From assembly GCA_945861025.1 (NCBI GenBank), contig CAMASN010000016.1, positions 1 through 53,589 of the forward strand: a stretch of DNA of 53,589 nt, given 5' to 3'. Positions within the stretch are counted from its first letter, which is position 1; each line of letters opens with the position of its first letter. A program made the translations under genes and the position numbers. This DNA is from Ferrithrix thermotolerans DSM 19514. GTDB taxonomy: Bacteria > Actinomycetota > Acidimicrobiia > Acidimicrobiales > Ilumatobacteraceae. The notes under the pieces are model-generated. The model did not search any database and was not told where the DNA came from. It worked only from the letters and a program-made list of their open reading frames with translations. This document shows, in pieces, positions 1 to 53,589 of the stretch.

Positions 1-725
1 ATCGACACAACGCGGATCATTCCCCAGCGGGTGGAGCCCAGCGCAAACGCGCCCTCGCGCTCGCCTACCGGAACCTGCGAAAACACTTCGCGCATCACCA
101 CGCACTGGATCGGCATGACCATCATCGCCACCACGATTCCGGCCACAAGTGTCGACGCTGTGTACACGGTGGCCGCCGCCAGTGGATTGTTCGGGTCCGC
201 ACCATCAACGGCAAAAAAAGGAATCCATCCAAACCATGTGTTGATCCAACGCGACACACCAACTACTTGACCCTGCAAAAGAAATAATCCCCAGAGGCCA
301 TACACCACGCTGGGAACCGCAGCCATCAAATCGACCAGTGCCACCAGTGACGAGCGCAACCACTTTGGTGCCACCTCGGTGATGAACAGCGCCGCGCTCA
401 TCGCGATTGGGAACGCAACGATGCCCGCAACAAGCGCAATCAGTACTGTGCCCAGCATGACCTCGGCGATACCGAATTTGTTGGTATCGGGCTGCCATTC
501 GGCCGTTGTGAGAAACGAAAACCCAGTGGCTTTCAGCGCTTGCCACGCCTGGATACCGAGAAAGATCCCGACCGCGGCCATAACCGACAGCACCGTGAGT
601 CCACTGAGCGAAGCGCCGCGGTTGAAGTAGCGATCGCCGCGACCCGGATGGGCGTGAACTTCGCGAGGCTGCGGCGCTGGAGCGTTCGCATCAGCGACGC
701 CGGGAATCGACGTCATCAACTCCAT
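1..725 (-). CDS. pstC: Phosphate ABC transporter permease PstC (partial, C-terminus outside window)
   Basis: Inner-membrane permease subunit of the PstSCAB high-affinity phosphate importer. About 241 residues are present and the reading frame runs off the window edge, so the C-terminus is missing. Visible features are a short cytoplasmic N-terminus with a Pro/His-rich stretch, a first membrane segment near residues 42-62, a long hydrophobic pair near 86-117, the PstC-typical PSVVYGLWGLF motif, and the start of the EAA loop that contacts the ATPase (GEREGAFALGSTRWG). The ATG at 725 lies 3 bases after the stop of the upstream repeat protein, so the two are almost certainly cotranscribed. No pstS precedes it; three unrecognised genes take that place. 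Confidence 0.9.
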   Translation of the reverse strand, partial: MELMTSIPGVADANAPAPQPREVHAHPGRGDRYFNRGASLSGLTVLSVMAAVGIFLGIQAWQALKATGFSFLTTAEWQPDTNKFGIAEVMLGTVLIALVAGIVAFPIAMSAALFITEVAPKWLRSSLVALVDLMAAVPSVVYGLWGLFLLQGQVVGVSRWINTWFGWIPFFAVDGADPNNPLAAATVYTASTLVAGIVVAMMVMPIQCVVMREVFSQVPVGEREGAFALGSTRWGMIRVVS

Positions 726-728
726 GAC

Positions 729-1634
729 TCAGACCAGCCACGCCGCAAGCACGACAATCGTGATGGCTGCGGCGAGGCCCATGAGTAGCACGTCGGGGTG
801 GCGCGCCTGACTCAAAAACGACGCCTTTGCAGGCACTGGTGCGGCCATTGGCGCTGCCATCTGAACGTACTGCGGGATGTACTGCGGCAATGCCATTTGC
901 TGCGGCTGCGCCATTTGGTACGGCTGAGGCGGCGCGAAGTTGGCCCGGTCTTCGAGCACAGCGGCAATCGCAGTTGCAACGACCGTTGCCAACATCTGAG
1001 CGAACGCCTCGGGGTCGAGCACCACGCTATTGGCCGCTACAGGGCGCGCTTCGAGCTGCGGAGTTGGTCCGTCGCTCAGCGCCGAGGGAGCGTCGGTGAC
1101 CACCTCAACAACATCAATCACTTCGACGACAGGCTCAACCACGACAGGCTCAACCACGTCAGGCTCAACCACGTCAACAACAGGCTCAACCAGAAGCTCA
1201 ATGGCCTCAACAACAGGCTCCACAACCGGCTCAACCGGAAGCTCCACAACCTCAGCGACAGGCTCAACCGGAAGCTCCACAACCTCAGCGACAGGCTCAA
1301 CCAGTAGCTCAACCACCTCGGCAACGAGTTCAACCGGAACAATCAGGTTGCGCTCGGCAGCCTCGGCCGCCTCAAGGCGAACTTGCGCAATCAGCGCCGC
1401 ACCTTGCTCACGCTCGGCATCAAGTTCGAGGTCAAGTTCTCGACGGCGCGCCGAGACCAACGGCTCAAGTTTCGCACGTAACTGATCCCGCGCTGCGAGG
1501 TAGTCAGCATCCGCAGCGTCTGGAGCGAGGGCCACAAATTGTTGGTTCAGCGTGCGCAATTGCAGCGTCATTAACGCAACTGCTGCGCGGGGCGAAAGCA
1601 CCGCGGCACCGTTCGACACGATCTCATCAGCCAT
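729..1634 (-). CDS. Tail-anchored hypothetical protein with VEPV repeats
   Basis: Unrecognised 301-residue protein. Residues 1-95 are a charged helical domain (RRRELDLELDAEREQ). Residues 99-178 are a low-complexity run of V-E-P-V/V-V-E-L repeats, two of which are identical 11-residue units. A Pro/Gln/Met-rich linker (PQQMALPQYIPQYVQM) follows, and the last 20 residues form a single hydrophobic helix (LLMGLAAAITIVVLAAWLV), the layout of a tail-anchored membrane protein. An ATG further upstream would add 58 residues that read through the preceding gene, so the ATG at 1634, overlapping that gene's end by 8 bases, is preferred. Its stop is 3 bases before pstC. Function unknown; the repeats suggest an extended spacer or polymeric scaffold (inference). 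Confidence 0.75.
   Translation of the reverse strand: MADEIVSNGAAVLSPRAAVALMTLQLRTLNQQFVALAPDAADADYLAARDQLRAKLEPLVSARRRELDLELDAEREQGAALIAQVRLEAAEAAERNLIVPVELVAEVVELLVEPVAEVVELPVEPVAEVVELPVEPVVEPVVEAIELLVEPVVDVVEPDVVEPVVVEPVVEVIDVVEVVTDAPSALSDGPTPQLEARPVAANSVVLDPEAFAQMLATVVATAIAAVLEDRANFAPPQPYQMAQPQQMALPQYIPQYVQMAAPMAAPVPAKASFLSQARHPDVLLMGLAAAITIVVLAAWLV
1120..1320. repeat. Tandem coding repeats (33-bp and about 15-bp units)
   Basis: Two identical 33-bp copies at 1235-1267 and 1268-1300 encode the 11-residue VEPVAEVVELP unit on the minus strand. Next to them are degenerate 15-bp units based on CTCAACCACGACAGG (about 1120-1200). The array lies inside the repeat gene and keeps its frame, so length changes by slippage would be tolerated. 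It is a protein repeat, not a CRISPR array. Confidence 0.85.
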
Positions 1635-1989
1635 GCTCAGCTCGAATCTGCTCAATCTCGGCTCGCACCGATTCACGGATAGCCGCGAGGTCTTGTTCGT
1701 GCTTGCGTTCCATCTCGGCGATGGTCTCTTTCGATGCGAGCAACTCGGCTCGCAGCATCGAGCGCACATCGGAATCCTGCTCGGCGTTGCGAGCCTCGGC
1801 GCGAGCAATCAATGCTCGGGCTTCGGCGATCTCGAGTTCAAGTCGTCGGCGCTCAGCCTCAAGATCGTCGATCACCGATGAGCTCCACGCGTCCGAGGCC
1901 GCCACCGATATGTGGCCAGGCAGTTCTGCAGCAACACTTGCGCCGTTCAGCGTGACGCCGTTCGTTGAGTTTCCGTTGAATGCGTTCAC
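1627..1989 (-). CDS. Small coiled-coil hypothetical protein
   Basis: Unrecognised 120-residue soluble protein. The first 40 residues are Asn/Thr/Ser-rich and probably disordered. Residues 42-120 are almost continuously charged with regular hydrophobic spacing (DDLEAERRRLELEIAEA, SKETIAEMERKHEQDL), predicting one long coiled coil. It starts 6 bases after the stop of the upstream 301-residue gene and overlaps the next gene by 8 bases, so the three behave as one translationally coupled unit with pstC. It has no membrane segment, unlike both neighbours, which suggests a soluble partner or linker of the two tail-anchored proteins (inference). Confidence 0.7.
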   Translation of the reverse strand: MNAFNGNSTNGVTLNGASVAAELPGHISVAASDAWSSSVIDDLEAERRRLELEIAEARALIARAEARNAEQDSDVRSMLRAELLASKETIAEMERKHEQDLAAIRESVRAEIEQIRAEHG

Positions 1990-1995
1990 CTTGCA

Positions 1996-2901
1996 CTAAC
2001 CGATCCACGCCATGATGATTGCGACTACGGCCACGAAGGCGGCCATCGGCACAACAACCTGAGTAACCACCGATGTGGACGCACGCTTGACGGCCACTGG
2101 TGGTTGCGGCGCTTGCCAGAACTCTTGAAAGGCTTCGGCGCGGGCGACTTCTTCGTTTTCAACGACCACGCTCGGCGCCAACAGTTGAGCGGGTGGAGCA
2201 AGATCAACAGGTTGCGCACCGCCGCAAGGAGCAGCGAAGCTGAAGGGCGCAGCAGCCCGGGCTGGCTCGTCAAGCGCCTCGGCGAGGCTCAGCAACAAGT
2301 CTTCAAGGCTGCCGCCGTGGGCCGTATCAAGAGCGGCCAGCGTCTGCGTTAACGCAACATCGGGGGTGACAGCGTAGGAGCGTGCCGCAGTTGTCATCAC
2401 TGGCGCCGGCAACGGTTGCGGGGCCGACCAATCAACGGCGACTGCGGCGTCAACGCTCGCAACGTGGTGGTGCATGGCCGACCGGGCAAAGGCATCGTCG
2501 AGAGCCGCTCGACCCTCTTCGCGCTCAGCGATCCACCATGCATCAAGCAAGGTTGCAAGCTGACGCTCGGCCTCAATAAACGATTGCTCTCGAGCCGCTG
2601 CCACCACTTCTGTGGCCTGCGCTCGCTCGGGCAGCCCAACCAAGGCAACCTCGGCATCAACTTCGGCGCGATGCATCAGGATCGATCGTTGCGCATCGAG
2701 AAAGCTACGGGTCAAACGACTCTGGACGGCGGCGATATGAGCCAACTGGCCGGCGTCGTGCTCAAGCAGCGATTGGGCGTGGCCAACAGTGTCCAAAAAA
2801 CGCGCATGGGCACCCCTGAGCGCCTCAAAGAAGCTTGCGACCTCGGCCGTTGGGGTGGCAGGGACACGAGCGAAGTCGTGCTGCTGCAGTGTGGTCTCCA
2901 T
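1996..2901 (-). CDS. Tail-anchored hypothetical protein, helical N-terminus
   Basis: Unrecognised 301-residue protein and first gene of the trio in front of pstC. Residues 15-160 are predicted alpha-helical with many Ala, Glu, Gln and Arg and no signal peptide. The centre (160-270) is Pro/Ala-rich and likely flexible. The final 22 residues are one hydrophobic helix (VVVPMAAFVAVVAIIMAWIG) ending in Gly, so the protein is probably anchored by its tail with its bulk in the cytoplasm. The architecture resembles the 729-1634 protein (helical head, flexible middle, C-terminal anchor), although no sequence identity is obvious by eye. Position suggests a role in phosphate uptake or storage, but nothing in the sequence proves it. 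Confidence 0.7.
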   Translation of the reverse strand: METTLQQHDFARVPATPTAEVASFFEALRGAHARFLDTVGHAQSLLEHDAGQLAHIAAVQSRLTRSFLDAQRSILMHRAEVDAEVALVGLPERAQATEVVAAAREQSFIEAERQLATLLDAWWIAEREEGRAALDDAFARSAMHHHVASVDAAVAVDWSAPQPLPAPVMTTAARSYAVTPDVALTQTLAALDTAHGGSLEDLLLSLAEALDEPARAAAPFSFAAPCGGAQPVDLAPPAQLLAPSVVVENEEVARAEAFQEFWQAPQPPVAVKRASTSVVTQVVVPMAAFVAVVAIIMAWIG

Positions 2902-3144
2902 GAGTGCGCACAGTAAAGGTGGCAGCTAACGAACAGATGAACACAAGGTGTCCAAGTGGTGACAACGGCATGAAAGAGTCAACCCCAACACTGGCAGTGA
3001 TTGGGAAGACGCCCTGAGCAGTGTTGCGGCTCCGGCCAAGGCCGGGCGGCTGTTCTGAAAAAGTATCAGGCGGCGGTGAGCACTTCGCGGATATTCGTGA
3101 AGCCACTCAACAACACCGAACGACCCGCTTCATTGTCATCGCTT

Positions 3145-4260
3145 TTACGATCCATTTACGCCGCGAGCGATGCGCTCGTTGGTCTCGATCCATTCTTCGA
3201 CAATGTCGTACACCACATCTTTGGCTGGGCGCACCGAGTTCATCAGGCCGACGATCTGACCCACTGGCGAACCGCCGAGGGCCTTCGAGCGAGCACGCGA
3301 GAAGCGGTGCGCCGCTGGGGCATACAAGATTCCCTGCAATGGCATCTGCAACGGAGCGGGTGCGTCGGGTGCCTCCCACGCGTTGGTCCACGCCGTACGC
3401 AGCTGACGAGCGGGCTTGCCGGTCATCGAACGCGAGCGAACCGTGTCGGTGAAACCGGCAGCGAGCAAGTTCTCAACAACCCATGGCTGGGTGTCGGCCT
3501 CGGCAACGGTGAGCCAGATAGAACCGGTCCACGCTCCCTGGGCACCGAGTGCCATTGCCGCCGCCATCTGTCGACCGCGGCCGATGCCGCCAGCAGCAAG
3601 CACGGGAATGTCTGGGCCAACAGCGTCGACAACTTCGGGGATGAGCACCATCGTTGAGATCTCGCCGCAGTGACCGCCGGCTTCGGTGCCCTGCGCGATG
3701 AGCACGTCGACGCCGATCGCTACGTTCTTCAGCGCGTGACGCGGCGAGCCACACAGCGCGCCGACGAGCACACCCTTGGCGTGCGCAGCCTCAATCGCAT
3801 ATGCGGGCGGCGGGCCGAGCGCATTCACGAGCATCGACACCGGATGACGCAGCGCGATCTCAACCTGCCCGGGGCCTTCCACTTCTACGCCGAGACCTGC
3901 GGCCTTCATCGTGCCCTCAACACCTTCGGGCATCGGCGGGATGTGATGGTCGGCCAGAATCATCTCGACGAAATCGCGGTGCTCCTCGGGCACTAACGAC
4001 TGCAGGTACTCAAGGCTGAACGCGCCGTCGCCCTTGCCGACAAACTTCTCGGGCATCGCAAAGTCGACGCCGTATGGCTTGCCGCCGACATGCTCGTCGA
4101 TCCAGCTCAGCTCGATCTCGAGTTGGTCAGGACTAAACGCAAGCGCTCCGAGAACGCCATAGCCGCCGGCCTTGCTGACCGCCGCTACGACATCGCGACA
4201 ATGCGAGAACGCAAACAACGGGAACTCAATACCAAGCTGATCACAGATAGGAGTACGCAT
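3145..4260 (-). CDS. Nitronate monooxygenase family protein
   Basis: FMN-dependent TIM-barrel enzyme of the nitronate monooxygenase/2-nitropropane dioxygenase family, which oxidises nitronates or related carbanions. The 371 residues contain the family N-terminus (TPICDQLGIEFPLF), the glycine-rich FMN-phosphate motif AQGTEAGGHCGE and the following AAGGIGRGRQMAAAMALGA strand-loop. Actinobacteria carry many paralogues, often in fatty-acid or steroid catabolic loci, so the substrate cannot be named. A second paralogue lies at 40520-41485. The 243 bases between it and the tail-anchored trio (2902-3144) hold no gene I can support; there is only a weak 7-bp hairpin with one G-T pair at 3083-3102. 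Confidence 0.85.
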   Translation of the reverse strand: MRTPICDQLGIEFPLFAFSHCRDVVAAVSKAGGYGVLGALAFSPDQLEIELSWIDEHVGGKPYGVDFAMPEKFVGKGDGAFSLEYLQSLVPEEHRDFVEMILADHHIPPMPEGVEGTMKAAGLGVEVEGPGQVEIALRHPVSMLVNALGPPPAYAIEAAHAKGVLVGALCGSPRHALKNVAIGVDVLIAQGTEAGGHCGEISTMVLIPEVVDAVGPDIPVLAAGGIGRGRQMAAAMALGAQGAWTGSIWLTVAEADTQPWVVENLLAAGFTDTVRSRSMTGKPARQLRTAWTNAWEAPDAPAPLQMPLQGILYAPAAHRFSRARSKALGGSPVGQIVGLMNSVRPAKDVVYDIVEEWIETNERIARGVNGS

Positions 4261-4361
4261 AGATTCGACCGTAGCGCACCGCCTTTCCGCAGCGAGGCTT
4301 GAGCTATAAGGCCTACAGGTAATTCAGCTACCCACGCGCTCTGACCGAGGGCTCATCGCAA

Positions 4362-5030
4362 CTACTCCGGCCGCGCGAGCCGCCGACGAAGCTCGACGGC
4401 GACGGCCTTGCCAGTGATCGCACCGAGTTCTTCAGCAAGCGACTCGAACACCGGCTGATCGCCCACGTACGCAGCCGTGCCCTCGGTGCAACACCATGAC
4501 ATCGCCTCGCCGTCGGCACCCCAATCAGATCGTTGCCAACCGCGTACATTGGCGAGCTCAGTACCGTCGTCGCGCATTTCCCACTCGACGCGGATCGGGA
4601 GCTGCCAACACACCGACGGCTTCCAATCAATGGGCGATTCATCAACGTCCGTAGCCGCCAGATGCAACGCGCATCCAGCCCCGCCAGAGAATTCAGGGCC
4701 GTTTAAAAAGATGCAGGCTCCGTTGACGACACGGGTGTTTGTGAACGTGTCGTCGCTGAACACTCCATCAGTAGCAGCAGCGAAATTCTCGAACCGTTCG
4801 GGTCGCAGCGCGGCGGCGCTTGCCTCGACCAGACGCGCTTCGTCGTCACCATCGATCTCGGCACCGAACGAGCAACACCCGTGCCCTAGGTGCTCGGCTG
4901 GACTTGGCAGAATGCCTTGGCAGCCTCTCCCCCAAATGCATGTCCAGTTCGACAACATGAAGGTTCGATCAAACCGCCACACGGTGTCGCCATCGACGAT
5001 CTCTTCGACCCCATCATGTTGCATATGCAA
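4362..5030 (-). CDS. Cysteine-cluster hypothetical protein (YkgJ-like)
   Basis: 222 residues with ten or so cysteines spaced as a probable metal-binding cluster: CIWGRGC near the N-terminus, GHGCCSF, ACIFL, GGAGCALHL, SVCWQLP and SWCCTEG. The order C-CC-C-C-C, with the CALHL and P-x-x-C-x-x-LP parts, resembles YkgJ/DUF3109-type zinc or Fe-S cluster proteins, but this is a resemblance, not a firm assignment. No membrane segment or export signal is seen. It lies 47 bases downstream of the DEAD-box helicase on the same strand and may share its transcript. The 101 bases between it and the nitronate monooxygenase hold nothing recognisable. Confidence 0.65.
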   Translation of the reverse strand: MHMQHDGVEEIVDGDTVWRFDRTFMLSNWTCIWGRGCQGILPSPAEHLGHGCCSFGAEIDGDDEARLVEASAAALRPERFENFAAATDGVFSDDTFTNTRVVNGACIFLNGPEFSGGAGCALHLAATDVDESPIDWKPSVCWQLPIRVEWEMRDDGTELANVRGWQRSDWGADGEAMSWCCTEGTAAYVGDQPVFESLAEELGAITGKAVAVELRRRLARPE

Positions 5031-5077
5031 CGAGTGTAGAACGACTCAAACAGGCACGCCGACGAGGCGTCGCCGGG

Positions 5078-6592
5078 TCAGCGTGAGCGGCCAGAACCCT
5101 GACGACCCGAGCCTTGACGGCCTGATGGTGAATGACCCGCGCTTGAGCGGCCAGAGCCAGACTTCGAACTGCTCGAGCCGGGGCGGGCTCCGCGATGTGT
5201 CGAAGGCTGACGCGGACCACGAGCTGCGGGCTCGTCGTACGCCACTGCCGATGGCTTCACGTATTCGGCCGGTGGGCCCACAAGCGCTTCGAGCATCGAG
5301 TGCCCAGGAGCAACACGGGTGATGATCGGCTCAATGCGAGCGGCCCGAGCCAACGACTTCACGTCGCCAACTTGGTCGGGCGTCATCAGCGTGACGACCA
5401 CGCCTTCGGCGCCGGCGCGAGCAGTACGACCGGAACGGTGCAGATAGGCCTTGTGCTCGGCGGGGGGATCGACGTGAACAACAAGCGCGATGTCATCAAC
5501 GTGAATGCCGCGGGCAGCAATGTCGGTAGCGACGAGCACGCGTGTGGTGCCAGCCGAGAACGACTCAAGGTTGCGCTCGCGGGCGTTTTGCGACAGGTTG
5601 CCGTGCATCTCTACCGCGGGGATGCCCGCAGCAGTGAGCACCTTTGCAAGCTTCTTTGCGCCGTGCTTGGTGCGGGTGAACAACAGCGAACGATCTTGCC
5701 CTTGGGCCAACTCGCGGATGATTGTTGGCTTGTCGGCAGCGCTGACTGCAAACACGTGGTGGGTCATGGTGGAGACCGGCGCAACCTCGGGGTCCACCGA
5801 GTGGACAACCGGATTGGTGAGGTAGCGACGCACCAAGACATCGATGCCGTTGTCGAGCGTGGCCGAGAACAAAAGACGCTGACCATCGCCAGGGGTCTGA
5901 TCGAGCAAGCGCTTCACAGCTGGCAAGAAGCCGAGGTCAGCCATGTGGTCGGCTTCGTCGAGCACGGTGACCTCGACCTGATCGAGGCGGCAGTGACGCT
6001 GCGCAATAAGGTCTTCGAGGCGGCCGGGACACGCAACGAGAATGTCGACGCCCATACGCAGCGCAGTGACCTGTGGGCCTTGACCTACGCCACCGAACAC
6101 CGTGGTCACCTTCAACGACATTGCGTTGGCGATTGGCGCGAGGGTTTCGGCTACCTGATTCGCGAGTTCGCGGGTTGGCACCAAGATAAGCGCGCGAGGA
6201 CGCTTGGTTTCCCGGCGACCACCCGAGGTAGACAAACGCACCACCGTAGGGATGGCGAATGCAATGGTCTTACCGCTACCGGTCTTGCCGCGGCCGAGTA
6301 CGTCGCGTCCGGCCAACGAGTCGGGCAAGGTTGCGCTTTGAATAGGAAAGGGAGTCGTGACGCCGCCGCGGGCCAGTGCGGCCACGATGGGTGCAGGCAC
6401 GTTCAGAACAGCGAAGTCGGCTGCATCAATGACCGGCTGGGTCGACGGCGACAGGTCGACAGCGTGTTGGGCGGGCTGTGCAGCAGCGCCTGGGGTAGAT
6501 GGACGACGGGGTGCACCTGATTCGTTATCGCGTGGACCGCGACGACGTGGGTTGCGACGCGCCGCGCCAGATGAGGGGGTGGTTGTTGACAT
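5078..6592 (-). CDS. DEAD-box ATP-dependent RNA helicase
   Basis: 504-residue RNA helicase. In order are a basic N-terminal extension (about 1-55), the Q motif (PFPIQ), motif I GKTGSGKT, Ia PTRELA, Ib CPGRL, II DEAD, III SAT, then the second RecA domain with ATDIAARGIHV and HRSGRTAR. The last 50 residues are a Ser/Gly/Arg-rich tail (SGRQGSGRQGSGRSR), typical of RNA-chaperoning RhlE/CsdA-like enzymes involved in ribosome assembly or cold adaptation. Start at 6592 is supported by AAGGA about 8 bases upstream. The 138-base gap to the divergent MFS gene must contain both promoters, but no clear boxes could be assigned. Confidence 0.93.
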   Translation of the reverse strand: MSTTTPSSGAARRNPRRRGPRDNESGAPRRPSTPGAAAQPAQHAVDLSPSTQPVIDAADFAVLNVPAPIVAALARGGVTTPFPIQSATLPDSLAGRDVLGRGKTGSGKTIAFAIPTVVRLSTSGGRRETKRPRALILVPTRELANQVAETLAPIANAMSLKVTTVFGGVGQGPQVTALRMGVDILVACPGRLEDLIAQRHCRLDQVEVTVLDEADHMADLGFLPAVKRLLDQTPGDGQRLLFSATLDNGIDVLVRRYLTNPVVHSVDPEVAPVSTMTHHVFAVSAADKPTIIRELAQGQDRSLLFTRTKHGAKKLAKVLTAAGIPAVEMHGNLSQNARERNLESFSAGTTRVLVATDIAARGIHVDDIALVVHVDPPAEHKAYLHRSGRTARAGAEGVVVTLMTPDQVGDVKSLARAARIEPIITRVAPGHSMLEALVGPPAEYVKPSAVAYDEPAARGPRQPSTHRGARPGSSSSKSGSGRSSAGHSPSGRQGSGRQGSGRSR

Positions 6593-6730
6593 AGATTTCC
6601 TTCCAGATCGGTTGGCCGTTGATGCATGGCTGTCCGCTCAATGGAACAAAATCGTGCGCCTGAGGCGCTGCACTCGACCGCATCGTGTCGGGGGTGACGT
6701 CGATGCACCGACTACCTTACCGGTGCAGCA

Positions 6731-7933
6731 GTGAATGTGGGCGCTTCCACCACTTACTCGACGCCGCGCCATAGCCTCGGTGCGGTGCGTTGGGATCGAT
6801 TGACATGCGGCATCGGCCTCGGTTTCGCTCTGTTGTCGTGGAGCCTCAGCTACGGCGCTGTGCTGCCTCAACTCCGCGACGAACTCCACCTCTCGGCTTC
6901 AACCGCCGCGATGCACGGGTCGGTCTTCGGCGTTTGCCTGCTCGTCTTGTCAGTGTTCGGCAGTCGATTTCTCGCAGTGCTACCGAACGGCCTTGCGTTA
7001 CGACTCTGTGCGCTGTTCATGGTTGGTGGCGGTGCTCTGTTTGGCTTCGGCCACTCCGTTGCATTCACCTTGGGCGGCGCCGTTCTTACCGGCACCGGCG
7101 CAGCCCTCTTCCTCATCGTGGTGCCCGGAATTGTGTATGCGCATCAACCGCAAGCACCAACACAAACCATGTCGACGCTCAACGCGTTTCCAATGGTGTC
7201 GTCCACGCTGCTACCCCTCTCGGTCGCTGGCGCAGCAGCAATCGCCATCAGTTGGCGTGTGGCCTATCTCGGGCCGGTGCTCGTACTCGGAGCCGTGATT
7301 GCGTTCACCACTGCCAAGGCTCCAGTGCCTCCGTCCCGTGTTGAGAACCCGGTACGAATGGCCGAGCTCGTGCGTGTACCGCACCTTGCGCGTCGATGGA
7401 TGGTTCTGGTGTTCGCAACCTTGGGCGAGGTCGGCACTGTCATCTGGGGTGCCTCGATCATGCACGACCTCGGCGGCGCCGCAAAGGGAACCGCCGCCTC
7501 GCTGACGGTTGGCTTCTTCATCGCGATGTTCTTCGGCCGCCTCGCCCTTGCGCAGGTGCTCCTGAGATTCAACGGGCAGATGGTGCTGCGCATGGCATTC
7601 ATCGGGTCGATCGTGTTCTTTGCTCCATTTCTTGTCGGGCCAAACCTGATCGTGCGCATGCTCGGCCTCACTGGTCTCGGCGTGTGCCTGTCGCCGGCCT
7701 ACCCGTTGTCGCTCACCCGACTGTTCGAACTACACAACGACACTGCTGCGCTCGGACGTTTGGCGGCGATGGCATCGGGCATCGGCATCACGTTTGGCCC
7801 GATGCTGCTCGGCGTTCTCTCCGACAGCGTCGGCCTTAGTTGGGCAACTGCAGTGCTGCCCATCTTCGCCCTCTGCGGTCTGCTCACCGTGGCACTGCCC
7901 CAACGTAAGCGGCCACACGCACTCGTCGCCTAG
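6731..7933 (+). CDS. MFS transporter
   Basis: 400-residue major facilitator superfamily carrier with twelve predicted membrane helices. The first is GIGLGFALLSWSLSYGAVLP, followed by a periplasmic loop and the GSVFGVCLLVLSVFGS helix. The MFS 2-3 loop is weakly conserved (SRFLAVLPNGLALRL), as in cyanate/nitrate-porter-like members. The start is a GTG at 6731; no strong ribosome site is visible. It opens the plus-strand catabolic block and lies 30 bases before the SDR gene, so it may import the substrate used by the SDR/VOC pair (inference). Confidence 0.85.
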   Translation: MNVGASTTYSTPRHSLGAVRWDRLTCGIGLGFALLSWSLSYGAVLPQLRDELHLSASTAAMHGSVFGVCLLVLSVFGSRFLAVLPNGLALRLCALFMVGGGALFGFGHSVAFTLGGAVLTGTGAALFLIVVPGIVYAHQPQAPTQTMSTLNAFPMVSSTLLPLSVAGAAAIAISWRVAYLGPVLVLGAVIAFTTAKAPVPPSRVENPVRMAELVRVPHLARRWMVLVFATLGEVGTVIWGASIMHDLGGAAKGTAASLTVGFFIAMFFGRLALAQVLLRFNGQMVLRMAFIGSIVFFAPFLVGPNLIVRMLGLTGLGVCLSPAYPLSLTRLFELHNDTAALGRLAAMASGIGITFGPMLLGVLSDSVGLSWATAVLPIFALCGLLTVALPQRKRPHALVA

Positions 7934-7963
7934 CATCTGCTGCAACAACCAAGGAGAAGGCGC

Positions 7964-8791
7964 ATGGCGCGACTACATGATCGGGTTGCGATCATCACCG
8001 GCGCAGCCGACGGAATCGGTCACGGCATCGCCCGGCGCTTCGCTGCCGAGGGCGCCAAGTTGCTCATCGCCGACATCAACGCCGAAGCCGGCGTGCGTGT
8101 TGCCAAAGAGATCCGCGGCGAGTTCGGATCCGATGTCATCGATGTGCCTACCGACGTCTCCGACAAGGCCCAGGTTCTCGCGATGATCGAATCGGCTCAC
8201 AGCCACTGGGGCACGATCGACGTGTTGGTTAACAACGCGTGGGGCGGAGGTTCGCTGAGCCGGGTCGAGTTCAAAAATGACAGCAACTTTGAGCATGGTT
8301 TCGGGGTCGGCTTCTACGGACCATGGTGGGCAATGCAAGCAGCGATGCCGCTGATGAAAGCCCAAGGGCGCGGCAGCATCATCAACCTCTGCTCTCTCAA
8401 CGGCGTGAACGCACACATCGGCACTGCCGAATACAACGTGGCCAAAGAAGCTTTGCGATCGTTGTCGCGAACCGCTGCGCGCGAATGGGCGCCATACGGC
8501 ATCGTGGTCAACGTGATCTGTCCCGCCGCAAAGAGCGCCGCCTTTCGCGCCGTCGCTGCACGCAACCCCGAACTCGTTGCTACCGCCGACTCGGCCAACC
8601 CAATGGGGTATCTCGGCGACCCTGAGCGCGACATCGCGCCCGTGGCTGTTTTCCTCGCCAGCGACGACGCTCACTACGTAACCGGCAATACGGTGTTCGT
8701 CGACGGCGGCAGTCACATCAACGGCGCCCATTGGGTTCCCGACCTTCCCAACGAACCGCCCAGCCCACGCCGCGCAGAGGAGCCGACATGA
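7964..8791 (+). CDS. SDR family oxidoreductase
   Basis: 275-residue classical short-chain dehydrogenase/reductase. It has the cofactor motif TGAADGIGHG near residue 10, a D at the end of beta-2 (IADIN) favouring NAD, NNAW in place of the usual NNAG, the catalytic Ser in NLCSLNG and the YNVAK catalytic pair. The C-terminal FVDGGSHI matches the family. A good ribosome site (AAGGAG, 7 bases before ATG) fixes the start. Its stop overlaps the start of the VOC gene (ATGA), so the two are translationally coupled and probably act on the same substrate. Confidence 0.92.
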   Translation: MARLHDRVAIITGAADGIGHGIARRFAAEGAKLLIADINAEAGVRVAKEIRGEFGSDVIDVPTDVSDKAQVLAMIESAHSHWGTIDVLVNNAWGGGSLSRVEFKNDSNFEHGFGVGFYGPWWAMQAAMPLMKAQGRGSIINLCSLNGVNAHIGTAEYNVAKEALRSLSRTAAREWAPYGIVVNVICPAAKSAAFRAVAARNPELVATADSANPMGYLGDPERDIAPVAVFLASDDAHYVTGNTVFVDGGSHINGAHWVPDLPNEPPSPRRAEEPT

Positions 8792-9285
8792 CCACGAACA
8801 ACCGCGATGCGCTCACTGCAATACGCGAGCAACTCCGCACTAAGTACGTGTCGCCTGGCGACACTCGACCCGCTTCATCGGCACGCGGCATTCATCACCT
8901 AGCGCTGCTGTCGTTCGATGTCGAGCAGACCATTCAGTTTTACCAAGGCCTGTTGGAGTTCCCGCTGACCCATATGTGCGAGAACCGCGACTACCAAGGA
9001 TCCACCCACTTCTTCTTCGATGTTGGCAACGACACAGCGTTGGCGTTCTTCGATCTACCAGGCCTCGATCTCGGACCCTACAAAGAGGTGCTCGGCGGCG
9101 TGCACCACCTCGCTATCGCAGTCGAGCCCACCAAGTGGCAGTACCTCAAGAACAAACTCGACGCAGCAAACGTGCAGTACGCGCATGCAGACGGTTCATC
9201 GATCTACTTCACCGATCCCGATGGCGCTCGCCTAGAACTGATCAGCGATCCACTGCGCGAGATGTACGGCGAAGTCGTTATATAG
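8788..9285 (+). CDS. VOC (glyoxalase/dioxygenase fold) family protein
   Basis: 165-residue vicinal-oxygen-chelate metalloenzyme. Two beta-alpha-beta-beta-beta modules are visible: the first starts at GIHHLALLSFD and the second at GVHHLAIAVE. The ARLELIS strand near the end supplies the metal-binding Glu. The two HH motifs and this Glu are the expected ligand set for glyoxalase I, epimerase or ring-cleavage members. ATG at 8788 overlaps the SDR stop; the upstream in-frame ATG at 8731 lies inside the SDR gene and is rejected. Substrate unknown; pairing with an SDR suggests an aromatic or ketone catabolic step. Confidence 0.88.
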   Translation: MTTNNRDALTAIREQLRTKYVSPGDTRPASSARGIHHLALLSFDVEQTIQFYQGLLEFPLTHMCENRDYQGSTHFFFDVGNDTALAFFDLPGLDLGPYKEVLGGVHHLAIAVEPTKWQYLKNKLDAANVQYAHADGSSIYFTDPDGARLELISDPLREMYGEVVI

Positions 9286-9289
9286 ACCC

Positions 9290-9306
9290 CGAGGGCATTA
9301 CCCTCG
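9290..9306. terminator. Short hairpin between convergent genes
   Basis: CGAGGG (9290-9295), loop CATTA, CCCTCG (9301-9306). It sits in the 29-base space between the converging VOC and PLP-lyase genes, so it may end both transcripts. No T-run follows on either strand. Confidence 0.4.
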
Positions 9307-9314
9307 CCACGCGC

Positions 9315-10706
9315 TCACAGCGGAGGCAGACCCTGATGCTTGTCAAGCATGTCGCTCATGATGTTGCGAATGAAATCGTCGGCGGCCTCGGTCCAGCCAC
9401 CTGACACACCGCCGTAGATGCCCGAACTCTTGGCGGGCGCATCGGCGTGAGCTTTTGCGTAGTCGACAGCCACAGCCAGATCGGCGGCCCATGCCTCGGC
9501 CACGCCAACTTGTGTTTGTGGACGCGTGACTGCCATGTGAATCGCATTCGGGTACTGCAGGCCGTTCATCCGCCATCCGCGGCTGCGCAACGAATCGTTC
9601 ACGTGATAGATGTCGAACTCATCTGAGGTGAACGCAAACAAGTAGGTGGGGTCGCCGATCAGGCGTAGTTCTGGGTGACTGCGCACAGCGGCAATCATCG
9701 ACGCAGCGGTAGCGAAGATCTCTTTGGCGTAACGCAAGTAGCCCTGACGGCCAGTAGCTACCATGCCCGCCCAGGTTGCCGCAAGGAGTCCGCTTGAGCG
9801 TGATCCGTCAATACCTGGCGAGCAGTACTTGCCGCCCGACCAGTTGGTCTGGAAGAAGTACTGGCCGTCGCGGAGCGAGCGGTTGCGGAACATCAACAAC
9901 GAAGTTCCCTTGAGCCCGTAGCCGTACTTGTGGGTGTCGGCCGACAGCGTGGTGACACCGGGAACCCTGAAGTCGAACGCAGGAATTGGGTAACCAAGTT
10001 GCTCACCGAACGGCAGAATGAAACCGCCGAGGCAACCGTCAACGTGCAGGCCAACACCGTGAGCGAGAGCCACCTGGCCAAGCTCGGCGATGGGGTCGAT
10101 GGTGCCGTAGCCATAGTTCGATGCCGAGCCCATGATGGCGATTGTCTGATCGTCGATGAGTGCCTCGAGCGCAGCGACATCGACCTGAGCCGTGACCGGA
10201 TCGCTGGGCGCCATACGAACCTCGATACCCAACAGGTGACACGCCTTATCGAATGCCGGGTGTCCGGTTTCGGGCTTAACAAAATTGGGATTGGTGATGC
10301 CACGCACAGCACGAGCCTGATCGCGGTACGCAAGCATTGCGTGCAAGATGCTGCCGCTACCGCCGCTGGTGATCATGCCGGCAGGGTCGCTATCGGCACC
10401 TGCCGACGCAGCGTTGAAAAGGTCGAGACCCATCGCGATGATCTCGCCTTCAAATCGCGTGGCACTTGGGCACACATCGCGCTGCAGCGCGTTCATATGG
10501 CCGTACATGCCGAACGCCTCAGACATGAAGGCGTAGTGATCGGTGTCGCCGCAGTAGAACGAACCGCTGGCCTTACCGGTGTGCCAGAACGAATCTTCGG
10601 CGGTGGCCATCTCACGCAATTCGTTGAGAATGCTCTCGCGGTCTCGACCCTCTTCGGGGAGAACACGCAACACGGGATAACGATCGGCGTAGGGGTAGCT
10701 GCTCAT
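9315..10706 (-). CDS. PLP-dependent lyase, sphingosine-1-phosphate-lyase-like
   Basis: 463-residue fold-type I PLP enzyme of the group II decarboxylase family. It has the substrate and phosphate region SGGSGSILHAMLAYRDQ (about 114-130), HVDGCLGGF (Asp223 binds the PLP ring nitrogen) and SADTHKYGYG (Lys260, Schiff-base lysine). The histidine-aspartate-cysteine-leucine order and the KYGYGLKG context are more like DPL1/SGPL1 sphingosine-1-phosphate lyases than glutamate decarboxylase. Such lyases cleave phosphorylated amino alcohols to an aldehyde and phosphoethanolamine. There is no N-terminal membrane helix, as in bacterial homologues. It is divergent from the FGGY kinase gene, whose start lies about 60 bases away. 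Confidence 0.82.
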   Translation of the reverse strand: MSSYPYADRYPVLRVLPEEGRDRESILNELREMATAEDSFWHTGKASGSFYCGDTDHYAFMSEAFGMYGHMNALQRDVCPSATRFEGEIIAMGLDLFNAASAGADSDPAGMITSGGSGSILHAMLAYRDQARAVRGITNPNFVKPETGHPAFDKACHLLGIEVRMAPSDPVTAQVDVAALEALIDDQTIAIMGSASNYGYGTIDPIAELGQVALAHGVGLHVDGCLGGFILPFGEQLGYPIPAFDFRVPGVTTLSADTHKYGYGLKGTSLLMFRNRSLRDGQYFFQTNWSGGKYCSPGIDGSRSSGLLAATWAGMVATGRQGYLRYAKEIFATAASMIAAVRSHPELRLIGDPTYLFAFTSDEFDIYHVNDSLRSRGWRMNGLQYPNAIHMAVTRPQTQVGVAEAWAADLAVAVDYAKAHADAPAKSSGIYGGVSGGWTEAADDFIRNIMSDMLDKHQGLPPL

Positions 10707-10767
10707 GTCCGCGAGCCTTGCACATCACTGTCAGAGCGGTCGTGTGCAGGCACCGATCTACGCGACA

Positions 10768-12351
10768 ATGACGGCCATGCACAACCGTTGGTATCTCGCG
10801 ATCGACCTCGGAACCGGCGGAGCCAAGGTGGCGGCGGTCGGCGACGACGGCAGCATTCTTGCCAGCGCATTTCGAGCCATCGACACCGCACTCACCGCCG
10901 ATGGAGGCACCGAGCAAGACACCATCCAGTGGTGGTCAGGCATTGTCGATGCAGCGCGCGAGGTAGTGCTTGGCGCTGCGCAGGCATCTGCGTGCGCAGG
11001 TGTTGGCATCACCGGGCAGTGGGGTTCCACCGTCCCCGTCGACCGCGATGGCAATGCGTTGGGTCCTTGCCTGCTGTGGTCCGACACGCGTGGCGGCACA
11101 TGGTCAAAGCCACTCATCGGCGGCGTCATCAACGTGGCGGGTTATGGGCCGCTCAAGATTCTGCGCTGGCTGCGCAAGGCTGGCGGCGCGCCAAGTCCCG
11201 TTGGCGCCGATCCCACCGGACACAATCAGTTTCTGCAACACCAACGTGCCGATGTGTACAACGCTGCGGCCGCCTTCATTGAGCCGGTCGATTTCATCGG
11301 CTTGCGCCTCACTGGTCGCGTTGCCGCCACACCCGCCTCGATGGTGGCGTCGTGGCTTACCGACAACCGCCGCGCATCCGACCCGCGCTACGACCCGTCG
11401 TTGGTGAAGTTGGCTCGCCGCAACGCAGCCACGCTCCCCGATCTCGTTGCCACCGGCAGTGTGTTGGGTCCTCTGTTGCCCGCTGTGGCCAGCCAGATCG
11501 GCCTCGATGCCGACACACCAGTGGTGTGCGGCGTGCCCGATCTACACACCGCCGCAATTGGCGCCGGGGCGGTGGCCGACTTCGCTGGCCACATCTCAAT
11601 CTCCACCACCGCGTGGGTGTCGGCTCCGGTGCCATTCAAGAAGACCGACATCGCCCGACAGATGGCGTCGGTCCCAGGGCTTCGCTCGGGTTCATATCTC
11701 ATCGCCAACAACCACGACACCGGCGGCGCGGCGCTGCGGTGGCTGCGCGACTCGGTCATCTCCGCCGACGACGCCGACGCCAGCTACGACCAACTCACGC
11801 TCGAGGCTGCGGCCGTAGCGCCGGGCAGCGGCGGCGTCATCTTCTGCCCATGGCTCAACGGCGAGCGCTCACCGGTCGAAGATCACAATCTGCGCGCCAG
11901 TTTCCTCAACGTGTCGCTCGCCACTACACGGGCCCACCTTGTGCGCTCTGTACTCGAAGGCGTTGCATTCAATGCGCGCTGGCTGCTCGAGGCCACAGAA
12001 AAGTTCGCCGGTCGACCACTCGATGGCCTGCGCCTGCTTGGCGGCGGCGCCCAATCAGATCTGTGGTGCCAGATTCACGCCGACGTCATTGGCCGTCCCA
12101 TTCATCAAGTAGCCGACCCCGTCAACGTGAACGTGCGCGGCGCAGCGTGGTTCGCAGCGATGCATTTGGGGCACCTCACGCTCGACGAAATCACATCTCG
12201 CGCTCCCACGGCGCGCGTGTTCGAGCCCAGCATCGCCGGTGTGGCTGCGACCGCTCCGCTCTATGCCGAGTTCGTGCGACTCGCCAAGTCGCAGCGGGCG
12301 ATGTACCGAAGGCTTAACGGCGCCACCTCGTCAGTTACCATCGGCGCATGA
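10768..12351 (+). CDS. FGGY-family carbohydrate kinase (xylulokinase-like)
   Basis: 527-residue sugar or polyol kinase with the actin-like ATPase fold. Motifs are DLGTGGAKVAAV at the N-terminus, GITGQWGSTVPVD and WSDTRGG in the first lobe, and LLGGGAQSDLWCQIHADV (FGGY signature 2 region) in the second. The residues between 290 and 420 follow xylulokinases most closely, but the substrate could be any pentulose or polyol. An ATG at 10705 is in frame but falls within the divergent gene's start; ATG 10768 (or 10777, three codons later) leaves the proper N-terminal strand. It ends in ATGA overlap with a P450 gene, heading a four-gene operon. Confidence 0.87.
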   Translation: MTAMHNRWYLAIDLGTGGAKVAAVGDDGSILASAFRAIDTALTADGGTEQDTIQWWSGIVDAAREVVLGAAQASACAGVGITGQWGSTVPVDRDGNALGPCLLWSDTRGGTWSKPLIGGVINVAGYGPLKILRWLRKAGGAPSPVGADPTGHNQFLQHQRADVYNAAAAFIEPVDFIGLRLTGRVAATPASMVASWLTDNRRASDPRYDPSLVKLARRNAATLPDLVATGSVLGPLLPAVASQIGLDADTPVVCGVPDLHTAAIGAGAVADFAGHISISTTAWVSAPVPFKKTDIARQMASVPGLRSGSYLIANNHDTGGAALRWLRDSVISADDADASYDQLTLEAAAVAPGSGGVIFCPWLNGERSPVEDHNLRASFLNVSLATTRAHLVRSVLEGVAFNARWLLEATEKFAGRPLDGLRLLGGGAQSDLWCQIHADVIGRPIHQVADPVNVNVRGAAWFAAMHLGHLTLDEITSRAPTARVFEPSIAGVAATAPLYAEFVRLAKSQRAMYRRLNGATSSVTIGA

Positions 12352-13526
12352 GCACCAGAACTATCGACCTTCTCGATGGAGATTTCTACATCAACAACCC
12401 GTACAGCACCTACGCATGGATGCGCGAGAACGCACCCGCGTACTGGGACTCGATCAACGAGTTGTGGGGGATTTCGCGTTACGACGACATCGTCGAGATC
12501 GAGCGCCGCAAAGACGTTTTCATCAACGGCGATCAGGTGAAGGGCGGCTACCGCCCCAACCTTCCCGCAGACCAAGCCATTATCGGCCTCGACGATCCGT
12601 TGCACGCATTGCGCCGCAACTTGGTGTCTCGCCGGTTCACCCACAAGGCCGTTGCCGACAAGCAAGAGGCCGTGCGCACGGTTGTCACCGGTCTGCTCGA
12701 TGCAGCATTCGCCAAGGACGACGTCGAGGTCATCGCCGACCTTGCCTCACCATTGCCCGCACTGATGATCGGCCGCCTCTTGGGTTTCGAAGACTCCGAT
12801 TGGCCAAAGCTGCGCGACTGGTCAGAGCGCACCATTGCGCTTGGTGGCGGCCCGCGCTACTTCAACGACGACGGCATGAACGCCGCTATCGAGTTCGCCG
12901 TTGCCGCTGCCGAATTGTACGAAACGAAGAAGGGCTGTCCGATGGACGACCTGATGAGTCTGTACACCACTGTCGAAATTCCCGGTCACCCATTTGGTGT
13001 CGACGAAGCCATCTCCGACGCACTGCTATTACTCGATGGCGGCGCCGAGACCACCCGCACCGTTATCGGCCGCACACTGCTCAACTTGCACGCCAACCCC
13101 GAGCAGTGGGCACGCCTCAAGAACGGCGCCGACCTCACCGTGGCGGTCGAAGAGTTCATCCGCTACGTCACCCCCATTCACAACATGTGCCGCGTTGCCG
13201 TCACCGATTACGACCTCAACGGCACCATCATCCCGGCGGGCAATCAGGTGCTGATGATGTATTCGTCTGCCAACCGCGACACCACCCATTTCGTCGACCC
13301 CGAAACATTCGACATCACCCGCACCCCGAACCAACACATAGCGTTCGGCTTCGGCACCCACTTTTGCCTTGGCGCAGCGTTGGCCCGACTCGAGATTCGC
13401 ACGTTTTTCGAAGAGTTCATTCGCCGCGTCGAATCGTTCCGCATTATCGAAGACACCATCGAGGCGCTCCCAAACGCATTCGTGTTTGGCCTCAAGTCAG
13501 CTCGCATCGAACTCGTTGGCGCGTAG
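12348..13526 (+). CDS. Cytochrome P450
   Basis: 392-residue soluble bacterial P450 monooxygenase. It has the I-helix oxygen-binding motif GGAETT, the K-helix EFIR (ExxR) and the complete haem loop FGFGTHFCLG with the axial Cys. It needs ferredoxin and ferredoxin reductase, neither of which is encoded in the window. The start overlaps the kinase stop, and the SDR gene begins 2 bases after its stop. Kinase, P450, SDR and alcohol dehydrogenase are therefore probably made together, consistent with hydroxylation followed by alcohol oxidation of one substrate (inference). Confidence 0.95.
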   Translation: MSTRTIDLLDGDFYINNPYSTYAWMRENAPAYWDSINELWGISRYDDIVEIERRKDVFINGDQVKGGYRPNLPADQAIIGLDDPLHALRRNLVSRRFTHKAVADKQEAVRTVVTGLLDAAFAKDDVEVIADLASPLPALMIGRLLGFEDSDWPKLRDWSERTIALGGGPRYFNDDGMNAAIEFAVAAAELYETKKGCPMDDLMSLYTTVEIPGHPFGVDEAISDALLLLDGGAETTRTVIGRTLLNLHANPEQWARLKNGADLTVAVEEFIRYVTPIHNMCRVAVTDYDLNGTIIPAGNQVLMMYSSANRDTTHFVDPETFDITRTPNQHIAFGFGTHFCLGAALARLEIRTFFEEFIRRVESFRIIEDTIEALPNAFVFGLKSARIELVGA

Positions 13527-13528
13527 CA

Positions 13529-14302
13529 ATGGGCACGATTGTCATCACCGGTTCATCCGGCGGCATCGGCTCTGCCACTCGCACCGCGCTTGAAGCCCAA
13601 GGGCACCGGGTCATTGGTGTCGATATCCGCGATGCCGAAGTCATCGCCGATGTGTCGACCCCGGCAGGCCGCGCCGCGATGATCGAGCATGTCACCCTTG
13701 CTTGCGGCGGCGTGCTCGACGGTCTCGTGGCCGGCGCTGGCATCAGCTCAAACGGCAGCAACGAAGAACTCGTCGTCTCCATCAATTACTTCGGCGCGGT
13801 TGCTGCTCTCGATGGTTTGCGCCCCTTGCTGGCGCGAGGCACTAACGCCAGCGCGGTGGCCATCAGCTCAAACAGCACCACCGCGCAAAAGGGCATACCG
13901 CTTGCGGCCGTGGCTGCGTGCCTTGCCGACGACGAAGCAGGCGCGCGTCAGGCCGCCGCGGGCTCACCGATGGGTGGCTACCCGGCATCGAAGATGGCTC
14001 TCGCCCATTGGGTGCGCAGTCGAGCAACCACCGCCGAATGGATCGGGTCGGGCATTCGGCTCAACGCCATCGCACCAGGCCTCATCGCAACTCCCATGAC
14101 CGAAGGTGGCATCGATTTCGTGCTCAGCCTTGGCGACACCTATCCGGTACCCATTCAACGAGCCGGGCAGCCCGAAGAAGTCGCCGGCTTACTCGCGTAT
14201 TTGTTGTCGCCGCTGGCATCGTTTTTTGTTGGCAGCTTTGTCGTGATGGATGGCGGCACCGACGCTGCACTGCGCGCCACCGATTGGCCGGGTGCTCGAT
14301 GA
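13529..14302 (+). CDS. SDR family oxidoreductase
   Basis: 257-residue short-chain dehydrogenase with TGSSGGIGSA at the very N-terminus, VDIRD ending beta-2, AGAGIS in place of NNAG, a Ser in SSNSTTAQKG, YPASK as catalytic Tyr/Lys, and a C-terminal VMDGGTDA. An uninterrupted open frame extends far upstream to 12239, but that part is antiparallel to nothing and simply overlaps kinase and P450 in another frame; the ATG at 13529 gives the canonical length. The insert around residues 120-145 (AACLADDEAGARQAA) resembles 3-alpha-hydroxysteroid dehydrogenase-type SDRs. ATGA overlap links it to the next gene. Confidence 0.9.
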   Translation: MGTIVITGSSGGIGSATRTALEAQGHRVIGVDIRDAEVIADVSTPAGRAAMIEHVTLACGGVLDGLVAGAGISSNGSNEELVVSINYFGAVAALDGLRPLLARGTNASAVAISSNSTTAQKGIPLAAVAACLADDEAGARQAAAGSPMGGYPASKMALAHWVRSRATTAEWIGSGIRLNAIAPGLIATPMTEGGIDFVLSLGDTYPVPIQRAGQPEEVAGLLAYLLSPLASFFVGSFVVMDGGTDAALRATDWPGAR

Positions 14303-15366
14303 ACCAGTCGCTACCCAAGACGATGCTCGCGTATCGGCTCCTCGAATGGCAGCAGCCACCGCAGCTTGTCGAGACCGACGTTCCCAGCATCACTGCGGGT
14401 GAGGTACTCATCAAGGTTGCTGGCAACGGCTTGTGCCACAGCGACCTCACCATGATGGAACTGCCCGGCTCTATCGGCGAACTCATTGGGTGGCAGATGC
14501 CATTCACGCTGGGCCACGAAGTGGGCGGCTGGATCGCTGCAATTGGCGCCGAGGTCAAGGGCTTCGAAGTCGGCCAAGCCGTCGCCTTGGTGTCACCAAG
14601 CTCGTGTGGCGTGTGCGCCCTCTGCTTGCGCGGCCACGACAGCGCTTGCCCTCATGGCCTTGCCGGTCGCGGCTACGGACGCGATGGTGGCCTCGCTCAA
14701 TACGTAAAGGCTCGCGCCCCTCGCGATGTGGTTGCCATCGGCTCGCTCGATCCACGCGTCGCAGCGCCGCTCACCGATGCTGGCGCAACCTCGTATCACG
14801 GTGTGCGCAAGGTACTGCACAAGCTCACGCCCGGATCCACCGCGGTGGTCATCGGCGCAGGCGGCCTTGGTGCCTTCGCTATTCAGATTCTTCGCGCGCT
14901 CAGCCCAGCCACCGTCATCGCTATCGATAACAACGAGCCTCGCTTGGCCTACGCCACCGAACTCGGCGCACACCACACCATCAGCGGGGTCGACAAGACT
15001 ACGGCGGGCGAATTGCGGCGCATCACCAACGGCGAAGGTGCCACCGCAGTTCTCGACTTCGTGGGCATCGACTCAACGATCGATGTTGGTGTCGGCAGTG
15101 TTCAGCCCTATGGCACGTATGCCGTCATCGGCTCGAACGGCGGCACCCTCAAACGCCAGTGGTACGGCGGGCTCCCGCGCGATGGCGAGGTCATCAACTT
15201 CCAAGGCTCCAGCGTGTCCGATGCACACGATGTGGTGCGTCTCGCCGAGCAAGGCCTCATCCGCAGCGATGCCGATCTGTTCACGCTCGACAACGTGATC
15301 CAGGCCTACGAAGCGCTGCACCACGGCCACCTTCGCGGACGCGCTGTGGTTACCCCCAACGACTAA
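14299..15366 (+). CDS. Zinc-dependent alcohol dehydrogenase
   Basis: 355-residue medium-chain alcohol dehydrogenase. Catalytic-zinc ligands appear in GLCHSD and GHEVGGW. The structural-zinc lobe SSCGVCALCLRGHDSAC carries the four-cysteine pattern C-x2-C-x2-C-x7-C. The Rossmann motif is GAGGLGAFAIQ, and IAIDNN ends beta-2 in Asp, indicating NAD preference. It is the last gene of the kinase-P450-SDR operon and would suit oxidation of the alcohol made by the P450 or SDR partners to an aldehyde or ketone. The start at 14299 overlaps the SDR stop. A long perfect hairpin follows 21 bases after the stop. Confidence 0.93.
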   Translation: MNQSLPKTMLAYRLLEWQQPPQLVETDVPSITAGEVLIKVAGNGLCHSDLTMMELPGSIGELIGWQMPFTLGHEVGGWIAAIGAEVKGFEVGQAVALVSPSSCGVCALCLRGHDSACPHGLAGRGYGRDGGLAQYVKARAPRDVVAIGSLDPRVAAPLTDAGATSYHGVRKVLHKLTPGSTAVVIGAGGLGAFAIQILRALSPATVIAIDNNEPRLAYATELGAHHTISGVDKTTAGELRRITNGEGATAVLDFVGIDSTIDVGVGSVQPYGTYAVIGSNGGTLKRQWYGGLPRDGEVINFQGSSVSDAHDVVRLAEQGLIRSDADLFTLDNVIQAYEALHHGHLRGRAVVTPND

Positions 15367-15387
15367 CAGCACGCCACCCTCGTTCTT

Positions 15388-15430
15388 CATAAAGCGTGAG
15401 CGCACGCCAAGCGTGCGCTCACGCTTTATG
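15388..15430. terminator. Perfect 20-bp inverted repeat, probable terminator
   Basis: Left arm CATAAAGCGTGAGCGCACGC (15388-15407), three-base loop CAA, and an exactly complementary right arm (15411-15430). The right arm is followed by GGGGAATTTTG, a weak U-rich stretch. It lies between the alcohol dehydrogenase and the aminotransferase and probably terminates the operon. A perfect 20-bp stem is unusually long for a simple terminator. Confidence 0.75.
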
Positions 15431-15526
15431 GGGAATTTTGATTGGTGCCGACGCTGCCGGTGACGGCTCGGCTGCCGCCGGATGAAGGCAAACTGCCGAC
15501 AGCTCAACCGGCTACCGTTAGTCACT

Positions 15527-16744
15527 ATGCCGTCGGCTTTTCTGCACCCATTTGCCTCACCCACCCGCGAGTCGTTCATTCGCATCGTTCGCGGCGAGGG
15601 CGCTCTGCTCTGGGACGCCGATGGCAAAGAGTTCATCGACGGCATGGCCAGCCTGTGGTACTGCGCAATCGGCCACGGCCGCCGCGAGATGGCCGATGCC
15701 GTGCACGCACAGATGAGCACGCTCGAGACCTACTCATGTTTCGATCCATTCACCAACGCACCTGCCGACGAACTCGCCGCGACCCTGCTGTCGTTGAGCC
15801 CCATGCCCGAGGGTCGCGTGTTTTTTTGCGATAGCGGCAGCGAGTCGGTTGACACCGCGATGAAGTTGTCGCGCCTCGCGCACGTGCAGGCCGGCCATGC
15901 CGAGCGCACGCTCATCATCAGCCGCACACGCGGGTATCACGGCACAAACTACGGCGGCACCAGCGCACAAGGCATCGCCCCGAACCGTGTTGGCTTCGGC
16001 CCGTTACTGGCCGATGTAGTGCAGGTGCCCAGCGATGACATCGAGGCATTGGCATCGTTGATGAAAGAGCGCAGCGCCGAGATCGCCGCCGTCATCACCG
16101 AACCGCTGCAGGGCGCAGGCGGAGTGTTTCCGCCCACCGACAACTACTTGGCGGGCTTGCGCCGATTGTGCGATCAGCACGGCGCCCACCTGATTTTCGA
16201 CGAGGTCATCACCGGCTTTGGCCGACTTGGTTCGTGGTTCGGCTCGCAGCACTACGGCGTCACCCCCGACTTTCTGGGGTTCGCCAAAGCTGTCACTTCT
16301 GGGTATCAGCCCCTTGGAGGCGTGATCGTGGGCCGCAAACCACTCGATGCGCTCGAGTCCGACCCAACGTTTATCTTGCGCCACGGCTACACCTACAGCG
16401 GCCACGCCAGCGTGTGCGCAGCGGGCCTCAAGAACATTGAGATCATGCACCGCGAAGATCTCGTGAACCGCGCCAAGCACGTGGGGGCCCGCCTCGGATC
16501 GGCGCTGCAGGCATTGGCAGCCGATGGCATTATCGATCACGCACGCGGCGAAGGTGCCGTGTGGGCTGCCGGACTACGACCCGATCAGAACGCATTGGCC
16601 ATCCGAGATCGCATGCTCGCTAGCGGCGGCATCGTGCGCGCGCTCAACGCCGATACCAACACGTTCTGTCCGCCGCTGGTCATCACCGACGAGCAGCTCG
16701 ACCGGTTGCTCGACATCTTCGCGACGGCCGCTGCAGCGAAGTAG
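15527..16744 (+). CDS. Class III PLP-dependent aminotransferase family protein
   Basis: 405-residue fold-type I enzyme. It shows the N-terminal DADGKEFIDGMASLWY strand, DSGSESVDTAMKLSR (cofactor phosphate), FDEVITGFGRLG, and the Schiff-base lysine in FAKAVTSGYQPLGG. Family members include omega-amino-acid:pyruvate, taurine, GABA and ornithine aminotransferases, and also ethanolamine-phosphate phospho-lyase, which is relevant because a sphingosine-phosphate-lyase-like gene is nearby. The ATG at 15527 matches the family N-terminus; an in-frame ATG at 15482 would add 15 unlikely residues. It is isolated between two hairpins and probably has its own promoter. Confidence 0.9.
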   Translation: MPSAFLHPFASPTRESFIRIVRGEGALLWDADGKEFIDGMASLWYCAIGHGRREMADAVHAQMSTLETYSCFDPFTNAPADELAATLLSLSPMPEGRVFFCDSGSESVDTAMKLSRLAHVQAGHAERTLIISRTRGYHGTNYGGTSAQGIAPNRVGFGPLLADVVQVPSDDIEALASLMKERSAEIAAVITEPLQGAGGVFPPTDNYLAGLRRLCDQHGAHLIFDEVITGFGRLGSWFGSQHYGVTPDFLGFAKAVTSGYQPLGGVIVGRKPLDALESDPTFILRHGYTYSGHASVCAAGLKNIEIMHREDLVNRAKHVGARLGSALQALAADGIIDHARGEGAVWAAGLRPDQNALAIRDRMLASGGIVRALNADTNTFCPPLVITDEQLDRLLDIFATAAAAK

Positions 16745-16795
16745 GGCACAAAACAAATATCTCAAGATTGCCGTCATCCGTGCCGATATAAAAGC

Positions 16796-16885
16796 GTGGA
16801 AAAAAGTGTGCTCCCCAGCATCACCTTCGTGGCGTTCACATTGGCGGCAATGCTGTCGCTCGTGATCACGTCTCGACCCTTCTGA
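16796..16885 (+). CDS. Possible 29-residue membrane microprotein
   Basis: A GTG-started frame encodes 29 residues, nearly all hydrophobic after a short charged head (MEKS, then LPSITFVAFTLAAMLSLVI) and ending SRPF. This has the shape of a single-pass membrane microprotein. Its TGA lies 3 bases before a perfect 15-bp hairpin, which would make it a compact transcription unit. Against it: no ribosome site, a non-ATG start, and short frames of this size occur by chance. Confidence 0.25.
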   Translation: MEKSVLPSITFVAFTLAAMLSLVITSRPF

Positions 16886-16888
16886 CTC

Positions 16889-16927
16889 GATCTGCGAAAC
16901 ACCAATCCCCCCGGTGTTTCGCAGATC
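16889..16927. terminator. Perfect 15-bp inverted repeat
   Basis: GATCTGCGAAACACC (16889-16903) and its exact complement GGTGTTTCGCAGATC (16913-16927) around a 9-base loop. It lies between the aminotransferase and the following SDR gene, 28 bases before the SDR start, so it could end the upstream transcript or act on the SDR leader. There is no T-run after it. Confidence 0.6.
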
Positions 16928-16954
16928 AGTCGTTGGGGCGCTTACAGTCGAAGC

Positions 16955-17719
16955 ATGAAGCTTGATCTCACCGGACAACGGGCCCTCGTCACCGGCGGCG
17001 CCAGCGGCATCGGGGCCACCGTCGCACGACGCTTCGCCTCGCTTGGCGCACATGTCATCGTCACCGACCTCAACGATGTCGATGGCGTAGCGGTGGCCGA
17101 TGAAATCAGCGGCGAATACCACCATCTCGATGTTTCCAACGCCCAGGCGTGGCACGACCTCATCGATCCGATCGATGCACTCGACATCGCATTCCTCAAC
17201 GCTGGCGTCAGCACACGTATGCCTGGTTCGCAGTTCAGCGACGAACTGCTCAGCGAAGTCACCGACGAGGCCTACCGCCGAATCATGGGTGCCAACGTCG
17301 ATGGCGTTGTGTTCGGCTCCCGCGTAGTGCTGCCCAAAATGCTCGAGCGTGGCCGCGGCCACATCGTGATGACCGCATCGATGGCTGGACTTGGCGCCGT
17401 GCAGTTCGACCCCATCTATGCGCTCACGAAACACGCCGTTGTTGGCTTCGCGAAGTCGCTCGGCGTTGCCGCTGGGCCTCGCGGCGTGTGCACCAGCGCC
17501 ATTTGTCCAGGCTTTGCCGACACGAAGATCGTGTCCACCGAAGCCCGCCAAATGCTTGGCGTCATCGGGGTTCCCATCATGTCGCCCGAGCGAGTAGCCG
17601 ATACCGTCATCACCGCTATCGAAGCCAACAAGCCCGGCTCCGTGTGGGCAGTGTGGGGCGACCTACCCATCACGCAATACGAACCAACTCCCCCATTTCA
17701 CGGATTGATCCCAACATGA
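16955..17719 (+). CDS. SDR family oxidoreductase
   Basis: 254-residue classical SDR with TGGASGIGAT, TDLND at the end of beta-2, LNAG, a Ser in MTASMAGLG, and YALTK as the catalytic Tyr/Lys pair. The region after the active site (SAICPGFADTKIV) matches the substrate loop of long-chain alcohol and hydroxysteroid SDRs. ATGA overlap couples it to the following P450. This is a second SDR-P450 module within 5 kb, in the opposite gene order from the first. Confidence 0.9.
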   Translation: MKLDLTGQRALVTGGASGIGATVARRFASLGAHVIVTDLNDVDGVAVADEISGEYHHLDVSNAQAWHDLIDPIDALDIAFLNAGVSTRMPGSQFSDELLSEVTDEAYRRIMGANVDGVVFGSRVVLPKMLERGRGHIVMTASMAGLGAVQFDPIYALTKHAVVGFAKSLGVAAGPRGVCTSAICPGFADTKIVSTEARQMLGVIGVPIMSPERVADTVITAIEANKPGSVWAVWGDLPITQYEPTPPFHGLIPT

Positions 17720-18918
17720 CCGAACTGTTATTCAACCCCTTCGATCCCGCTTTTCGAGCCGATCCCTATCCGTTCTACGACGTGCTGCGCAACACGGCGC
17801 CGGCATACCCCACGCCATTCGGAACCGTGGTGTTATCGCGATACGACGACGTCGCCACAACGCTGCGCGGCAACGAGTTCAGCCGCGATATCGAAAAGAG
17901 CGTTACTGGTCCACCTACTCCGTTTCAGCAAGCGCGTCGAGACCGTCGATCCGATTCGATCAGCAAGTCGATTCTGAATCTCGATCCTCCCGATCACACT
18001 CGCCTGCGTCGCCTCGTGAGTAAGGCGTTCACGCCGTCTGCGATCGAGCAACTGCGTCCGCGGATCCAACAACTCGTCGACGACGTGCTCGATCGCGCCG
18101 CTGACAGAGGCTCCATTGAGTTGGTCGACGAACTCGCTTTTCCATTGCCCTTTCAGGTGATCAGCGACATGTTGCTGATGCCCACCGACCGCGCCGTCGA
18201 GTTGCGCGAGTGGTCACAGCACATCACCGCGTCGCTTGAGCCCACGGCCACCGAAGAGGATCTCGACAACGCCGACAACGCCATTGAGCAGCTCGTTCCC
18301 TATTTGGTTTCGGTCATCAACGAGCGCCGCGGCAATCTCGGTGACGACATCTTGTCGGCGCTCATTCAGGCCGAAGAGAGCGGTGACCGGATGACCGAGC
18401 CCGAGCTCATCTCGTTCGTGCTGCTGCTCTATGTCGCCGGCCACGAGACCACCGTGAACCTCATTGGCAACGGCACCTTGGCGCTGCTACGCCATCCAGA
18501 TCAGATCAAGCTATGGCGCAACAATCCCGGCATCGGCGCGGTTGCCGTCGACGAACTCTTACGCTTCGACGGGCCAGTACAGCTCACTGTTCGCGTGCCG
18601 TTGGTCCCGGTCGATTTCGGCGATGTTCGCGTCGAGGCCGGCACGGTTGTGATGGCGTTGCTGGGTGCCGCAAATCACGACCCAGCCATGTTCGATGACC
18701 CACACGCGTTGCGCCTCGATCGCCCCAACGCTGGTCGACACCTTGCGCTTGGTGGCGGCATTCACTATTGCCTCGGCTCAGCGCTGGCCAAGCTCGAAGC
18801 ACAGATTGCCATTGGTTCACTTGTGCAGCGCTTCCCGAATCTCAGCCTTGCTGGCGAGCCAGGTTGGCGAGATCGACTCACCATCCGCGGAGTCGATCAC
18901 CTGCCGCTGTCGTTGTAG
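17716..18918 (+). CDS. Cytochrome P450
   Basis: 400-residue soluble bacterial P450. The I-helix motif AGHETT, the K-helix ELLR and the haem loop LGGGIHYCLG are all present. The aromatic residue that usually opens the haem loop (F in FxxG) is Leu here, a tolerated but less common variant. The N-terminus (FNPFDPAFRADPYPFYDVLR) and the SILNLDPPDHTRLRRLV segment are typical of actinobacterial CYP107/CYP125-like enzymes, so no substrate can be named. The ATG at 17716 overlaps the SDR stop. Its 3' end converges on a minus-strand gene 37 bases away. Confidence 0.94.
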   Translation: MTELLFNPFDPAFRADPYPFYDVLRNTAPAYPTPFGTVVLSRYDDVATTLRGNEFSRDIEKSVTGPPTPFQQARRDRRSDSISKSILNLDPPDHTRLRRLVSKAFTPSAIEQLRPRIQQLVDDVLDRAADRGSIELVDELAFPLPFQVISDMLLMPTDRAVELREWSQHITASLEPTATEEDLDNADNAIEQLVPYLVSVINERRGNLGDDILSALIQAEESGDRMTEPELISFVLLLYVAGHETTVNLIGNGTLALLRHPDQIKLWRNNPGIGAVAVDELLRFDGPVQLTVRVPLVPVDFGDVRVEAGTVVMALLGAANHDPAMFDDPHALRLDRPNAGRHLALGGGIHYCLGSALAKLEAQIAIGSLVQRFPNLSLAGEPGWRDRLTIRGVDHLPLSL

Positions 18919-18955
18919 CTCACGCTGGCTTGGTCAAGCGCTCACGGGCAATCGC

Positions 18956-19834
18956 TTACGGTGAGTCGTTGGCGAGCAGGTGCATCAGGCTGCTGGTATC
19001 CCAGCGCTTGCCACCCCGAGCGATGACCTGCTCGTACAACTGATCGACCAACGCTGCAACCGGAAGTCGTGCTCCGTTGCGCTTGGCTTCGTCGAGGCAG
19101 ATTCCTAGGTCTTTGCGCATCCACTCGACAGCAAACCCGAACTCAAACTCTCCCTGCGACATCGTGATGGCACGGTTATCCATCTGCCAGCTTTGCGCAG
19201 CACCCTTACCGATGGTTGCGACCACCTTGTCGACATCGAGACCGGCTCGTTGCGCAAAGTTGATGCCCTCAGCTAAGGCTTGCACGAGGCCTGCGATGCA
19301 GATTTGATTCACCATTTTGGTGAGCTGCCCTGCGCCTGCATCGCCCATCAACTCGCAGGCCTTTGAGTAGGCCGCGATAACGGCCTTGGCCCTGCCGAAC
19401 ACCAGCAGATCGTCGCAGCCGCACATCACCGTGAGCACGCCGTTCTCGGCGCCGGCTTGGCCGCCACTGACAGGAGCATCGACAAACCCAACGCCAACCG
19501 CTGCCGCAGCGACAGACAACTCGCGGGCTACATCGGCACTCGCCGTGGTGTGATCAACGAGCACGGAGCCAGCGTTCATTCCCGCCAAAGCCCCATCGGC
19601 GCCCAACACCACCGAGCGAAGGTCGTCGTCGTTGCCAACACAGACAAACACAAAGTCGGCGTCTTCGGCGGCCTCGCGCGGCGTTGCTGCCCACCAGCCA
19701 CCGTTGGCCTCGACCCACTGGTCGGCCTTGGCCACCGTGCGGTTGTACACCGTGACTTCGTGGCCCTTGCCGCTGAGGTGACGCGCCATCGGCGCACCAA
19801 TGACTCCTAAACCAATGAACGCAACCTGTGCCAT
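18956..19834 (-). CDS. NAD(P)-dependent 3-hydroxyisobutyrate dehydrogenase-like protein
   Basis: 292-residue beta-hydroxyacid dehydrogenase. It has the N-terminal Rossmann motif FIGLGVIGAPMARHL, YNRT after beta-2, the substrate motif DAPVSGGQAGAENG, and the catalytic lysine in GQLTKMVNQI. Family members act on 3-hydroxyisobutyrate, tartronate semialdehyde, 6-phosphogluconate or imines; the sequence alone does not decide. The ATG at 19834 begins the canonical N-terminal strand. It is the last of three minus-strand genes (GS-like ligase, SDR, this) and would suit oxidation of a beta-hydroxyacid intermediate. A 6-bp inverted repeat (ATGCCA/TGGCAT, 19835-19853) directly precedes the start. Confidence 0.88.
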   Translation of the reverse strand: MAQVAFIGLGVIGAPMARHLSGKGHEVTVYNRTVAKADQWVEANGGWWAATPREAAEDADFVFVCVGNDDDLRSVVLGADGALAGMNAGSVLVDHTTASADVARELSVAAAAVGVGFVDAPVSGGQAGAENGVLTVMCGCDDLLVFGRAKAVIAAYSKACELMGDAGAGQLTKMVNQICIAGLVQALAEGINFAQRAGLDVDKVVATIGKGAAQSWQMDNRAITMSQGEFEFGFAVEWMRKDLGICLDEAKRNGARLPVAALVDQLYEQVIARGGKRWDTSSLMHLLANDSP

Positions 19835-19903
19835 ATGCCAACGAGTCTGGCATGCTGCGGCAACGGCGACCGCACTCATTCGCGTGCTGGGCTACCGAGC
19901 GCG

Positions 19904-20674
19904 TTACTGCGGTGTCACGTACGCGCTGGTGATGCCACCGTCGATGATGAGCGACTGGCCCGTCATCCAACTGCTCTCGTCGCTGGCCAAGAACAGTGCA
20001 CCGTTGGCAATCTCGATTGGCTCGCCGAAGCGACCCATAGGGATGTGCACCAAGCGACGGTTGCGCTTTTCGTCGTCTGACAAAAACTTGGCAAGCAGCG
20101 GGGTCATGATTGGCCCTGGACACAACGAGTTTGCACGAATGCCCTGACGGGCATAGATGGTGGCGATCTCGCGTGTCATCGCCAACACGGCGCCCTTCGA
20201 TGCGGTGTAGGCAATCTGCGGAGTTGCTGCACCCATGTGCGCCACAAACGACGCAACGTTCACGATGGAGCCGCCGCCGCTGGCGAGCATCGCGGGAATG
20301 GCGTAGCGGCAACCAAGCAGCACGCCCTTCACGTTGATGTCCATGGTCAGGTTGTATGTCTCGATCGAGGTATTGGTAGGACCGTCGTCATCGCCGAGCA
20401 TGACGCCGGCGTTGTTGTACAACACATGCAGCCCACCAAAGGTCTCGACAGCGTGCGCAACGGCAGACTCAACTGACTGCTCGTCGGTGACATCGCAGCG
20501 CACAAACGTGGCCTCGCCACCGGCAGCAGCGATTGCCTCGACTGCTTCGTCGCCATCGTTGATGTCGGCAATCACGATCTGAGCGCCCTCTTGAGCGAAA
20601 CGCTCGGCGCCAACGCGACCCAGCCCCGACGACGCGCCCGTAATCAGCGCAACCTTGCCACTTAACCGACCCAC
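19904..20674 (-). CDS. SDR family oxidoreductase
   Basis: 256-residue classical SDR with TGASSGLGRVG, IADIND at beta-2 (NAD type), NNAG, a Ser in VASFVAHMG, YTASK as catalytic Tyr/Lys and IIDGGITSAY at the C-terminus. The start is a GTG at 20674, supported by GGAGG 7 bases upstream; the nearby ATG is out of frame. It lies between the GS-like ligase (55 bases upstream) and the hydroxyisobutyrate dehydrogenase-like gene (69 bases downstream), forming a probable three-gene operon. Confidence 0.92.
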   Translation of the reverse strand: MGRLSGKVALITGASSGLGRVGAERFAQEGAQIVIADINDGDEAVEAIAAAGGEATFVRCDVTDEQSVESAVAHAVETFGGLHVLYNNAGVMLGDDDGPTNTSIETYNLTMDINVKGVLLGCRYAIPAMLASGGGSIVNVASFVAHMGAATPQIAYTASKGAVLAMTREIATIYARQGIRANSLCPGPIMTPLLAKFLSDDEKRNRRLVHIPMGRFGEPIEIANGALFLASDESSWMTGQSLIIDGGITSAYVTPQ

Positions 20675-20729
20675 ACATGCCTCCGAAGCTTGAACAACGT
20701 TGGGTAAAGGCTAGTTGCGTCGTGTGCCG

Positions 20730-22112
20730 TTACACGCGCTCCCAATAGCGGCGCAGTTCCCAATCGGTAACGCTCTGGTTGAACGCCGCCCACTCGGCCT
20801 TGGCAGTAGTGAGGATGTGGTGATGCACATCATCGCCGAAGCATTCTTTGGCAATGACGCTGTTCTCCCAAAGCCCAATGGCATCACTGATGTTCCATGG
20901 AATACGCGGAATATCGGGGGCCTCGTAGCCATTGCCCGAGAACGGTTCGCCAAGCTCAAGCTCGTTACGAATTCCGTACAGGCCACCGGCGAGCGTGCCA
21001 GCAAATGCCAAGTAGCTGTTGGCGTCGCTGCCCGGAATACGACACTCAACTCGGGTGCCCTTGCCATGGCCCACAAGGCGATAACCCAAGGTACGGTTAT
21101 CAATGCCCCAGCCAATGCCGGTAGGAGCCCACGAGCCAAGCTGAAACCGCTTGTAGCTGTTGATTGTTGGCGCCCACAGCAGCGAGAACTCACGCGAGGT
21201 CGCGATGAGCCCAGCGAGGTAGTGGCGGAACAGCTTGCTCATCCCGTGGGCACCGTGCTCGTCGTGACCGTCGAACAACGCTTTGCTGCCATCAAGGCTC
21301 CACAAGCTTGAGTGAATGTGACACGACGAACCCGTGTCGTTGAAGTCGTACTTGGCCATAAAGCTGATGCTGCGTCCGCTCAGCGCGGCCATCTCTTTCG
21401 CTCCGTTTTTGTATACGGCATTGCGATCGGCCATCTCGACAGCGGTGGTGTAATCGAGGTTGATCTCATGCTGACCGCGGCCTGCTTCGCCCTTGCTGAA
21501 CTCAACCGGAACGCCAGCAGCCTCGAGGCCCCGACGAAGTTGGCCGATGATGTATTCGTCCTTAGTGGTCTGCAGCACGTGATAGTCCTCGAGATACGCG
21601 CTGTGCGGCTTGAGGTCGCGGTAGCCCTTGTCGTGGGCTTCTTCGTACGTGTCCTTGAATAAGTAGAACTCGATCTCGCTGGCCACCATCGGCAAGAAGC
21701 CAAGCTTGGCAGCAGCCTCGACCTGCCGACGCAGCACGGTGCGCGGCGCCACCTCGATGAGTTCTTTGGTATCGACGTCGTAGAGATCGCACATGATCAT
21801 CGCCGTCTTCGGCACCCACGGAGTGATGCGGATGGTGTGCCAATCGGCGGCGGCGAGCATGTCGCCGTAGCCCTGCTCGTAACTGGTGAACCGATAGCCC
21901 GGCACCGGATTGTTATCCATATCGCAGGCGATGAGATAGTCGCAGTTCTCGGTTCCGCCTTCGGCAACCTGCTCAAGGAAGAAGCGCCCAGTGGTTCGTT
22001 TGCCCATGAGCCGACCCTGTAGGTCGGGGAACGCCATCACGACGGTGTCGATCTCACCGCTGCGGATCTTGGTGGCGAGTTCTTCTCTGGTGACGTGCAC
22101 TCGATCTGACAT
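20730..22112 (-). CDS. Glutamine synthetase family protein (gamma-glutamyl-amine ligase type)
   Basis: 460-residue member of the glutamine synthetase superfamily. It shows the N-terminal beta-grasp (FPDLQGRLMGKR), the metal-binding EIEFYLF, the GQHEINLDY motif, HIHSSLW, and the ATP/phosphate region SYKRFQLGSWAP then VECRIPGSDANSYLAFAG. The layout is that of GlnA3/GlnA4-type paralogues, which join glutamate to polyamines, ethanolamine or other amines rather than to ammonia. No adenylylation-site tyrosine segment of true GlnA is evident. The ATG at 22112 gives MSDRVHVT; an ATG 11 codons upstream is less likely. An aminotransferase and a phosphoethanolamine-releasing lyase homologue lie within 13 kb. 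Confidence 0.88.
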   Translation of the reverse strand: MSDRVHVTREELATKIRSGEIDTVVMAFPDLQGRLMGKRTTGRFFLEQVAEGGTENCDYLIACDMDNNPVPGYRFTSYEQGYGDMLAAADWHTIRITPWVPKTAMIMCDLYDVDTKELIEVAPRTVLRRQVEAAAKLGFLPMVASEIEFYLFKDTYEEAHDKGYRDLKPHSAYLEDYHVLQTTKDEYIIGQLRRGLEAAGVPVEFSKGEAGRGQHEINLDYTTAVEMADRNAVYKNGAKEMAALSGRSISFMAKYDFNDTGSSCHIHSSLWSLDGSKALFDGHDEHGAHGMSKLFRHYLAGLIATSREFSLLWAPTINSYKRFQLGSWAPTGIGWGIDNRTLGYRLVGHGKGTRVECRIPGSDANSYLAFAGTLAGGLYGIRNELELGEPFSGNGYEAPDIPRIPWNISDAIGLWENSVIAKECFGDDVHHHILTTAKAEWAAFNQSVTDWELRRYWERV

Positions 22113-22158
22113 ACGTGCACTGTAGGCCGTATGAGGATGGCGCAATGCGCCCGAAGGA

Positions 22159-22689
22159 CTAGGCCTTGGCCTTGGCTACCTTCACAACCTTGGCCGGCTT
22201 GAGAACGCCCTTGGCTAACGCGTCGTCGAGGTAGCGCTCGGCTTCTTCGGCGCTTACTTTGAGGGCAGGCGCAATCTCGCTGATGAGGTTGATGCGGGCC
22301 CGCTCGTACATGGTGCGCTCGGCTGCCGACAGCGACGCATCGCGGTTACGCGCTGCGAGATTACGAACAACTTCGGCCACCTGATACACGTCGCCACTCT
22401 TGAGCTTTTCTTGGTGGTTCTTGAAGCGACGGCTCCAGTTGCTCGGCACGCGTGGGTCGGCCTTCGCCAACACGGACACGAGGTCTTCGAGTTCGTCAGG
22501 TGACACCGGAGGACGCACACCAACATCGGCAGCGCGTGCAACAGGAACCGACAAGGTCATCTCATTGATGATGGTGCGCAGGATCAGGTACTCCTGAGTC
22601 TCGCCAAAGGCGACGACCTTCTTGGTGCCCTGAACCAGACATGCCCCGTGCTGGGGGTAGATGACCGTGTCGCCCTTTTTGAACTTCAC
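22159..22689 (-). CDS. carD: CarD family transcriptional regulator
   Basis: 176-residue RNA polymerase-binding regulator. The N-terminal Tudor-like domain (KKGDTVIYPQHGACLV, then TLSVPVARAADVGVR) contacts the beta subunit. The C-terminal helical domain (VPSNWSRRFKNHQEKL) binds DNA at the -10 edge and contains the Trp known in CarD to wedge the transcription bubble. The basic C-terminal tail (KPAKVVKVAKAKA) is slightly longer than in mycobacterial CarD. The longer ATG frame is rejected: a GTG at 22689 is preceded by GAGG with an 8-base spacer and gives the exact family N-terminus. CarD activates rRNA and housekeeping promoters in actinobacteria. Confidence 0.93.
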   Translation of the reverse strand: MKFKKGDTVIYPQHGACLVQGTKKVVAFGETQEYLILRTIINEMTLSVPVARAADVGVRPPVSPDELEDLVSVLAKADPRVPSNWSRRFKNHQEKLKSGDVYQVAEVVRNLAARNRDASLSAAERTMYERARINLISEIAPALKVSAEEAERYLDDALAKGVLKPAKVVKVAKAKA

Positions 22690-22850
22690 TCGATATACCT
22701 CACAAATCTCGTTGTGGTGAACGCCACAAACCCTCGCGGCGAACAAAAGCCCTGCCAACGACATCTCAATGGTAAGGGTTTGTCACCGCTATTCCTCGCG
22801 CAGAAGCTCCCGAGCATCACCCAATCGGCCGACGCGGATGGCGAATTCGG

Positions 22851-23447
22851 CTACAAGGCCAGGGGCAGCGCCTGCACCAAGGCCCGAAGGGCGCGACCAC
22901 GGTGTGAGATCTCGTTCTTGTCGGCTTCGGTCATCTCGCTAAACGTGCGTCCATCGCTATCGGCGGGGATGAACAACGAGTCGTAGCCAAAGCCGCGCTC
23001 ACCCCGTTCGGTCTCGGCAATCGACCCTTCGCACACACCTTCGACAGCTAGCTCGCGGCCATCAGGCCACACGACCATCGCCACGGTCTTGAACCGCGCT
23101 GTGCGCTGCACCGCAGGAATACCCTGCAACACCTGCAACATCTTGATTCGGTTGTCGGCGTAGCTGCAGCCCACGCCTGCGAAGTAGGCAGTGTGCACAC
23201 CGGGGGCGCCATCAAGCGCGTCGACCTCGAGACCAGTGTCGTCGCTGATGGCCGGCTGACCGGTTGCAGCACAGATCGCCGACGCTTTGAGGCGGGCATT
23301 GCCCACCAAGGTGGTTGCATCTTCGACCACTTCGCCAACGCTCGACGGCCGCGGCAAGAGCCGCACGAGACCGTCGAGCAACGACGCGATCTCGGCCACC
23401 TTGTCGGGGTTCGCCGACGCGCAAACAAACTGTTGAAGAGCCATCAC
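22851..23447 (-). CDS. rdgB: Non-canonical purine NTP pyrophosphatase (RdgB/HAM1)
   Basis: 198-residue house-cleaning enzyme that hydrolyses dITP, ITP and XTP to monophosphates. Family motifs are CASANPDKVAEIASLL (usual SxNxxK), SDDTGLEVDALDGAPGVHTAYFAG in the centre (split here by its hydrophobic residues), GFGYDSLF and the C-terminal EMTEADKNEISHRGRAL region with the SHR triplet. The start at 23447 may extend a few residues before LQQFVCAS. It is the third gene of a murI-rph-rdgB series, the same association as in mycobacteria. Confidence 0.94.
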   Translation of the reverse strand: MMALQQFVCASANPDKVAEIASLLDGLVRLLPRPSSVGEVVEDATTLVGNARLKASAICAATGQPAISDDTGLEVDALDGAPGVHTAYFAGVGCSYADNRIKMLQVLQGIPAVQRTARFKTVAMVVWPDGRELAVEGVCEGSIAETERGERGFGYDSLFIPADSDGRTFSEMTEADKNEISHRGRALRALVQALPLAL

Positions 23448-23470
23448 CGAATCGGTTTCGTGTCGCTGAG

Positions 23471-24247
23471 TCAGCGACCGAGCGAACGCTGCGACGGCGG
23501 CGACGCGATCATTTCGGCCTGCAACGCAATGATCTCGGCCAGACCCTCGCCGGCGAGACCGAGCAGCGCGTCGAGTTCGCTGCGGCTAAACGGCGCGCCT
23601 TCGGCGGTGCCCTGCACCTCAACGAACTGTGGCTCTTGAGCCACGCCGCCAAGGGCGGCGATGCGCTGCAGCATGACCACGTTCATGTCCACTTCGGCGC
23701 GGCTGTCTTCGATGTAGGGCAGGTCGAGAACAGGCACGCCGTTCACCACGCCAACACTGATAGCACCGCAAAACGAATGCAACGGCTGAGCGCTGATTGC
23801 CTTGTTCTGCACCAAACGGGTGAGGGCATCGTGCAGCGCCAAATAGCCACCACAAATGCTGGCCGTGCGAGTACCGCCATCGGCCTGCAGCACATCGCAG
23901 TCGACGACAACTTGGCGCTCGCCAAGCAGGCGCATATCGCATGCTGCGCGCAGCGAGCGACCAATCAAGCGCTGAATCTCTACCGTACGACCGCTCTGCT
24001 TGCCCTTGGCCGCTTCACGATCGACACGCTCTGGGGATGAACCCGGCAGCATCGAGTACTCGGCCGTAACCCAGCCCTTGCCCTTGCCCTTCATCCAACG
24101 CGGAACATCTTCATCGATGCTCGCCGTGCACAACACGCGGGTGCGCCCGAAGCTCACCAACACACTGCCCGCAGCCATGTCGGTGTAATCGCGCTCGAAC
24201 GTGATCGGGCGAAGTTCATTGGGCAGACGACCGTCGGGACGGGCCAT
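23471..24247 (-). CDS. rph: Ribonuclease PH
   Basis: 258-residue phosphorolytic 3'-5' exoribonuclease that trims tRNA 3' ends. Motifs seen are [13 protein letters not shown] at the N-terminus, [39 protein letters not shown] with the phosphate-contacting Arg, [18 protein letters not shown] and the acidic [10 protein letters not shown] longer frame begins at 24418, but the ATG at 24247 has AAGGAG 7 bases upstream and the correct N-terminus. A 16-bp tandem repeat lies immediately upstream of this ribosome site. Adjacent to rdgB (23 bases) and murI (53 bases), same strand. Confidence 0.95.
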
Positions 24248-24258
24248 GGGGGCTCCTT

Positions 24259-24290
24259 GTATTTCGGTGAGAAGGTATCTCGGTGAGAAG
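24259..24290. repeat. 16-bp tandem direct repeat in the rph leader
   Basis: GTATTTCGGTGAGAAG (24259-24274) is followed directly by GTATCTCGGTGAGAAG (24275-24290), 15 of 16 bases identical. It lies between murI and rph, about 5 bases upstream of the rph ribosome site on the minus strand. It could be a slippage product or a protein or RNA binding site. Confidence 0.7.
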
Positions 24291-24300
24291 TTGCGGTGCT

Positions 24301-25149
24301 TCAGTGAACCTGAGGCGGGAACGAAGTGTCGATACCAGCACGAAGATCTTGCGGAACCCAAGCACCCGCATGGGCGAGTTCGGGGCCGAGCAAACGTCGG
24401 CCAAGATCGGCGAACCAACCAATGTCACCGCTCGACAGAAACTGATGCTCGGCGACGATGTTGGTGCCGGTGCGCAACAAGCCAAGCTCACCGAGTTCGA
24501 GTCGAGCGGCAAATGCCGTTTCGTCGGCGCTGCTGACCAAGGTGACCGCGGGTCCCATCGTTTGACCAATGACACGCGCGAGATACGGGTAGTGCGTGCA
24601 ACCGAGCAGCAACGTATCGACCCCTGCCGCCTTCACCGGAGCGAGCAAACGGTCGGCCAGAATCGCGATCTCGTCGCCGCTGGTCTGACCGCGCTCAACG
24701 AACTCAACGAAGCCAGGACACGGCGCTGCGGTGAGCACCACCGCTGCTTTGGTGCTGGCGACGGCACGATCGTAGGCGCCCGACATCACGGTGCCAACGG
24801 TGCCGATGACTCCAACGCGTCCGCTGCGCGTGGCTGCCACAAGGGCGCGCGCTCCCGGTTCGATGACACCAATAACGGGCACCGGCATTTCGGCGACGAG
24901 TTCATCGAGAGCCGCTGCTGCGGCTGTGTTGCAGGCAACGATGATGGCCTTAGCGTTGAAGTCGTTGACCAAGCTCCACGCCAGTTCGCGAGCAAATCCG
25001 CGCACCTCGGCCTGGGGCCGTGAGCCGTAGGGGTATCTACCGGTATCGCCGATGTACACGAGGTCTTCGTTGGGCAACAGGTCGATAAAGGCACGCGCCA
25101 CCGTGAGCCCGCCAAAACCTGAGTCGAACATGCCAATAGGACGATCCAT
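24301..25149 (-). CDS. murI: Glutamate racemase
   Basis: 282-residue racemase supplying D-glutamate for peptidoglycan. The two-domain pseudo-symmetric family features are present: [12 protein letters not shown] near the N-terminus with the catalytic-region Asp, [14 protein letters not shown], the first catalytic Cys in [12 protein letters not shown] and the second in [14 protein letters not shown] 25149 ([11 protein letters not shown]) is preferred over an ATG two codons earlier. First gene of the murI-rph-rdgB cluster; its promoter must lie in the 64-base space shared with the divergent DMT transporter gene. Confidence 0.95.
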
Positions 25150-25213
25150 AACCATCGGTTAGGCTACGCGTGATTACGGCGATGCGAGTGGCACCCACGT
25201 ATCCTTCGTAGCT

Positions 25214-26044
25214 GTGCTCACCGCCACGTTGCTCGCTCTCATCGCAGCCGTGTTGCACGCTGCATGGAACTTGGCTGTGAAGCAAACTGTGCACGAGCGC
25301 TTCGTTGCGTTGTGGGCCCAGTTCATCTTCGGTGGACTGTTCGCTGCTGTGGGCCTCGTGGTTACCGGCGGCATGACCTCGCGAGGCTGGATCTGGGCGG
25401 TCCTGTCGGGCTGCGTGCACCTGCCGTATCTCATCTTGCTGGCCCGAGCCTATGGCCACGGCGACTTCTCACAGGTGTATCCAATCGCTCGCGGCGGAGG
25501 CGCCTTCTTGTCGGCCATCGGCGGCATTGTGTTGCTCAACGATCCGGCCAAAGCATGGACCATTGCTGCAATCGCGATCATCGCCGTGGGACTCGGCCTA
25601 CTCGCCGGCACATGGCACGGCCCAGCCGTGCTCACCGCCATTGGGGTGGCCATCACCATCTGCGCCTACACGCTGTTCGACAGCAAAGGGTCACGATCAA
25701 CTGACAAGGTTGGCTACGCGTTCGCATCGGGAATGATGACAGCCACAACAGCCTCGATCTACGGCATCGCTACACACCGGGTCTCGCGCCTACGCGCCGC
25801 GCTGCGGGCCGACTGGAAACGCTTTGCGCTCGCCGGCTTCGCATCGCTACTCACCTACACCTTGGTACTCATCGCAGTGCGCTACGCATCGGTTGGCTAC
25901 GTAACCGCGCTGCGCGAATCAAGCGTGGTGTTAGCTGCACTCATCGGTTGGCGCATGCTCGGCGAAGGCGACGTGCGCAGGCGGGTAAGCGCCAGTGGCG
26001 TGGTGCTGTCAGGCCTTGTGCTGCTGGTAACGCTGGGCCGCTAG
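25214..26044 (+). CDS. EamA/DMT-family transporter
   Basis: 276-residue drug/metabolite transporter superfamily membrane protein with ten predicted helices in two EamA repeats. The first begins at LLALIAAVLHAAWNLAVK; the second starts near residue 145 and ends with ALRESSVVLAALIGWRMLGEG, a typical EamA closing motif. Direction and substrate cannot be inferred. It starts with GTG at 25214. Its TAG stop and the ribF TAG on the other strand share the same four-base CTAG palindrome (26041-26044), so the two genes overlap tail to tail. Confidence 0.87.
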   Translation: MLTATLLALIAAVLHAAWNLAVKQTVHERFVALWAQFIFGGLFAAVGLVVTGGMTSRGWIWAVLSGCVHLPYLILLARAYGHGDFSQVYPIARGGGAFLSAIGGIVLLNDPAKAWTIAAIAIIAVGLGLLAGTWHGPAVLTAIGVAITICAYTLFDSKGSRSTDKVGYAFASGMMTATTASIYGIATHRVSRLRAALRADWKRFALAGFASLLTYTLVLIAVRYASVGYVTALRESSVVLAALIGWRMLGEGDVRRRVSASGVVLSGLVLLVTLGR

Positions 26045-26991
26045 CTCGACGCGCCGAGCACGGCTCGGGCGTTTTCGATGTCTTGCTTGAGCTGCGTAAT
26101 GAGCGCATCGATGCCATCGAACTTGCGCTCACTGCGCAAGAAATGGGTGAACTGGACACGTGCAGCCTCTGTGTAGAGATCGCCAGCGAAGTCGATGAGG
26201 TGAGCCTCGAGCAGTGAGTGATCGGCGTGCTCGAAGAACGTGGGACGCCGACCGAGGTTGATCGCGCACGGATGCGAGACGCCGTCGGGCCGCCGATACC
26301 AACCGGCATACACGCCATCGGCCGGAACGCACAGCTGGTTCGACACCTCGACGTTCGCCGTGGGGAAGCCGAGTTGACGACCACGCTGATCGCCCTTCAC
26401 TACCGGACCGCGAGCCTCGAACGCGTGGCCAAGCATCTGCGCGGCAAGCTCGACTTGACCGCCAGCGAGCGCTCGACGAATTGCCGTTGAGCTGAGCGGC
26501 TCGTCGACGCCGTCGGCGCGAGGCACCAACTCGCGAGGCTGCACGTCGAAGTCGTGAATCGCGCCGAGTTCGCGTAGCAACGCAACGTTGCCCGAGCGAT
26601 GCCGACCGAAATGGAAATCGGATCCGACCACAACCGTGCGCGTGGCGAGACAACTCACCAATACGCGCTCGACGAAATCGGTGGCGCTCTCGAACGACTG
26701 CTGTTCGTCGAAACGCACCAGCACCGTCGCATCGACGCCAGTTGCCTCAAGCAGCTCGAGCTTCTGGTCGAGATCGGTGAGCAGCTTCGGGGCCGACTCG
26801 GGCCGCACAATGCTCGCTGGGTGACGATCGAAGGTAACCACCACTGAGCGACAACCGAGATCGCTCGCAAGACGCTTCACGTCGGACACCACCGCTTGAT
26901 GGCCACGATGCACGCCGTCGTAGGCACCAATGGTGATCACCGAGCGCTGCTCAGGCCACGGTGATTTCGAGAGATCAGTGATCACTTCCAC
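26041..26991 (-). CDS. ribF: Bifunctional riboflavin kinase/FAD synthetase
   Basis: 316-residue cytosolic enzyme making FMN from riboflavin and FAD from FMN. The N-terminal nucleotidyltransferase domain has IGAYDGVHRGHQ (the His-x-Gly-His signature) and SSTAIRRAL. The C-terminal flavokinase domain has GDQRGRQLGFPTANV and GVYAGWY followed by SHPCAINLGRRPTF. Length and order match the family. It is the last gene of the rimP-nusA-infB operon, 11 bases after truB. FMN and FAD demand is high here, given the many flavoenzymes encoded in the same window. Confidence 0.95.
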   Translation of the reverse strand: MEVITDLSKSPWPEQRSVITIGAYDGVHRGHQAVVSDVKRLASDLGCRSVVVTFDRHPASIVRPESAPKLLTDLDQKLELLEATGVDATVLVRFDEQQSFESATDFVERVLVSCLATRTVVVGSDFHFGRHRSGNVALLRELGAIHDFDVQPRELVPRADGVDEPLSSTAIRRALAGGQVELAAQMLGHAFEARGPVVKGDQRGRQLGFPTANVEVSNQLCVPADGVYAGWYRRPDGVSHPCAINLGRRPTFFEHADHSLLEAHLIDFAGDLYTEAARVQFTHFLRSERKFDGIDALITQLKQDIENARAVLGASS

Positions 26992-27002
26992 GACACGCGA
27001 CG

Positions 27003-27893
27003 CTAGCTGGATTGGGCAGCGGCAGCACCAACGAGCACCACAACCGGCTTGGCTTCAGTGACCCGAAATCGTTCGTACACGGCGAGCAGTTCGCTATCGG
27101 CGCCATAGATGGCCCACGGACCATCACCGTCCCATGCGGGCAGGAGTCGCCCATGGCCGATGTCTTCGGCAACAGCTGCATCGACGGTGTAGCTGGGCAG
27201 GTGCGCAACTGCAGTAGCTACGGGAAGCAGCGTTGCCTGGTCGGGTGGTTGTGCCTGGTCGAGCATGAACCGGCCCACCCGGGTGCGACGCAGATTGCGC
27301 AGGTGAGCGCCGCCTCCGAGCAGCCGGCCGAGATCGTCGGCCAAGCTGCGAATGTATGTGCCCGACGAGCAATCAACTGTGGCTCGAAAAACCAGCGGAT
27401 CGTCGGTGGCTTCAAGCTCGAACCGGCTTACGGTCGACGGCCGCGCTGCACGCTCGACCTCGATGCCCTCGCGGGCTAACTCGTGCAATCGGCGTCCGTC
27501 TACTTTGAGCGCCGATACCATCGGCGGGACCTGCAAGATGTCGCCGGTGAGGTGCTCGGCCGCTACCGCCTGCGCCTGCGCCAAGGTGACGCTGCTCATG
27601 TCGAACGTGGCCAACACTTCGCCAGCCGAATCGAGCGTCGAGGTGGCACTGCCCAGCACGATCTCGCCGACATACGACTTGTCGGCGCCGCTGAGGAACC
27701 GCATCAAGCGTGTGGCGCTTCCAACCGCAACCACCAACACGCCAGTGGCATCAGGGTCGAGTGTGCCCGCGTGACCAATGCGCTTTTCACCAAAGTGGCG
27801 ACGCAGTTGATTGACCACATCGTGGCTCGTGACCCCGGCAGGCTTATCGATCACCGTCATGCCGTGGACGGTGGGAGGTCTACGCCTCGCCAT
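27003..27893 (-). CDS. truB: tRNA pseudouridine(55) synthase
   Basis: 296-residue enzyme converting U55 of the tRNA T-loop to pseudouridine. The N-terminus carries GMTVIDKPAGVTSHDVV, the RIGHAGTLDPDATGVL motif contains the catalytic Asp, and VDCSSGTYIRSLADDLGR and GAHLRNLRRTRVG follow as in actinobacterial TruB. The ATG at 27893 overlaps the rbfA end by 14 bases; the frame opens further upstream at 27941, but that part reads through rbfA. Coupling to rbfA and ribF is the normal actinobacterial arrangement. Confidence 0.95.
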   Translation of the reverse strand: MARRRPPTVHGMTVIDKPAGVTSHDVVNQLRRHFGEKRIGHAGTLDPDATGVLVVAVGSATRLMRFLSGADKSYVGEIVLGSATSTLDSAGEVLATFDMSSVTLAQAQAVAAEHLTGDILQVPPMVSALKVDGRRLHELAREGIEVERAARPSTVSRFELEATDDPLVFRATVDCSSGTYIRSLADDLGRLLGGGAHLRNLRRTRVGRFMLDQAQPPDQATLLPVATAVAHLPSYTVDAAVAEDIGHGRLLPAWDGDGPWAIYGADSELLAVYERFRVTEAKPVVVLVGAAAAQSS

Positions 27894-28347
27894 CGGTAGA
27901 TGCGTCGTTGTCGACCGTTTCATCGGCCGCTTCGTCGGCAACTACATCGTGCATTGCCGGACTTGGGTTCTCTCGCAAAATACGATCAATACGCTCGGCC
28001 GCACGAATCACTTCGTCGGGGCGAAACTCAAGAATCGGGGTCTTCTTCGAGCGAATCTGCCGGGCCACGGTGCTCTGTAAACGGGCGCGATATCGAGTGA
28101 GACACTCAAGGATTTCAGCGTCACCCTGCTCGCCGCGAAGCGAGTCGAAGAACACGATCGCTCGGTTCATCTCGGCGTCGACATCGATAGAGGTGATGGT
28201 CACCAGATCTAATGCTTCGTCGTCGATTTCGACCAAGGCTTCGGCGATGACCTGCCGCAACGACTGGTTCAGGCGGGCCTCGCGTGGGTAGCGATGTTGG
28301 CTTGGGGCTGCGGCCCGTTTGCGAGTTGGCTTACTCATCGTTGCCAC
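27880..28347 (-). CDS. rbfA: 30S ribosome-binding factor A
   Basis: 155-residue KH-fold maturation factor for the small ribosomal subunit. The conserved N-terminal helix (EARLNQSLRQVIAEALVEI), VTITSIDVDAEMNRAIVFFD and the KTPILEFRPDEVIRAAERIDRIL segment are present. The C-terminus is an acidic tail (ADEAADETVDNDASTDGEA) beyond the folded domain. ATG 28347, or another three codons later at 28338, are both possible. It overlaps truB at its 3' end and lies 8 bases before the DsbA-like gene on the same transcript. Confidence 0.92.
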   Translation of the reverse strand: MATMSKPTRKRAAAPSQHRYPREARLNQSLRQVIAEALVEIDDEALDLVTITSIDVDAEMNRAIVFFDSLRGEQGDAEILECLTRYRARLQSTVARQIRSKKTPILEFRPDEVIRAAERIDRILRENPSPAMHDVVADEAADETVDNDASTDGEA

Positions 28348-28356
28348 GTCCGTTCA

Positions 28357-28995
28357 TTATGAGAAGTCAAGTGCTGCCCGGTTCGAGCGCTTCAGTTCGG
28401 ACAAACCAGACGTAGTGGCAAGCACCTCTATGGCGTCCCACAGACGTAGCGCGTCGTCGCCACGAGGAGCCTTTGAGATGACCGGCCCGAAGAAACTCGA
28501 CGAGCTGTCGGAGTCAGGGTTGAAGGTGATGATGGGCGTGCCCACGTCTTTACCCGTGCGCTCGAGCGCTAACGCCGTATCGGCGCGGATGTATGCATCG
28601 TGAGAATCGTCGAGCGCAGCGCTGGCGAGCGATACATCGCACTTCGCCTCGGCTAATGCCCAAGCAAGGAACGGCTCAGGGTCGGCAGTGATTTCGGCCC
28701 GACGCTGGTCGACGTGAATTGCGGTGCCGAGCACGGTATACAACCGTGCCACAGCGTCGTTGTCGTGATGCAGACGCACGGCATCGGCCACGCGCAACGA
28801 CATCATTCCGGCCATGTGCGCAGCCCGATAACCCTCGGTGTACCACTCGGCGCTTTGGTTCTCGTTGAGCACGGAAAGCGCAATGAAACGCCAACGTACG
28901 TCGTAGCCACGAAGCGCTTGCACCTCGGTAACCCAACGCGAAGTCACCCACGCGAAAGGGCACACAGGGTCGAAGAAGAACTCAAGATCAGCCAT
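28357..28995 (-). CDS. DsbA-family / mycothiol-dependent nitroreductase-like protein
   Basis: 212-residue thioredoxin-fold protein of the DsbA clan. The N-terminus FFFDPVCPFAWVTSRWVTEV corresponds to the active site of Mycobacterium Rv2466c-type proteins, but the second cysteine of CxxC is Ala (CPFA), leaving one thiol. A helical insertion and the GTPIITFNP cis-Pro segment follow. Such monothiol proteins may use mycothiol or act as glutathione S-transferase kappa-like enzymes. It is inserted between infB and rbfA, where the core operon of other actinobacteria usually has no such gene. ATG 28995 gives MADLEFFFD; an ATG three codons earlier is possible. Confidence 0.83.
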   Translation of the reverse strand: MADLEFFFDPVCPFAWVTSRWVTEVQALRGYDVRWRFIALSVLNENQSAEWYTEGYRAAHMAGMMSLRVADAVRLHHDNDAVARLYTVLGTAIHVDQRRAEITADPEPFLAWALAEAKCDVSLASAALDDSHDAYIRADTALALERTGKDVGTPIITFNPDSDSSSSFFGPVISKAPRGDDALRLWDAIEVLATTSGLSELKRSNRAALDFS

Positions 28996-29031
28996 AGCGT
29001 GCAACCCTACCGAGGGTCAGCGCAAGGCTTG

Positions 29032-32000
29032 CTATGTGCGCGGGATTTCGCGCTCTTCGAATGTCTCGATGAGGTCGCCCGGCTTGAGGTCTTGGAAGTC
29101 GCTGAGTCCAATACCACACTCGAACCCTTCACGAACCTCGCGCGCATCTTCCTTGAAGCGCTTCAGCGATGTGATGCTGCCCTTCCAGATGATGACGCCA
29201 TCGCGCAAGAAGCGCACCTTGGTGCCACGCGTGATCGAACCCGACCGCACGTAACAACCGGCGATGCCACCGATGCGAGGAACACGAAACACTTCGCGCA
29301 CCTCGGCCTCGCCGGTGACCACTTCTTCGAACTCGGGGGCCAACATGCCCACCATCGCCCGCTCGATATCTTCGAGCAGTTTGTAGATGATTTCGTAGGT
29401 ACGAATCTCGACATGCTCGCTGGCTGCGAGATCGCGAGCCTTACGGTCGGGACGCACGTTGAAGCCGATGAGAGTGGCGTTGGTTGCCGCTGCAAGGGTG
29501 ATGTCGTTTTCGGTGATACCACCAACGGCGCGGTGTACGAACGCGAGCTTCACTGTCTCGCGCTCGAGGCGACGCAGGCTCTCGGTGACTGCTTCGAGCG
29601 AACCGTGTACGTCGGCCTTGAGCACCAAGTTGAGGGTGGCGACTTCGCCCGCCTGAATCTGGTTGAAGATGTCTTCAAGCTTCACGCCGCGCTGCACGCG
29701 AGCATCGCCGCGCTGACTGGTGAGGCGTGAGCGCTGCTCGCGAGCCTCGGCCACTAAACGGGCGGTCTTTTCGTTCGAGGCAGCACGGAATTCGTCACCA
29801 GCGTTTGGCACGGCCGACAGACCCAACACCTGCACGGGCGTTGATGGCCCAGCCTGCTTGATCTGCTCGCCCTTATCGTTGATGATGGCGCGAACCTTGC
29901 CCCACGCGGCTCCGGCCACGATGGGATCGCCCACCTTCAGGGTGCCCTTGTCGACCAAGATCGTGGCGACAGGGCCACGACCGGTGTCGAGGTTGGCTTC
30001 GAGCACGATGCCCTTGGCGCGACCGGTCGGGTTGGCGGTGAGTTCTTCGAGTTCGGCCACTGCGACCAACTGCTCCAGTAGGTCGTCGACACCCAAGTTC
30101 TGATTGGCGGCCATCTCAACAACAATCGTGTCACCACCCCACGACTCGGGAACGAGTTCGTGCTCGGCCAACTGCGCCAACACGCGCTGCGGATCGGCGT
30201 TGTCTTTGTCGATCTTGTTCAAGGCAACCACGATCGGCACATCGGCAGCCTTGGCGTGGTTGATGGCCTCGATGGTCTGTGGCATGACGCCGTCGTCGGC
30301 TGCGACCATGAGCACCACAATGTCGGTCACCTGAGCACCACGAGCACGCATCTTCGAAAAGGCCGCGTGACCAGGGGTGTCGATGAACGTGATCTCGTGC
30401 CCGCCATCGGTGATCACCTTGTAGGCACCGATGTGCTGAGTGATGCCGCCCGCTTCGCCCGACACCACGTTTGCGTGACGGATCTTGTCGAGCAACGTGG
30501 TCTTACCGTGATCCACGTGGCCCATCACGGTGATGACAGGCGCACGAGGAGCCTGCAAGGTCTCGTCGTCGTCGTCGCTGTCGTCGAACAGCGCCTGGAG
30601 TTCCATTTCTTCTTGCTGGCCGGCGTCGACCAACAACAGATCGGCTCCAACCTCGAGCGCAAAGAGCTCCATCTGCTCGTCGGCGAGGGTCATTGTTGCG
30701 GTGATCATTTCGCCGTTGTTCAACAAGAACCGAACGACGTCGGCAGCGGTGCGGTTCAGCTTGGGAGCGAACTCCTGAGCTGACGCACCGCGCTCGACGA
30801 TGATTGTGCCATCTGGAACTGGAGCATCGCTTGAGGTGTAGTTACCGGTGAGTTGCGGCTGCAACTCGTTGAAGTCACGACGACGACGACGGCTCTTGCC
30901 CTTGCGCGGAGCGCGACGTTGGCCGCTTGGGCGTGGGCCGTTGTTGCCACCGGGACCACCGCCACCAGGACCACCAGGACCACCAGGACCACCGCCGGGA
31001 CCACCCGTGCGTGGCGGGAAGCCACCACCAGGACGAGCGCCACCAGGACCACCAGGGCCACCGGTGCGAGGCGCGAATCCACCAGGACGAGCGCCACCAG
31101 GACCACCAGGACCACCGGTGCGAGGCGCGAATCCACCAGGACGAGCGCCACCAGGACCACCGGCACCGCCGGGACCGCCGGGACGAGGCGAGAACGTATT
31201 GCCACCAGCGCGACCTGCAGGTGCACCAGCGCCGGGACGGGCGCTGCCTGGAGGTGGTGGGATTGGCCGCCCAGTAGCCGACATCGGCCATGCGCTGCCA
31301 GGAGGTGGAGGAATTGGACGGCCCGTTGGCGATGTCGGCCGTGGAGGAGGCGTTGCACCGGGGGCGCCAGGAGCGCTAGGGCCGGCGGCGGGAGCACGAG
31401 TAGGAGGCATGCCTGGCGGCAACGTGGCCGCTGGACGATCGGCCTGCGCAGGCAAGGGACGTGCGGCCACGCCCGAGGACGGACGAGGAGCCTCGGCCGA
31501 ACGACCACTTGAGATGAAACGGCTCTCGGTCTCGGGGGCGGCAGGTGCCGGCGCTGGCGCTGGCGCTGGCGCTGGCGCTGCAATGGTTGCTGCGGCTGGC
31601 TCGGCTGCGGATGGCGCTGGCTCGGCTGCCACTGGCACTGGCGCTGGGGCAGTTGCTTGGACAACGGGCGCAACAGGGGTTGGAGCAACTGCAGTTGGAG
31701 GCGGAGTTGGAGTAACTGGAGCAACGGGCGCTTCGACAATCACCTGTGCAGCTGCGGGAGCCACCGTGGCTGCGGGAGGTGCTGGTGCTACGGGCGCTGC
31801 TGGGGCTACGGGAGGTGCTGGAGCTACGGGCGCTGCTGGGGCTACGGCAACTGGAGCGGCTGCTGTTGCTGGCTCATCGTGTTCGGCGCGAGGTACAGCG
31901 GCCTTCTTGGCAACAGCCTTCGTTTCTGGGGCGGCGCCATCGCTGGCGGCAGCGGCATCGCTGCTTCGCTCGGCTGACGGCGAATCGACCTTGGCGGCCG

Positions 32001-32229
32001 CAGCCTTCTTGGCTGCCGTCTTCTTGACGGGCTTGATCTCCTCGGGCTGTTCGGGACGAGTGAGTCCGTCACGCTCGGCGCGGCGACGGATTCGGTCCGC
32101 CTGCTGCTCGATAATGGTAGAGGAATGGGTTTTCGCTCCGACGCCGAGGGCGTTGGAGAGGTCCATGATCTCTGCGTTGGTCATCCCGAGCTCTTTGGCG
32201 AGCTCATGCATCCGCGTGTTCTTCGACAA
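29032..32229 (-). CDS. infB: Translation initiation factor IF-2
   Basis: 1065-residue GTPase that places fMet-tRNA on the 30S subunit. Residues 1-60 contain the IF2-N helix-turn domain ([19 protein letters not shown]). About 60-470 is a very long low-complexity linker: Ala/Pro-rich, then Gly/Pro/Arg-rich with 18-residue repeats. The GTPase domain begins near residue 560, with G1 GHVDHGKTT at about 570, DTPGHAAF and NKID. Domains II-IV follow ([20 protein letters not shown], then [21 protein letters not shown]). The linker makes it longer than E. coli IF-2. It lies 56 bases after ylxR, a space holding a small hairpin. Confidence 0.97.
31014..31160. repeat. 54-bp tandem repeat within infB
   Basis: The minus strand encodes repeated 18-residue Gly/Pro/Arg units ([18 protein letters not shown]). 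Two near-identical 54-bp copies are recognisable from the GAGGCGCGAATCC landmark at 31068 and again at 31122, with a third, diverged copy beside them. The repeat sits in the disordered linker of IF-2, so copy-number change would not disturb the GTPase domains. Confidence 0.8.
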
Positions 32230-32255
32230 GACCTGTACAGCCTTTCGTGGTGTTG

Positions 32256-32280
32256 CGTTGAACCGGCAGACCGGCCAACG
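32256..32280. other. Small imperfect hairpin between ylxR and infB
   Basis: CGTTG (32256-32260) and CAACG (32276-32280) close a stem with CCGG/CCGG inside (32263-32266 and 32271-32274) around a CAGA loop, with a small internal bulge. It lies in the ylxR-infB space and may affect infB translation or processing. No T-run follows. Confidence 0.3.
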
Positions 32281-32285
32281 TGTCG

Positions 32286-32576
32286 TTAGTAGTTCATGTT
32301 CGCCATCATCGCTTCGTAGGCGAATCGGAGTTCTTCATATTCCGCAGACGCGATCGGACGTTTCCACGCCCGCTCAAATCCACGTCGTTTCATTGCTTGT
32401 TGCACACATGCAACCTTGCCCACGCACAACCATGCCCCACGGCCAGGAGCCGTGCGACTGATGAGGGGAGCCCCATCAGAGTTGAGCGCACACCGCACCA
32501 GCGCCGACTGGGGCCGCGACGAGCGGCACCCGACACAGGTACGAACAGGCTCGGTGGTGCTACATGTCTGCGACAT
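32286..32576 (-). CDS. ylxR: YlxR family RNA-binding protein (RnpM)
   Basis: 96-residue DUF448 protein. The signature TCVGCR is near the N-terminus, followed by a basic surface (RTAPGRGAWLCV) and the C-terminal helix AMKRRGFERAWKRPI. B. subtilis YlxR binds RNase P RNA and modulates its activity. ATG 32576 overlaps the nusA stop by 17 bases and gives the family N-terminus; a longer frame to 32642 would lie inside nusA. Part of the rimP-nusA-ylxR-infB operon. Confidence 0.92.
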   Translation of the reverse strand: MSQTCSTTEPVRTCVGCRSSRPQSALVRCALNSDGAPLISRTAPGRGAWLCVGKVACVQQAMKRRGFERAWKRPIASAEYEELRFAYEAMMANMNY

Positions 32577-33795
32577 CACCTTCAGCCTCCGTGGTCGTTG
32601 GTGATTCGATTTCGGTATCGGCAACTTCGGCGTCAGCTTCAACTTCGGCGTCGGCCACTACTTCGGCGACAGCTTCGGTTTCGGCGGCATCTTCGGCGCC
32701 GCCCTGCTCCCACTCGTCGGCGCTGACGACAGTGCCGTCGGCATTGTGCCATTCCATCTTTCCGGTGGTCGAGTTCTCGACCCATTCGCCCTCGGCGTAA
32801 TCCTCGGCGTCGCCTTGGTCGATCGGCTGGCTCTCGCCACGAATGTCGATTCGCACGCCGGTGAGACGAGCGGCAAGGCGGGCATTTTGACCCTCTTTAC
32901 CGATGGCCAACGACAGTTGCTGATCGGGCACGATGACATCGGCCTGAGTGCCGTCTTCGCTGACAATCACGTGGGTCACCCGCGCTGGCGACAGCGCCTT
33001 GGCGATGAAGTCGGGGAAGTCTTCGCTGAACGGAACGATGTCGATCTTCTCGCCGCGCAACTCGTTGACCACCATGCGAACACGACCGCCACGGGCACCA
33101 ACACAGGCGCCCACAGGGTCGACATTTGGGTCGTTGCTCCACACCGCGATCTTGGTGCGATGGCCTGGTTCACGAGCACAGGCCTTGATCTCGACGATGC
33201 CGTCGGCGATCTCGGGAACCTCGAGCTCGAACAAACGCTTGATGAGACCTGGGTGCGTACGGCTGACCACGATCTGTGGGCCCTTCGCAGTCTTGCGAAC
33301 CTCGACGATGTACGCCTTCACGCGGCCGCCTGGCTCGGGGCGCTCGAACGGCACTTGCTCGGCCTGCGGCAACAACGCCTCGACCCGACCGAGGTCGAGC
33401 AAGGTGTAGCGGCTGTCGGTCTGCTGAATGATGCCGGTGACGATGTCGCCTTCACGGTTCGCGTATTCCTCGAACTTGCGATCGCGCTCGGCCTCACGGA
33501 TGCGCTGGTTCATCACCTGACGGAAGGTCTGGGCGGCGATACGGCCAAGCTCTCCAGCGTCGGGGGTGTCGTCGCGCTCGTTGACCCAGTTGCCCTCTTC
33601 GTCGATGTCATATGCAATGAACTGCATCTCCATCGTGTCGGGGTTGATGCGTACGTCGACCTCGGCGGCAGCGCCTGGCCGACGCTTGTACGCCATTGCT
33701 AGGGCGTCGACGAGCACTTGCAGCAAAGCATCTACGGAGATGCCCTTGTCGTCTGCAAGCATCCGTACGGCTTCAGACATGTCGAGACCACTCAT
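32560..33795 (-). CDS. nusA: Transcription termination/antitermination protein NusA
   Basis: 411-residue transcription factor. The N-terminal RNA polymerase-binding domain is residues 1-120. The S1 domain starts at EGDIVTGIIQQTDSRYTLLDLG, the first KH domain contains DPVGACVGARGGRVRMVVNELRGEKIDIV, and the second QQLSLAIGKEGQNARLAARLTG. After residue 330 there is only an acidic, Glu/Ala/Val-rich tail, with no acidic repeats as found in E. coli NusA, which is normal for actinobacteria. ATGA overlap joins it to rimP upstream. It probably acts with the hairpin in the operon leader (inference). Confidence 0.96.
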   Translation of the reverse strand: MSGLDMSEAVRMLADDKGISVDALLQVLVDALAMAYKRRPGAAAEVDVRINPDTMEMQFIAYDIDEEGNWVNERDDTPDAGELGRIAAQTFRQVMNQRIREAERDRKFEEYANREGDIVTGIIQQTDSRYTLLDLGRVEALLPQAEQVPFERPEPGGRVKAYIVEVRKTAKGPQIVVSRTHPGLIKRLFELEVPEIADGIVEIKACAREPGHRTKIAVWSNDPNVDPVGACVGARGGRVRMVVNELRGEKIDIVPFSEDFPDFIAKALSPARVTHVIVSEDGTQADVIVPDQQLSLAIGKEGQNARLAARLTGVRIDIRGESQPIDQGDAEDYAEGEWVENSTTGKMEWHNADGTVVSADEWEQGGAEDAAETEAVAEVVADAEVEADAEVADTEIESPTTTEAEGDVADM

Positions 33796-34418
33796 GCGGT
33801 CGCCTCCTCGTGTGCGATAGGGAAATCAACTTCGTCAGATGGACCAGGTGCCTCGGCTCCTGATGCAGCTGCAGATTTCGCCCCTTTGGCTGGGGACTTG
33901 GGTGCGCCTGATTTCTTCACCGGGGCTTTGCCCGGCTTAGGTGCAGCGGCCCAGACAAACACCGTGCGAGCACGGTCGATGATGGCCAATGGAACCACCA
34001 GTTCGGTGAGCGCTGCGTCGTCGAGACGAATCGTGGCGGTGGTTGCGTCGGAAGCGATGAGCACACCTTGCAAGCGCCGGGCGCCCTCGAACACTTCGCG
34101 CAGTCGGATGGCAACGATCTTGCCAATCTCGCGCTGAAAGTGAGCCGGAGTGCGCAATGTGCGCTCGAGACCGGGGCTCGACACCTCGAGGGTGTAGTTG
34201 CCAGAGATGGGATCATTGTGCTCGAACTCACGGTTGAGTAACCGGGTGATGAGCGCAAGCTTGTCGAGCGTGACGCCACCGTCGCTGCCGGGGGGAGTGT
34301 CCACTGTGATCTTGAGAATTCCGCCGTTGAACTCGAGGTCATATAGATCGAGTTGCAGGTCAGCCACCATGGGCGTGACGAGAGCAAGAATCTTTTCGTT
34401 CACTTGGGCAGCGGTCAT
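33792..34418 (-). CDS. rimP: Ribosome maturation factor RimP
   Basis: 208-residue 30S assembly factor (DUF150). The N-terminal domain has LDLYDLEFNGGILKITVDTP and GVTLDKLALITRLLN; the EVSSPGLERTLRTPAHF motif is the family signature. The C-terminal SH3-like domain follows, then a Lys/Ala/Pro-rich tail of about 50 residues that is unusual in length. A ribosome site (GAAGGTGA) precedes ATG 34418. First gene of the operon; its 5' leader carries a terminator-like hairpin. Confidence 0.94.
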   Translation of the reverse strand: MTAAQVNEKILALVTPMVADLQLDLYDLEFNGGILKITVDTPPGSDGGVTLDKLALITRLLNREFEHNDPISGNYTLEVSSPGLERTLRTPAHFQREIGKIVAIRLREVFEGARRLQGVLIASDATTATIRLDDAALTELVVPLAIIDRARTVFVWAAAPKPGKAPVKKSGAPKSPAKGAKSAAASGAEAPGPSDEVDFPIAHEEATA

Positions 34419-34484
34419 GGGGTCACCTTCTCTCGGTTGTCGAATTGTCCTCGAATTGAGAAAAACTCATCTTTATCGAAACAA

Positions 34485-34510
34485 AAGGCGTGGGTTTGCA
34501 CCCACGCCTT
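34485..34510 (-). terminator. Terminator-like hairpin in the rimP operon leader (possible attenuator)
   Basis: Stem AAGGCGTGGGT/ACCCACGCCTT (11 bp) with a 4-base loop. On the minus strand it is followed by CCTTTTGTTT, giving the U-run of an intrinsic terminator. It faces rimP, 67 bases before its ATG, with no minus-strand gene immediately upstream to terminate; on the plus strand there is no U-run. It is therefore a candidate conditional terminator of the rimP-nusA-infB operon. Confidence 0.6.
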
Positions 34511-34532
34511 GTGTCGTTGCGCGAACTTCGGG

Positions 34533-34568
34533 CGCTGCGAGTATATCGGGCAGATAGCCTCGTGAGGC
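34533..34568 (-). promoter_or_regulatory. Candidate promoter for rimP-nusA operon
   Basis: A TATACT -10-like box at 34540-34545 on the minus strand lies 30 bases upstream of the leader hairpin. Seventeen bases further upstream is GCCTCA, a poor -35. The position fits transcription through the hairpin into rimP, but the call rests only on the -10. Confidence 0.3.
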
Positions 34569-34645
34569 GCCCGTCACCATGCCAGCCAGCAGTCGGTTGC
34601 TGAGGCGCGAACTGGCAAACAACCCAAAAAGGCAGTGAGGTTGAA

Positions 34646-36421
34646 GTGTTGCGAATGTCGACGTTGTTCTTACGGACATTGCGCGAGGACCCCGTAGACG
34701 CGGAGGTGGCGAGCCATCGCCTCTTGGTGCGCGGTGGCTATATCCGCCGTGCCGCACCGGGCGGGTACACCTGGCTGCCATTGGGCTGGATCGTGTATCG
34801 AAACGTCGAGCGCATTGTTCGCGAAGAAATGGACGCTGCCGGCTTCCAAGAAGTGCATTTCCCGGCGATGCTCCCCCGCGAACCGTTCGAGATCAGCAAT
34901 CGCTGGACCGAATACGGTGACAACCTGTTTCGCCTCAAAGATCGCCGTGGCAACGACTTTCTGCTAGCACCAACGCACGAAGAAATGTTCACGCTATTGG
35001 TCAAAGACCTGTACAGCAGTTATAAAGACCTGCCGCTACACATCTACCAGATCCAAACCAAGTACCGCGACGAAGCCCGCCCACGCGCTGGGCTAATGCG
35101 CACCCGCGAGTTCGTGATGAAGGATTCGTACAGCTTTGACATCGACGACGAAGGCCTGCAGCGCAGCTACGACCAGCACCGCGCCGCCTACATCAGCACG
35201 TTCAACCGCCTCCATCTGCCCTTCGTCATCGTGTCGGCGATGAGCGGTGCGATGGGTGGATCTGCCAGCGAAGAGTTTCTGGCCCCAATTGAGGTGGGCG
35301 AAGACACGTTTGTGCGCTGCACCGTGTGCGAGTACGCGGCCAACACCGAAGCCGTGCAGGTGCGTGTGCCCGCCGCAATCTCCACCGAGGGCACGCCGGC
35401 AGCACTCGTAGCCGATACCCCCGACACCCCCACCATCCAGAGCTTGGTCGATCTCCTCAACGCCCAGCCCGAACTGCGTCGCCCCGATCGCGACTGGACC
35501 GCAGCCGACACGCTCAAGAACGTGGTGGTCAAGCTCAAGCATCCTGATGGCACGTTCACAGCCTTGGCCGTTGGCCTTCCCGGCGACCGCGAGGTCGACA
35601 TCAAGCGCCTCGAGGCTCAGGTTGGGCCTGCCGAAGTTGTGGCGTTCGAAGCCGAAGACTTCGCCAAGAACACATCACTCGTTAAGGGCTACATCGGCCC
35701 CAACTCGCTCGGCAGCGACAAGCCATCGGGCATCCCCTATCTGGTCGATCCACGCGTTGTCGATGGATCATCGTGGGTCACCGGCGCCGACGTTCACGGC
35801 AAGCACGTGCTGCATCTCACGATGGGCCGCGACTTCACCCCCGACGGCGTCATCGAAGCCGCCGAAGTTCACGGTGGCGATCCATGTCCCGGTTGCGGCG
35901 AAGCTCTCGAGATCGCCCGCGGCGTTGAGATCGGGCACATCTTCCAGTTGGGCCGCAAGTACGCATCGGCACTTGGCCTCACCGTGCTTGATCACAACGG
36001 CAAGCAGGTCACGGTCACCATGGGTAGCTACGGCATCGGCGTATCACGCGCTGTTGCCGCCATCGCCGAAACCGTCGCCGACGAAAAGGGCTTGTGCTGG
36101 CCACGAGAGATTTCGCCCGCCGACGTGCACATTGTGATCACCGGCAAGCCCGCAGATCCGCAGGGTCCGGCTGCCGAACAGTTGGCCGCAGAGCTCGAAG
36201 CCGCTGGCGCACGAGTGCTGCTCGACGATCGCAGTGGCGTGTCGCCAGGCATCAAGTTCAACGACGCCGAACTGCTCGGCGTGCCCACAATCGTGGTTGT
36301 GGGCAAGGGCTTGGCCAACGGCACTATCGAAGTGAAAGACCGCAAGTCGGGCGAGCGGGTCGATGTAGCCGTTGGCGACATCGTTGGCTACCTGCTCGAC
36401 ATCTGCGGCATCCGCCACTAA
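34646..36421 (+). CDS. proS: Prolyl-tRNA synthetase
   Basis: 591-residue class II aminoacyl-tRNA synthetase of the bacterial type. Motif 1 lies near [19 protein letters not shown]. Motif 2 is in [26 protein letters not shown]. The editing insertion occupies about 220-390 ([28 protein letters not shown]). Motif 3 is in [13 protein letters not shown], and the C-terminal anticodon-binding domain has [24 protein letters not shown] 34646 has GAGG 5 bases upstream; an ATG three codons later is also possible. It is divergent from rimP, a common actinobacterial arrangement. A 49-bp hairpin repeat follows. Confidence 0.96.
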
Positions 36422-36439
36422 CGCTTGCGTCACCACCGA

Positions 36440-36488
36440 GTTTGTTGAAGACAATTGGTCGACCCTCGACCAAAAGTCTTCAACAAAC
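36440..36488. repeat. 49-bp hairpin repeat, copy A (convergent-gene terminator)
   Basis: Outer stem GTTTGTTGAAGAC/GTCTTCAACAAAC (13 bp), an AA/AA internal loop, inner stem TTGGTCGA/TCGACCAA (8 bp) and loop CCC. It lies between the converging proS and MaoC genes. A second copy is at 42777-42825 with compensating changes in the inner stem. It is likely a bidirectional terminator. Confidence 0.75.
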
Positions 36489-36539
36489 CGTTTGATGGCG
36501 GATTGTGATGACGCTGCGGATGTGCGCCACGGCCGGTAA

Positions 36540-37376
36540 TCAGCTGAAGCGAACGAGGCCCTGATCGAGCACGACGCGATCGCCGGCTGATGTGGTGAAC
36601 ACAGCTTCGCCAGCACCGGTGACCCAGATATTGATGGTGAGCGCCTCACCGGGAATCACTGGCGATGCGAAACGACCCTCGACATGCTTGAAGCGTGCCG
36701 AATCGCCACCGCACACCGAGTGCAACAACGCACGGCCGGTGAAGCCGTAGGTGCACAGACCGTGCAAGATCGGGCGATCGAAGCCACCCATGGCAGCGAA
36801 CGATGGATCGCTGTGCAACGGGTTGCGGTCGCCGTTGAGACGGTAGACCAAGGCTTGATCGACCGAGGTCTGATACGTGACCGAGTGATCAGGGGTGCGC
36901 TCTGGTGGAACGTTTTGTGGACCACTTGGGCCGCGGTCGCCGCCCCATCCGCCTTCGCCACGAATGAACAACGATGCGCCAGTGGTGTACAACGGTGCGC
37001 CGTTGGCGTCGGTGGCCACGCTCTCGGTGACTACAACAGCGGCCTTGCCCTTGTCGTACATCGCAGCGATGCGGCCGACAACAGTTGCGGTGCCCGAAAC
37101 AGGCAACGGCTGGTGCAACGTGACCGACTGCGAACCGTGCACGAGCATGGCTGGGTTGAAAGTACCCATGCTCGAGAACGTGCTGCCAGCGCCGGGGATG
37201 ACCACCGGGAATGTGGGCAGCGCCTGCTGAGGCGTGTCTTTAGTGTTTTCGGTGGTGTAGGCCAACTCGTTGGTGCCCGCACCAACGCTGACCGCGTACA
37301 ACAGCGCGTCTTTGCTGGTCCAGCTCACGGTGGTGGGCTCGGAAACGGAACCGACGGCATCAGGATTCAACGGCAT
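36540..37376 (-). CDS. MaoC-family (R)-specific enoyl-CoA hydratase
   Basis: 278-residue double-hotdog hydratase-2. The active-site motif RLNGDRNPLHSDP, with its Asp and His, matches peroxisomal MFE-2 hydratase 2, and FDRPILHGLCTYGFTGRAL continues the family pattern. The N-terminal hotdog (AVSVGAGTNELAYT, then TFPVVIPGAG) lacks catalytic residues, as expected. It hydrates trans-2-enoyl-CoA to (3R)-hydroxyacyl-CoA. ATG 37376 has AAGGAG 7 bases upstream. It is downstream of an SDR that resembles the dehydrogenase part of MFE-2, so together they make two steps of beta-oxidation of branched or steroid acyl chains. Confidence 0.92.
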   Translation of the reverse strand: MPLNPDAVGSVSEPTTVSWTSKDALLYAVSVGAGTNELAYTTENTKDTPQQALPTFPVVIPGAGSTFSSMGTFNPAMLVHGSQSVTLHQPLPVSGTATVVGRIAAMYDKGKAAVVVTESVATDANGAPLYTTGASLFIRGEGGWGGDRGPSGPQNVPPERTPDHSVTYQTSVDQALVYRLNGDRNPLHSDPSFAAMGGFDRPILHGLCTYGFTGRALLHSVCGGDSARFKHVEGRFASPVIPGEALTINIWVTGAGEAVFTTSAGDRVVLDQGLVRFS

Positions 37377-37445
37377 AGCAAAACTCCTTGGTAGCTAAAA
37401 CGGAAAAGTAAACATCGAGCGGCAGCAATGGCTACTGCCCAATCA

Positions 37446-38369
37446 CTAGCGGCGAGGCTGTGGCCACGACCCCTCTTCGCCGTCCATACCGGCATTGCGG
37501 CGGGCACGGCTGATCAGGTCAGCAACGATGGGTCCAAGCTTTGTGGGATCTTCTTGCGGGGCAACGCGTGGGCCGCGGTGCCAGCCCTCGGCAATGGCCA
37601 ATGTCTGGCCGCTGGCCTCGAACACATTGCCAGTGACGCCCACTGATTCGGCAGAAGCGAGCCACGTGACGATGGGGGCAATCCAGCGAGGTGAACGCAT
37701 CTCGCGCTCTTCGTCGGTCTCGGGCGCTGGCCCAAGGCCTTCGGTCATGCGGGTGAGCGCCACCGGCGCAACGGCGTTGACGGTGACTCCGTAACGAGCC
37801 AACTCGAGCGCAGCGATGTTGGTGAATGCGGCAATGCCAGCCTTGGCAGCGCCGTAGTTGGTCTGGCCTGGGTTGCCGTAAATGCCGCTGACCGAGGTGG
37901 TGTTGATGATGCGGCCATCTACCGGCTTGCCGGCCTTGCTCTGCTCACGCCAATAGGTTGCAGCCCAGCGGCTTGGGCCGAACGTGCCCTTGAGGTGAAC
38001 GGCGATAACGGCGTCCCACTCTTCTTCGGTCATGTTGATGAGCACGCGGTCGCGCAGGATGCCTGCGTTGTTGACCACGGCGTGCAGATCGCCGAAGGTC
38101 TCGATGGCGGTGTTGATGAGGCGCTGTGCGCCCTCCCACGAAGCGACGTTGTCGCCGTTCGCTACGGCCTCGCCGCCCATGCCCTTGATCTCATCGACCA
38201 CTTGCTGGGCTGGCGACTGATCGCCGCCGGATCCATCGATGTTGCCACCGAGGTCGTTGACGACGACCTTGGCGCCCTGGCTTGCCAGGCTTAGTGCATG
38301 CTCGCGGCCGATACCACGGCCGGCTCCGGTGACAATGGCGACGCGGCCTTCACACAGACGATTACTCAT
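37446..38369 (-). CDS. SDR, (3R)-hydroxyacyl-CoA dehydrogenase (MFE-2-like)
   Basis: 307-residue SDR with TGAGRGIGREHAL, VVVNDLGG (the NAD-binding segment typical of HSD17B4/MFE-2 dehydrogenases), NNAGILRDRVLINM, a Ser in NTTSVSGIYG, and YGAAK. The length beyond 250 residues and the C-terminal EDPTKLGPIV segment also match bacterial MFE-2-like dehydrogenases. The ATG at 38369 is preceded by GAGGAGAT. It lies upstream of the MaoC hydratase (69 bases) and diverges from the amidase gene, with only 39 bases between starts. Confidence 0.92.
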   Translation of the reverse strand: MSNRLCEGRVAIVTGAGRGIGREHALSLASQGAKVVVNDLGGNIDGSGGDQSPAQQVVDEIKGMGGEAVANGDNVASWEGAQRLINTAIETFGDLHAVVNNAGILRDRVLINMTEEEWDAVIAVHLKGTFGPSRWAATYWREQSKAGKPVDGRIINTTSVSGIYGNPGQTNYGAAKAGIAAFTNIAALELARYGVTVNAVAPVALTRMTEGLGPAPETDEEREMRSPRWIAPIVTWLASAESVGVTGNVFEASGQTLAIAEGWHRGPRVAPQEDPTKLGPIVADLISRARRNAGMDGEEGSWPQPRR

Positions 38370-38408
38370 TTCAGATCTCCTCAGTCGTACAACGTGGGAC
38401 ATCATAAA

Positions 38409-39206
38409 GTGACAACCGTGTGTGACTCTCATTTAACCCGCCGCGAAGCAATCATTGGTGCAGGACTGGTTACCGCTGCGGCCATCGCCAAAGGGTCGCC
38501 GAGGCCGGCAGCTGCAGCGCCGCCGCCAGTAGAAGTGATGCCCGGTTTGTTCGTGAACCCGCGCGACGCATGGGGTGCCGACCTTCCTCCGAAGGCAGCG
38601 ATACTGCCCGAGACACCACAGTTCTTACTGGTGCATCACACCGCCTCGCCCAACAACTACGGCGCAGGCGGGGCGCGCCAAGTGATTCGTTCTGCCTATT
38701 CGTGGCACACCAGCGCTGCTAAAGGCTGGGCCGATGTTTGCTACGAGTTCTTCGTCGATCACGACGGCGTTGTGTGGGAGGGCAGAGCCGGGTCATTGGC
38801 CGGCCCCGTACGGGCCGATGCAACCGGCGGCAGCCAAGGCTTTGCCCAACTCGTATGTCTCGTGGGCGACTTCACCATCACCGATCCCACTGCGGCGATG
38901 CTTGATTCGTTGGTCAAGGTGCTGGCCTGGCTCGGCACGCGCTACGCAATCGATACCTATCCCGATGCCAGCACGTCATTCATCTCGCGAGGGTCGGGAC
39001 GCTTTAGAGCCGGGGCGCTGGTGACCACTCCCACCATCGCTGGCCATCGCGATATGTCGTTCACCACCTGCCCGGGCGACCAGATGTACCAACTGCTCGG
39101 TTCGGGGCTTCGAGACCGCGTGAACGCGCAACGGTTTGCGTGGATGGGGGTGCCGCCCGAAAACGGCGTGTACCACGCGCAGCGCCTTGGCCGAGTCGCC
39201 CCGTAG
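38409..39206 (+). CDS. Tat-exported N-acetylmuramoyl-L-alanine amidase (PGRP-type)
   Basis: 265-residue exported peptidoglycan hydrolase. The N-terminus has a twin-arginine signal (LTRREAIIGAGLVTAAAIAKG). The amidase_2/PGRP domain follows, with a zinc-ligand His in LVHHTASPNN, YEFFVDHDGVVWEGRAG, and GHRDMSFTTCPGDQ supplying the second His and the Cys ligand. It cuts the bond between MurNAc and L-Ala. The start is uncertain: GTG 38409 or another three codons later at 38418; an upstream open frame overlaps the divergent gene and is rejected. The next gene begins 11 bases after its stop. Confidence 0.9.
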   Translation: MTTVCDSHLTRREAIIGAGLVTAAAIAKGSPRPAAAAPPPVEVMPGLFVNPRDAWGADLPPKAAILPETPQFLLVHHTASPNNYGAGGARQVIRSAYSWHTSAAKGWADVCYEFFVDHDGVVWEGRAGSLAGPVRADATGGSQGFAQLVCLVGDFTITDPTAAMLDSLVKVLAWLGTRYAIDTYPDASTSFISRGSGRFRAGALVTTPTIAGHRDMSFTTCPGDQMYQLLGSGLRDRVNAQRFAWMGVPPENGVYHAQRLGRVAP

Positions 39207-39216
39207 CCTGATCTCT

Positions 39217-40470
39217 GTGCTCGACACTGCCCCCAGCGACAACGCGCCCGCTCGCCCGCTGCTCGAAACCGAAGTACTCATCGTTGGCGCCGGGCCTGCT
39301 GGGTCGGCCGCTGCCCGCATGTTGGCCGCCGCTGGTCGCGGAGTCACGGTGGTCGACAAAGCAGTCTTTCCGCGCGACAAGTGCTGCGGCGATGGCCTCA
39401 CCACGCTTGCCCTGCGCGAACTCGAGCTGCTGCATTTCGCACCATCGTCGGTACCGAGTTGGACACACGTGCAACACGCCTGGTTGCGCTCGCCAAGCGG
39501 TCGCGAGGTGTGCCTACCGCTCACCGGTGAGGGGCAGTTTGCTGCCATCACGCCACGCATCGAACTCGACAATGCATTGCTCGAACACGCCCGCGCTGCT
39601 GGCGCCACGGTGCTCGATGGCCACGGGTTCATTGGAGTCGTCGAGCAAACAACTCAACACATCGTGGTCGACATAGAACACGTTGGTTTGGTTCGCGCTC
39701 GTTACGTCATCGCTGCCGACGGCATGTGGTCGCCGGTGCGTAAAGCACTCGGCGTTGGCGAGGCCGGCTATCTCGGCGAGTGGCACGGCTTTCGTCAGTA
39801 CGCAAACAACGTGACAGGCACCGCGAAGGATCGTCTGCACGTGTGGTTCGATGCCGACATCTTGCCAGGCTACACGTGGTCGTTTCCGCTTCCCGATGGC
39901 CGCGTCAACATTGGCTTCGGCGTGCTTCGCGGCGGCACCATCAAGGTGCAACAGATGAACACGCTGTGGCCCGATCTACTCAGCCGCCCACACATTCGCG
40001 AGGCCCTCGGAGCCGATGCTGTGCTTGAGGGTCGCCACACGGCATGGCCGATTCCGGCTCGCATCGATCAGACCGTCCTCACTCACGACCGCGTGTTGTT
40101 CGTGGGCGACGCAGCGGCGGCAACCGACGCGCTCACCGGCGAAGGCATTGGCCAAGCGTTACTCACCGGCCGCCTTGCTGCCGAAGCGATCCTCAGCCCC
40201 GACACGCTCACGCCAGCAATGGTGCGGTCGCGATACGAACACGATGTGCGCCATCACCTGTTTGCCGATCACAAGATGTCGATGATGCTCAGTCGAGTGT
40301 TAGCGAAACGATGGGGTGCGCGTGGCGCCGTTCGTGTGGTTGGTCTCAGCGCGTGGACTCGCCGCAACTTTGCGCGATGGATGTTCGAAGACGAGCCTCG
40401 CGCCGTACTGCTCACACCATCACGTTGGCATCGTCGCCTGTTACGGCGGCCCGGCGCATTCGCCGACTAA
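39217..40470 (+). CDS. Geranylgeranyl reductase family FAD-dependent oxidoreductase
   Basis: 417-residue flavoprotein. The N-terminal Rossmann FAD motif is VGAGPAGSAAARML, followed by VVDKAVFPRDKCCGDGL, the FPR-x-K-x-C-G-G-like signature of the family. The FAD-ribityl motif VGDAAAATDALTGEGIGQAL is in the C-terminal half. Geranylgeranyl reductases saturate isoprenoid chains of quinones or carotenoids. The enzyme could equally be an aromatic hydroxylase of the same superfamily. It starts with GTG at 39217. It is followed by a nitronate monooxygenase after 49 bases, in which a perfect palindrome lies. Confidence 0.86.
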   Translation: MLDTAPSDNAPARPLLETEVLIVGAGPAGSAAARMLAAAGRGVTVVDKAVFPRDKCCGDGLTTLALRELELLHFAPSSVPSWTHVQHAWLRSPSGREVCLPLTGEGQFAAITPRIELDNALLEHARAAGATVLDGHGFIGVVEQTTQHIVVDIEHVGLVRARYVIAADGMWSPVRKALGVGEAGYLGEWHGFRQYANNVTGTAKDRLHVWFDADILPGYTWSFPLPDGRVNIGFGVLRGGTIKVQQMNTLWPDLLSRPHIREALGADAVLEGRHTAWPIPARIDQTVLTHDRVLFVGDAAAATDALTGEGIGQALLTGRLAAEAILSPDTLTPAMVRSRYEHDVRHHLFADHKMSMMLSRVLAKRWGARGAVRVVGLSAWTRRNFARWMFEDEPRAVLLTPSRWHRRLLRRPGAFAD

Positions 40471-40484
40471 CCGCACGAGTCGTT

Positions 40485-40496
40485 TCGTTCGAACGA
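40485..40496. promoter_or_regulatory. 12-bp perfect palindrome TCGTTCGAACGA
   Basis: Perfect palindrome in the 49-base space between the flavoprotein and the nitronate monooxygenase. It is of operator type and size, 23 bases before the next start. It may occur by chance in a GC-rich sequence. Confidence 0.3.
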
Positions 40497-40519
40497 GCGC
40501 CGAGGATACGGTTGTAGGT

Positions 40520-41485
40520 ATGCACACACGCCTCACCGAACTCCTAGAAATAGAGCACCCAATTATGCTGGCCGGTATGGGCGGTGTGAGTTACCACGAG
40601 CTCGTTGCAGCCGTCAGCGAAGCTGGTGGCATTGGCACTTTTGGGGCAAGCACCATGGGCCCCGACGAACTCCCGCTCGAGATGGCCAAGGTACGCGCGC
40701 TGACGGCCAAGCCATTTGGCGTCGATCTGCTCACCGCGTTCGCGGGCCAAGTTGAAGCCGGCATTCAAGCCGTCATCGACGGTGGCGCACGCATCTTCGT
40801 TGCCGGCCTCGGCGTGCCGCGAGAGGTCATCGACCTGTTGCACTCGCACAACATTTTGGTGGGCAGCATGGCTGGCAAAGTTCGCCACGCTGTGGCTGCC
40901 GTGGCCAGTGGGTGCGACTTTGTCGTGGCCCAAGGAACCGAGGCTGGCGGGCACACCGGCACGGTGGCCACGATGGCACTCGTGCCACAGGTGGTCGACG
41001 CGGTTGGCCACAAGGTGCCCGTCGTCGCCGCTGGCGGACTCTTCGATGGCCGCGGTCTGGCTGCGTCGTTGGCGCTCGGCGCCGATGGCGTGTGGGTGGG
41101 CACGCGGTTCATCGCCACCCCCGAGGCGCAAGCGGTAAACGGTTACAAAGAAGCGCTCCTCGCTCTCGGCGAAGACGGCACCGTCATCAGCCGCAGTTAC
41201 ACCGGCAAGACATGCCGAGTCGTGCGCAACGATTGGACCAACCACTTCGAAGAACACCCCGAAGAACTCAAGCCGTTTCCGGCTCAGGCAGGCGTTTCAA
41301 CTCGTTCGGGCGTCAACCACCTCGGCTACCCCTCGGGCACCGTGGTCGAAGCCAACAAAGAGTTCATGCCCGCCGGCCAAGGCGCAGGGGCAATCAACGA
41401 GCTGATTCCAGCGGGTGACATCGTGCGGTCGATGGTTGCCGAAGCCGAGCGCACCATCGATCGACTACTCGCCGTTCGTAAGTGA
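40520..41485 (+). CDS. Nitronate monooxygenase family protein
   Basis: 321-residue FMN TIM-barrel enzyme. The start LLEIEHPIMLAGMGGVSYHELVAAVSEAGG is the canonical family N-terminus, FVVAQGTEAGGHTG is the FMN-phosphate loop, and AAGGLFDGRGLAASLALGADGVWVGTRF follows. It is shorter than the paralogue at 3145-4260 and closer to the nitronate monooxygenase consensus. ATG 40520 is preferred. Its stop overlaps the GTG of the MFS gene (GTGA), so the two are coupled. Confidence 0.9.
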   Translation: MHTRLTELLEIEHPIMLAGMGGVSYHELVAAVSEAGGIGTFGASTMGPDELPLEMAKVRALTAKPFGVDLLTAFAGQVEAGIQAVIDGGARIFVAGLGVPREVIDLLHSHNILVGSMAGKVRHAVAAVASGCDFVVAQGTEAGGHTGTVATMALVPQVVDAVGHKVPVVAAGGLFDGRGLAASLALGADGVWVGTRFIATPEAQAVNGYKEALLALGEDGTVISRSYTGKTCRVVRNDWTNHFEEHPEELKPFPAQAGVSTRSGVNHLGYPSGTVVEANKEFMPAGQGAGAINELIPAGDIVRSMVAEAERTIDRLLAVRK

Positions 41486-42723
41486 TCGCGGTTCTGCGCG
41501 ACAACCGCAATCTGCGGCTGTTGTTCATCGCCCAAATCATTAGCTATCTCGGCGACTGGTTCACCTTCGTCGCATTAGCCGGGCTCATCGACGATGTGAC
41601 CAACTCGAAACTGTTGGTCTCAATGTTGCTGGTGGCGTTCTCGCTTCCATCATTTTTGATGTCGCCAATAGCGGGATCAACGGCCGACCGGTTTGACCGC
41701 AAAAAGATCTTGGTTGTCGTCTCACTGCTCCAAGCGGTTGCGGCACTCGGTCTGTTGTCGGCCGGTCCCGGCCGTATCTGGGTTGCGTTTGCTGCCCAAT
41801 CAGTGATCTCTGGATTGGCCGCATTCGTACGCCCAGCCATCGAAGCTGCGGTGCCGAACCTAGCCACCGATGCCGACGAATTAGGCCGTGCCAACGCGTT
41901 GTTCGGGTCGAGTTGGGGCGTGATGTTGGCAGTTGGCGCGTCACTCGGTGGGGCATTCAGCGCAACCTTCGGGCGTCGCGCCGCGTTCATCGCCGACGCA
42001 ATCTCATTCGTCGTCGCGGCGGCGTTGATCATGATCGTGCATGGCGCAATGCAAGAAGCCCGAACCCACGCAACACGACAGCGCATGCGCCCACTTGCCG
42101 ACATGGGCGAGGCCATCGGCCAAGCGCGGCGTGATCCAGTATTGCTGGCGTTGCTCTCCTCGAAAGCCACATTTGCAGTGGGGTCCGGAGTAGTCAGTCA
42201 GTTGGCGGTGCTTGCCAGCGACGTGTTTCACGGAGGCGATGGAGCGCGCGGCGTGATGATCGGAGCGCGCGGAATCGGTGCGGGGTTAGGTCCGATTCTC
42301 GCGTCTCGTTTCGTGGGCAAGGACCTGTCGCGCGTTCTGCTCGTCTGCGGCATTTCGGGCTGCGGATTCGCTGCCTGTTACGTGCTGGCCGCGTGGTCGC
42401 CTTATCTCTTGATGGCGGCAGGATTCGTAGCGCTGGCACACCTCGGCGGCGGCGCGCAATGGACCTTGTCTACCTTCGGCTTACAAGTGCGCAGCGACGA
42501 CGCAATGCGCGGTCGCATGCTTGCAGGCGACTTCGCGCTCGTCACCTTGATTTTGGCCATCACTAGTGCGCTCGCCGGGGTGGCGTCGGAGGCGCTTGGC
42601 GTGCGCTGGGCGATCACCGTCTTCGCCGCAGCTGCTGGCCTCGCTGGCTCGATCTACTTGGTATTGACCCAACGTCTGCGGCGCACGCTGCAGGCCGAGG
42701 CCGCCGCCGAGGCTGCTGCGTAA
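41482..42723 (+). CDS. MFS transporter
   Basis: 413-residue major facilitator protein with twelve predicted helices. The N-terminus NLRLLFIAQIISYLGDWFTF and PIAGSTADRFDRKKILVVV (the MFS helix 2-3 signature) place it with the macrolide-efflux/enterobactin-exporter-like subfamily. A charged central loop (ARTHATRQRMR) divides two halves. The C-terminus is Ala/Glu-rich. It is probably an exporter. GTG 41482 overlaps the nitronate monooxygenase stop. Confidence 0.88.
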   Translation: MIAVLRDNRNLRLLFIAQIISYLGDWFTFVALAGLIDDVTNSKLLVSMLLVAFSLPSFLMSPIAGSTADRFDRKKILVVVSLLQAVAALGLLSAGPGRIWVAFAAQSVISGLAAFVRPAIEAAVPNLATDADELGRANALFGSSWGVMLAVGASLGGAFSATFGRRAAFIADAISFVVAAALIMIVHGAMQEARTHATRQRMRPLADMGEAIGQARRDPVLLALLSSKATFAVGSGVVSQLAVLASDVFHGGDGARGVMIGARGIGAGLGPILASRFVGKDLSRVLLVCGISGCGFAACYVLAAWSPYLLMAAGFVALAHLGGGAQWTLSTFGLQVRSDDAMRGRMLAGDFALVTLILAITSALAGVASEALGVRWAITVFAAAAGLAGSIYLVLTQRLRRTLQAEAAAEAAA

Positions 42724-42776
42724 CGCAATACCCGCAGCGGTTGAAACCCACCATCACCATTTCCCTCCAACAAACG

Positions 42777-42825
42777 GTTTGTTGAAGACTTTTGGTTGAC
42801 CCTCAACCTGTTGTCTTCAACAAAC
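42777..42825. repeat. 49-bp hairpin repeat, copy B (convergent-gene terminator)
   Basis: Same outer stem as copy A (GTTTGTTGAAGAC/GTCTTCAACAAAC), then TTTTGGTTGA, loop CCC, TCAACCTGTT. GGTTGA/TCAACC still pairs. Relative to copy A the C-G pair has become T-A, a two-sided substitution. It lies between the converging MFS and serine-hydrolase genes. Confidence 0.75.
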
Positions 42826-42883
42826 CGGGCAAACCGGGCGCGGGACGCGGGACACGGGCGCTGCGAATCGAGAGCGCGGAGGA

Positions 42884-44077
42884 TTAGAGGGAGTCGATCA
42901 CCGAGGTGCAGGCATCGACCAATGCTTGGGCGCGCATGTCGGCGGCGAGGTTGTTGGCCATCTGATTCATCACGTAGGCGAACGCAAACTGGCGCTCGGG
43001 CTGAGCGAAAGCAACCGAGCCGCCGGCACCGGGGTGCCCATACGAGCCAGGTCCGGCGAACATTGAGAACGGCCCCGAGGTCATGAATCCCATGCCAAAG
43101 GTGGTGGGCATGACGAGGCAGTTGTCCGGTTCGTTCTCGGGGGTCACGGTGATGCGAGCGACGTTTCGCACCGCATCGCTCATCAGTTGCACACCATCGA
43201 CTGGAGCCATGGTTGCTGCGTAGACCTTGGCCAACGAAGGAGCATTGCTTACGCCGTTGGCGGCAGGAATCTCGGCGGCCATCACGCGCGCTGTGTTGAA
43301 CACGCTGGTTCCGAGGCCGCCCGCAGCCGACTCGGCATTGAACGCACCGTTGAGGGACAACGCATCGCCACCCGGGGTGCCAGGCCCCATGAACAGGGCC
43401 ATCATCGCGGCCACTGCGGGATCAAGGTTGGGCTGCGATGCCAAGATCGGCGATACGCGCTTCACGAACTCGGCAGGCAGACCAACCCACAGGTCGATGT
43501 CGAGCCGCTGGGTGATCTCTTCTTGAACAAACGTGCCGAGGCTGCGATGCGTTGGGTCGACACGGCGCACCAGTTCCCCGGCGAGCCAGCCGTAGGTGAG
43601 TGCGTGATAGCCGTGCGCTGTGCCGATAGGCCAGCGTGGCGCCGTGTCGGCCAACCGGGCCGTGATGGTGTTCCAGTCGAGTGCGTCTTCGAGGGTGATC
43701 GGGCCATCAACGGTGTACAACCCAACTTGATGCGACAGCAGTTGCGCAACAGTTGCGTCGCCTTTGCCGTGTGCCGCGAACTCGGGCCAATACTGCGAGA
43801 CCGGCGCGTCGTACGACAGCAAGCCGCGATCGACACAGATGGCAATGGCAATCGCCGTGATGCCCTTAGTGGTGCTGAACACCAACTGCAGCGAGTGCTC
43901 GGCGTAAGGCACCGTGCGCTCGGTATCGAACCAGCCACCCCAAAGATCGACCACCTGAACACCGCGGTGATAGGCGGACACACCCGCGCCGAGTTCTTCG
44001 GTGTTCGCAAGGTTGGCAGCAAATGCTTCGCGTACTGGTTCCCAGCCGGGAGCAACGGTTCCGATGATGTTGGTCAT
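42884..44077 (-). CDS. Serine hydrolase, beta-lactamase family (EstB-like)
   Basis: 397-residue penicillin-binding-protein-like serine hydrolase. The nucleophile motif S-x-x-K is STTK in LVFSTTKGITAIAIA. The second motif appears as HGYHALTYGWL, with a Tyr in the position of YxN, and GYGHPG-like GSYGHPGAGG near the C-terminus takes the place of the third motif. The family includes EstB esterases and D-amino-acid amidases; it is more likely a carboxylesterase than a beta-lactamase. No signal peptide, so it acts in the cytoplasm. It starts 18 bases after the mini-ABM gene and ends the larE operon. Confidence 0.88.
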   Translation of the reverse strand: MTNIIGTVAPGWEPVREAFAANLANTEELGAGVSAYHRGVQVVDLWGGWFDTERTVPYAEHSLQLVFSTTKGITAIAIAICVDRGLLSYDAPVSQYWPEFAAHGKGDATVAQLLSHQVGLYTVDGPITLEDALDWNTITARLADTAPRWPIGTAHGYHALTYGWLAGELVRRVDPTHRSLGTFVQEEITQRLDIDLWVGLPAEFVKRVSPILASQPNLDPAVAAMMALFMGPGTPGGDALSLNGAFNAESAAGGLGTSVFNTARVMAAEIPAANGVSNAPSLAKVYAATMAPVDGVQLMSDAVRNVARITVTPENEPDNCLVMPTTFGMGFMTSGPFSMFAGPGSYGHPGAGGSVAFAQPERQFAFAYVMNQMANNLAADMRAQALVDACTSVIDSL

Positions 44078-44095
44078 GCCGCCAACATAGTGCGC

Positions 44096-44266
44096 TTAGC
44101 GCAGTGTGCCTTTGCTCGATGCCTCATAGCGGTCTATCGACGGGGCGCCCACGAGGAACTGAACCATCTGACCCTGAAACGCGGCGACACGCACCGTGTT
44201 GGTGGCCTCAATGATTGCGTTGCGCTTTGTGCCATCGACCGGAAAGGACCCGGCGACCAAGATCAA
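44096..44266 (-). CDS. Internally deleted antibiotic-biosynthesis-monooxygenase (ABM) protein
   Basis: A 56-codon frame begins with TTG at 44266, which overlaps the LLM gene stop (TTGA), and ends with TAA at 44096. Residues 1-24 (LILVAGSFPVDGTKRNAIIE) read as the first strand and helix of an ABM domain. Residues 27-56 (VAAFQGQMVQFLVGAPSI, then RYEASSKG) read as the last helix and strand. The middle of the domain, about 40 residues including the second and third strands, is missing while the frame is kept. An intact ABM domain has about 95 residues. Either a degenerate gene or a deliberate mini-protein. The TTG start has no obvious ribosome site but is coupled to LLM translation. Confidence 0.6.
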   Translation of the reverse strand: MILVAGSFPVDGTKRNAIIEATNTVRVAAFQGQMVQFLVGAPSIDRYEASSKGTLR

Positions 44267-45318
44267 GCGTTGTCGACGATCTCGCGCAACGTCTCGATGG
44301 TCTGAACGGCGTTCGGCCCAACTGGGTTCACCGACAACACAGTGACGCCAGCTTCTTTGAACGCGCCAACGCGCTCTTTGATGTAGCTCTTTGGACCAAC
44401 CAAGTTGGAGAGCTCAAGCCACTCACCCGGAAGCGCTGCGGCAGCTTCGGCCTTCTTGCCTTCGAGGTAGAAGTCTTGCACGGTGACGGCTTCTTCTTCG
44501 TAGCCATAAGCGCGGCAGATGTCGTTGTAGAAGTTCTTACCACGGGCACCCATGCCGCCCACGTAGAGCGCCATGTTGGGGCGGGCGTAGTCGAGCAGTT
44601 TGGTGCGGGTCTCGCCAACGAACTCGTCGCCGATGGCCAACATGCCTCCGGCAGCAATGTCGAGCACCTTGCGCGAAGGATCACGCTTGGCAGTTCCTGC
44701 CTTCAGTGAGTTGCCCCACACCTGCTGAAACTTCTCGGGGATAAACATGATGGGCAGCCAGCCATCGGCCATCTCGGCTGTGGCTTCAACCGAGCGATCC
44801 TTGAGGCTCGCCCACCAGACGGGGATCTCGCTGCGCACGGGATGGTTGATGATCTTGAGTGCCTTGCCCAACCCGAGGCCCTGGCCTTGCGGCAACGGAG
44901 CCTGAACAACCTGGCCCTGATAATTGAATGGCTCTTCGCGCTTCCAGATCATGCGGCAGGCTTCGATGTATTCCTTGATGCGCACCATTGGCTTTTCGTA
45001 CGGCATGCCGTGGAAGCCTTCGACGACCTGCGCGCCACTGGCGCCGAGACCGAGGATGAAACGACCATCACTGATGTGGTCGCAACCGGCTGCGGTCATC
45101 GCCATCAGCGCTGCGGTGCGGCTGTACACGTTGAGGATGCCGGTACCGATTTCGACTCGCTCGGTCTTTGCTGCGAGGTAGCCGACTTGGCTGACCGCAT
45201 CGAAGCTGTACGCCTCGGCGATCCAGACCTGATCGAGGCCGACCTTTTCGAGTGCTACGACTTGATCGACGGCTTGCTTGAACCCGCCCGAGTAATTGAT
45301 CATCATTGAAAGCTTCAT
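44263..45318 (-). CDS. LLM class F420-dependent oxidoreductase
   Basis: 351-residue luciferase-like TIM barrel that uses coenzyme F420. It has SMMINYSGGFKQAVDQVVALEKVGLDQVWIAEAY at the N-terminus (given as two adjoining pieces), the non-prolyl cis-peptide region IGTGILNVYSRT, and DGRFILGLGASGAQVVEGFHG, all as in F420-dependent methylenetetrahydromethanopterin-reductase-like enzymes. ATG 45318 overlaps the larE stop (ATGA) and is preferred to a GTG three codons earlier. Its own stop overlaps the TTG of the mini-ABM gene. Substrate unknown. Confidence 0.9.
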   Translation of the reverse strand: MKLSMMINYSGGFKQAVDQVVALEKVGLDQVWIAEAYSFDAVSQVGYLAAKTERVEIGTGILNVYSRTAALMAMTAAGCDHISDGRFILGLGASGAQVVEGFHGMPYEKPMVRIKEYIEACRMIWKREEPFNYQGQVVQAPLPQGQGLGLGKALKIINHPVRSEIPVWWASLKDRSVEATAEMADGWLPIMFIPEKFQQVWGNSLKAGTAKRDPSRKVLDIAAGGMLAIGDEFVGETRTKLLDYARPNMALYVGGMGARGKNFYNDICRAYGYEEEAVTVQDFYLEGKKAEAAAALPGEWLELSNLVGPKSYIKERVGAFKEAGVTVLSVNPVGPNAVQTIETLREIVDNA

Positions 45319-46151
45319 GGAGACCACCTTAGGTGACCATCGTTGAGATTTCCTGACCGGAAACCTTCGAGATCGAGGGTCACGTATCTGTAGCCCACGC
45401 CTTTGAGCGCGCTGACGATGAGTTCTCGATGTTCGAGTACCGACCCGATCTCAACAAGATCGACCTCGAGACGCGCTGTCTCGTCGTAATGCCGTACCCG
45501 CAACTGGCGAAAGCCCAACTGGCGCAGTGCGGTCTCGGCGCGGTCCACGCGACTGAGGACAGCAACCGATACTTCGGTGCCGTAGGGCACTCGGCTCGCC
45601 AGACACGCGGCGGCGGGCTTGTCCCATGTGCGCAGACCAAAGCGCTGCGACAGCGCGCGCACATCGGCCTTGGTGATGCCTGCCGCGACCATGGGGAACT
45701 GTGCGCCGCGTTCGTCGGCCGCCGCCTGGCCGGGTCGGTGCTCGCCAAGATCGTCGAGGTTCACACCCAGCAACACCGTGGCGCTCTCGGCAAGAGCTAT
45801 AGGACCGACCACATCCATCAGTTCGGCCTTGCAGTGATAGCAACGATCAATGTCGTTCGCGCGGTACGCCGCGCGGGCCATCTCGTCGGTGCGCACCGGG
45901 GTCCATCGCAAACCCCATTCGGATGCCAACAACCGGCAGTCGGCCTCTTCGTCGCCAGCCAGCGAAGGGGACACAGCAGTGACCGCATGCGATGCCGACA
46001 CTCCAAGAATCTGGTGGGCGCGGTACGCAAGAAACGCTGAATCGACACCTCCGCTGAACGCAACGACCACATTCGCGAGTCGACGCAATTCGGCATCGAG
46101 CAACTCGAGTTTTGAGTCGAGCGAAACATCCGCGGCAGTGGTCACCGCCAC
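45315..46151 (-). CDS. larE: LarE-family ATP-dependent sulfur transferase
   Basis: 278-residue PP-loop enzyme. The ATP motif SGGVDS is in VVAFSGGVDSAFLAY, the CYHCK pair lies in DIDRCYHCKAELM, and the sulfur-donating cysteine region is PAAACLASRVPYGTEV. LarE enzymes add sulfur to a pyridinium precursor of the nickel-pincer cofactor of lactate racemase, either by sacrificing a Cys or by using a cluster. No larA, larB or larC is in the window, so the substrate here is uncertain. It is the first gene of a minus-strand operon with LLM, mini-ABM and serine hydrolase, and diverges from the GH29 gene by 62 bases. Confidence 0.9.
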   Translation of the reverse strand: MAVTTAADVSLDSKLELLDAELRRLANVVVAFSGGVDSAFLAYRAHQILGVSASHAVTAVSPSLAGDEEADCRLLASEWGLRWTPVRTDEMARAAYRANDIDRCYHCKAELMDVVGPIALAESATVLLGVNLDDLGEHRPGQAAADERGAQFPMVAAGITKADVRALSQRFGLRTWDKPAAACLASRVPYGTEVSVAVLSRVDRAETALRQLGFRQLRVRHYDETARLEVDLVEIGSVLEHRELIVSALKGVGYRYVTLDLEGFRSGNLNDGHLRWSP

Positions 46152-46213
46152 ATGTTCGCAGCTCTGCCCGCGAGTTCCAATGCCGTACGCGAACCGTGGC
46201 AGGATTGCTGCTC

Positions 46214-48334
46214 ATGACCGTGCCTACGTGGTGGAACGAGCGTCGCTACGGCCTCTTCGTGCACTCAAGTGTTGGCGCGGTTCCGTCGTTCAGCCCCATC
46301 GGTGAATATGCCGAGTGGTACTGGAGCCACATGGGCCCCGAGCAACTCGAAGACGTGTTGTTGCATCCGAGCCCGATGGTCGAGGTGCTCGCCTATCACC
46401 GCGATCGCTGGCCACACATCCAGCACTACGACGACTTCATTCCGCTGTTGTCGTACCACCGCTTCGACGCCGACGAACAGCTTGAGCTCGCCACTAGCGC
46501 GGGCATGAACTATCTCGTACACACCACTAAGTTTCACGACGGGTTTTGTTGGTGGGACGCGCCAGGCACCCAACGCACGTCGGTGCTGCAGGGCCCGCAG
46601 CGCAACGTGGTGGGCGAGCTCGCCGATGCGTGTCGCCGTAGCGATGTGTTGTTCGGCACCTACTATTCACTGCTCGATTGGGACGACGATCGCTATCCCG
46701 ATAAGTCGTACATCGACGAGATTCTGCATCCGCATGTGCTTGATCTTGTCGAGCGTTACGGCTCGCAGATTCTGTGGGGCGACGGCCACTGGGGCCACGG
46801 GCCCGATTTGTGGCGCGGCACCGAGCTCATTGAGCGCGCCCAAGAGATCGCTGCGAAGCAGGGTCACGAACTGCTCATCAACGACCGTTGGTGGCACCCA
46901 TCGCCCTCGATCGTTACCTACGAGTACAACGCACCAGCCGACATCGAACTCACCCCGTGGGAACTGTGTCGCGGCGTCGGCCACTCGTTTGGCAACAACC
47001 GCGCCGAGCGCGCTGAGCACATGCTGTCAACCGGCGCACTGCTCGATCTACTCACCGAGGTCATCGCCAAGGGTGGCAATCTGTTGCTCAACGTAGGGCT
47101 CACTGCCGACGGCAGCATCCCGCAACTGCAGCAGCAACCGTTGCGCGAAGTAGGTGCGTGGGTCAATGCGCATCGCGATGTCGTGCACGGTAGTAGGCCA
47201 TTCGATCAGTGGGGCGACGCGCAGGTTCGCTATGTGCGAGTCGGCGACGAAGTCGTAGCCGTAGATCTGTCGGCAGGCACCGAGTTCGCATTGGCTGGGC
47301 TCACGCCCGATCGCTACGAAGTCACTTCAGTTGTAGCCAACGACGGCGGCGCGTTGCATTGGGAGCAGCATCGCGGCGGTGTCGTGGTGCAACGGGTCGA
47401 CCGTTCGCCGGTTGGGCTTGCGGGTGTCTATCGCATCGCGCTTCGCCCCGTTGCCGAGGCCATCCGCTTGTTCGAACAGCGCGAGCCCACTCCGTTGCCA
47501 CTGCAGCCATTACTCGATGCGGCCGAGCCAGGCGACATCGTTCAATTGGCCGACGGCGTCTACCGCGGACCGGTCACCATTCCCGATGGCGTCACGTTGC
47601 GCGGCCTCGGCCGGGACCGCACCACCATCGTGGGCCAGGGCGAGATCGTTGTTCATCTCGGCGCTCACTCGCGTCTCGAGCACGTGCTCATCACCGGTGG
47701 ACCAACTCGCTTCTTCAACTTCCACGCCCCGGTCGTGCTGCTCGGCGGCGTGGGCTCAGCAATGGTTGGGTCGCAATGCGAAGGCCACATCGTGGTCACC
47801 GCAAGCGACGTCGTCGTCCAAACGGTCACCGCTGTTGGCGTCATTGGTTTCGCCGAACGAACAACCATCGAACGAAGCACGTTCAAAGGCATGCGCTGGG
47901 ACATCGGCATCGAGCTCGCTGGCGGCTCGGGCCACACCATCACGCAGAACGAAGTGATCGATCACATCTGCAACATCCGCCTTCGCGACGCGAGTGCCAG
48001 TGTGATCTCGGAGAACCGACTCGAAGGCCGTTGGTGGGCCGTGCACCTCACCAGCTGCAACCACATCGGCGTGATAGAGAACAACGTGAGCAACACAATG
48101 CGCGCCGTCGATGTTCACAGCGGTAGCGGATCAACCATCAGCGGCAACTGGGTAGCCGATGGCGATAGCGGCGCGTTGATTGAATTCGGTGCCACCGATA
48201 CCGCAGTGCTCGACAATCACATCGAGCGGTGCCGCATTGGCGTGTTGGTGTGGGATGCCCCCACCACTCGGGTGGGACACAACACCTATGTCGATCTCCA
48301 CGAAGAAGAACCAGTGGTCACTGGACCCGAATAG
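46214..48334 (+). CDS. GH29 alpha-L-fucosidase-like protein fused to a right-handed beta-helix
   Basis: 706-residue two-domain protein. Residues 1-370 are a GH29 catalytic barrel: WWNERRYGLFVHSSVGAVPSF, EWYWSHMG, KFHDGFCWWD, and SQILWGDGHWG with the probable nucleophile Asp, then LLLNVGLTADG. Residues 420-700 are a parallel beta-helix of NosD/pectate-lyase-like repeats (DGVTLRGLGRDRTTIVGQG, LEHVLITGG, ISGNWVADGDSGALI). No signal peptide or Tat motif precedes the barrel, so it is cytoplasmic as read. ATG 46214 is chosen; an ATG further upstream overlaps larE. Its stop abuts the stop of the convergent crotonase with no base between. Confidence 0.88.
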   Translation: MTVPTWWNERRYGLFVHSSVGAVPSFSPIGEYAEWYWSHMGPEQLEDVLLHPSPMVEVLAYHRDRWPHIQHYDDFIPLLSYHRFDADEQLELATSAGMNYLVHTTKFHDGFCWWDAPGTQRTSVLQGPQRNVVGELADACRRSDVLFGTYYSLLDWDDDRYPDKSYIDEILHPHVLDLVERYGSQILWGDGHWGHGPDLWRGTELIERAQEIAAKQGHELLINDRWWHPSPSIVTYEYNAPADIELTPWELCRGVGHSFGNNRAERAEHMLSTGALLDLLTEVIAKGGNLLLNVGLTADGSIPQLQQQPLREVGAWVNAHRDVVHGSRPFDQWGDAQVRYVRVGDEVVAVDLSAGTEFALAGLTPDRYEVTSVVANDGGALHWEQHRGGVVVQRVDRSPVGLAGVYRIALRPVAEAIRLFEQREPTPLPLQPLLDAAEPGDIVQLADGVYRGPVTIPDGVTLRGLGRDRTTIVGQGEIVVHLGAHSRLEHVLITGGPTRFFNFHAPVVLLGGVGSAMVGSQCEGHIVVTASDVVVQTVTAVGVIGFAERTTIERSTFKGMRWDIGIELAGGSGHTITQNEVIDHICNIRLRDASASVISENRLEGRWWAVHLTSCNHIGVIENNVSNTMRAVDVHSGSGSTISGNWVADGDSGALIEFGATDTAVLDNHIERCRIGVLVWDAPTTRVGHNTYVDLHEEEPVVTGPE

Positions 48335-49132
48335 TTATCGGCGCTGAAAGTTAGCTGGCCGCTTTTCGGCAAAGGCACGTGGACCCTCTTTGGCATCGGC
48401 GCTTGCCATCACGGCCATGCCATGCGTGGCTTCCCATGCGAAGGCATCGGCCTCAGACATCGAGTCGGTCACGCGCAGCGTCTTGAGGATTGCCTCAACC
48501 GCAAGCGGACCGTTCGCGGCGATCATCGCAGCGATCTCCATCGCCTTGTCGATTGCTCCGCCATCGGAAACCACATGATTGATGAGGCCCAAGTCTTTGG
48601 CCTCTTGCGCTTGCAGGTGCCGACCGGTGAGCAAGATCTCGGCCGCAGCCGCGTATGGAATCTGGCGGCGCAGGCGCACTGCTGAACCACCCATTGGGTA
48701 CAGCGACCAACGCGCCTCGCTGACGCCGAATCGTGCGCTCTCGCCGGCAACACGGATGTCGGTGCCCTGCAGAATCTCGGTGCCGCCAGCGATGGCCACG
48801 CCCTCGACCGCGCAGATGATCGGCTTGGTCGGCTGATAGGTCTTCAGCAACCCGCGGTAGATGAAACCTGGGTCTTCTTGCATGCGCTTGGGCACATCGA
48901 TTGAGTCAACCTCATCGACATCGCCCGCCATCGCCCGCAGGTCCATACCCGAACAGAAGTTGCCCTCGGCCCCAGTGAGGATTGCGCAGCGAATGTCGTC
49001 GTTGTCACTTACTTCTTGCCAGACATCGGCAAGGAGGGCGAACATCGTGAGAGTCATCGCGTTGAACCGCTTTGGCCGGTTGAGCGTGACCACCATTACC
49101 GCGCCTTCAGTTGTGACCTCGATCTGCGCCAT
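48335..49132 (-). CDS. Enoyl-CoA hydratase/isomerase family protein (crotonase)
   Basis: 265-residue crotonase. The first oxyanion-hole segment is GNFCSGMDLRAMAG, and the second is GVAIAGGTEI. Both glutamates equivalent to the catalytic pair of enoyl-CoA hydratase are present, in AGGTEI and VSEARWSLYP. The C-terminal helix ends ANFQRR. ATG 49132 follows AAGGGA at a suitable distance. It diverges from the thiolase-like gene by 49 bases, consistent with a shared beta-oxidation role. Confidence 0.93.
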   Translation of the reverse strand: MAQIEVTTEGAVMVVTLNRPKRFNAMTLTMFALLADVWQEVSDNDDIRCAILTGAEGNFCSGMDLRAMAGDVDEVDSIDVPKRMQEDPGFIYRGLLKTYQPTKPIICAVEGVAIAGGTEILQGTDIRVAGESARFGVSEARWSLYPMGGSAVRLRRQIPYAAAAEILLTGRHLQAQEAKDLGLINHVVSDGGAIDKAMEIAAMIAANGPLAVEAILKTLRVTDSMSEADAFAWEATHGMAVMASADAKEGPRAFAEKRPANFQRR

Positions 49133-49181
49133 GCTGAAATCCCTTTCGTTCGTGTCCTCCTATCTTGGCCGGTGATCCCCT

Positions 49182-50642
49182 ATGACTTCTCAATCGAACA
49201 CTCCAGTGATCATCGGCGCAGGCGTGTCACAGCAACGCTTTGATGACCCAACTCAATCGGTTGAGGCCGGCGCACTGATGCGCCAGGCGCTCGAGAACGC
49301 CGCAGACGACGCCGGCTCGCGCCACGCCCTTGAGATCGCCGACGCCGTGCTTCTTCCACGCGGCACATGGCCGTATGCCAATCCGGTTTCGGTAGTGGCC
49401 CCGTGGAATCCAGAGATCCGATCGGTTGTGGCCGACATCGGTGTGCTGCAACAGACCTTGCTGAGCAAGGCCTGCTTGATGGTTGCCGACGGAAGTTCGC
49501 GCGTGGCGCTGGTGGCAGGCGGCGAGGCGAAGCACCGTGCGCTGCGTTCTCAGATCACCGGCATCACCGCGTCCGACACTCCAACTTCCGGCGAACCCGA
49601 TGAGCGTCTTGTGCCCTCAAACGAGATCCTCACGCAAGAAGAGATCAGCCGCGGCTTGCCTGTGCCCGCACGACAGTACGCAATGATCGATACTGCGCTG
49701 CGGCGCGCTCAAGGCCTCACTGCCGCAGAGCACATCAGCCTGCTCGCCGACCTATGGAACAGCTTCAGTGCTGTTGCCACCGGCAACCCCGACGCATGGA
49801 CTCGCGCTCAGGTCGATCGTGACACGTTGGTCAACCCCACCGCTACGAATCCAATACTCGCGTGGCCCTACACAAAGCTGCACTGCTCGCAGTGGAATGT
49901 CGATCAGGCTGCAGGTCTCATCATCTGCAGTGCGGCCACCGCGGAAGAACTCGGGATTGCCCGCGACCGCTGGGTCTTCGCCCATGCTGGTATCGAATCG
50001 AATCTGATGGTGCCACTTACTCGCAGAGCCCAGATGCATCGATCTCCGGCGGTTCGCGCCGTAGGCCAGGCCGTGCAGCAGCACTGCAACGTGGCCCCGG
50101 CCGACATCGAGCACCTCGATATCTATAGCTGCTTTCCCGCTGCTGTTCGCGTGCAACAACATGAGCTCGGCATCGACAACAGCCGCCAACTCACTGTCAC
50201 CGGCGGCATGACCTTCGCAGGCGGCCCGCTGAACAACTACACCCTGCAAGCCACCGCAAAGATGGTGCAGGTGTTGCGCTCGAATCCGTCGGCTCGCGGA
50301 CTGGTCACCAACGTGAGCGGCATGCTCACCAAATACGGCGCTGCGCTGTGGTCGAGCTCGCCGCCAGCGCAGCCGTTTGCCGCGCTCGACGTAACCGCTG
50401 CTGCCGCTGCTGCGACACCCACGATCGAAGTCGACAGCGATTACGCAGGCGAAGCCAACGTGATTACATACACGGTGGTGTTCGATAAGAGTCAACCGGT
50501 CCAATGCATCGTGGTCGCCGAAACCGGCGACGGCCGACGCGCCATTGCGTCATCAAGCGACGCCTCTACCGCTGCCGACATGGCGGCCAACGACTGGATC
50601 GATCGCCCGGTGCAAATCAACGGAGCAGAACTGCTGAGCTGA
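49182..50642 (+). CDS. Thiolase-like acetyl-CoA acetyltransferase family protein
   Basis: 486-residue protein of the thiolase superfamily, SCP2-thiolase type with a C-terminal extension. VIIGAGVSQQRFDDP opens the fold, DIYSCFPAAVRVQQHELG and TGGMTFAGGPLNNY (conserved in this subfamily) mark the second half, and residues 405-486 are an OB-like extension (ETGDGRRAIASS). The usual active-site Cys in the first half is not evident: the KACLMVADGSSRVALVAGG segment holds a Cys in an uncertain position. It may be a degenerate thiolase or act with a DUF35 partner. Paired divergently with the crotonase. Confidence 0.86.
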   Translation: MTSQSNTPVIIGAGVSQQRFDDPTQSVEAGALMRQALENAADDAGSRHALEIADAVLLPRGTWPYANPVSVVAPWNPEIRSVVADIGVLQQTLLSKACLMVADGSSRVALVAGGEAKHRALRSQITGITASDTPTSGEPDERLVPSNEILTQEEISRGLPVPARQYAMIDTALRRAQGLTAAEHISLLADLWNSFSAVATGNPDAWTRAQVDRDTLVNPTATNPILAWPYTKLHCSQWNVDQAAGLIICSAATAEELGIARDRWVFAHAGIESNLMVPLTRRAQMHRSPAVRAVGQAVQQHCNVAPADIEHLDIYSCFPAAVRVQQHELGIDNSRQLTVTGGMTFAGGPLNNYTLQATAKMVQVLRSNPSARGLVTNVSGMLTKYGAALWSSSPPAQPFAALDVTAAAAAATPTIEVDSDYAGEANVITYTVVFDKSQPVQCIVVAETGDGRRAIASSSDASTAADMAANDWIDRPVQINGAELLS

Positions 50643-50943
50643 ATTGCGTGAGCCGGAGCAACGTCGCGCATGAGCGGCGCAACCGGCGGAGTCAGCGGCG
50701 GCAACGTCAAGAGCGACCAAGTTGCCCAAGTACCCAAGTACCCAAGTACCCAAGACTGTGGTCACGAAGCCGTGCTTGCTGGCATATCACCATTTCAGAA
50801 GCGGTTCTCAGGCCTGGCTGTGGTACTAAAGAAAGCCGAAAATGAGCTACGACTAATGTCCACTGTCGCTGACAGAACAACCGGCACATACTGATCGAAG
50901 TTCTAGGGGTATCGGGGATAGCCCGGAGAAATAGGAGTCGGTC
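50643..50943. other. Intergenic region upstream of the alanine-rich secreted protein
   Basis: 301 bases without a supportable gene. It contains a CCCAAGTA tandem repeat (50725-50754) and, further on, a weak CATACT -10-like box at 50887-50892. A good ribosome site (AGGAG) is followed by ATG 50944. A 74-codon open frame at 50670-50894 has no ribosome site or recognisable fold and is not called. Confidence 0.5.
50725..50754. repeat. 8-bp tandem repeat CCCAAGTA
   Basis: Three exact copies (50725-50732, 50733-50740, 50741-50748) and a partial fourth, CCCAAG (50749-50754). Too short and regular to be CRISPR. It is a simple-sequence repeat, probably variable in length. Confidence 0.85.
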
Positions 50944-51963
50944 ATGAGAATTCCAAATTGGGTTTTGGCAAGCGCACTTGCTGCGGTTGTTGCGCTGGGT
51001 TCGGGTTCCTCCTTCGCAGGCAAGGGAATCATCGACGGACTCACATCCGGCGGCGGCGGCGGTGGCGGCGGCCGCAAACCCCCAACTGCCGCTCCGGCAC
51101 CAAAGCCTGTCGCACCAAAGCCGACGCCCGCGCCGTCCCCCGCCAACTGCGCCATCATTAATACGGCGACAACCTCCGCCGGCTATTCGGGCGTCAACGC
51201 CACGATTACCTTGAGCTACACAATCGCTGACAAGTGCGCCACGCCCTCTACTTGGACGGTCAGCGTCATTGACTCAAGCGGCGCAACTCGACACACCGAA
51301 TCAAGCACAACCGACTCCGTTTCTGTGGGTTCGGTCACTGCCAGCTCCTTGGAGTTCAGCGCCAGGTACAGCGTGAGTTTGACCGTCACCTCGAGCACAG
51401 GCACTCAGTTGGCGAAGAGTTCGTTGAACGTGTCGACGAAGAAGGCCCGAGACTTCTTGGCCGCAGCACTGCAAGATTTGAATAACGCCAACAACCTGTA
51501 TCTCACAGCCGCCGCAACGACCGCTGACGCTGACACCGCAGCTTCAAACGCGGCTGCTCACGCCGTGTACGCAAACGAAGTTGCCGCTTGGGCCGCAGGA
51601 ACTGCCGACGCTGCTGCAACCGCTGCCACCGACGCCGCCAACGCTGCTGCGTTTGCCGACACAACTGCGACCACGGCAGCCGACGCCGCTACCGCAGCCC
51701 CAGACGACGCTGACCTCGCAGCCGCCTCCGCTGCAGCAGCAACCGACGCTGTGGTTGCCGCCAACGCCTCGGCAACCGCCGCTACCGACGCCGCCCAGGC
51801 CGCGACCTACGCAACAGAGACTGCACAGGCTGCTACCACTGCTGACTCCGCTGCTGCAACCGCCGCAAACGCCGCTGCTGATGCAGTTGCCGCCGCTGCC
51901 GCAGCACAAAGTGCACTTGATGCAGCCCAAGCGGTATACGACGGCCTCGCAGCCATCGCCTGA
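50944..51963 (+). CDS. Secreted alanine-rich helical protein
   Basis: Unrecognised 339-residue exported protein. A signal peptide (NWVLASALAAVVALGSGSSFA) probably cleaves after residue 25. Then come eight Gly (36-43), a Pro/Ala/Lys linker (46-66) and a beta-rich Ig-like domain (about 69-165), with Cys69 and Cys98 positioned for a disulfide. Residues 169-339 are about half alanine (85 of 171) with Thr, Asp, Ser and Asn spaced so that Ala lines one face of a long helix; only one Pro and one Trp occur. The composition recalls type I antifreeze proteins and alanine coiled coils, without identifiable homology. AGGAG precedes the ATG. A hairpin follows the stop. Confidence 0.8.
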   Translation: MRIPNWVLASALAAVVALGSGSSFAGKGIIDGLTSGGGGGGGGRKPPTAAPAPKPVAPKPTPAPSPANCAIINTATTSAGYSGVNATITLSYTIADKCATPSTWTVSVIDSSGATRHTESSTTDSVSVGSVTASSLEFSARYSVSLTVTSSTGTQLAKSSLNVSTKKARDFLAAALQDLNNANNLYLTAAATTADADTAASNAAAHAVYANEVAAWAAGTADAAATAATDAANAAAFADTTATTAADAATAAPDDADLAAASAAAATDAVVAANASATAATDAAQAATYATETAQAATTADSAAATAANAAADAVAAAAAAQSALDAAQAVYDGLAAIA

Positions 51964-51971
51964 GGCTGTAA

Positions 51972-52008
51972 CTCACCGCAGCGACAACACCTGTACCGCT
52001 ACGGTGAG
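51972..52008. terminator. Imperfect hairpin between the alanine-rich gene and cinA-like gene
   Basis: CTCACCG (51972-51978), mismatch, AGCG (51980-51983), a 13-base loop, CGCT (51997-52000), mismatch, CGGTGAG (52002-52008): 11 base pairs. It ends 3 bases before the cinA-like ATG and begins 8 bases after the previous stop, so it may terminate the upstream transcript or mask the next start. No U-run follows. Confidence 0.45.
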
Positions 52009-52011
52009 CAC

Positions 52012-52506
52012 ATGCTCACACCAACACTGAACAGTCTCGCTCTACGTGCCGCACAACTCCTGCGAGCACGGGGCGAGACTGTTGCGTTAGCCGAGGGTTC
52101 TGCGGGAGGTCTCGTATCGGCTTCGCTGCTCTCGATTGCTGGCGCCTCGGCCTACTACCTCGGAGGCGTCGTGGTCTACACAGCAGCCGCACACCGAGCC
52201 CTAATCGCCGGAGTCGTCGACGTGCCGGCCGGCATGCGCGGTGCCACCGAAGCGTTCGCTCAGTACATCGCCGAATCCGCACAGATTCGCCTCGGAGCCA
52301 CATGGGGCATCGGCGAGGCGGGTGCTGCAGGCCCACCAAATCCCTACGGTGATCCCGCTGGCCACGTGTGGCTCGCGGTGACGGGTCCCGTAATCGCAAC
52401 CCGACATGTGCTCACCGGCTCCGATGTGCGCGTCGACAACATGATCGCCTTCGCTGAGGCTGCACTCGAACTCTTTGTCGACACACTCGAGCAGGCCAAC
52501 GCCTGA
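52012..52506 (+). CDS. CinA/PncC-like amidohydrolase family protein
   Basis: 164-residue protein of the CinA C-terminal family, whose PncC members deamidate nicotinamide mononucleotide. The overall fold motifs are recognisable: LLSIAGASAYYLGGVVVYT, the GIGEAGAAGPPNPYGDPAGHVWLAV stretch (read in two parts) and the C-terminal helix AALELFVDTLEQ. The canonical AESCTGG near residue 27 is AEGSAGG here, with the Ser, Cys and Thr all replaced, so normal deamidase activity is doubtful. The start at 52012 has no clear ribosome site and lies right after a hairpin. Convergent with the LLM gene, 25 bases apart. Confidence 0.82.
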   Translation: MLTPTLNSLALRAAQLLRARGETVALAEGSAGGLVSASLLSIAGASAYYLGGVVVYTAAAHRALIAGVVDVPAGMRGATEAFAQYIAESAQIRLGATWGIGEAGAAGPPNPYGDPAGHVWLAVTGPVIATRHVLTGSDVRVDNMIAFAEAALELFVDTLEQANA

Positions 52507-52531
52507 CAAGTGCAGCGAGCTTGCCCGCTTC

Positions 52532-53509
52532 TCAGGAGCCAGCGAGGCGCTCGACCACCGGAGCGAATGCCTGCATGGCCGTGTCGTTGATAGTGATGTA
52601 GCTGATGCCGTATTGCTCGCGTCGGCGTTGCAACTCTTCGACGATTTCGTCGGTGGTTCCGAACAGCGAGTGTGGGTGCTGCAGCATCTGGTCGGCGTCG
52701 AGACCAAACAACTTGCCGAACCCCTCGGCAGTCTGACGTGCCGCCGGCGTGACGAAGGTGAAGTACGCGCCGATCTCGATTTCGTAATCGAGTGCTGTAC
52801 GGCCAACTGCTTCGGCGGCGTCGCGAACCCATGCAACCTTGGCAGCGGTGCCCACGGCCGTGCCGCTGTTTACTCCCGCTGGACCAATCTTGCCGCTGGC
52901 GTTATTGAAGTTGAGGCTCACGATGTCTGCCTGTGTTGCCGCCAGGCTCAACACTCGCTTCGAGCCACCACCAATCATGATGGGCGGATGCGGGGTCTGC
53001 ACGGTGGCGGGCACTTGCGTGAAGCCGTGCAGACTCACATGCTCGCCGGCGATATTCACTTCGCCGCCAGCAAACAAAGCTTTGATGGCTGCCACCGATT
53101 CGGCGAGTCGGGCGATGCGCTGCGGCGCTGGATCCATCTCGAGACCGATGGCTTCGTATTCGCCTTGCAACCAACCCGCACCAAGCCCAAGTTCGAGACG
53201 ACCCTCGCTGAAGAAATCGAGCGTGGCGGCTTCTTTGGCAAGCACTGCCAGCGGGCGATAGTCGATACAGAACACGCGGCTACCAATGCGCAGCGTCGAG
53301 GTGGCCTCGGCGGCTACTGCCATTGCAGGCACCGCGGCGAGTCCCTGAACCGGATGGTTAGTGGCCGATAGCGCTGGACCTGGACCGATGTAGTGATCGG
53401 CGAGGTGCAGCGCCGAGTAGCCAAGTGCCTCGGCTTCGCGAGCACGGTAGCGCCACTGCATTGGCGTCTCGGCGCTGAACGACTGCACGCCGAAGCGAAA
53501 TGCGTTCAT
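52532..53509 (-). CDS. LLM class F420-dependent oxidoreductase
   Basis: 325-residue luciferase-like F420 oxidoreductase. FRFGVQSFSAETPMQWRYR starts the barrel, ALHLADHYIGPGPALSATNHPV (in two parts) is the substrate loop, SRVFCIDYRPLAVLAKEAATLD and GRLELGLGAGWLQGEYEAIG (in two parts) follow as in the TIGR03621 F420-dependent group, and PHPPIMIGGGSKRVL is the phosphate region. It differs from the LLM at 44263-45318, which is of another subfamily. The ATG at 53509 overlaps the stop of the upstream gene (ATGA). Function unknown. Confidence 0.9.
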   Translation of the reverse strand: MNAFRFGVQSFSAETPMQWRYRAREAEALGYSALHLADHYIGPGPALSATNHPVQGLAAVPAMAVAAEATSTLRIGSRVFCIDYRPLAVLAKEAATLDFFSEGRLELGLGAGWLQGEYEAIGLEMDPAPQRIARLAESVAAIKALFAGGEVNIAGEHVSLHGFTQVPATVQTPHPPIMIGGGSKRVLSLAATQADIVSLNFNNASGKIGPAGVNSGTAVGTAAKVAWVRDAAEAVGRTALDYEIEIGAYFTFVTPAARQTAEGFGKLFGLDADQMLQHPHSLFGTTDEIVEELQRRREQYGISYITINDTAMQAFAPVVERLAGS

Positions 53510-53589
53510 CGCGCTGTGAAGCCAAGCTGAAAGCTGCGCACGGCGCGGGCGAAGATGTTCGACTCAACATCAGGTTCGGTGATGGGCCG
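53506..53589 (-). CDS. C-terminus of an unidentified protein (partial)
   Basis: Only the last 27 residues and the stop are in the window (ending FARAVRSFQLGFTAR). The frame is supported by its ATGA overlap with the LLM gene, the same coupling seen throughout the window. The fragment is too short to assign a family. It is the upstream partner of the LLM oxidoreductase on the minus strand. Confidence 0.6.
   Translation of the reverse strand, partial: RPITEPDVESNIFARAVRSFQLGFTAR

Follow-up and report, generated by a model that had tools for sequence, protein, structure and literature searches.

The window analyzed here, a stretch of 53,589 nucleotides, constitutes an entire contig (C16) of the 2.89-Mb draft genome of Ferrithrix thermotolerans DSM 19514 (G000), and its left end falls inside a pstC gene, here termed pstC1. 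Upstream of the remaining 5' part of this gene lie three genes on the same strand, which we denote A, B and C (Table 1). The spacings are +6 bases between A and B, -8 between B and C, and 3 between C and pstC1; the open reading frames of the initial annotation, with their coordinates, sizes and spacings, are all confirmed. The arrangement is similarly tight in all seven genus genomes that possess the trio (A-B -4 to +7, B-C -8 to -11, C-pstC 3 to 7), and the trio is constant while the genes upstream of A vary from genome to genome.

Table 1. Features of the trio region (window coordinates) and PstB1 genes with an N-terminal extension (coordinates of the named loci)
Feature	Position	Strand	Description or basis
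Gene A	1996..2901	-	301 aa, ATG start; predicted tail-anchored, long helical head, FW motif before the tail
Gene B	1627..1989	-	120 aa, GTG start; predicted soluble coiled-coil protein of a putatively DivIVA-derived family, N-terminal motif degraded here
Gene C	729..1634	-	301 aa, ATG start; predicted tail-anchored, directly upstream of pstC1
Tail-anchor helix of A (residues 282-301)	1999..2058	-	hydropathy; homology to the C tail
Tail-anchor helix of C (residues 283-301)	732..788	-	hydropathy; alignment of 32 tails
Tandem-repeat stretch, part of the C linker	1126..1339	-	units of 15, 33 and 45 bp
pstC1, 5' part only	3..725	-	start at 725; cut by the contig end; found in relatives
PstB1 with extension	L063 (G000 contig C64) 909-2507
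PstB1 with extension	L067 2218-3714

Differences from two sister genomes fall mostly at third codon positions, and the dN/dS values against them are well below 1 (A 0.13-0.14, B 0.21-0.24, C 0.05, as against 0.04-0.05 for pstC). On both counts A, B and C are real genes under purifying selection and not chance reading frames. None of the three reached the cut-off of any Pfam or NCBIfam family; these searches also detected no sensor domain in them, and no PhoU domain was found at E-values up to 1. Between positions 600 and 3300 of the window no sigma-70-like promoter was found and terminator-like sites occur at chance level, neither of which decides anything here.

A second, sortase-linked Pst system

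In relatives the trio heads a larger cluster with the order A-B-C-pstC1-pstA1-pstS1-second PstS-like protein-sortase-pstB1. It is best seen in G001, where a single contig contains A-B-C-pstC1-pstA1-PstS1, a 903-aa protein with a partial PstS match, a small membrane protein, the sortase and PstB1, followed by four further proteins predicted to be secreted or membrane-bound and then by the canonical pstS-pstC-pstA-pstB-phoU. In the genome of the window, contig C64 begins within the sortase homolog and runs through PstB1 to the canonical pst set. We infer the middle of the cluster in this genome from the contigs of G006 and G008, where pstA1 and the start of PstS1 directly follow pstC1, because the G001 PstS1, used as a query against G000, matched nothing but the canonical pstS on C64, and the 903-aa protein gave no match there. 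Three related draft genomes break inside the cluster, in pstC1 or PstS1 (the left end of the window and the ends of L020 and L022).

The full-length PstC1 of G001 passes the NCBIfam PstC model TIGR02138 (238.2 bits against a cut-off of 196.45), the window copy being cut. PstS1 of G001 scores below the PstS equivalog TIGR00975 (164.6 bits versus 205) and is homologous to a solved PstS (7.6e-25), the alignment including the RSDGSG stretch; it is a PBP_like_2/PstS homolog with a C-terminal hydrophobic helix. In many relatives fn3 proteins, the sortase and the second PstS-like protein share the cluster. Pst1 is a second Pst system, whose cluster also encodes a sortase and predicted surface proteins. 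It resembles the canonical PstSCAB-PhoU system in that PstC1 passes the PstC model and PstA1, PstS1 and PstB1 are homologous to its components, but a separate canonical set exists in both G000 and G001, and Pst1 differs in the presence of A-B-C in front, a membrane-anchored PstS1, a predicted PH-fold extension of PstB1, and the sortase. The initial suggestion that the trio occupies the position of pstS, or replaces it, is wrong, as in relatives pstS1 lies downstream of pstA1.

A PstC1 profile was used to search 150 genomes of the family, 248 and 397 of the order and 296 of the phylum, in overlapping samples, and hits of 469 bits or more, the score of the cut window copy, were taken as PstC1 type. 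This type is found in 35 genomes (22 of the window's family, 11 of other families of the order and two elsewhere in the phylum), eight of which contributed rows to the profile. A C-type tail is encoded directly upstream of pstC1 in 31 of the 35, over six families; it is absent in G300, G213, G699 and G778, and the C protein is short in G027, G210, G046 and G064. As some loci have a short C only or none, PstC1 can work without the trio. B was found in 24 of the 35 genomes, over five families, three of the 24 being seed genomes; eight have no B, and in G098, G060 and G257 there is too little upstream sequence to assess it. A is conserved in seven of nine genus genomes, and a profile built from those seven sequences alone identified ten further loci in the family, giving strong matches in 17 of the 35. 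Within the genus, PstC1 is missing from G002 (about 93% complete) and G004 (about 76%), and neither of these shows A or C.

Outside the PstC1 type, a tail-anchored coiled-coil gene is also found upstream of pstC in G025 (PstC 341 bits), which adds a seventh family. Among the lower-scoring PstC loci 64 are without such a gene and three have one, all three from G025, with some genomes counted repeatedly; six tailed rows that are cut PstC1 pieces and three rows with too little sequence were set aside. Absence of the trio beside pst in relatives had been named beforehand as a refutation of the initial annotation; instead, the link to pstC is kept in other genera and families, and the tie of the trio to the PstC1-type transporter is well supported by these gene neighborhoods. 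Among the literature matches listed, none can be recognized from the portions of text available as describing a pst operon with tail-anchored or DivIVA-like genes.

The sampled Actinomycetota also include a broader type of cluster, in which PstC-, PstA- and PstS-like proteins are combined with a sortase and often with PstB; it occurs without the trio and in several gene orders (L058, L059, L111-L115, L151-L155 and L160-L164; for example L111, L151 and L160).

Tail anchors, a DivIVA-like coiled coil and a predicted PH-like fold

Both A and C show the features of tail-anchored proteins, namely one strong hydrophobic segment at the extreme C-terminus (mean hydropathy 2.73 for residues 282-300 of A and 2.61 for residues 283-301 of C) and no N-terminal signal segment. 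This bears out the single C-terminal membrane helix initially proposed for each. Three weaker hydrophobic segments in C (1.58-1.77) are judged to be Ala/Val-rich linker or amphipathic helix rather than membrane helices. As neither protein has such a segment, their heads would lie in the cytosol. An AlphaFold model of A, of low confidence (mean pLDDT 60.8, pTM 0.24), has a long helix at 52-155 and a final helix at 276-300.

A profile comparison of the last ~30 residues of A and C gave 92%, as against 0.3-6.1% for controls in which the A tails were compared with one column-shuffled C set and with the tails of four other membrane proteins of the cluster. The upstream matches in L153 and L163, which represent the sortase gene, were left out of the C set, and the tail-less L104 was left out of the A tails. 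The genus profile of A also matches C tails in G307 (1.3e-4) and G257 (6.7e-4). By these comparisons, A and C have homologous tail anchors, that is, one shared module, which is a new finding. Their equal length of 301 residues is by contrast a coincidence, as C has 250 residues in two sister genomes; the additional 51 residues of the window copy lie in the tandem-repeat linker. Several C linkers are rich in proline.

A has no membrane tail in G056 and, as judged by eye, in several other families; the tail-less A-like proteins of G337, G307, G500 and G454 were recognized by position and the FW motif, with no score. In G203 the A profile reaches only E 0.03, in G313 only tail matches were obtained (7e-4), and a short A candidate in G018 was noted by eye only, the profile giving no match at E 1. 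Weak matches in G036, G019 and G009 were dropped on reading their context, as they lie in unrelated proteins or frames, and a match of A to Pfam CHASE3 (E 0.032), below its cut-off, was treated as coiled-coil noise. G116 and G136 have a second, diverged A paralog upstream of A (L107 1528-2412; L109 1354-2220). In G313 (L144) a tail-anchored protein with the FW motif is encoded between B and C upstream of pstC1, so that the order looks like B-A-C.

In the window's own B the Pfam search detected no DivIVA match, and the curated PF05103 cut-off was not reached. Three of ten other B proteins matched Pfam DivIVA at 15.4-23.8 bits, below the cut-off of 28 bits; these three are distant members, with E-values of 4.6e-5 (G307), 9.7e-4 (G337) and 0.018 (G203). 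In a profile comparison with DivIVA-domain sequences from ten of these genomes, chosen by motif pattern, six distant B proteins gave 97.3% (97.0% upon removal of the spurious row L187), all B proteins together, leaving out one overlapping L104 frame, gave 91.2%, and those of the window's family alone only 44.2%. The controls gave 4.3% (reversed B), 6.5% (A) and 8.0% (C), and 60 column shuffles at most 1.8% for the full profile and 2.3% for the N-terminus. The 40-column N-terminal motif of the distant B proteins gave 87.7%; the coil alone gave 73.4%, coils being weak evidence. The alignment runs on past the motif over 110-113 columns, with the coiled coil apparently in the same register. The motif itself (GYxxxxVDxFL) is recognizable in the distant B proteins and shortened in the window's family, and genus B and distant B are related at 98.2%.

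On the strength of the distant-B scores against DivIVA, the low shuffles and the relationship of genus B to distant B, we call B a probable DivIVA derivative, a new finding, and not a DivIVA; the window's copy appears to be without most of the DivIVA signature. The distant B proteins appear to have in common with the DivIVA family (PF05103; TIGR03544) its short N-terminal motif and the coil behind it. In contrast, none of the B proteins tested reaches the curated cut-off, the window's family has a degraded motif, and B is encoded in a transporter operon together with two tail-anchored proteins. Matches of B to eukaryotic coiled-coil families, all below cut-off, were likewise discounted as coiled-coil noise. 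Separate from the shorter DivIVA proteins, longer open frames (about 560-690 aa) whose DivIVA domain passes the cut-off were observed in G000 (C76:6590-6931), with similar ones in G001, G087, G337, G454 and G500.

PstB1 possesses an N-terminal extension that is strong in 13 of the 21 loci searched and weak in two, and which no Pfam model reports. A model of the G000 copy (mean pLDDT 83.8) recovered as its best Foldseek match the PH domain of Vps36 (E 2.9e-4), and VIA-align gave Z-scores of up to 11.1 with an rmsd of 2.6 over 93 residues, the titles being largely PH, EVH1 and related domains. The extension is thus predicted to adopt a PH/EVH1-type fold, which is not a family assignment, as many chains of the PH superfold score alike. 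Folds of this type often bind proline-rich peptides or lipids, and together with the proline-rich linkers of several C proteins this suggests a possible contact between the C linker and the PstB1 extension. The idea that the extension tracks the trio was dropped, since G027 has it alongside no more than a short C, and a diverged form of it occurs in G300 and G213, which have no C.

A putative membrane scaffold for the transporter

The best explanation of these observations, though held with slightly less than even confidence, is that the trio forms an accessory membrane scaffold which holds or places the sortase-linked Pst transporter. We infer the mechanism of placement as follows. A, B and C would be accessory parts of the second, sortase-linked Pst-type ABC transporter (PstC1-PstA1-PstS1-PstB1). 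The related C-terminal helices would hold A and C in the inner membrane with their helical heads in the cytosol, and the conserved tail of C, whose gene ends a few bases before pstC1, probably packs against PstC1. B, as a soluble DivIVA-descended coiled coil, probably multimerizes with the heads of A and C to give a scaffold under the membrane. Such a scaffold could cluster the transporter and position it at one particular location, for example the pole or the septum, and sortase substrates could be attached to the wall there. In favor of this reading are the frequent presence of the C-type tail and of B upstream of pstC1, the tight spacing, the shared absence of PstC1, A and C in two genus genomes, the common tail module, the DivIVA scores of the distant B proteins, and the constancy of the trio next to changing upstream genes. 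Against it speak the degraded DivIVA signature of the window's own B and the 44% of its family, the Pfam DivIVA scores below cut-off, the tail-less A proteins, and the PstC1 loci with a short C or none. The pole or septum would be a plausible site. The cell-pole idea of the initial annotation gains an indirect basis from the DivIVA-like character of the distant B homologs. Its alternative of a link to polyphosphate storage is not supported, as nothing found points to polyphosphate, while its broader proposal of an undescribed, membrane-attached, pst-tied and scaffold-like unit is supported.

A less probable alternative is that the trio is a module for signaling or activity control, which would monitor Pst1 and relay its state to a two-component system or to the ATPase in a PhoU-like manner, possibly via the PH-fold extension of PstB1. 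In G027 and G210 the gene immediately upstream of the short C indeed encodes a PhoB/RegX3-type response regulator, as does the one ahead of the similar gene in G025, but none of the genus loci read shows a regulator gene next to the trio. Likewise, the frequent binding of peptides by the PH/EVH1-type fold and the proline-rich C linkers would agree with signaling, whereas the extension does not strictly track the trio and A, B and C themselves have no detected sensor domain. A study in another phylum describes separate phosphate importers that each have their own accessory regulators (PMC13170248). The trio resembles the PhoU-type regulators presented there (PhoU, PitR and the PhoU domain of NptA) as a set of accessory genes associated with a single type of importer, but it differs in having no detected PhoU domain and in consisting of coiled-coil proteins, two of them tail-anchored.

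It is rather unlikely that the trio serves the sortase and surface-protein side, for instance by organizing secretion or anchoring sites, with the link to PstC1 secondary; the shared cluster with the sortase, the second PstS-like protein and fn3 proteins in many relatives speaks for it, but C abuts pstC1 directly and not the sortase, and phylum members such as G699 and G778 have the sortase cluster without the trio. That the three are neutral passengers, fast-evolving coiled-coil genes lying upstream of pstC1 by chance, is very improbable, for although their heads and linkers are highly variable in both length and sequence, the dN/dS of all three is low, the tails are conserved over six families (seven with G025), and in two genus genomes the absence of PstC1 is shared by A and C.

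The scaffold reading can be taken a step further, if only speculatively. It is conceivable that a DivIVA-type protein was recruited into the operon of a nutrient ABC transporter and forms, together with two tail-anchored proteins paralogous to each other, a dedicated scaffold, i.e. a transporter-specific polar or septal organizer, which fixes the phosphate transporter and the sortase-linked surface proteins to one site of the cell. If this is true, some bacteria would deliberately place a phosphate transporter by means of an operon-encoded scaffold with a DivIVA ancestor. It would also link phosphate acquisition to wall-anchored surface proteins in freshwater (lake) actinobacteria, and provide testable handles on several nameless protein families.
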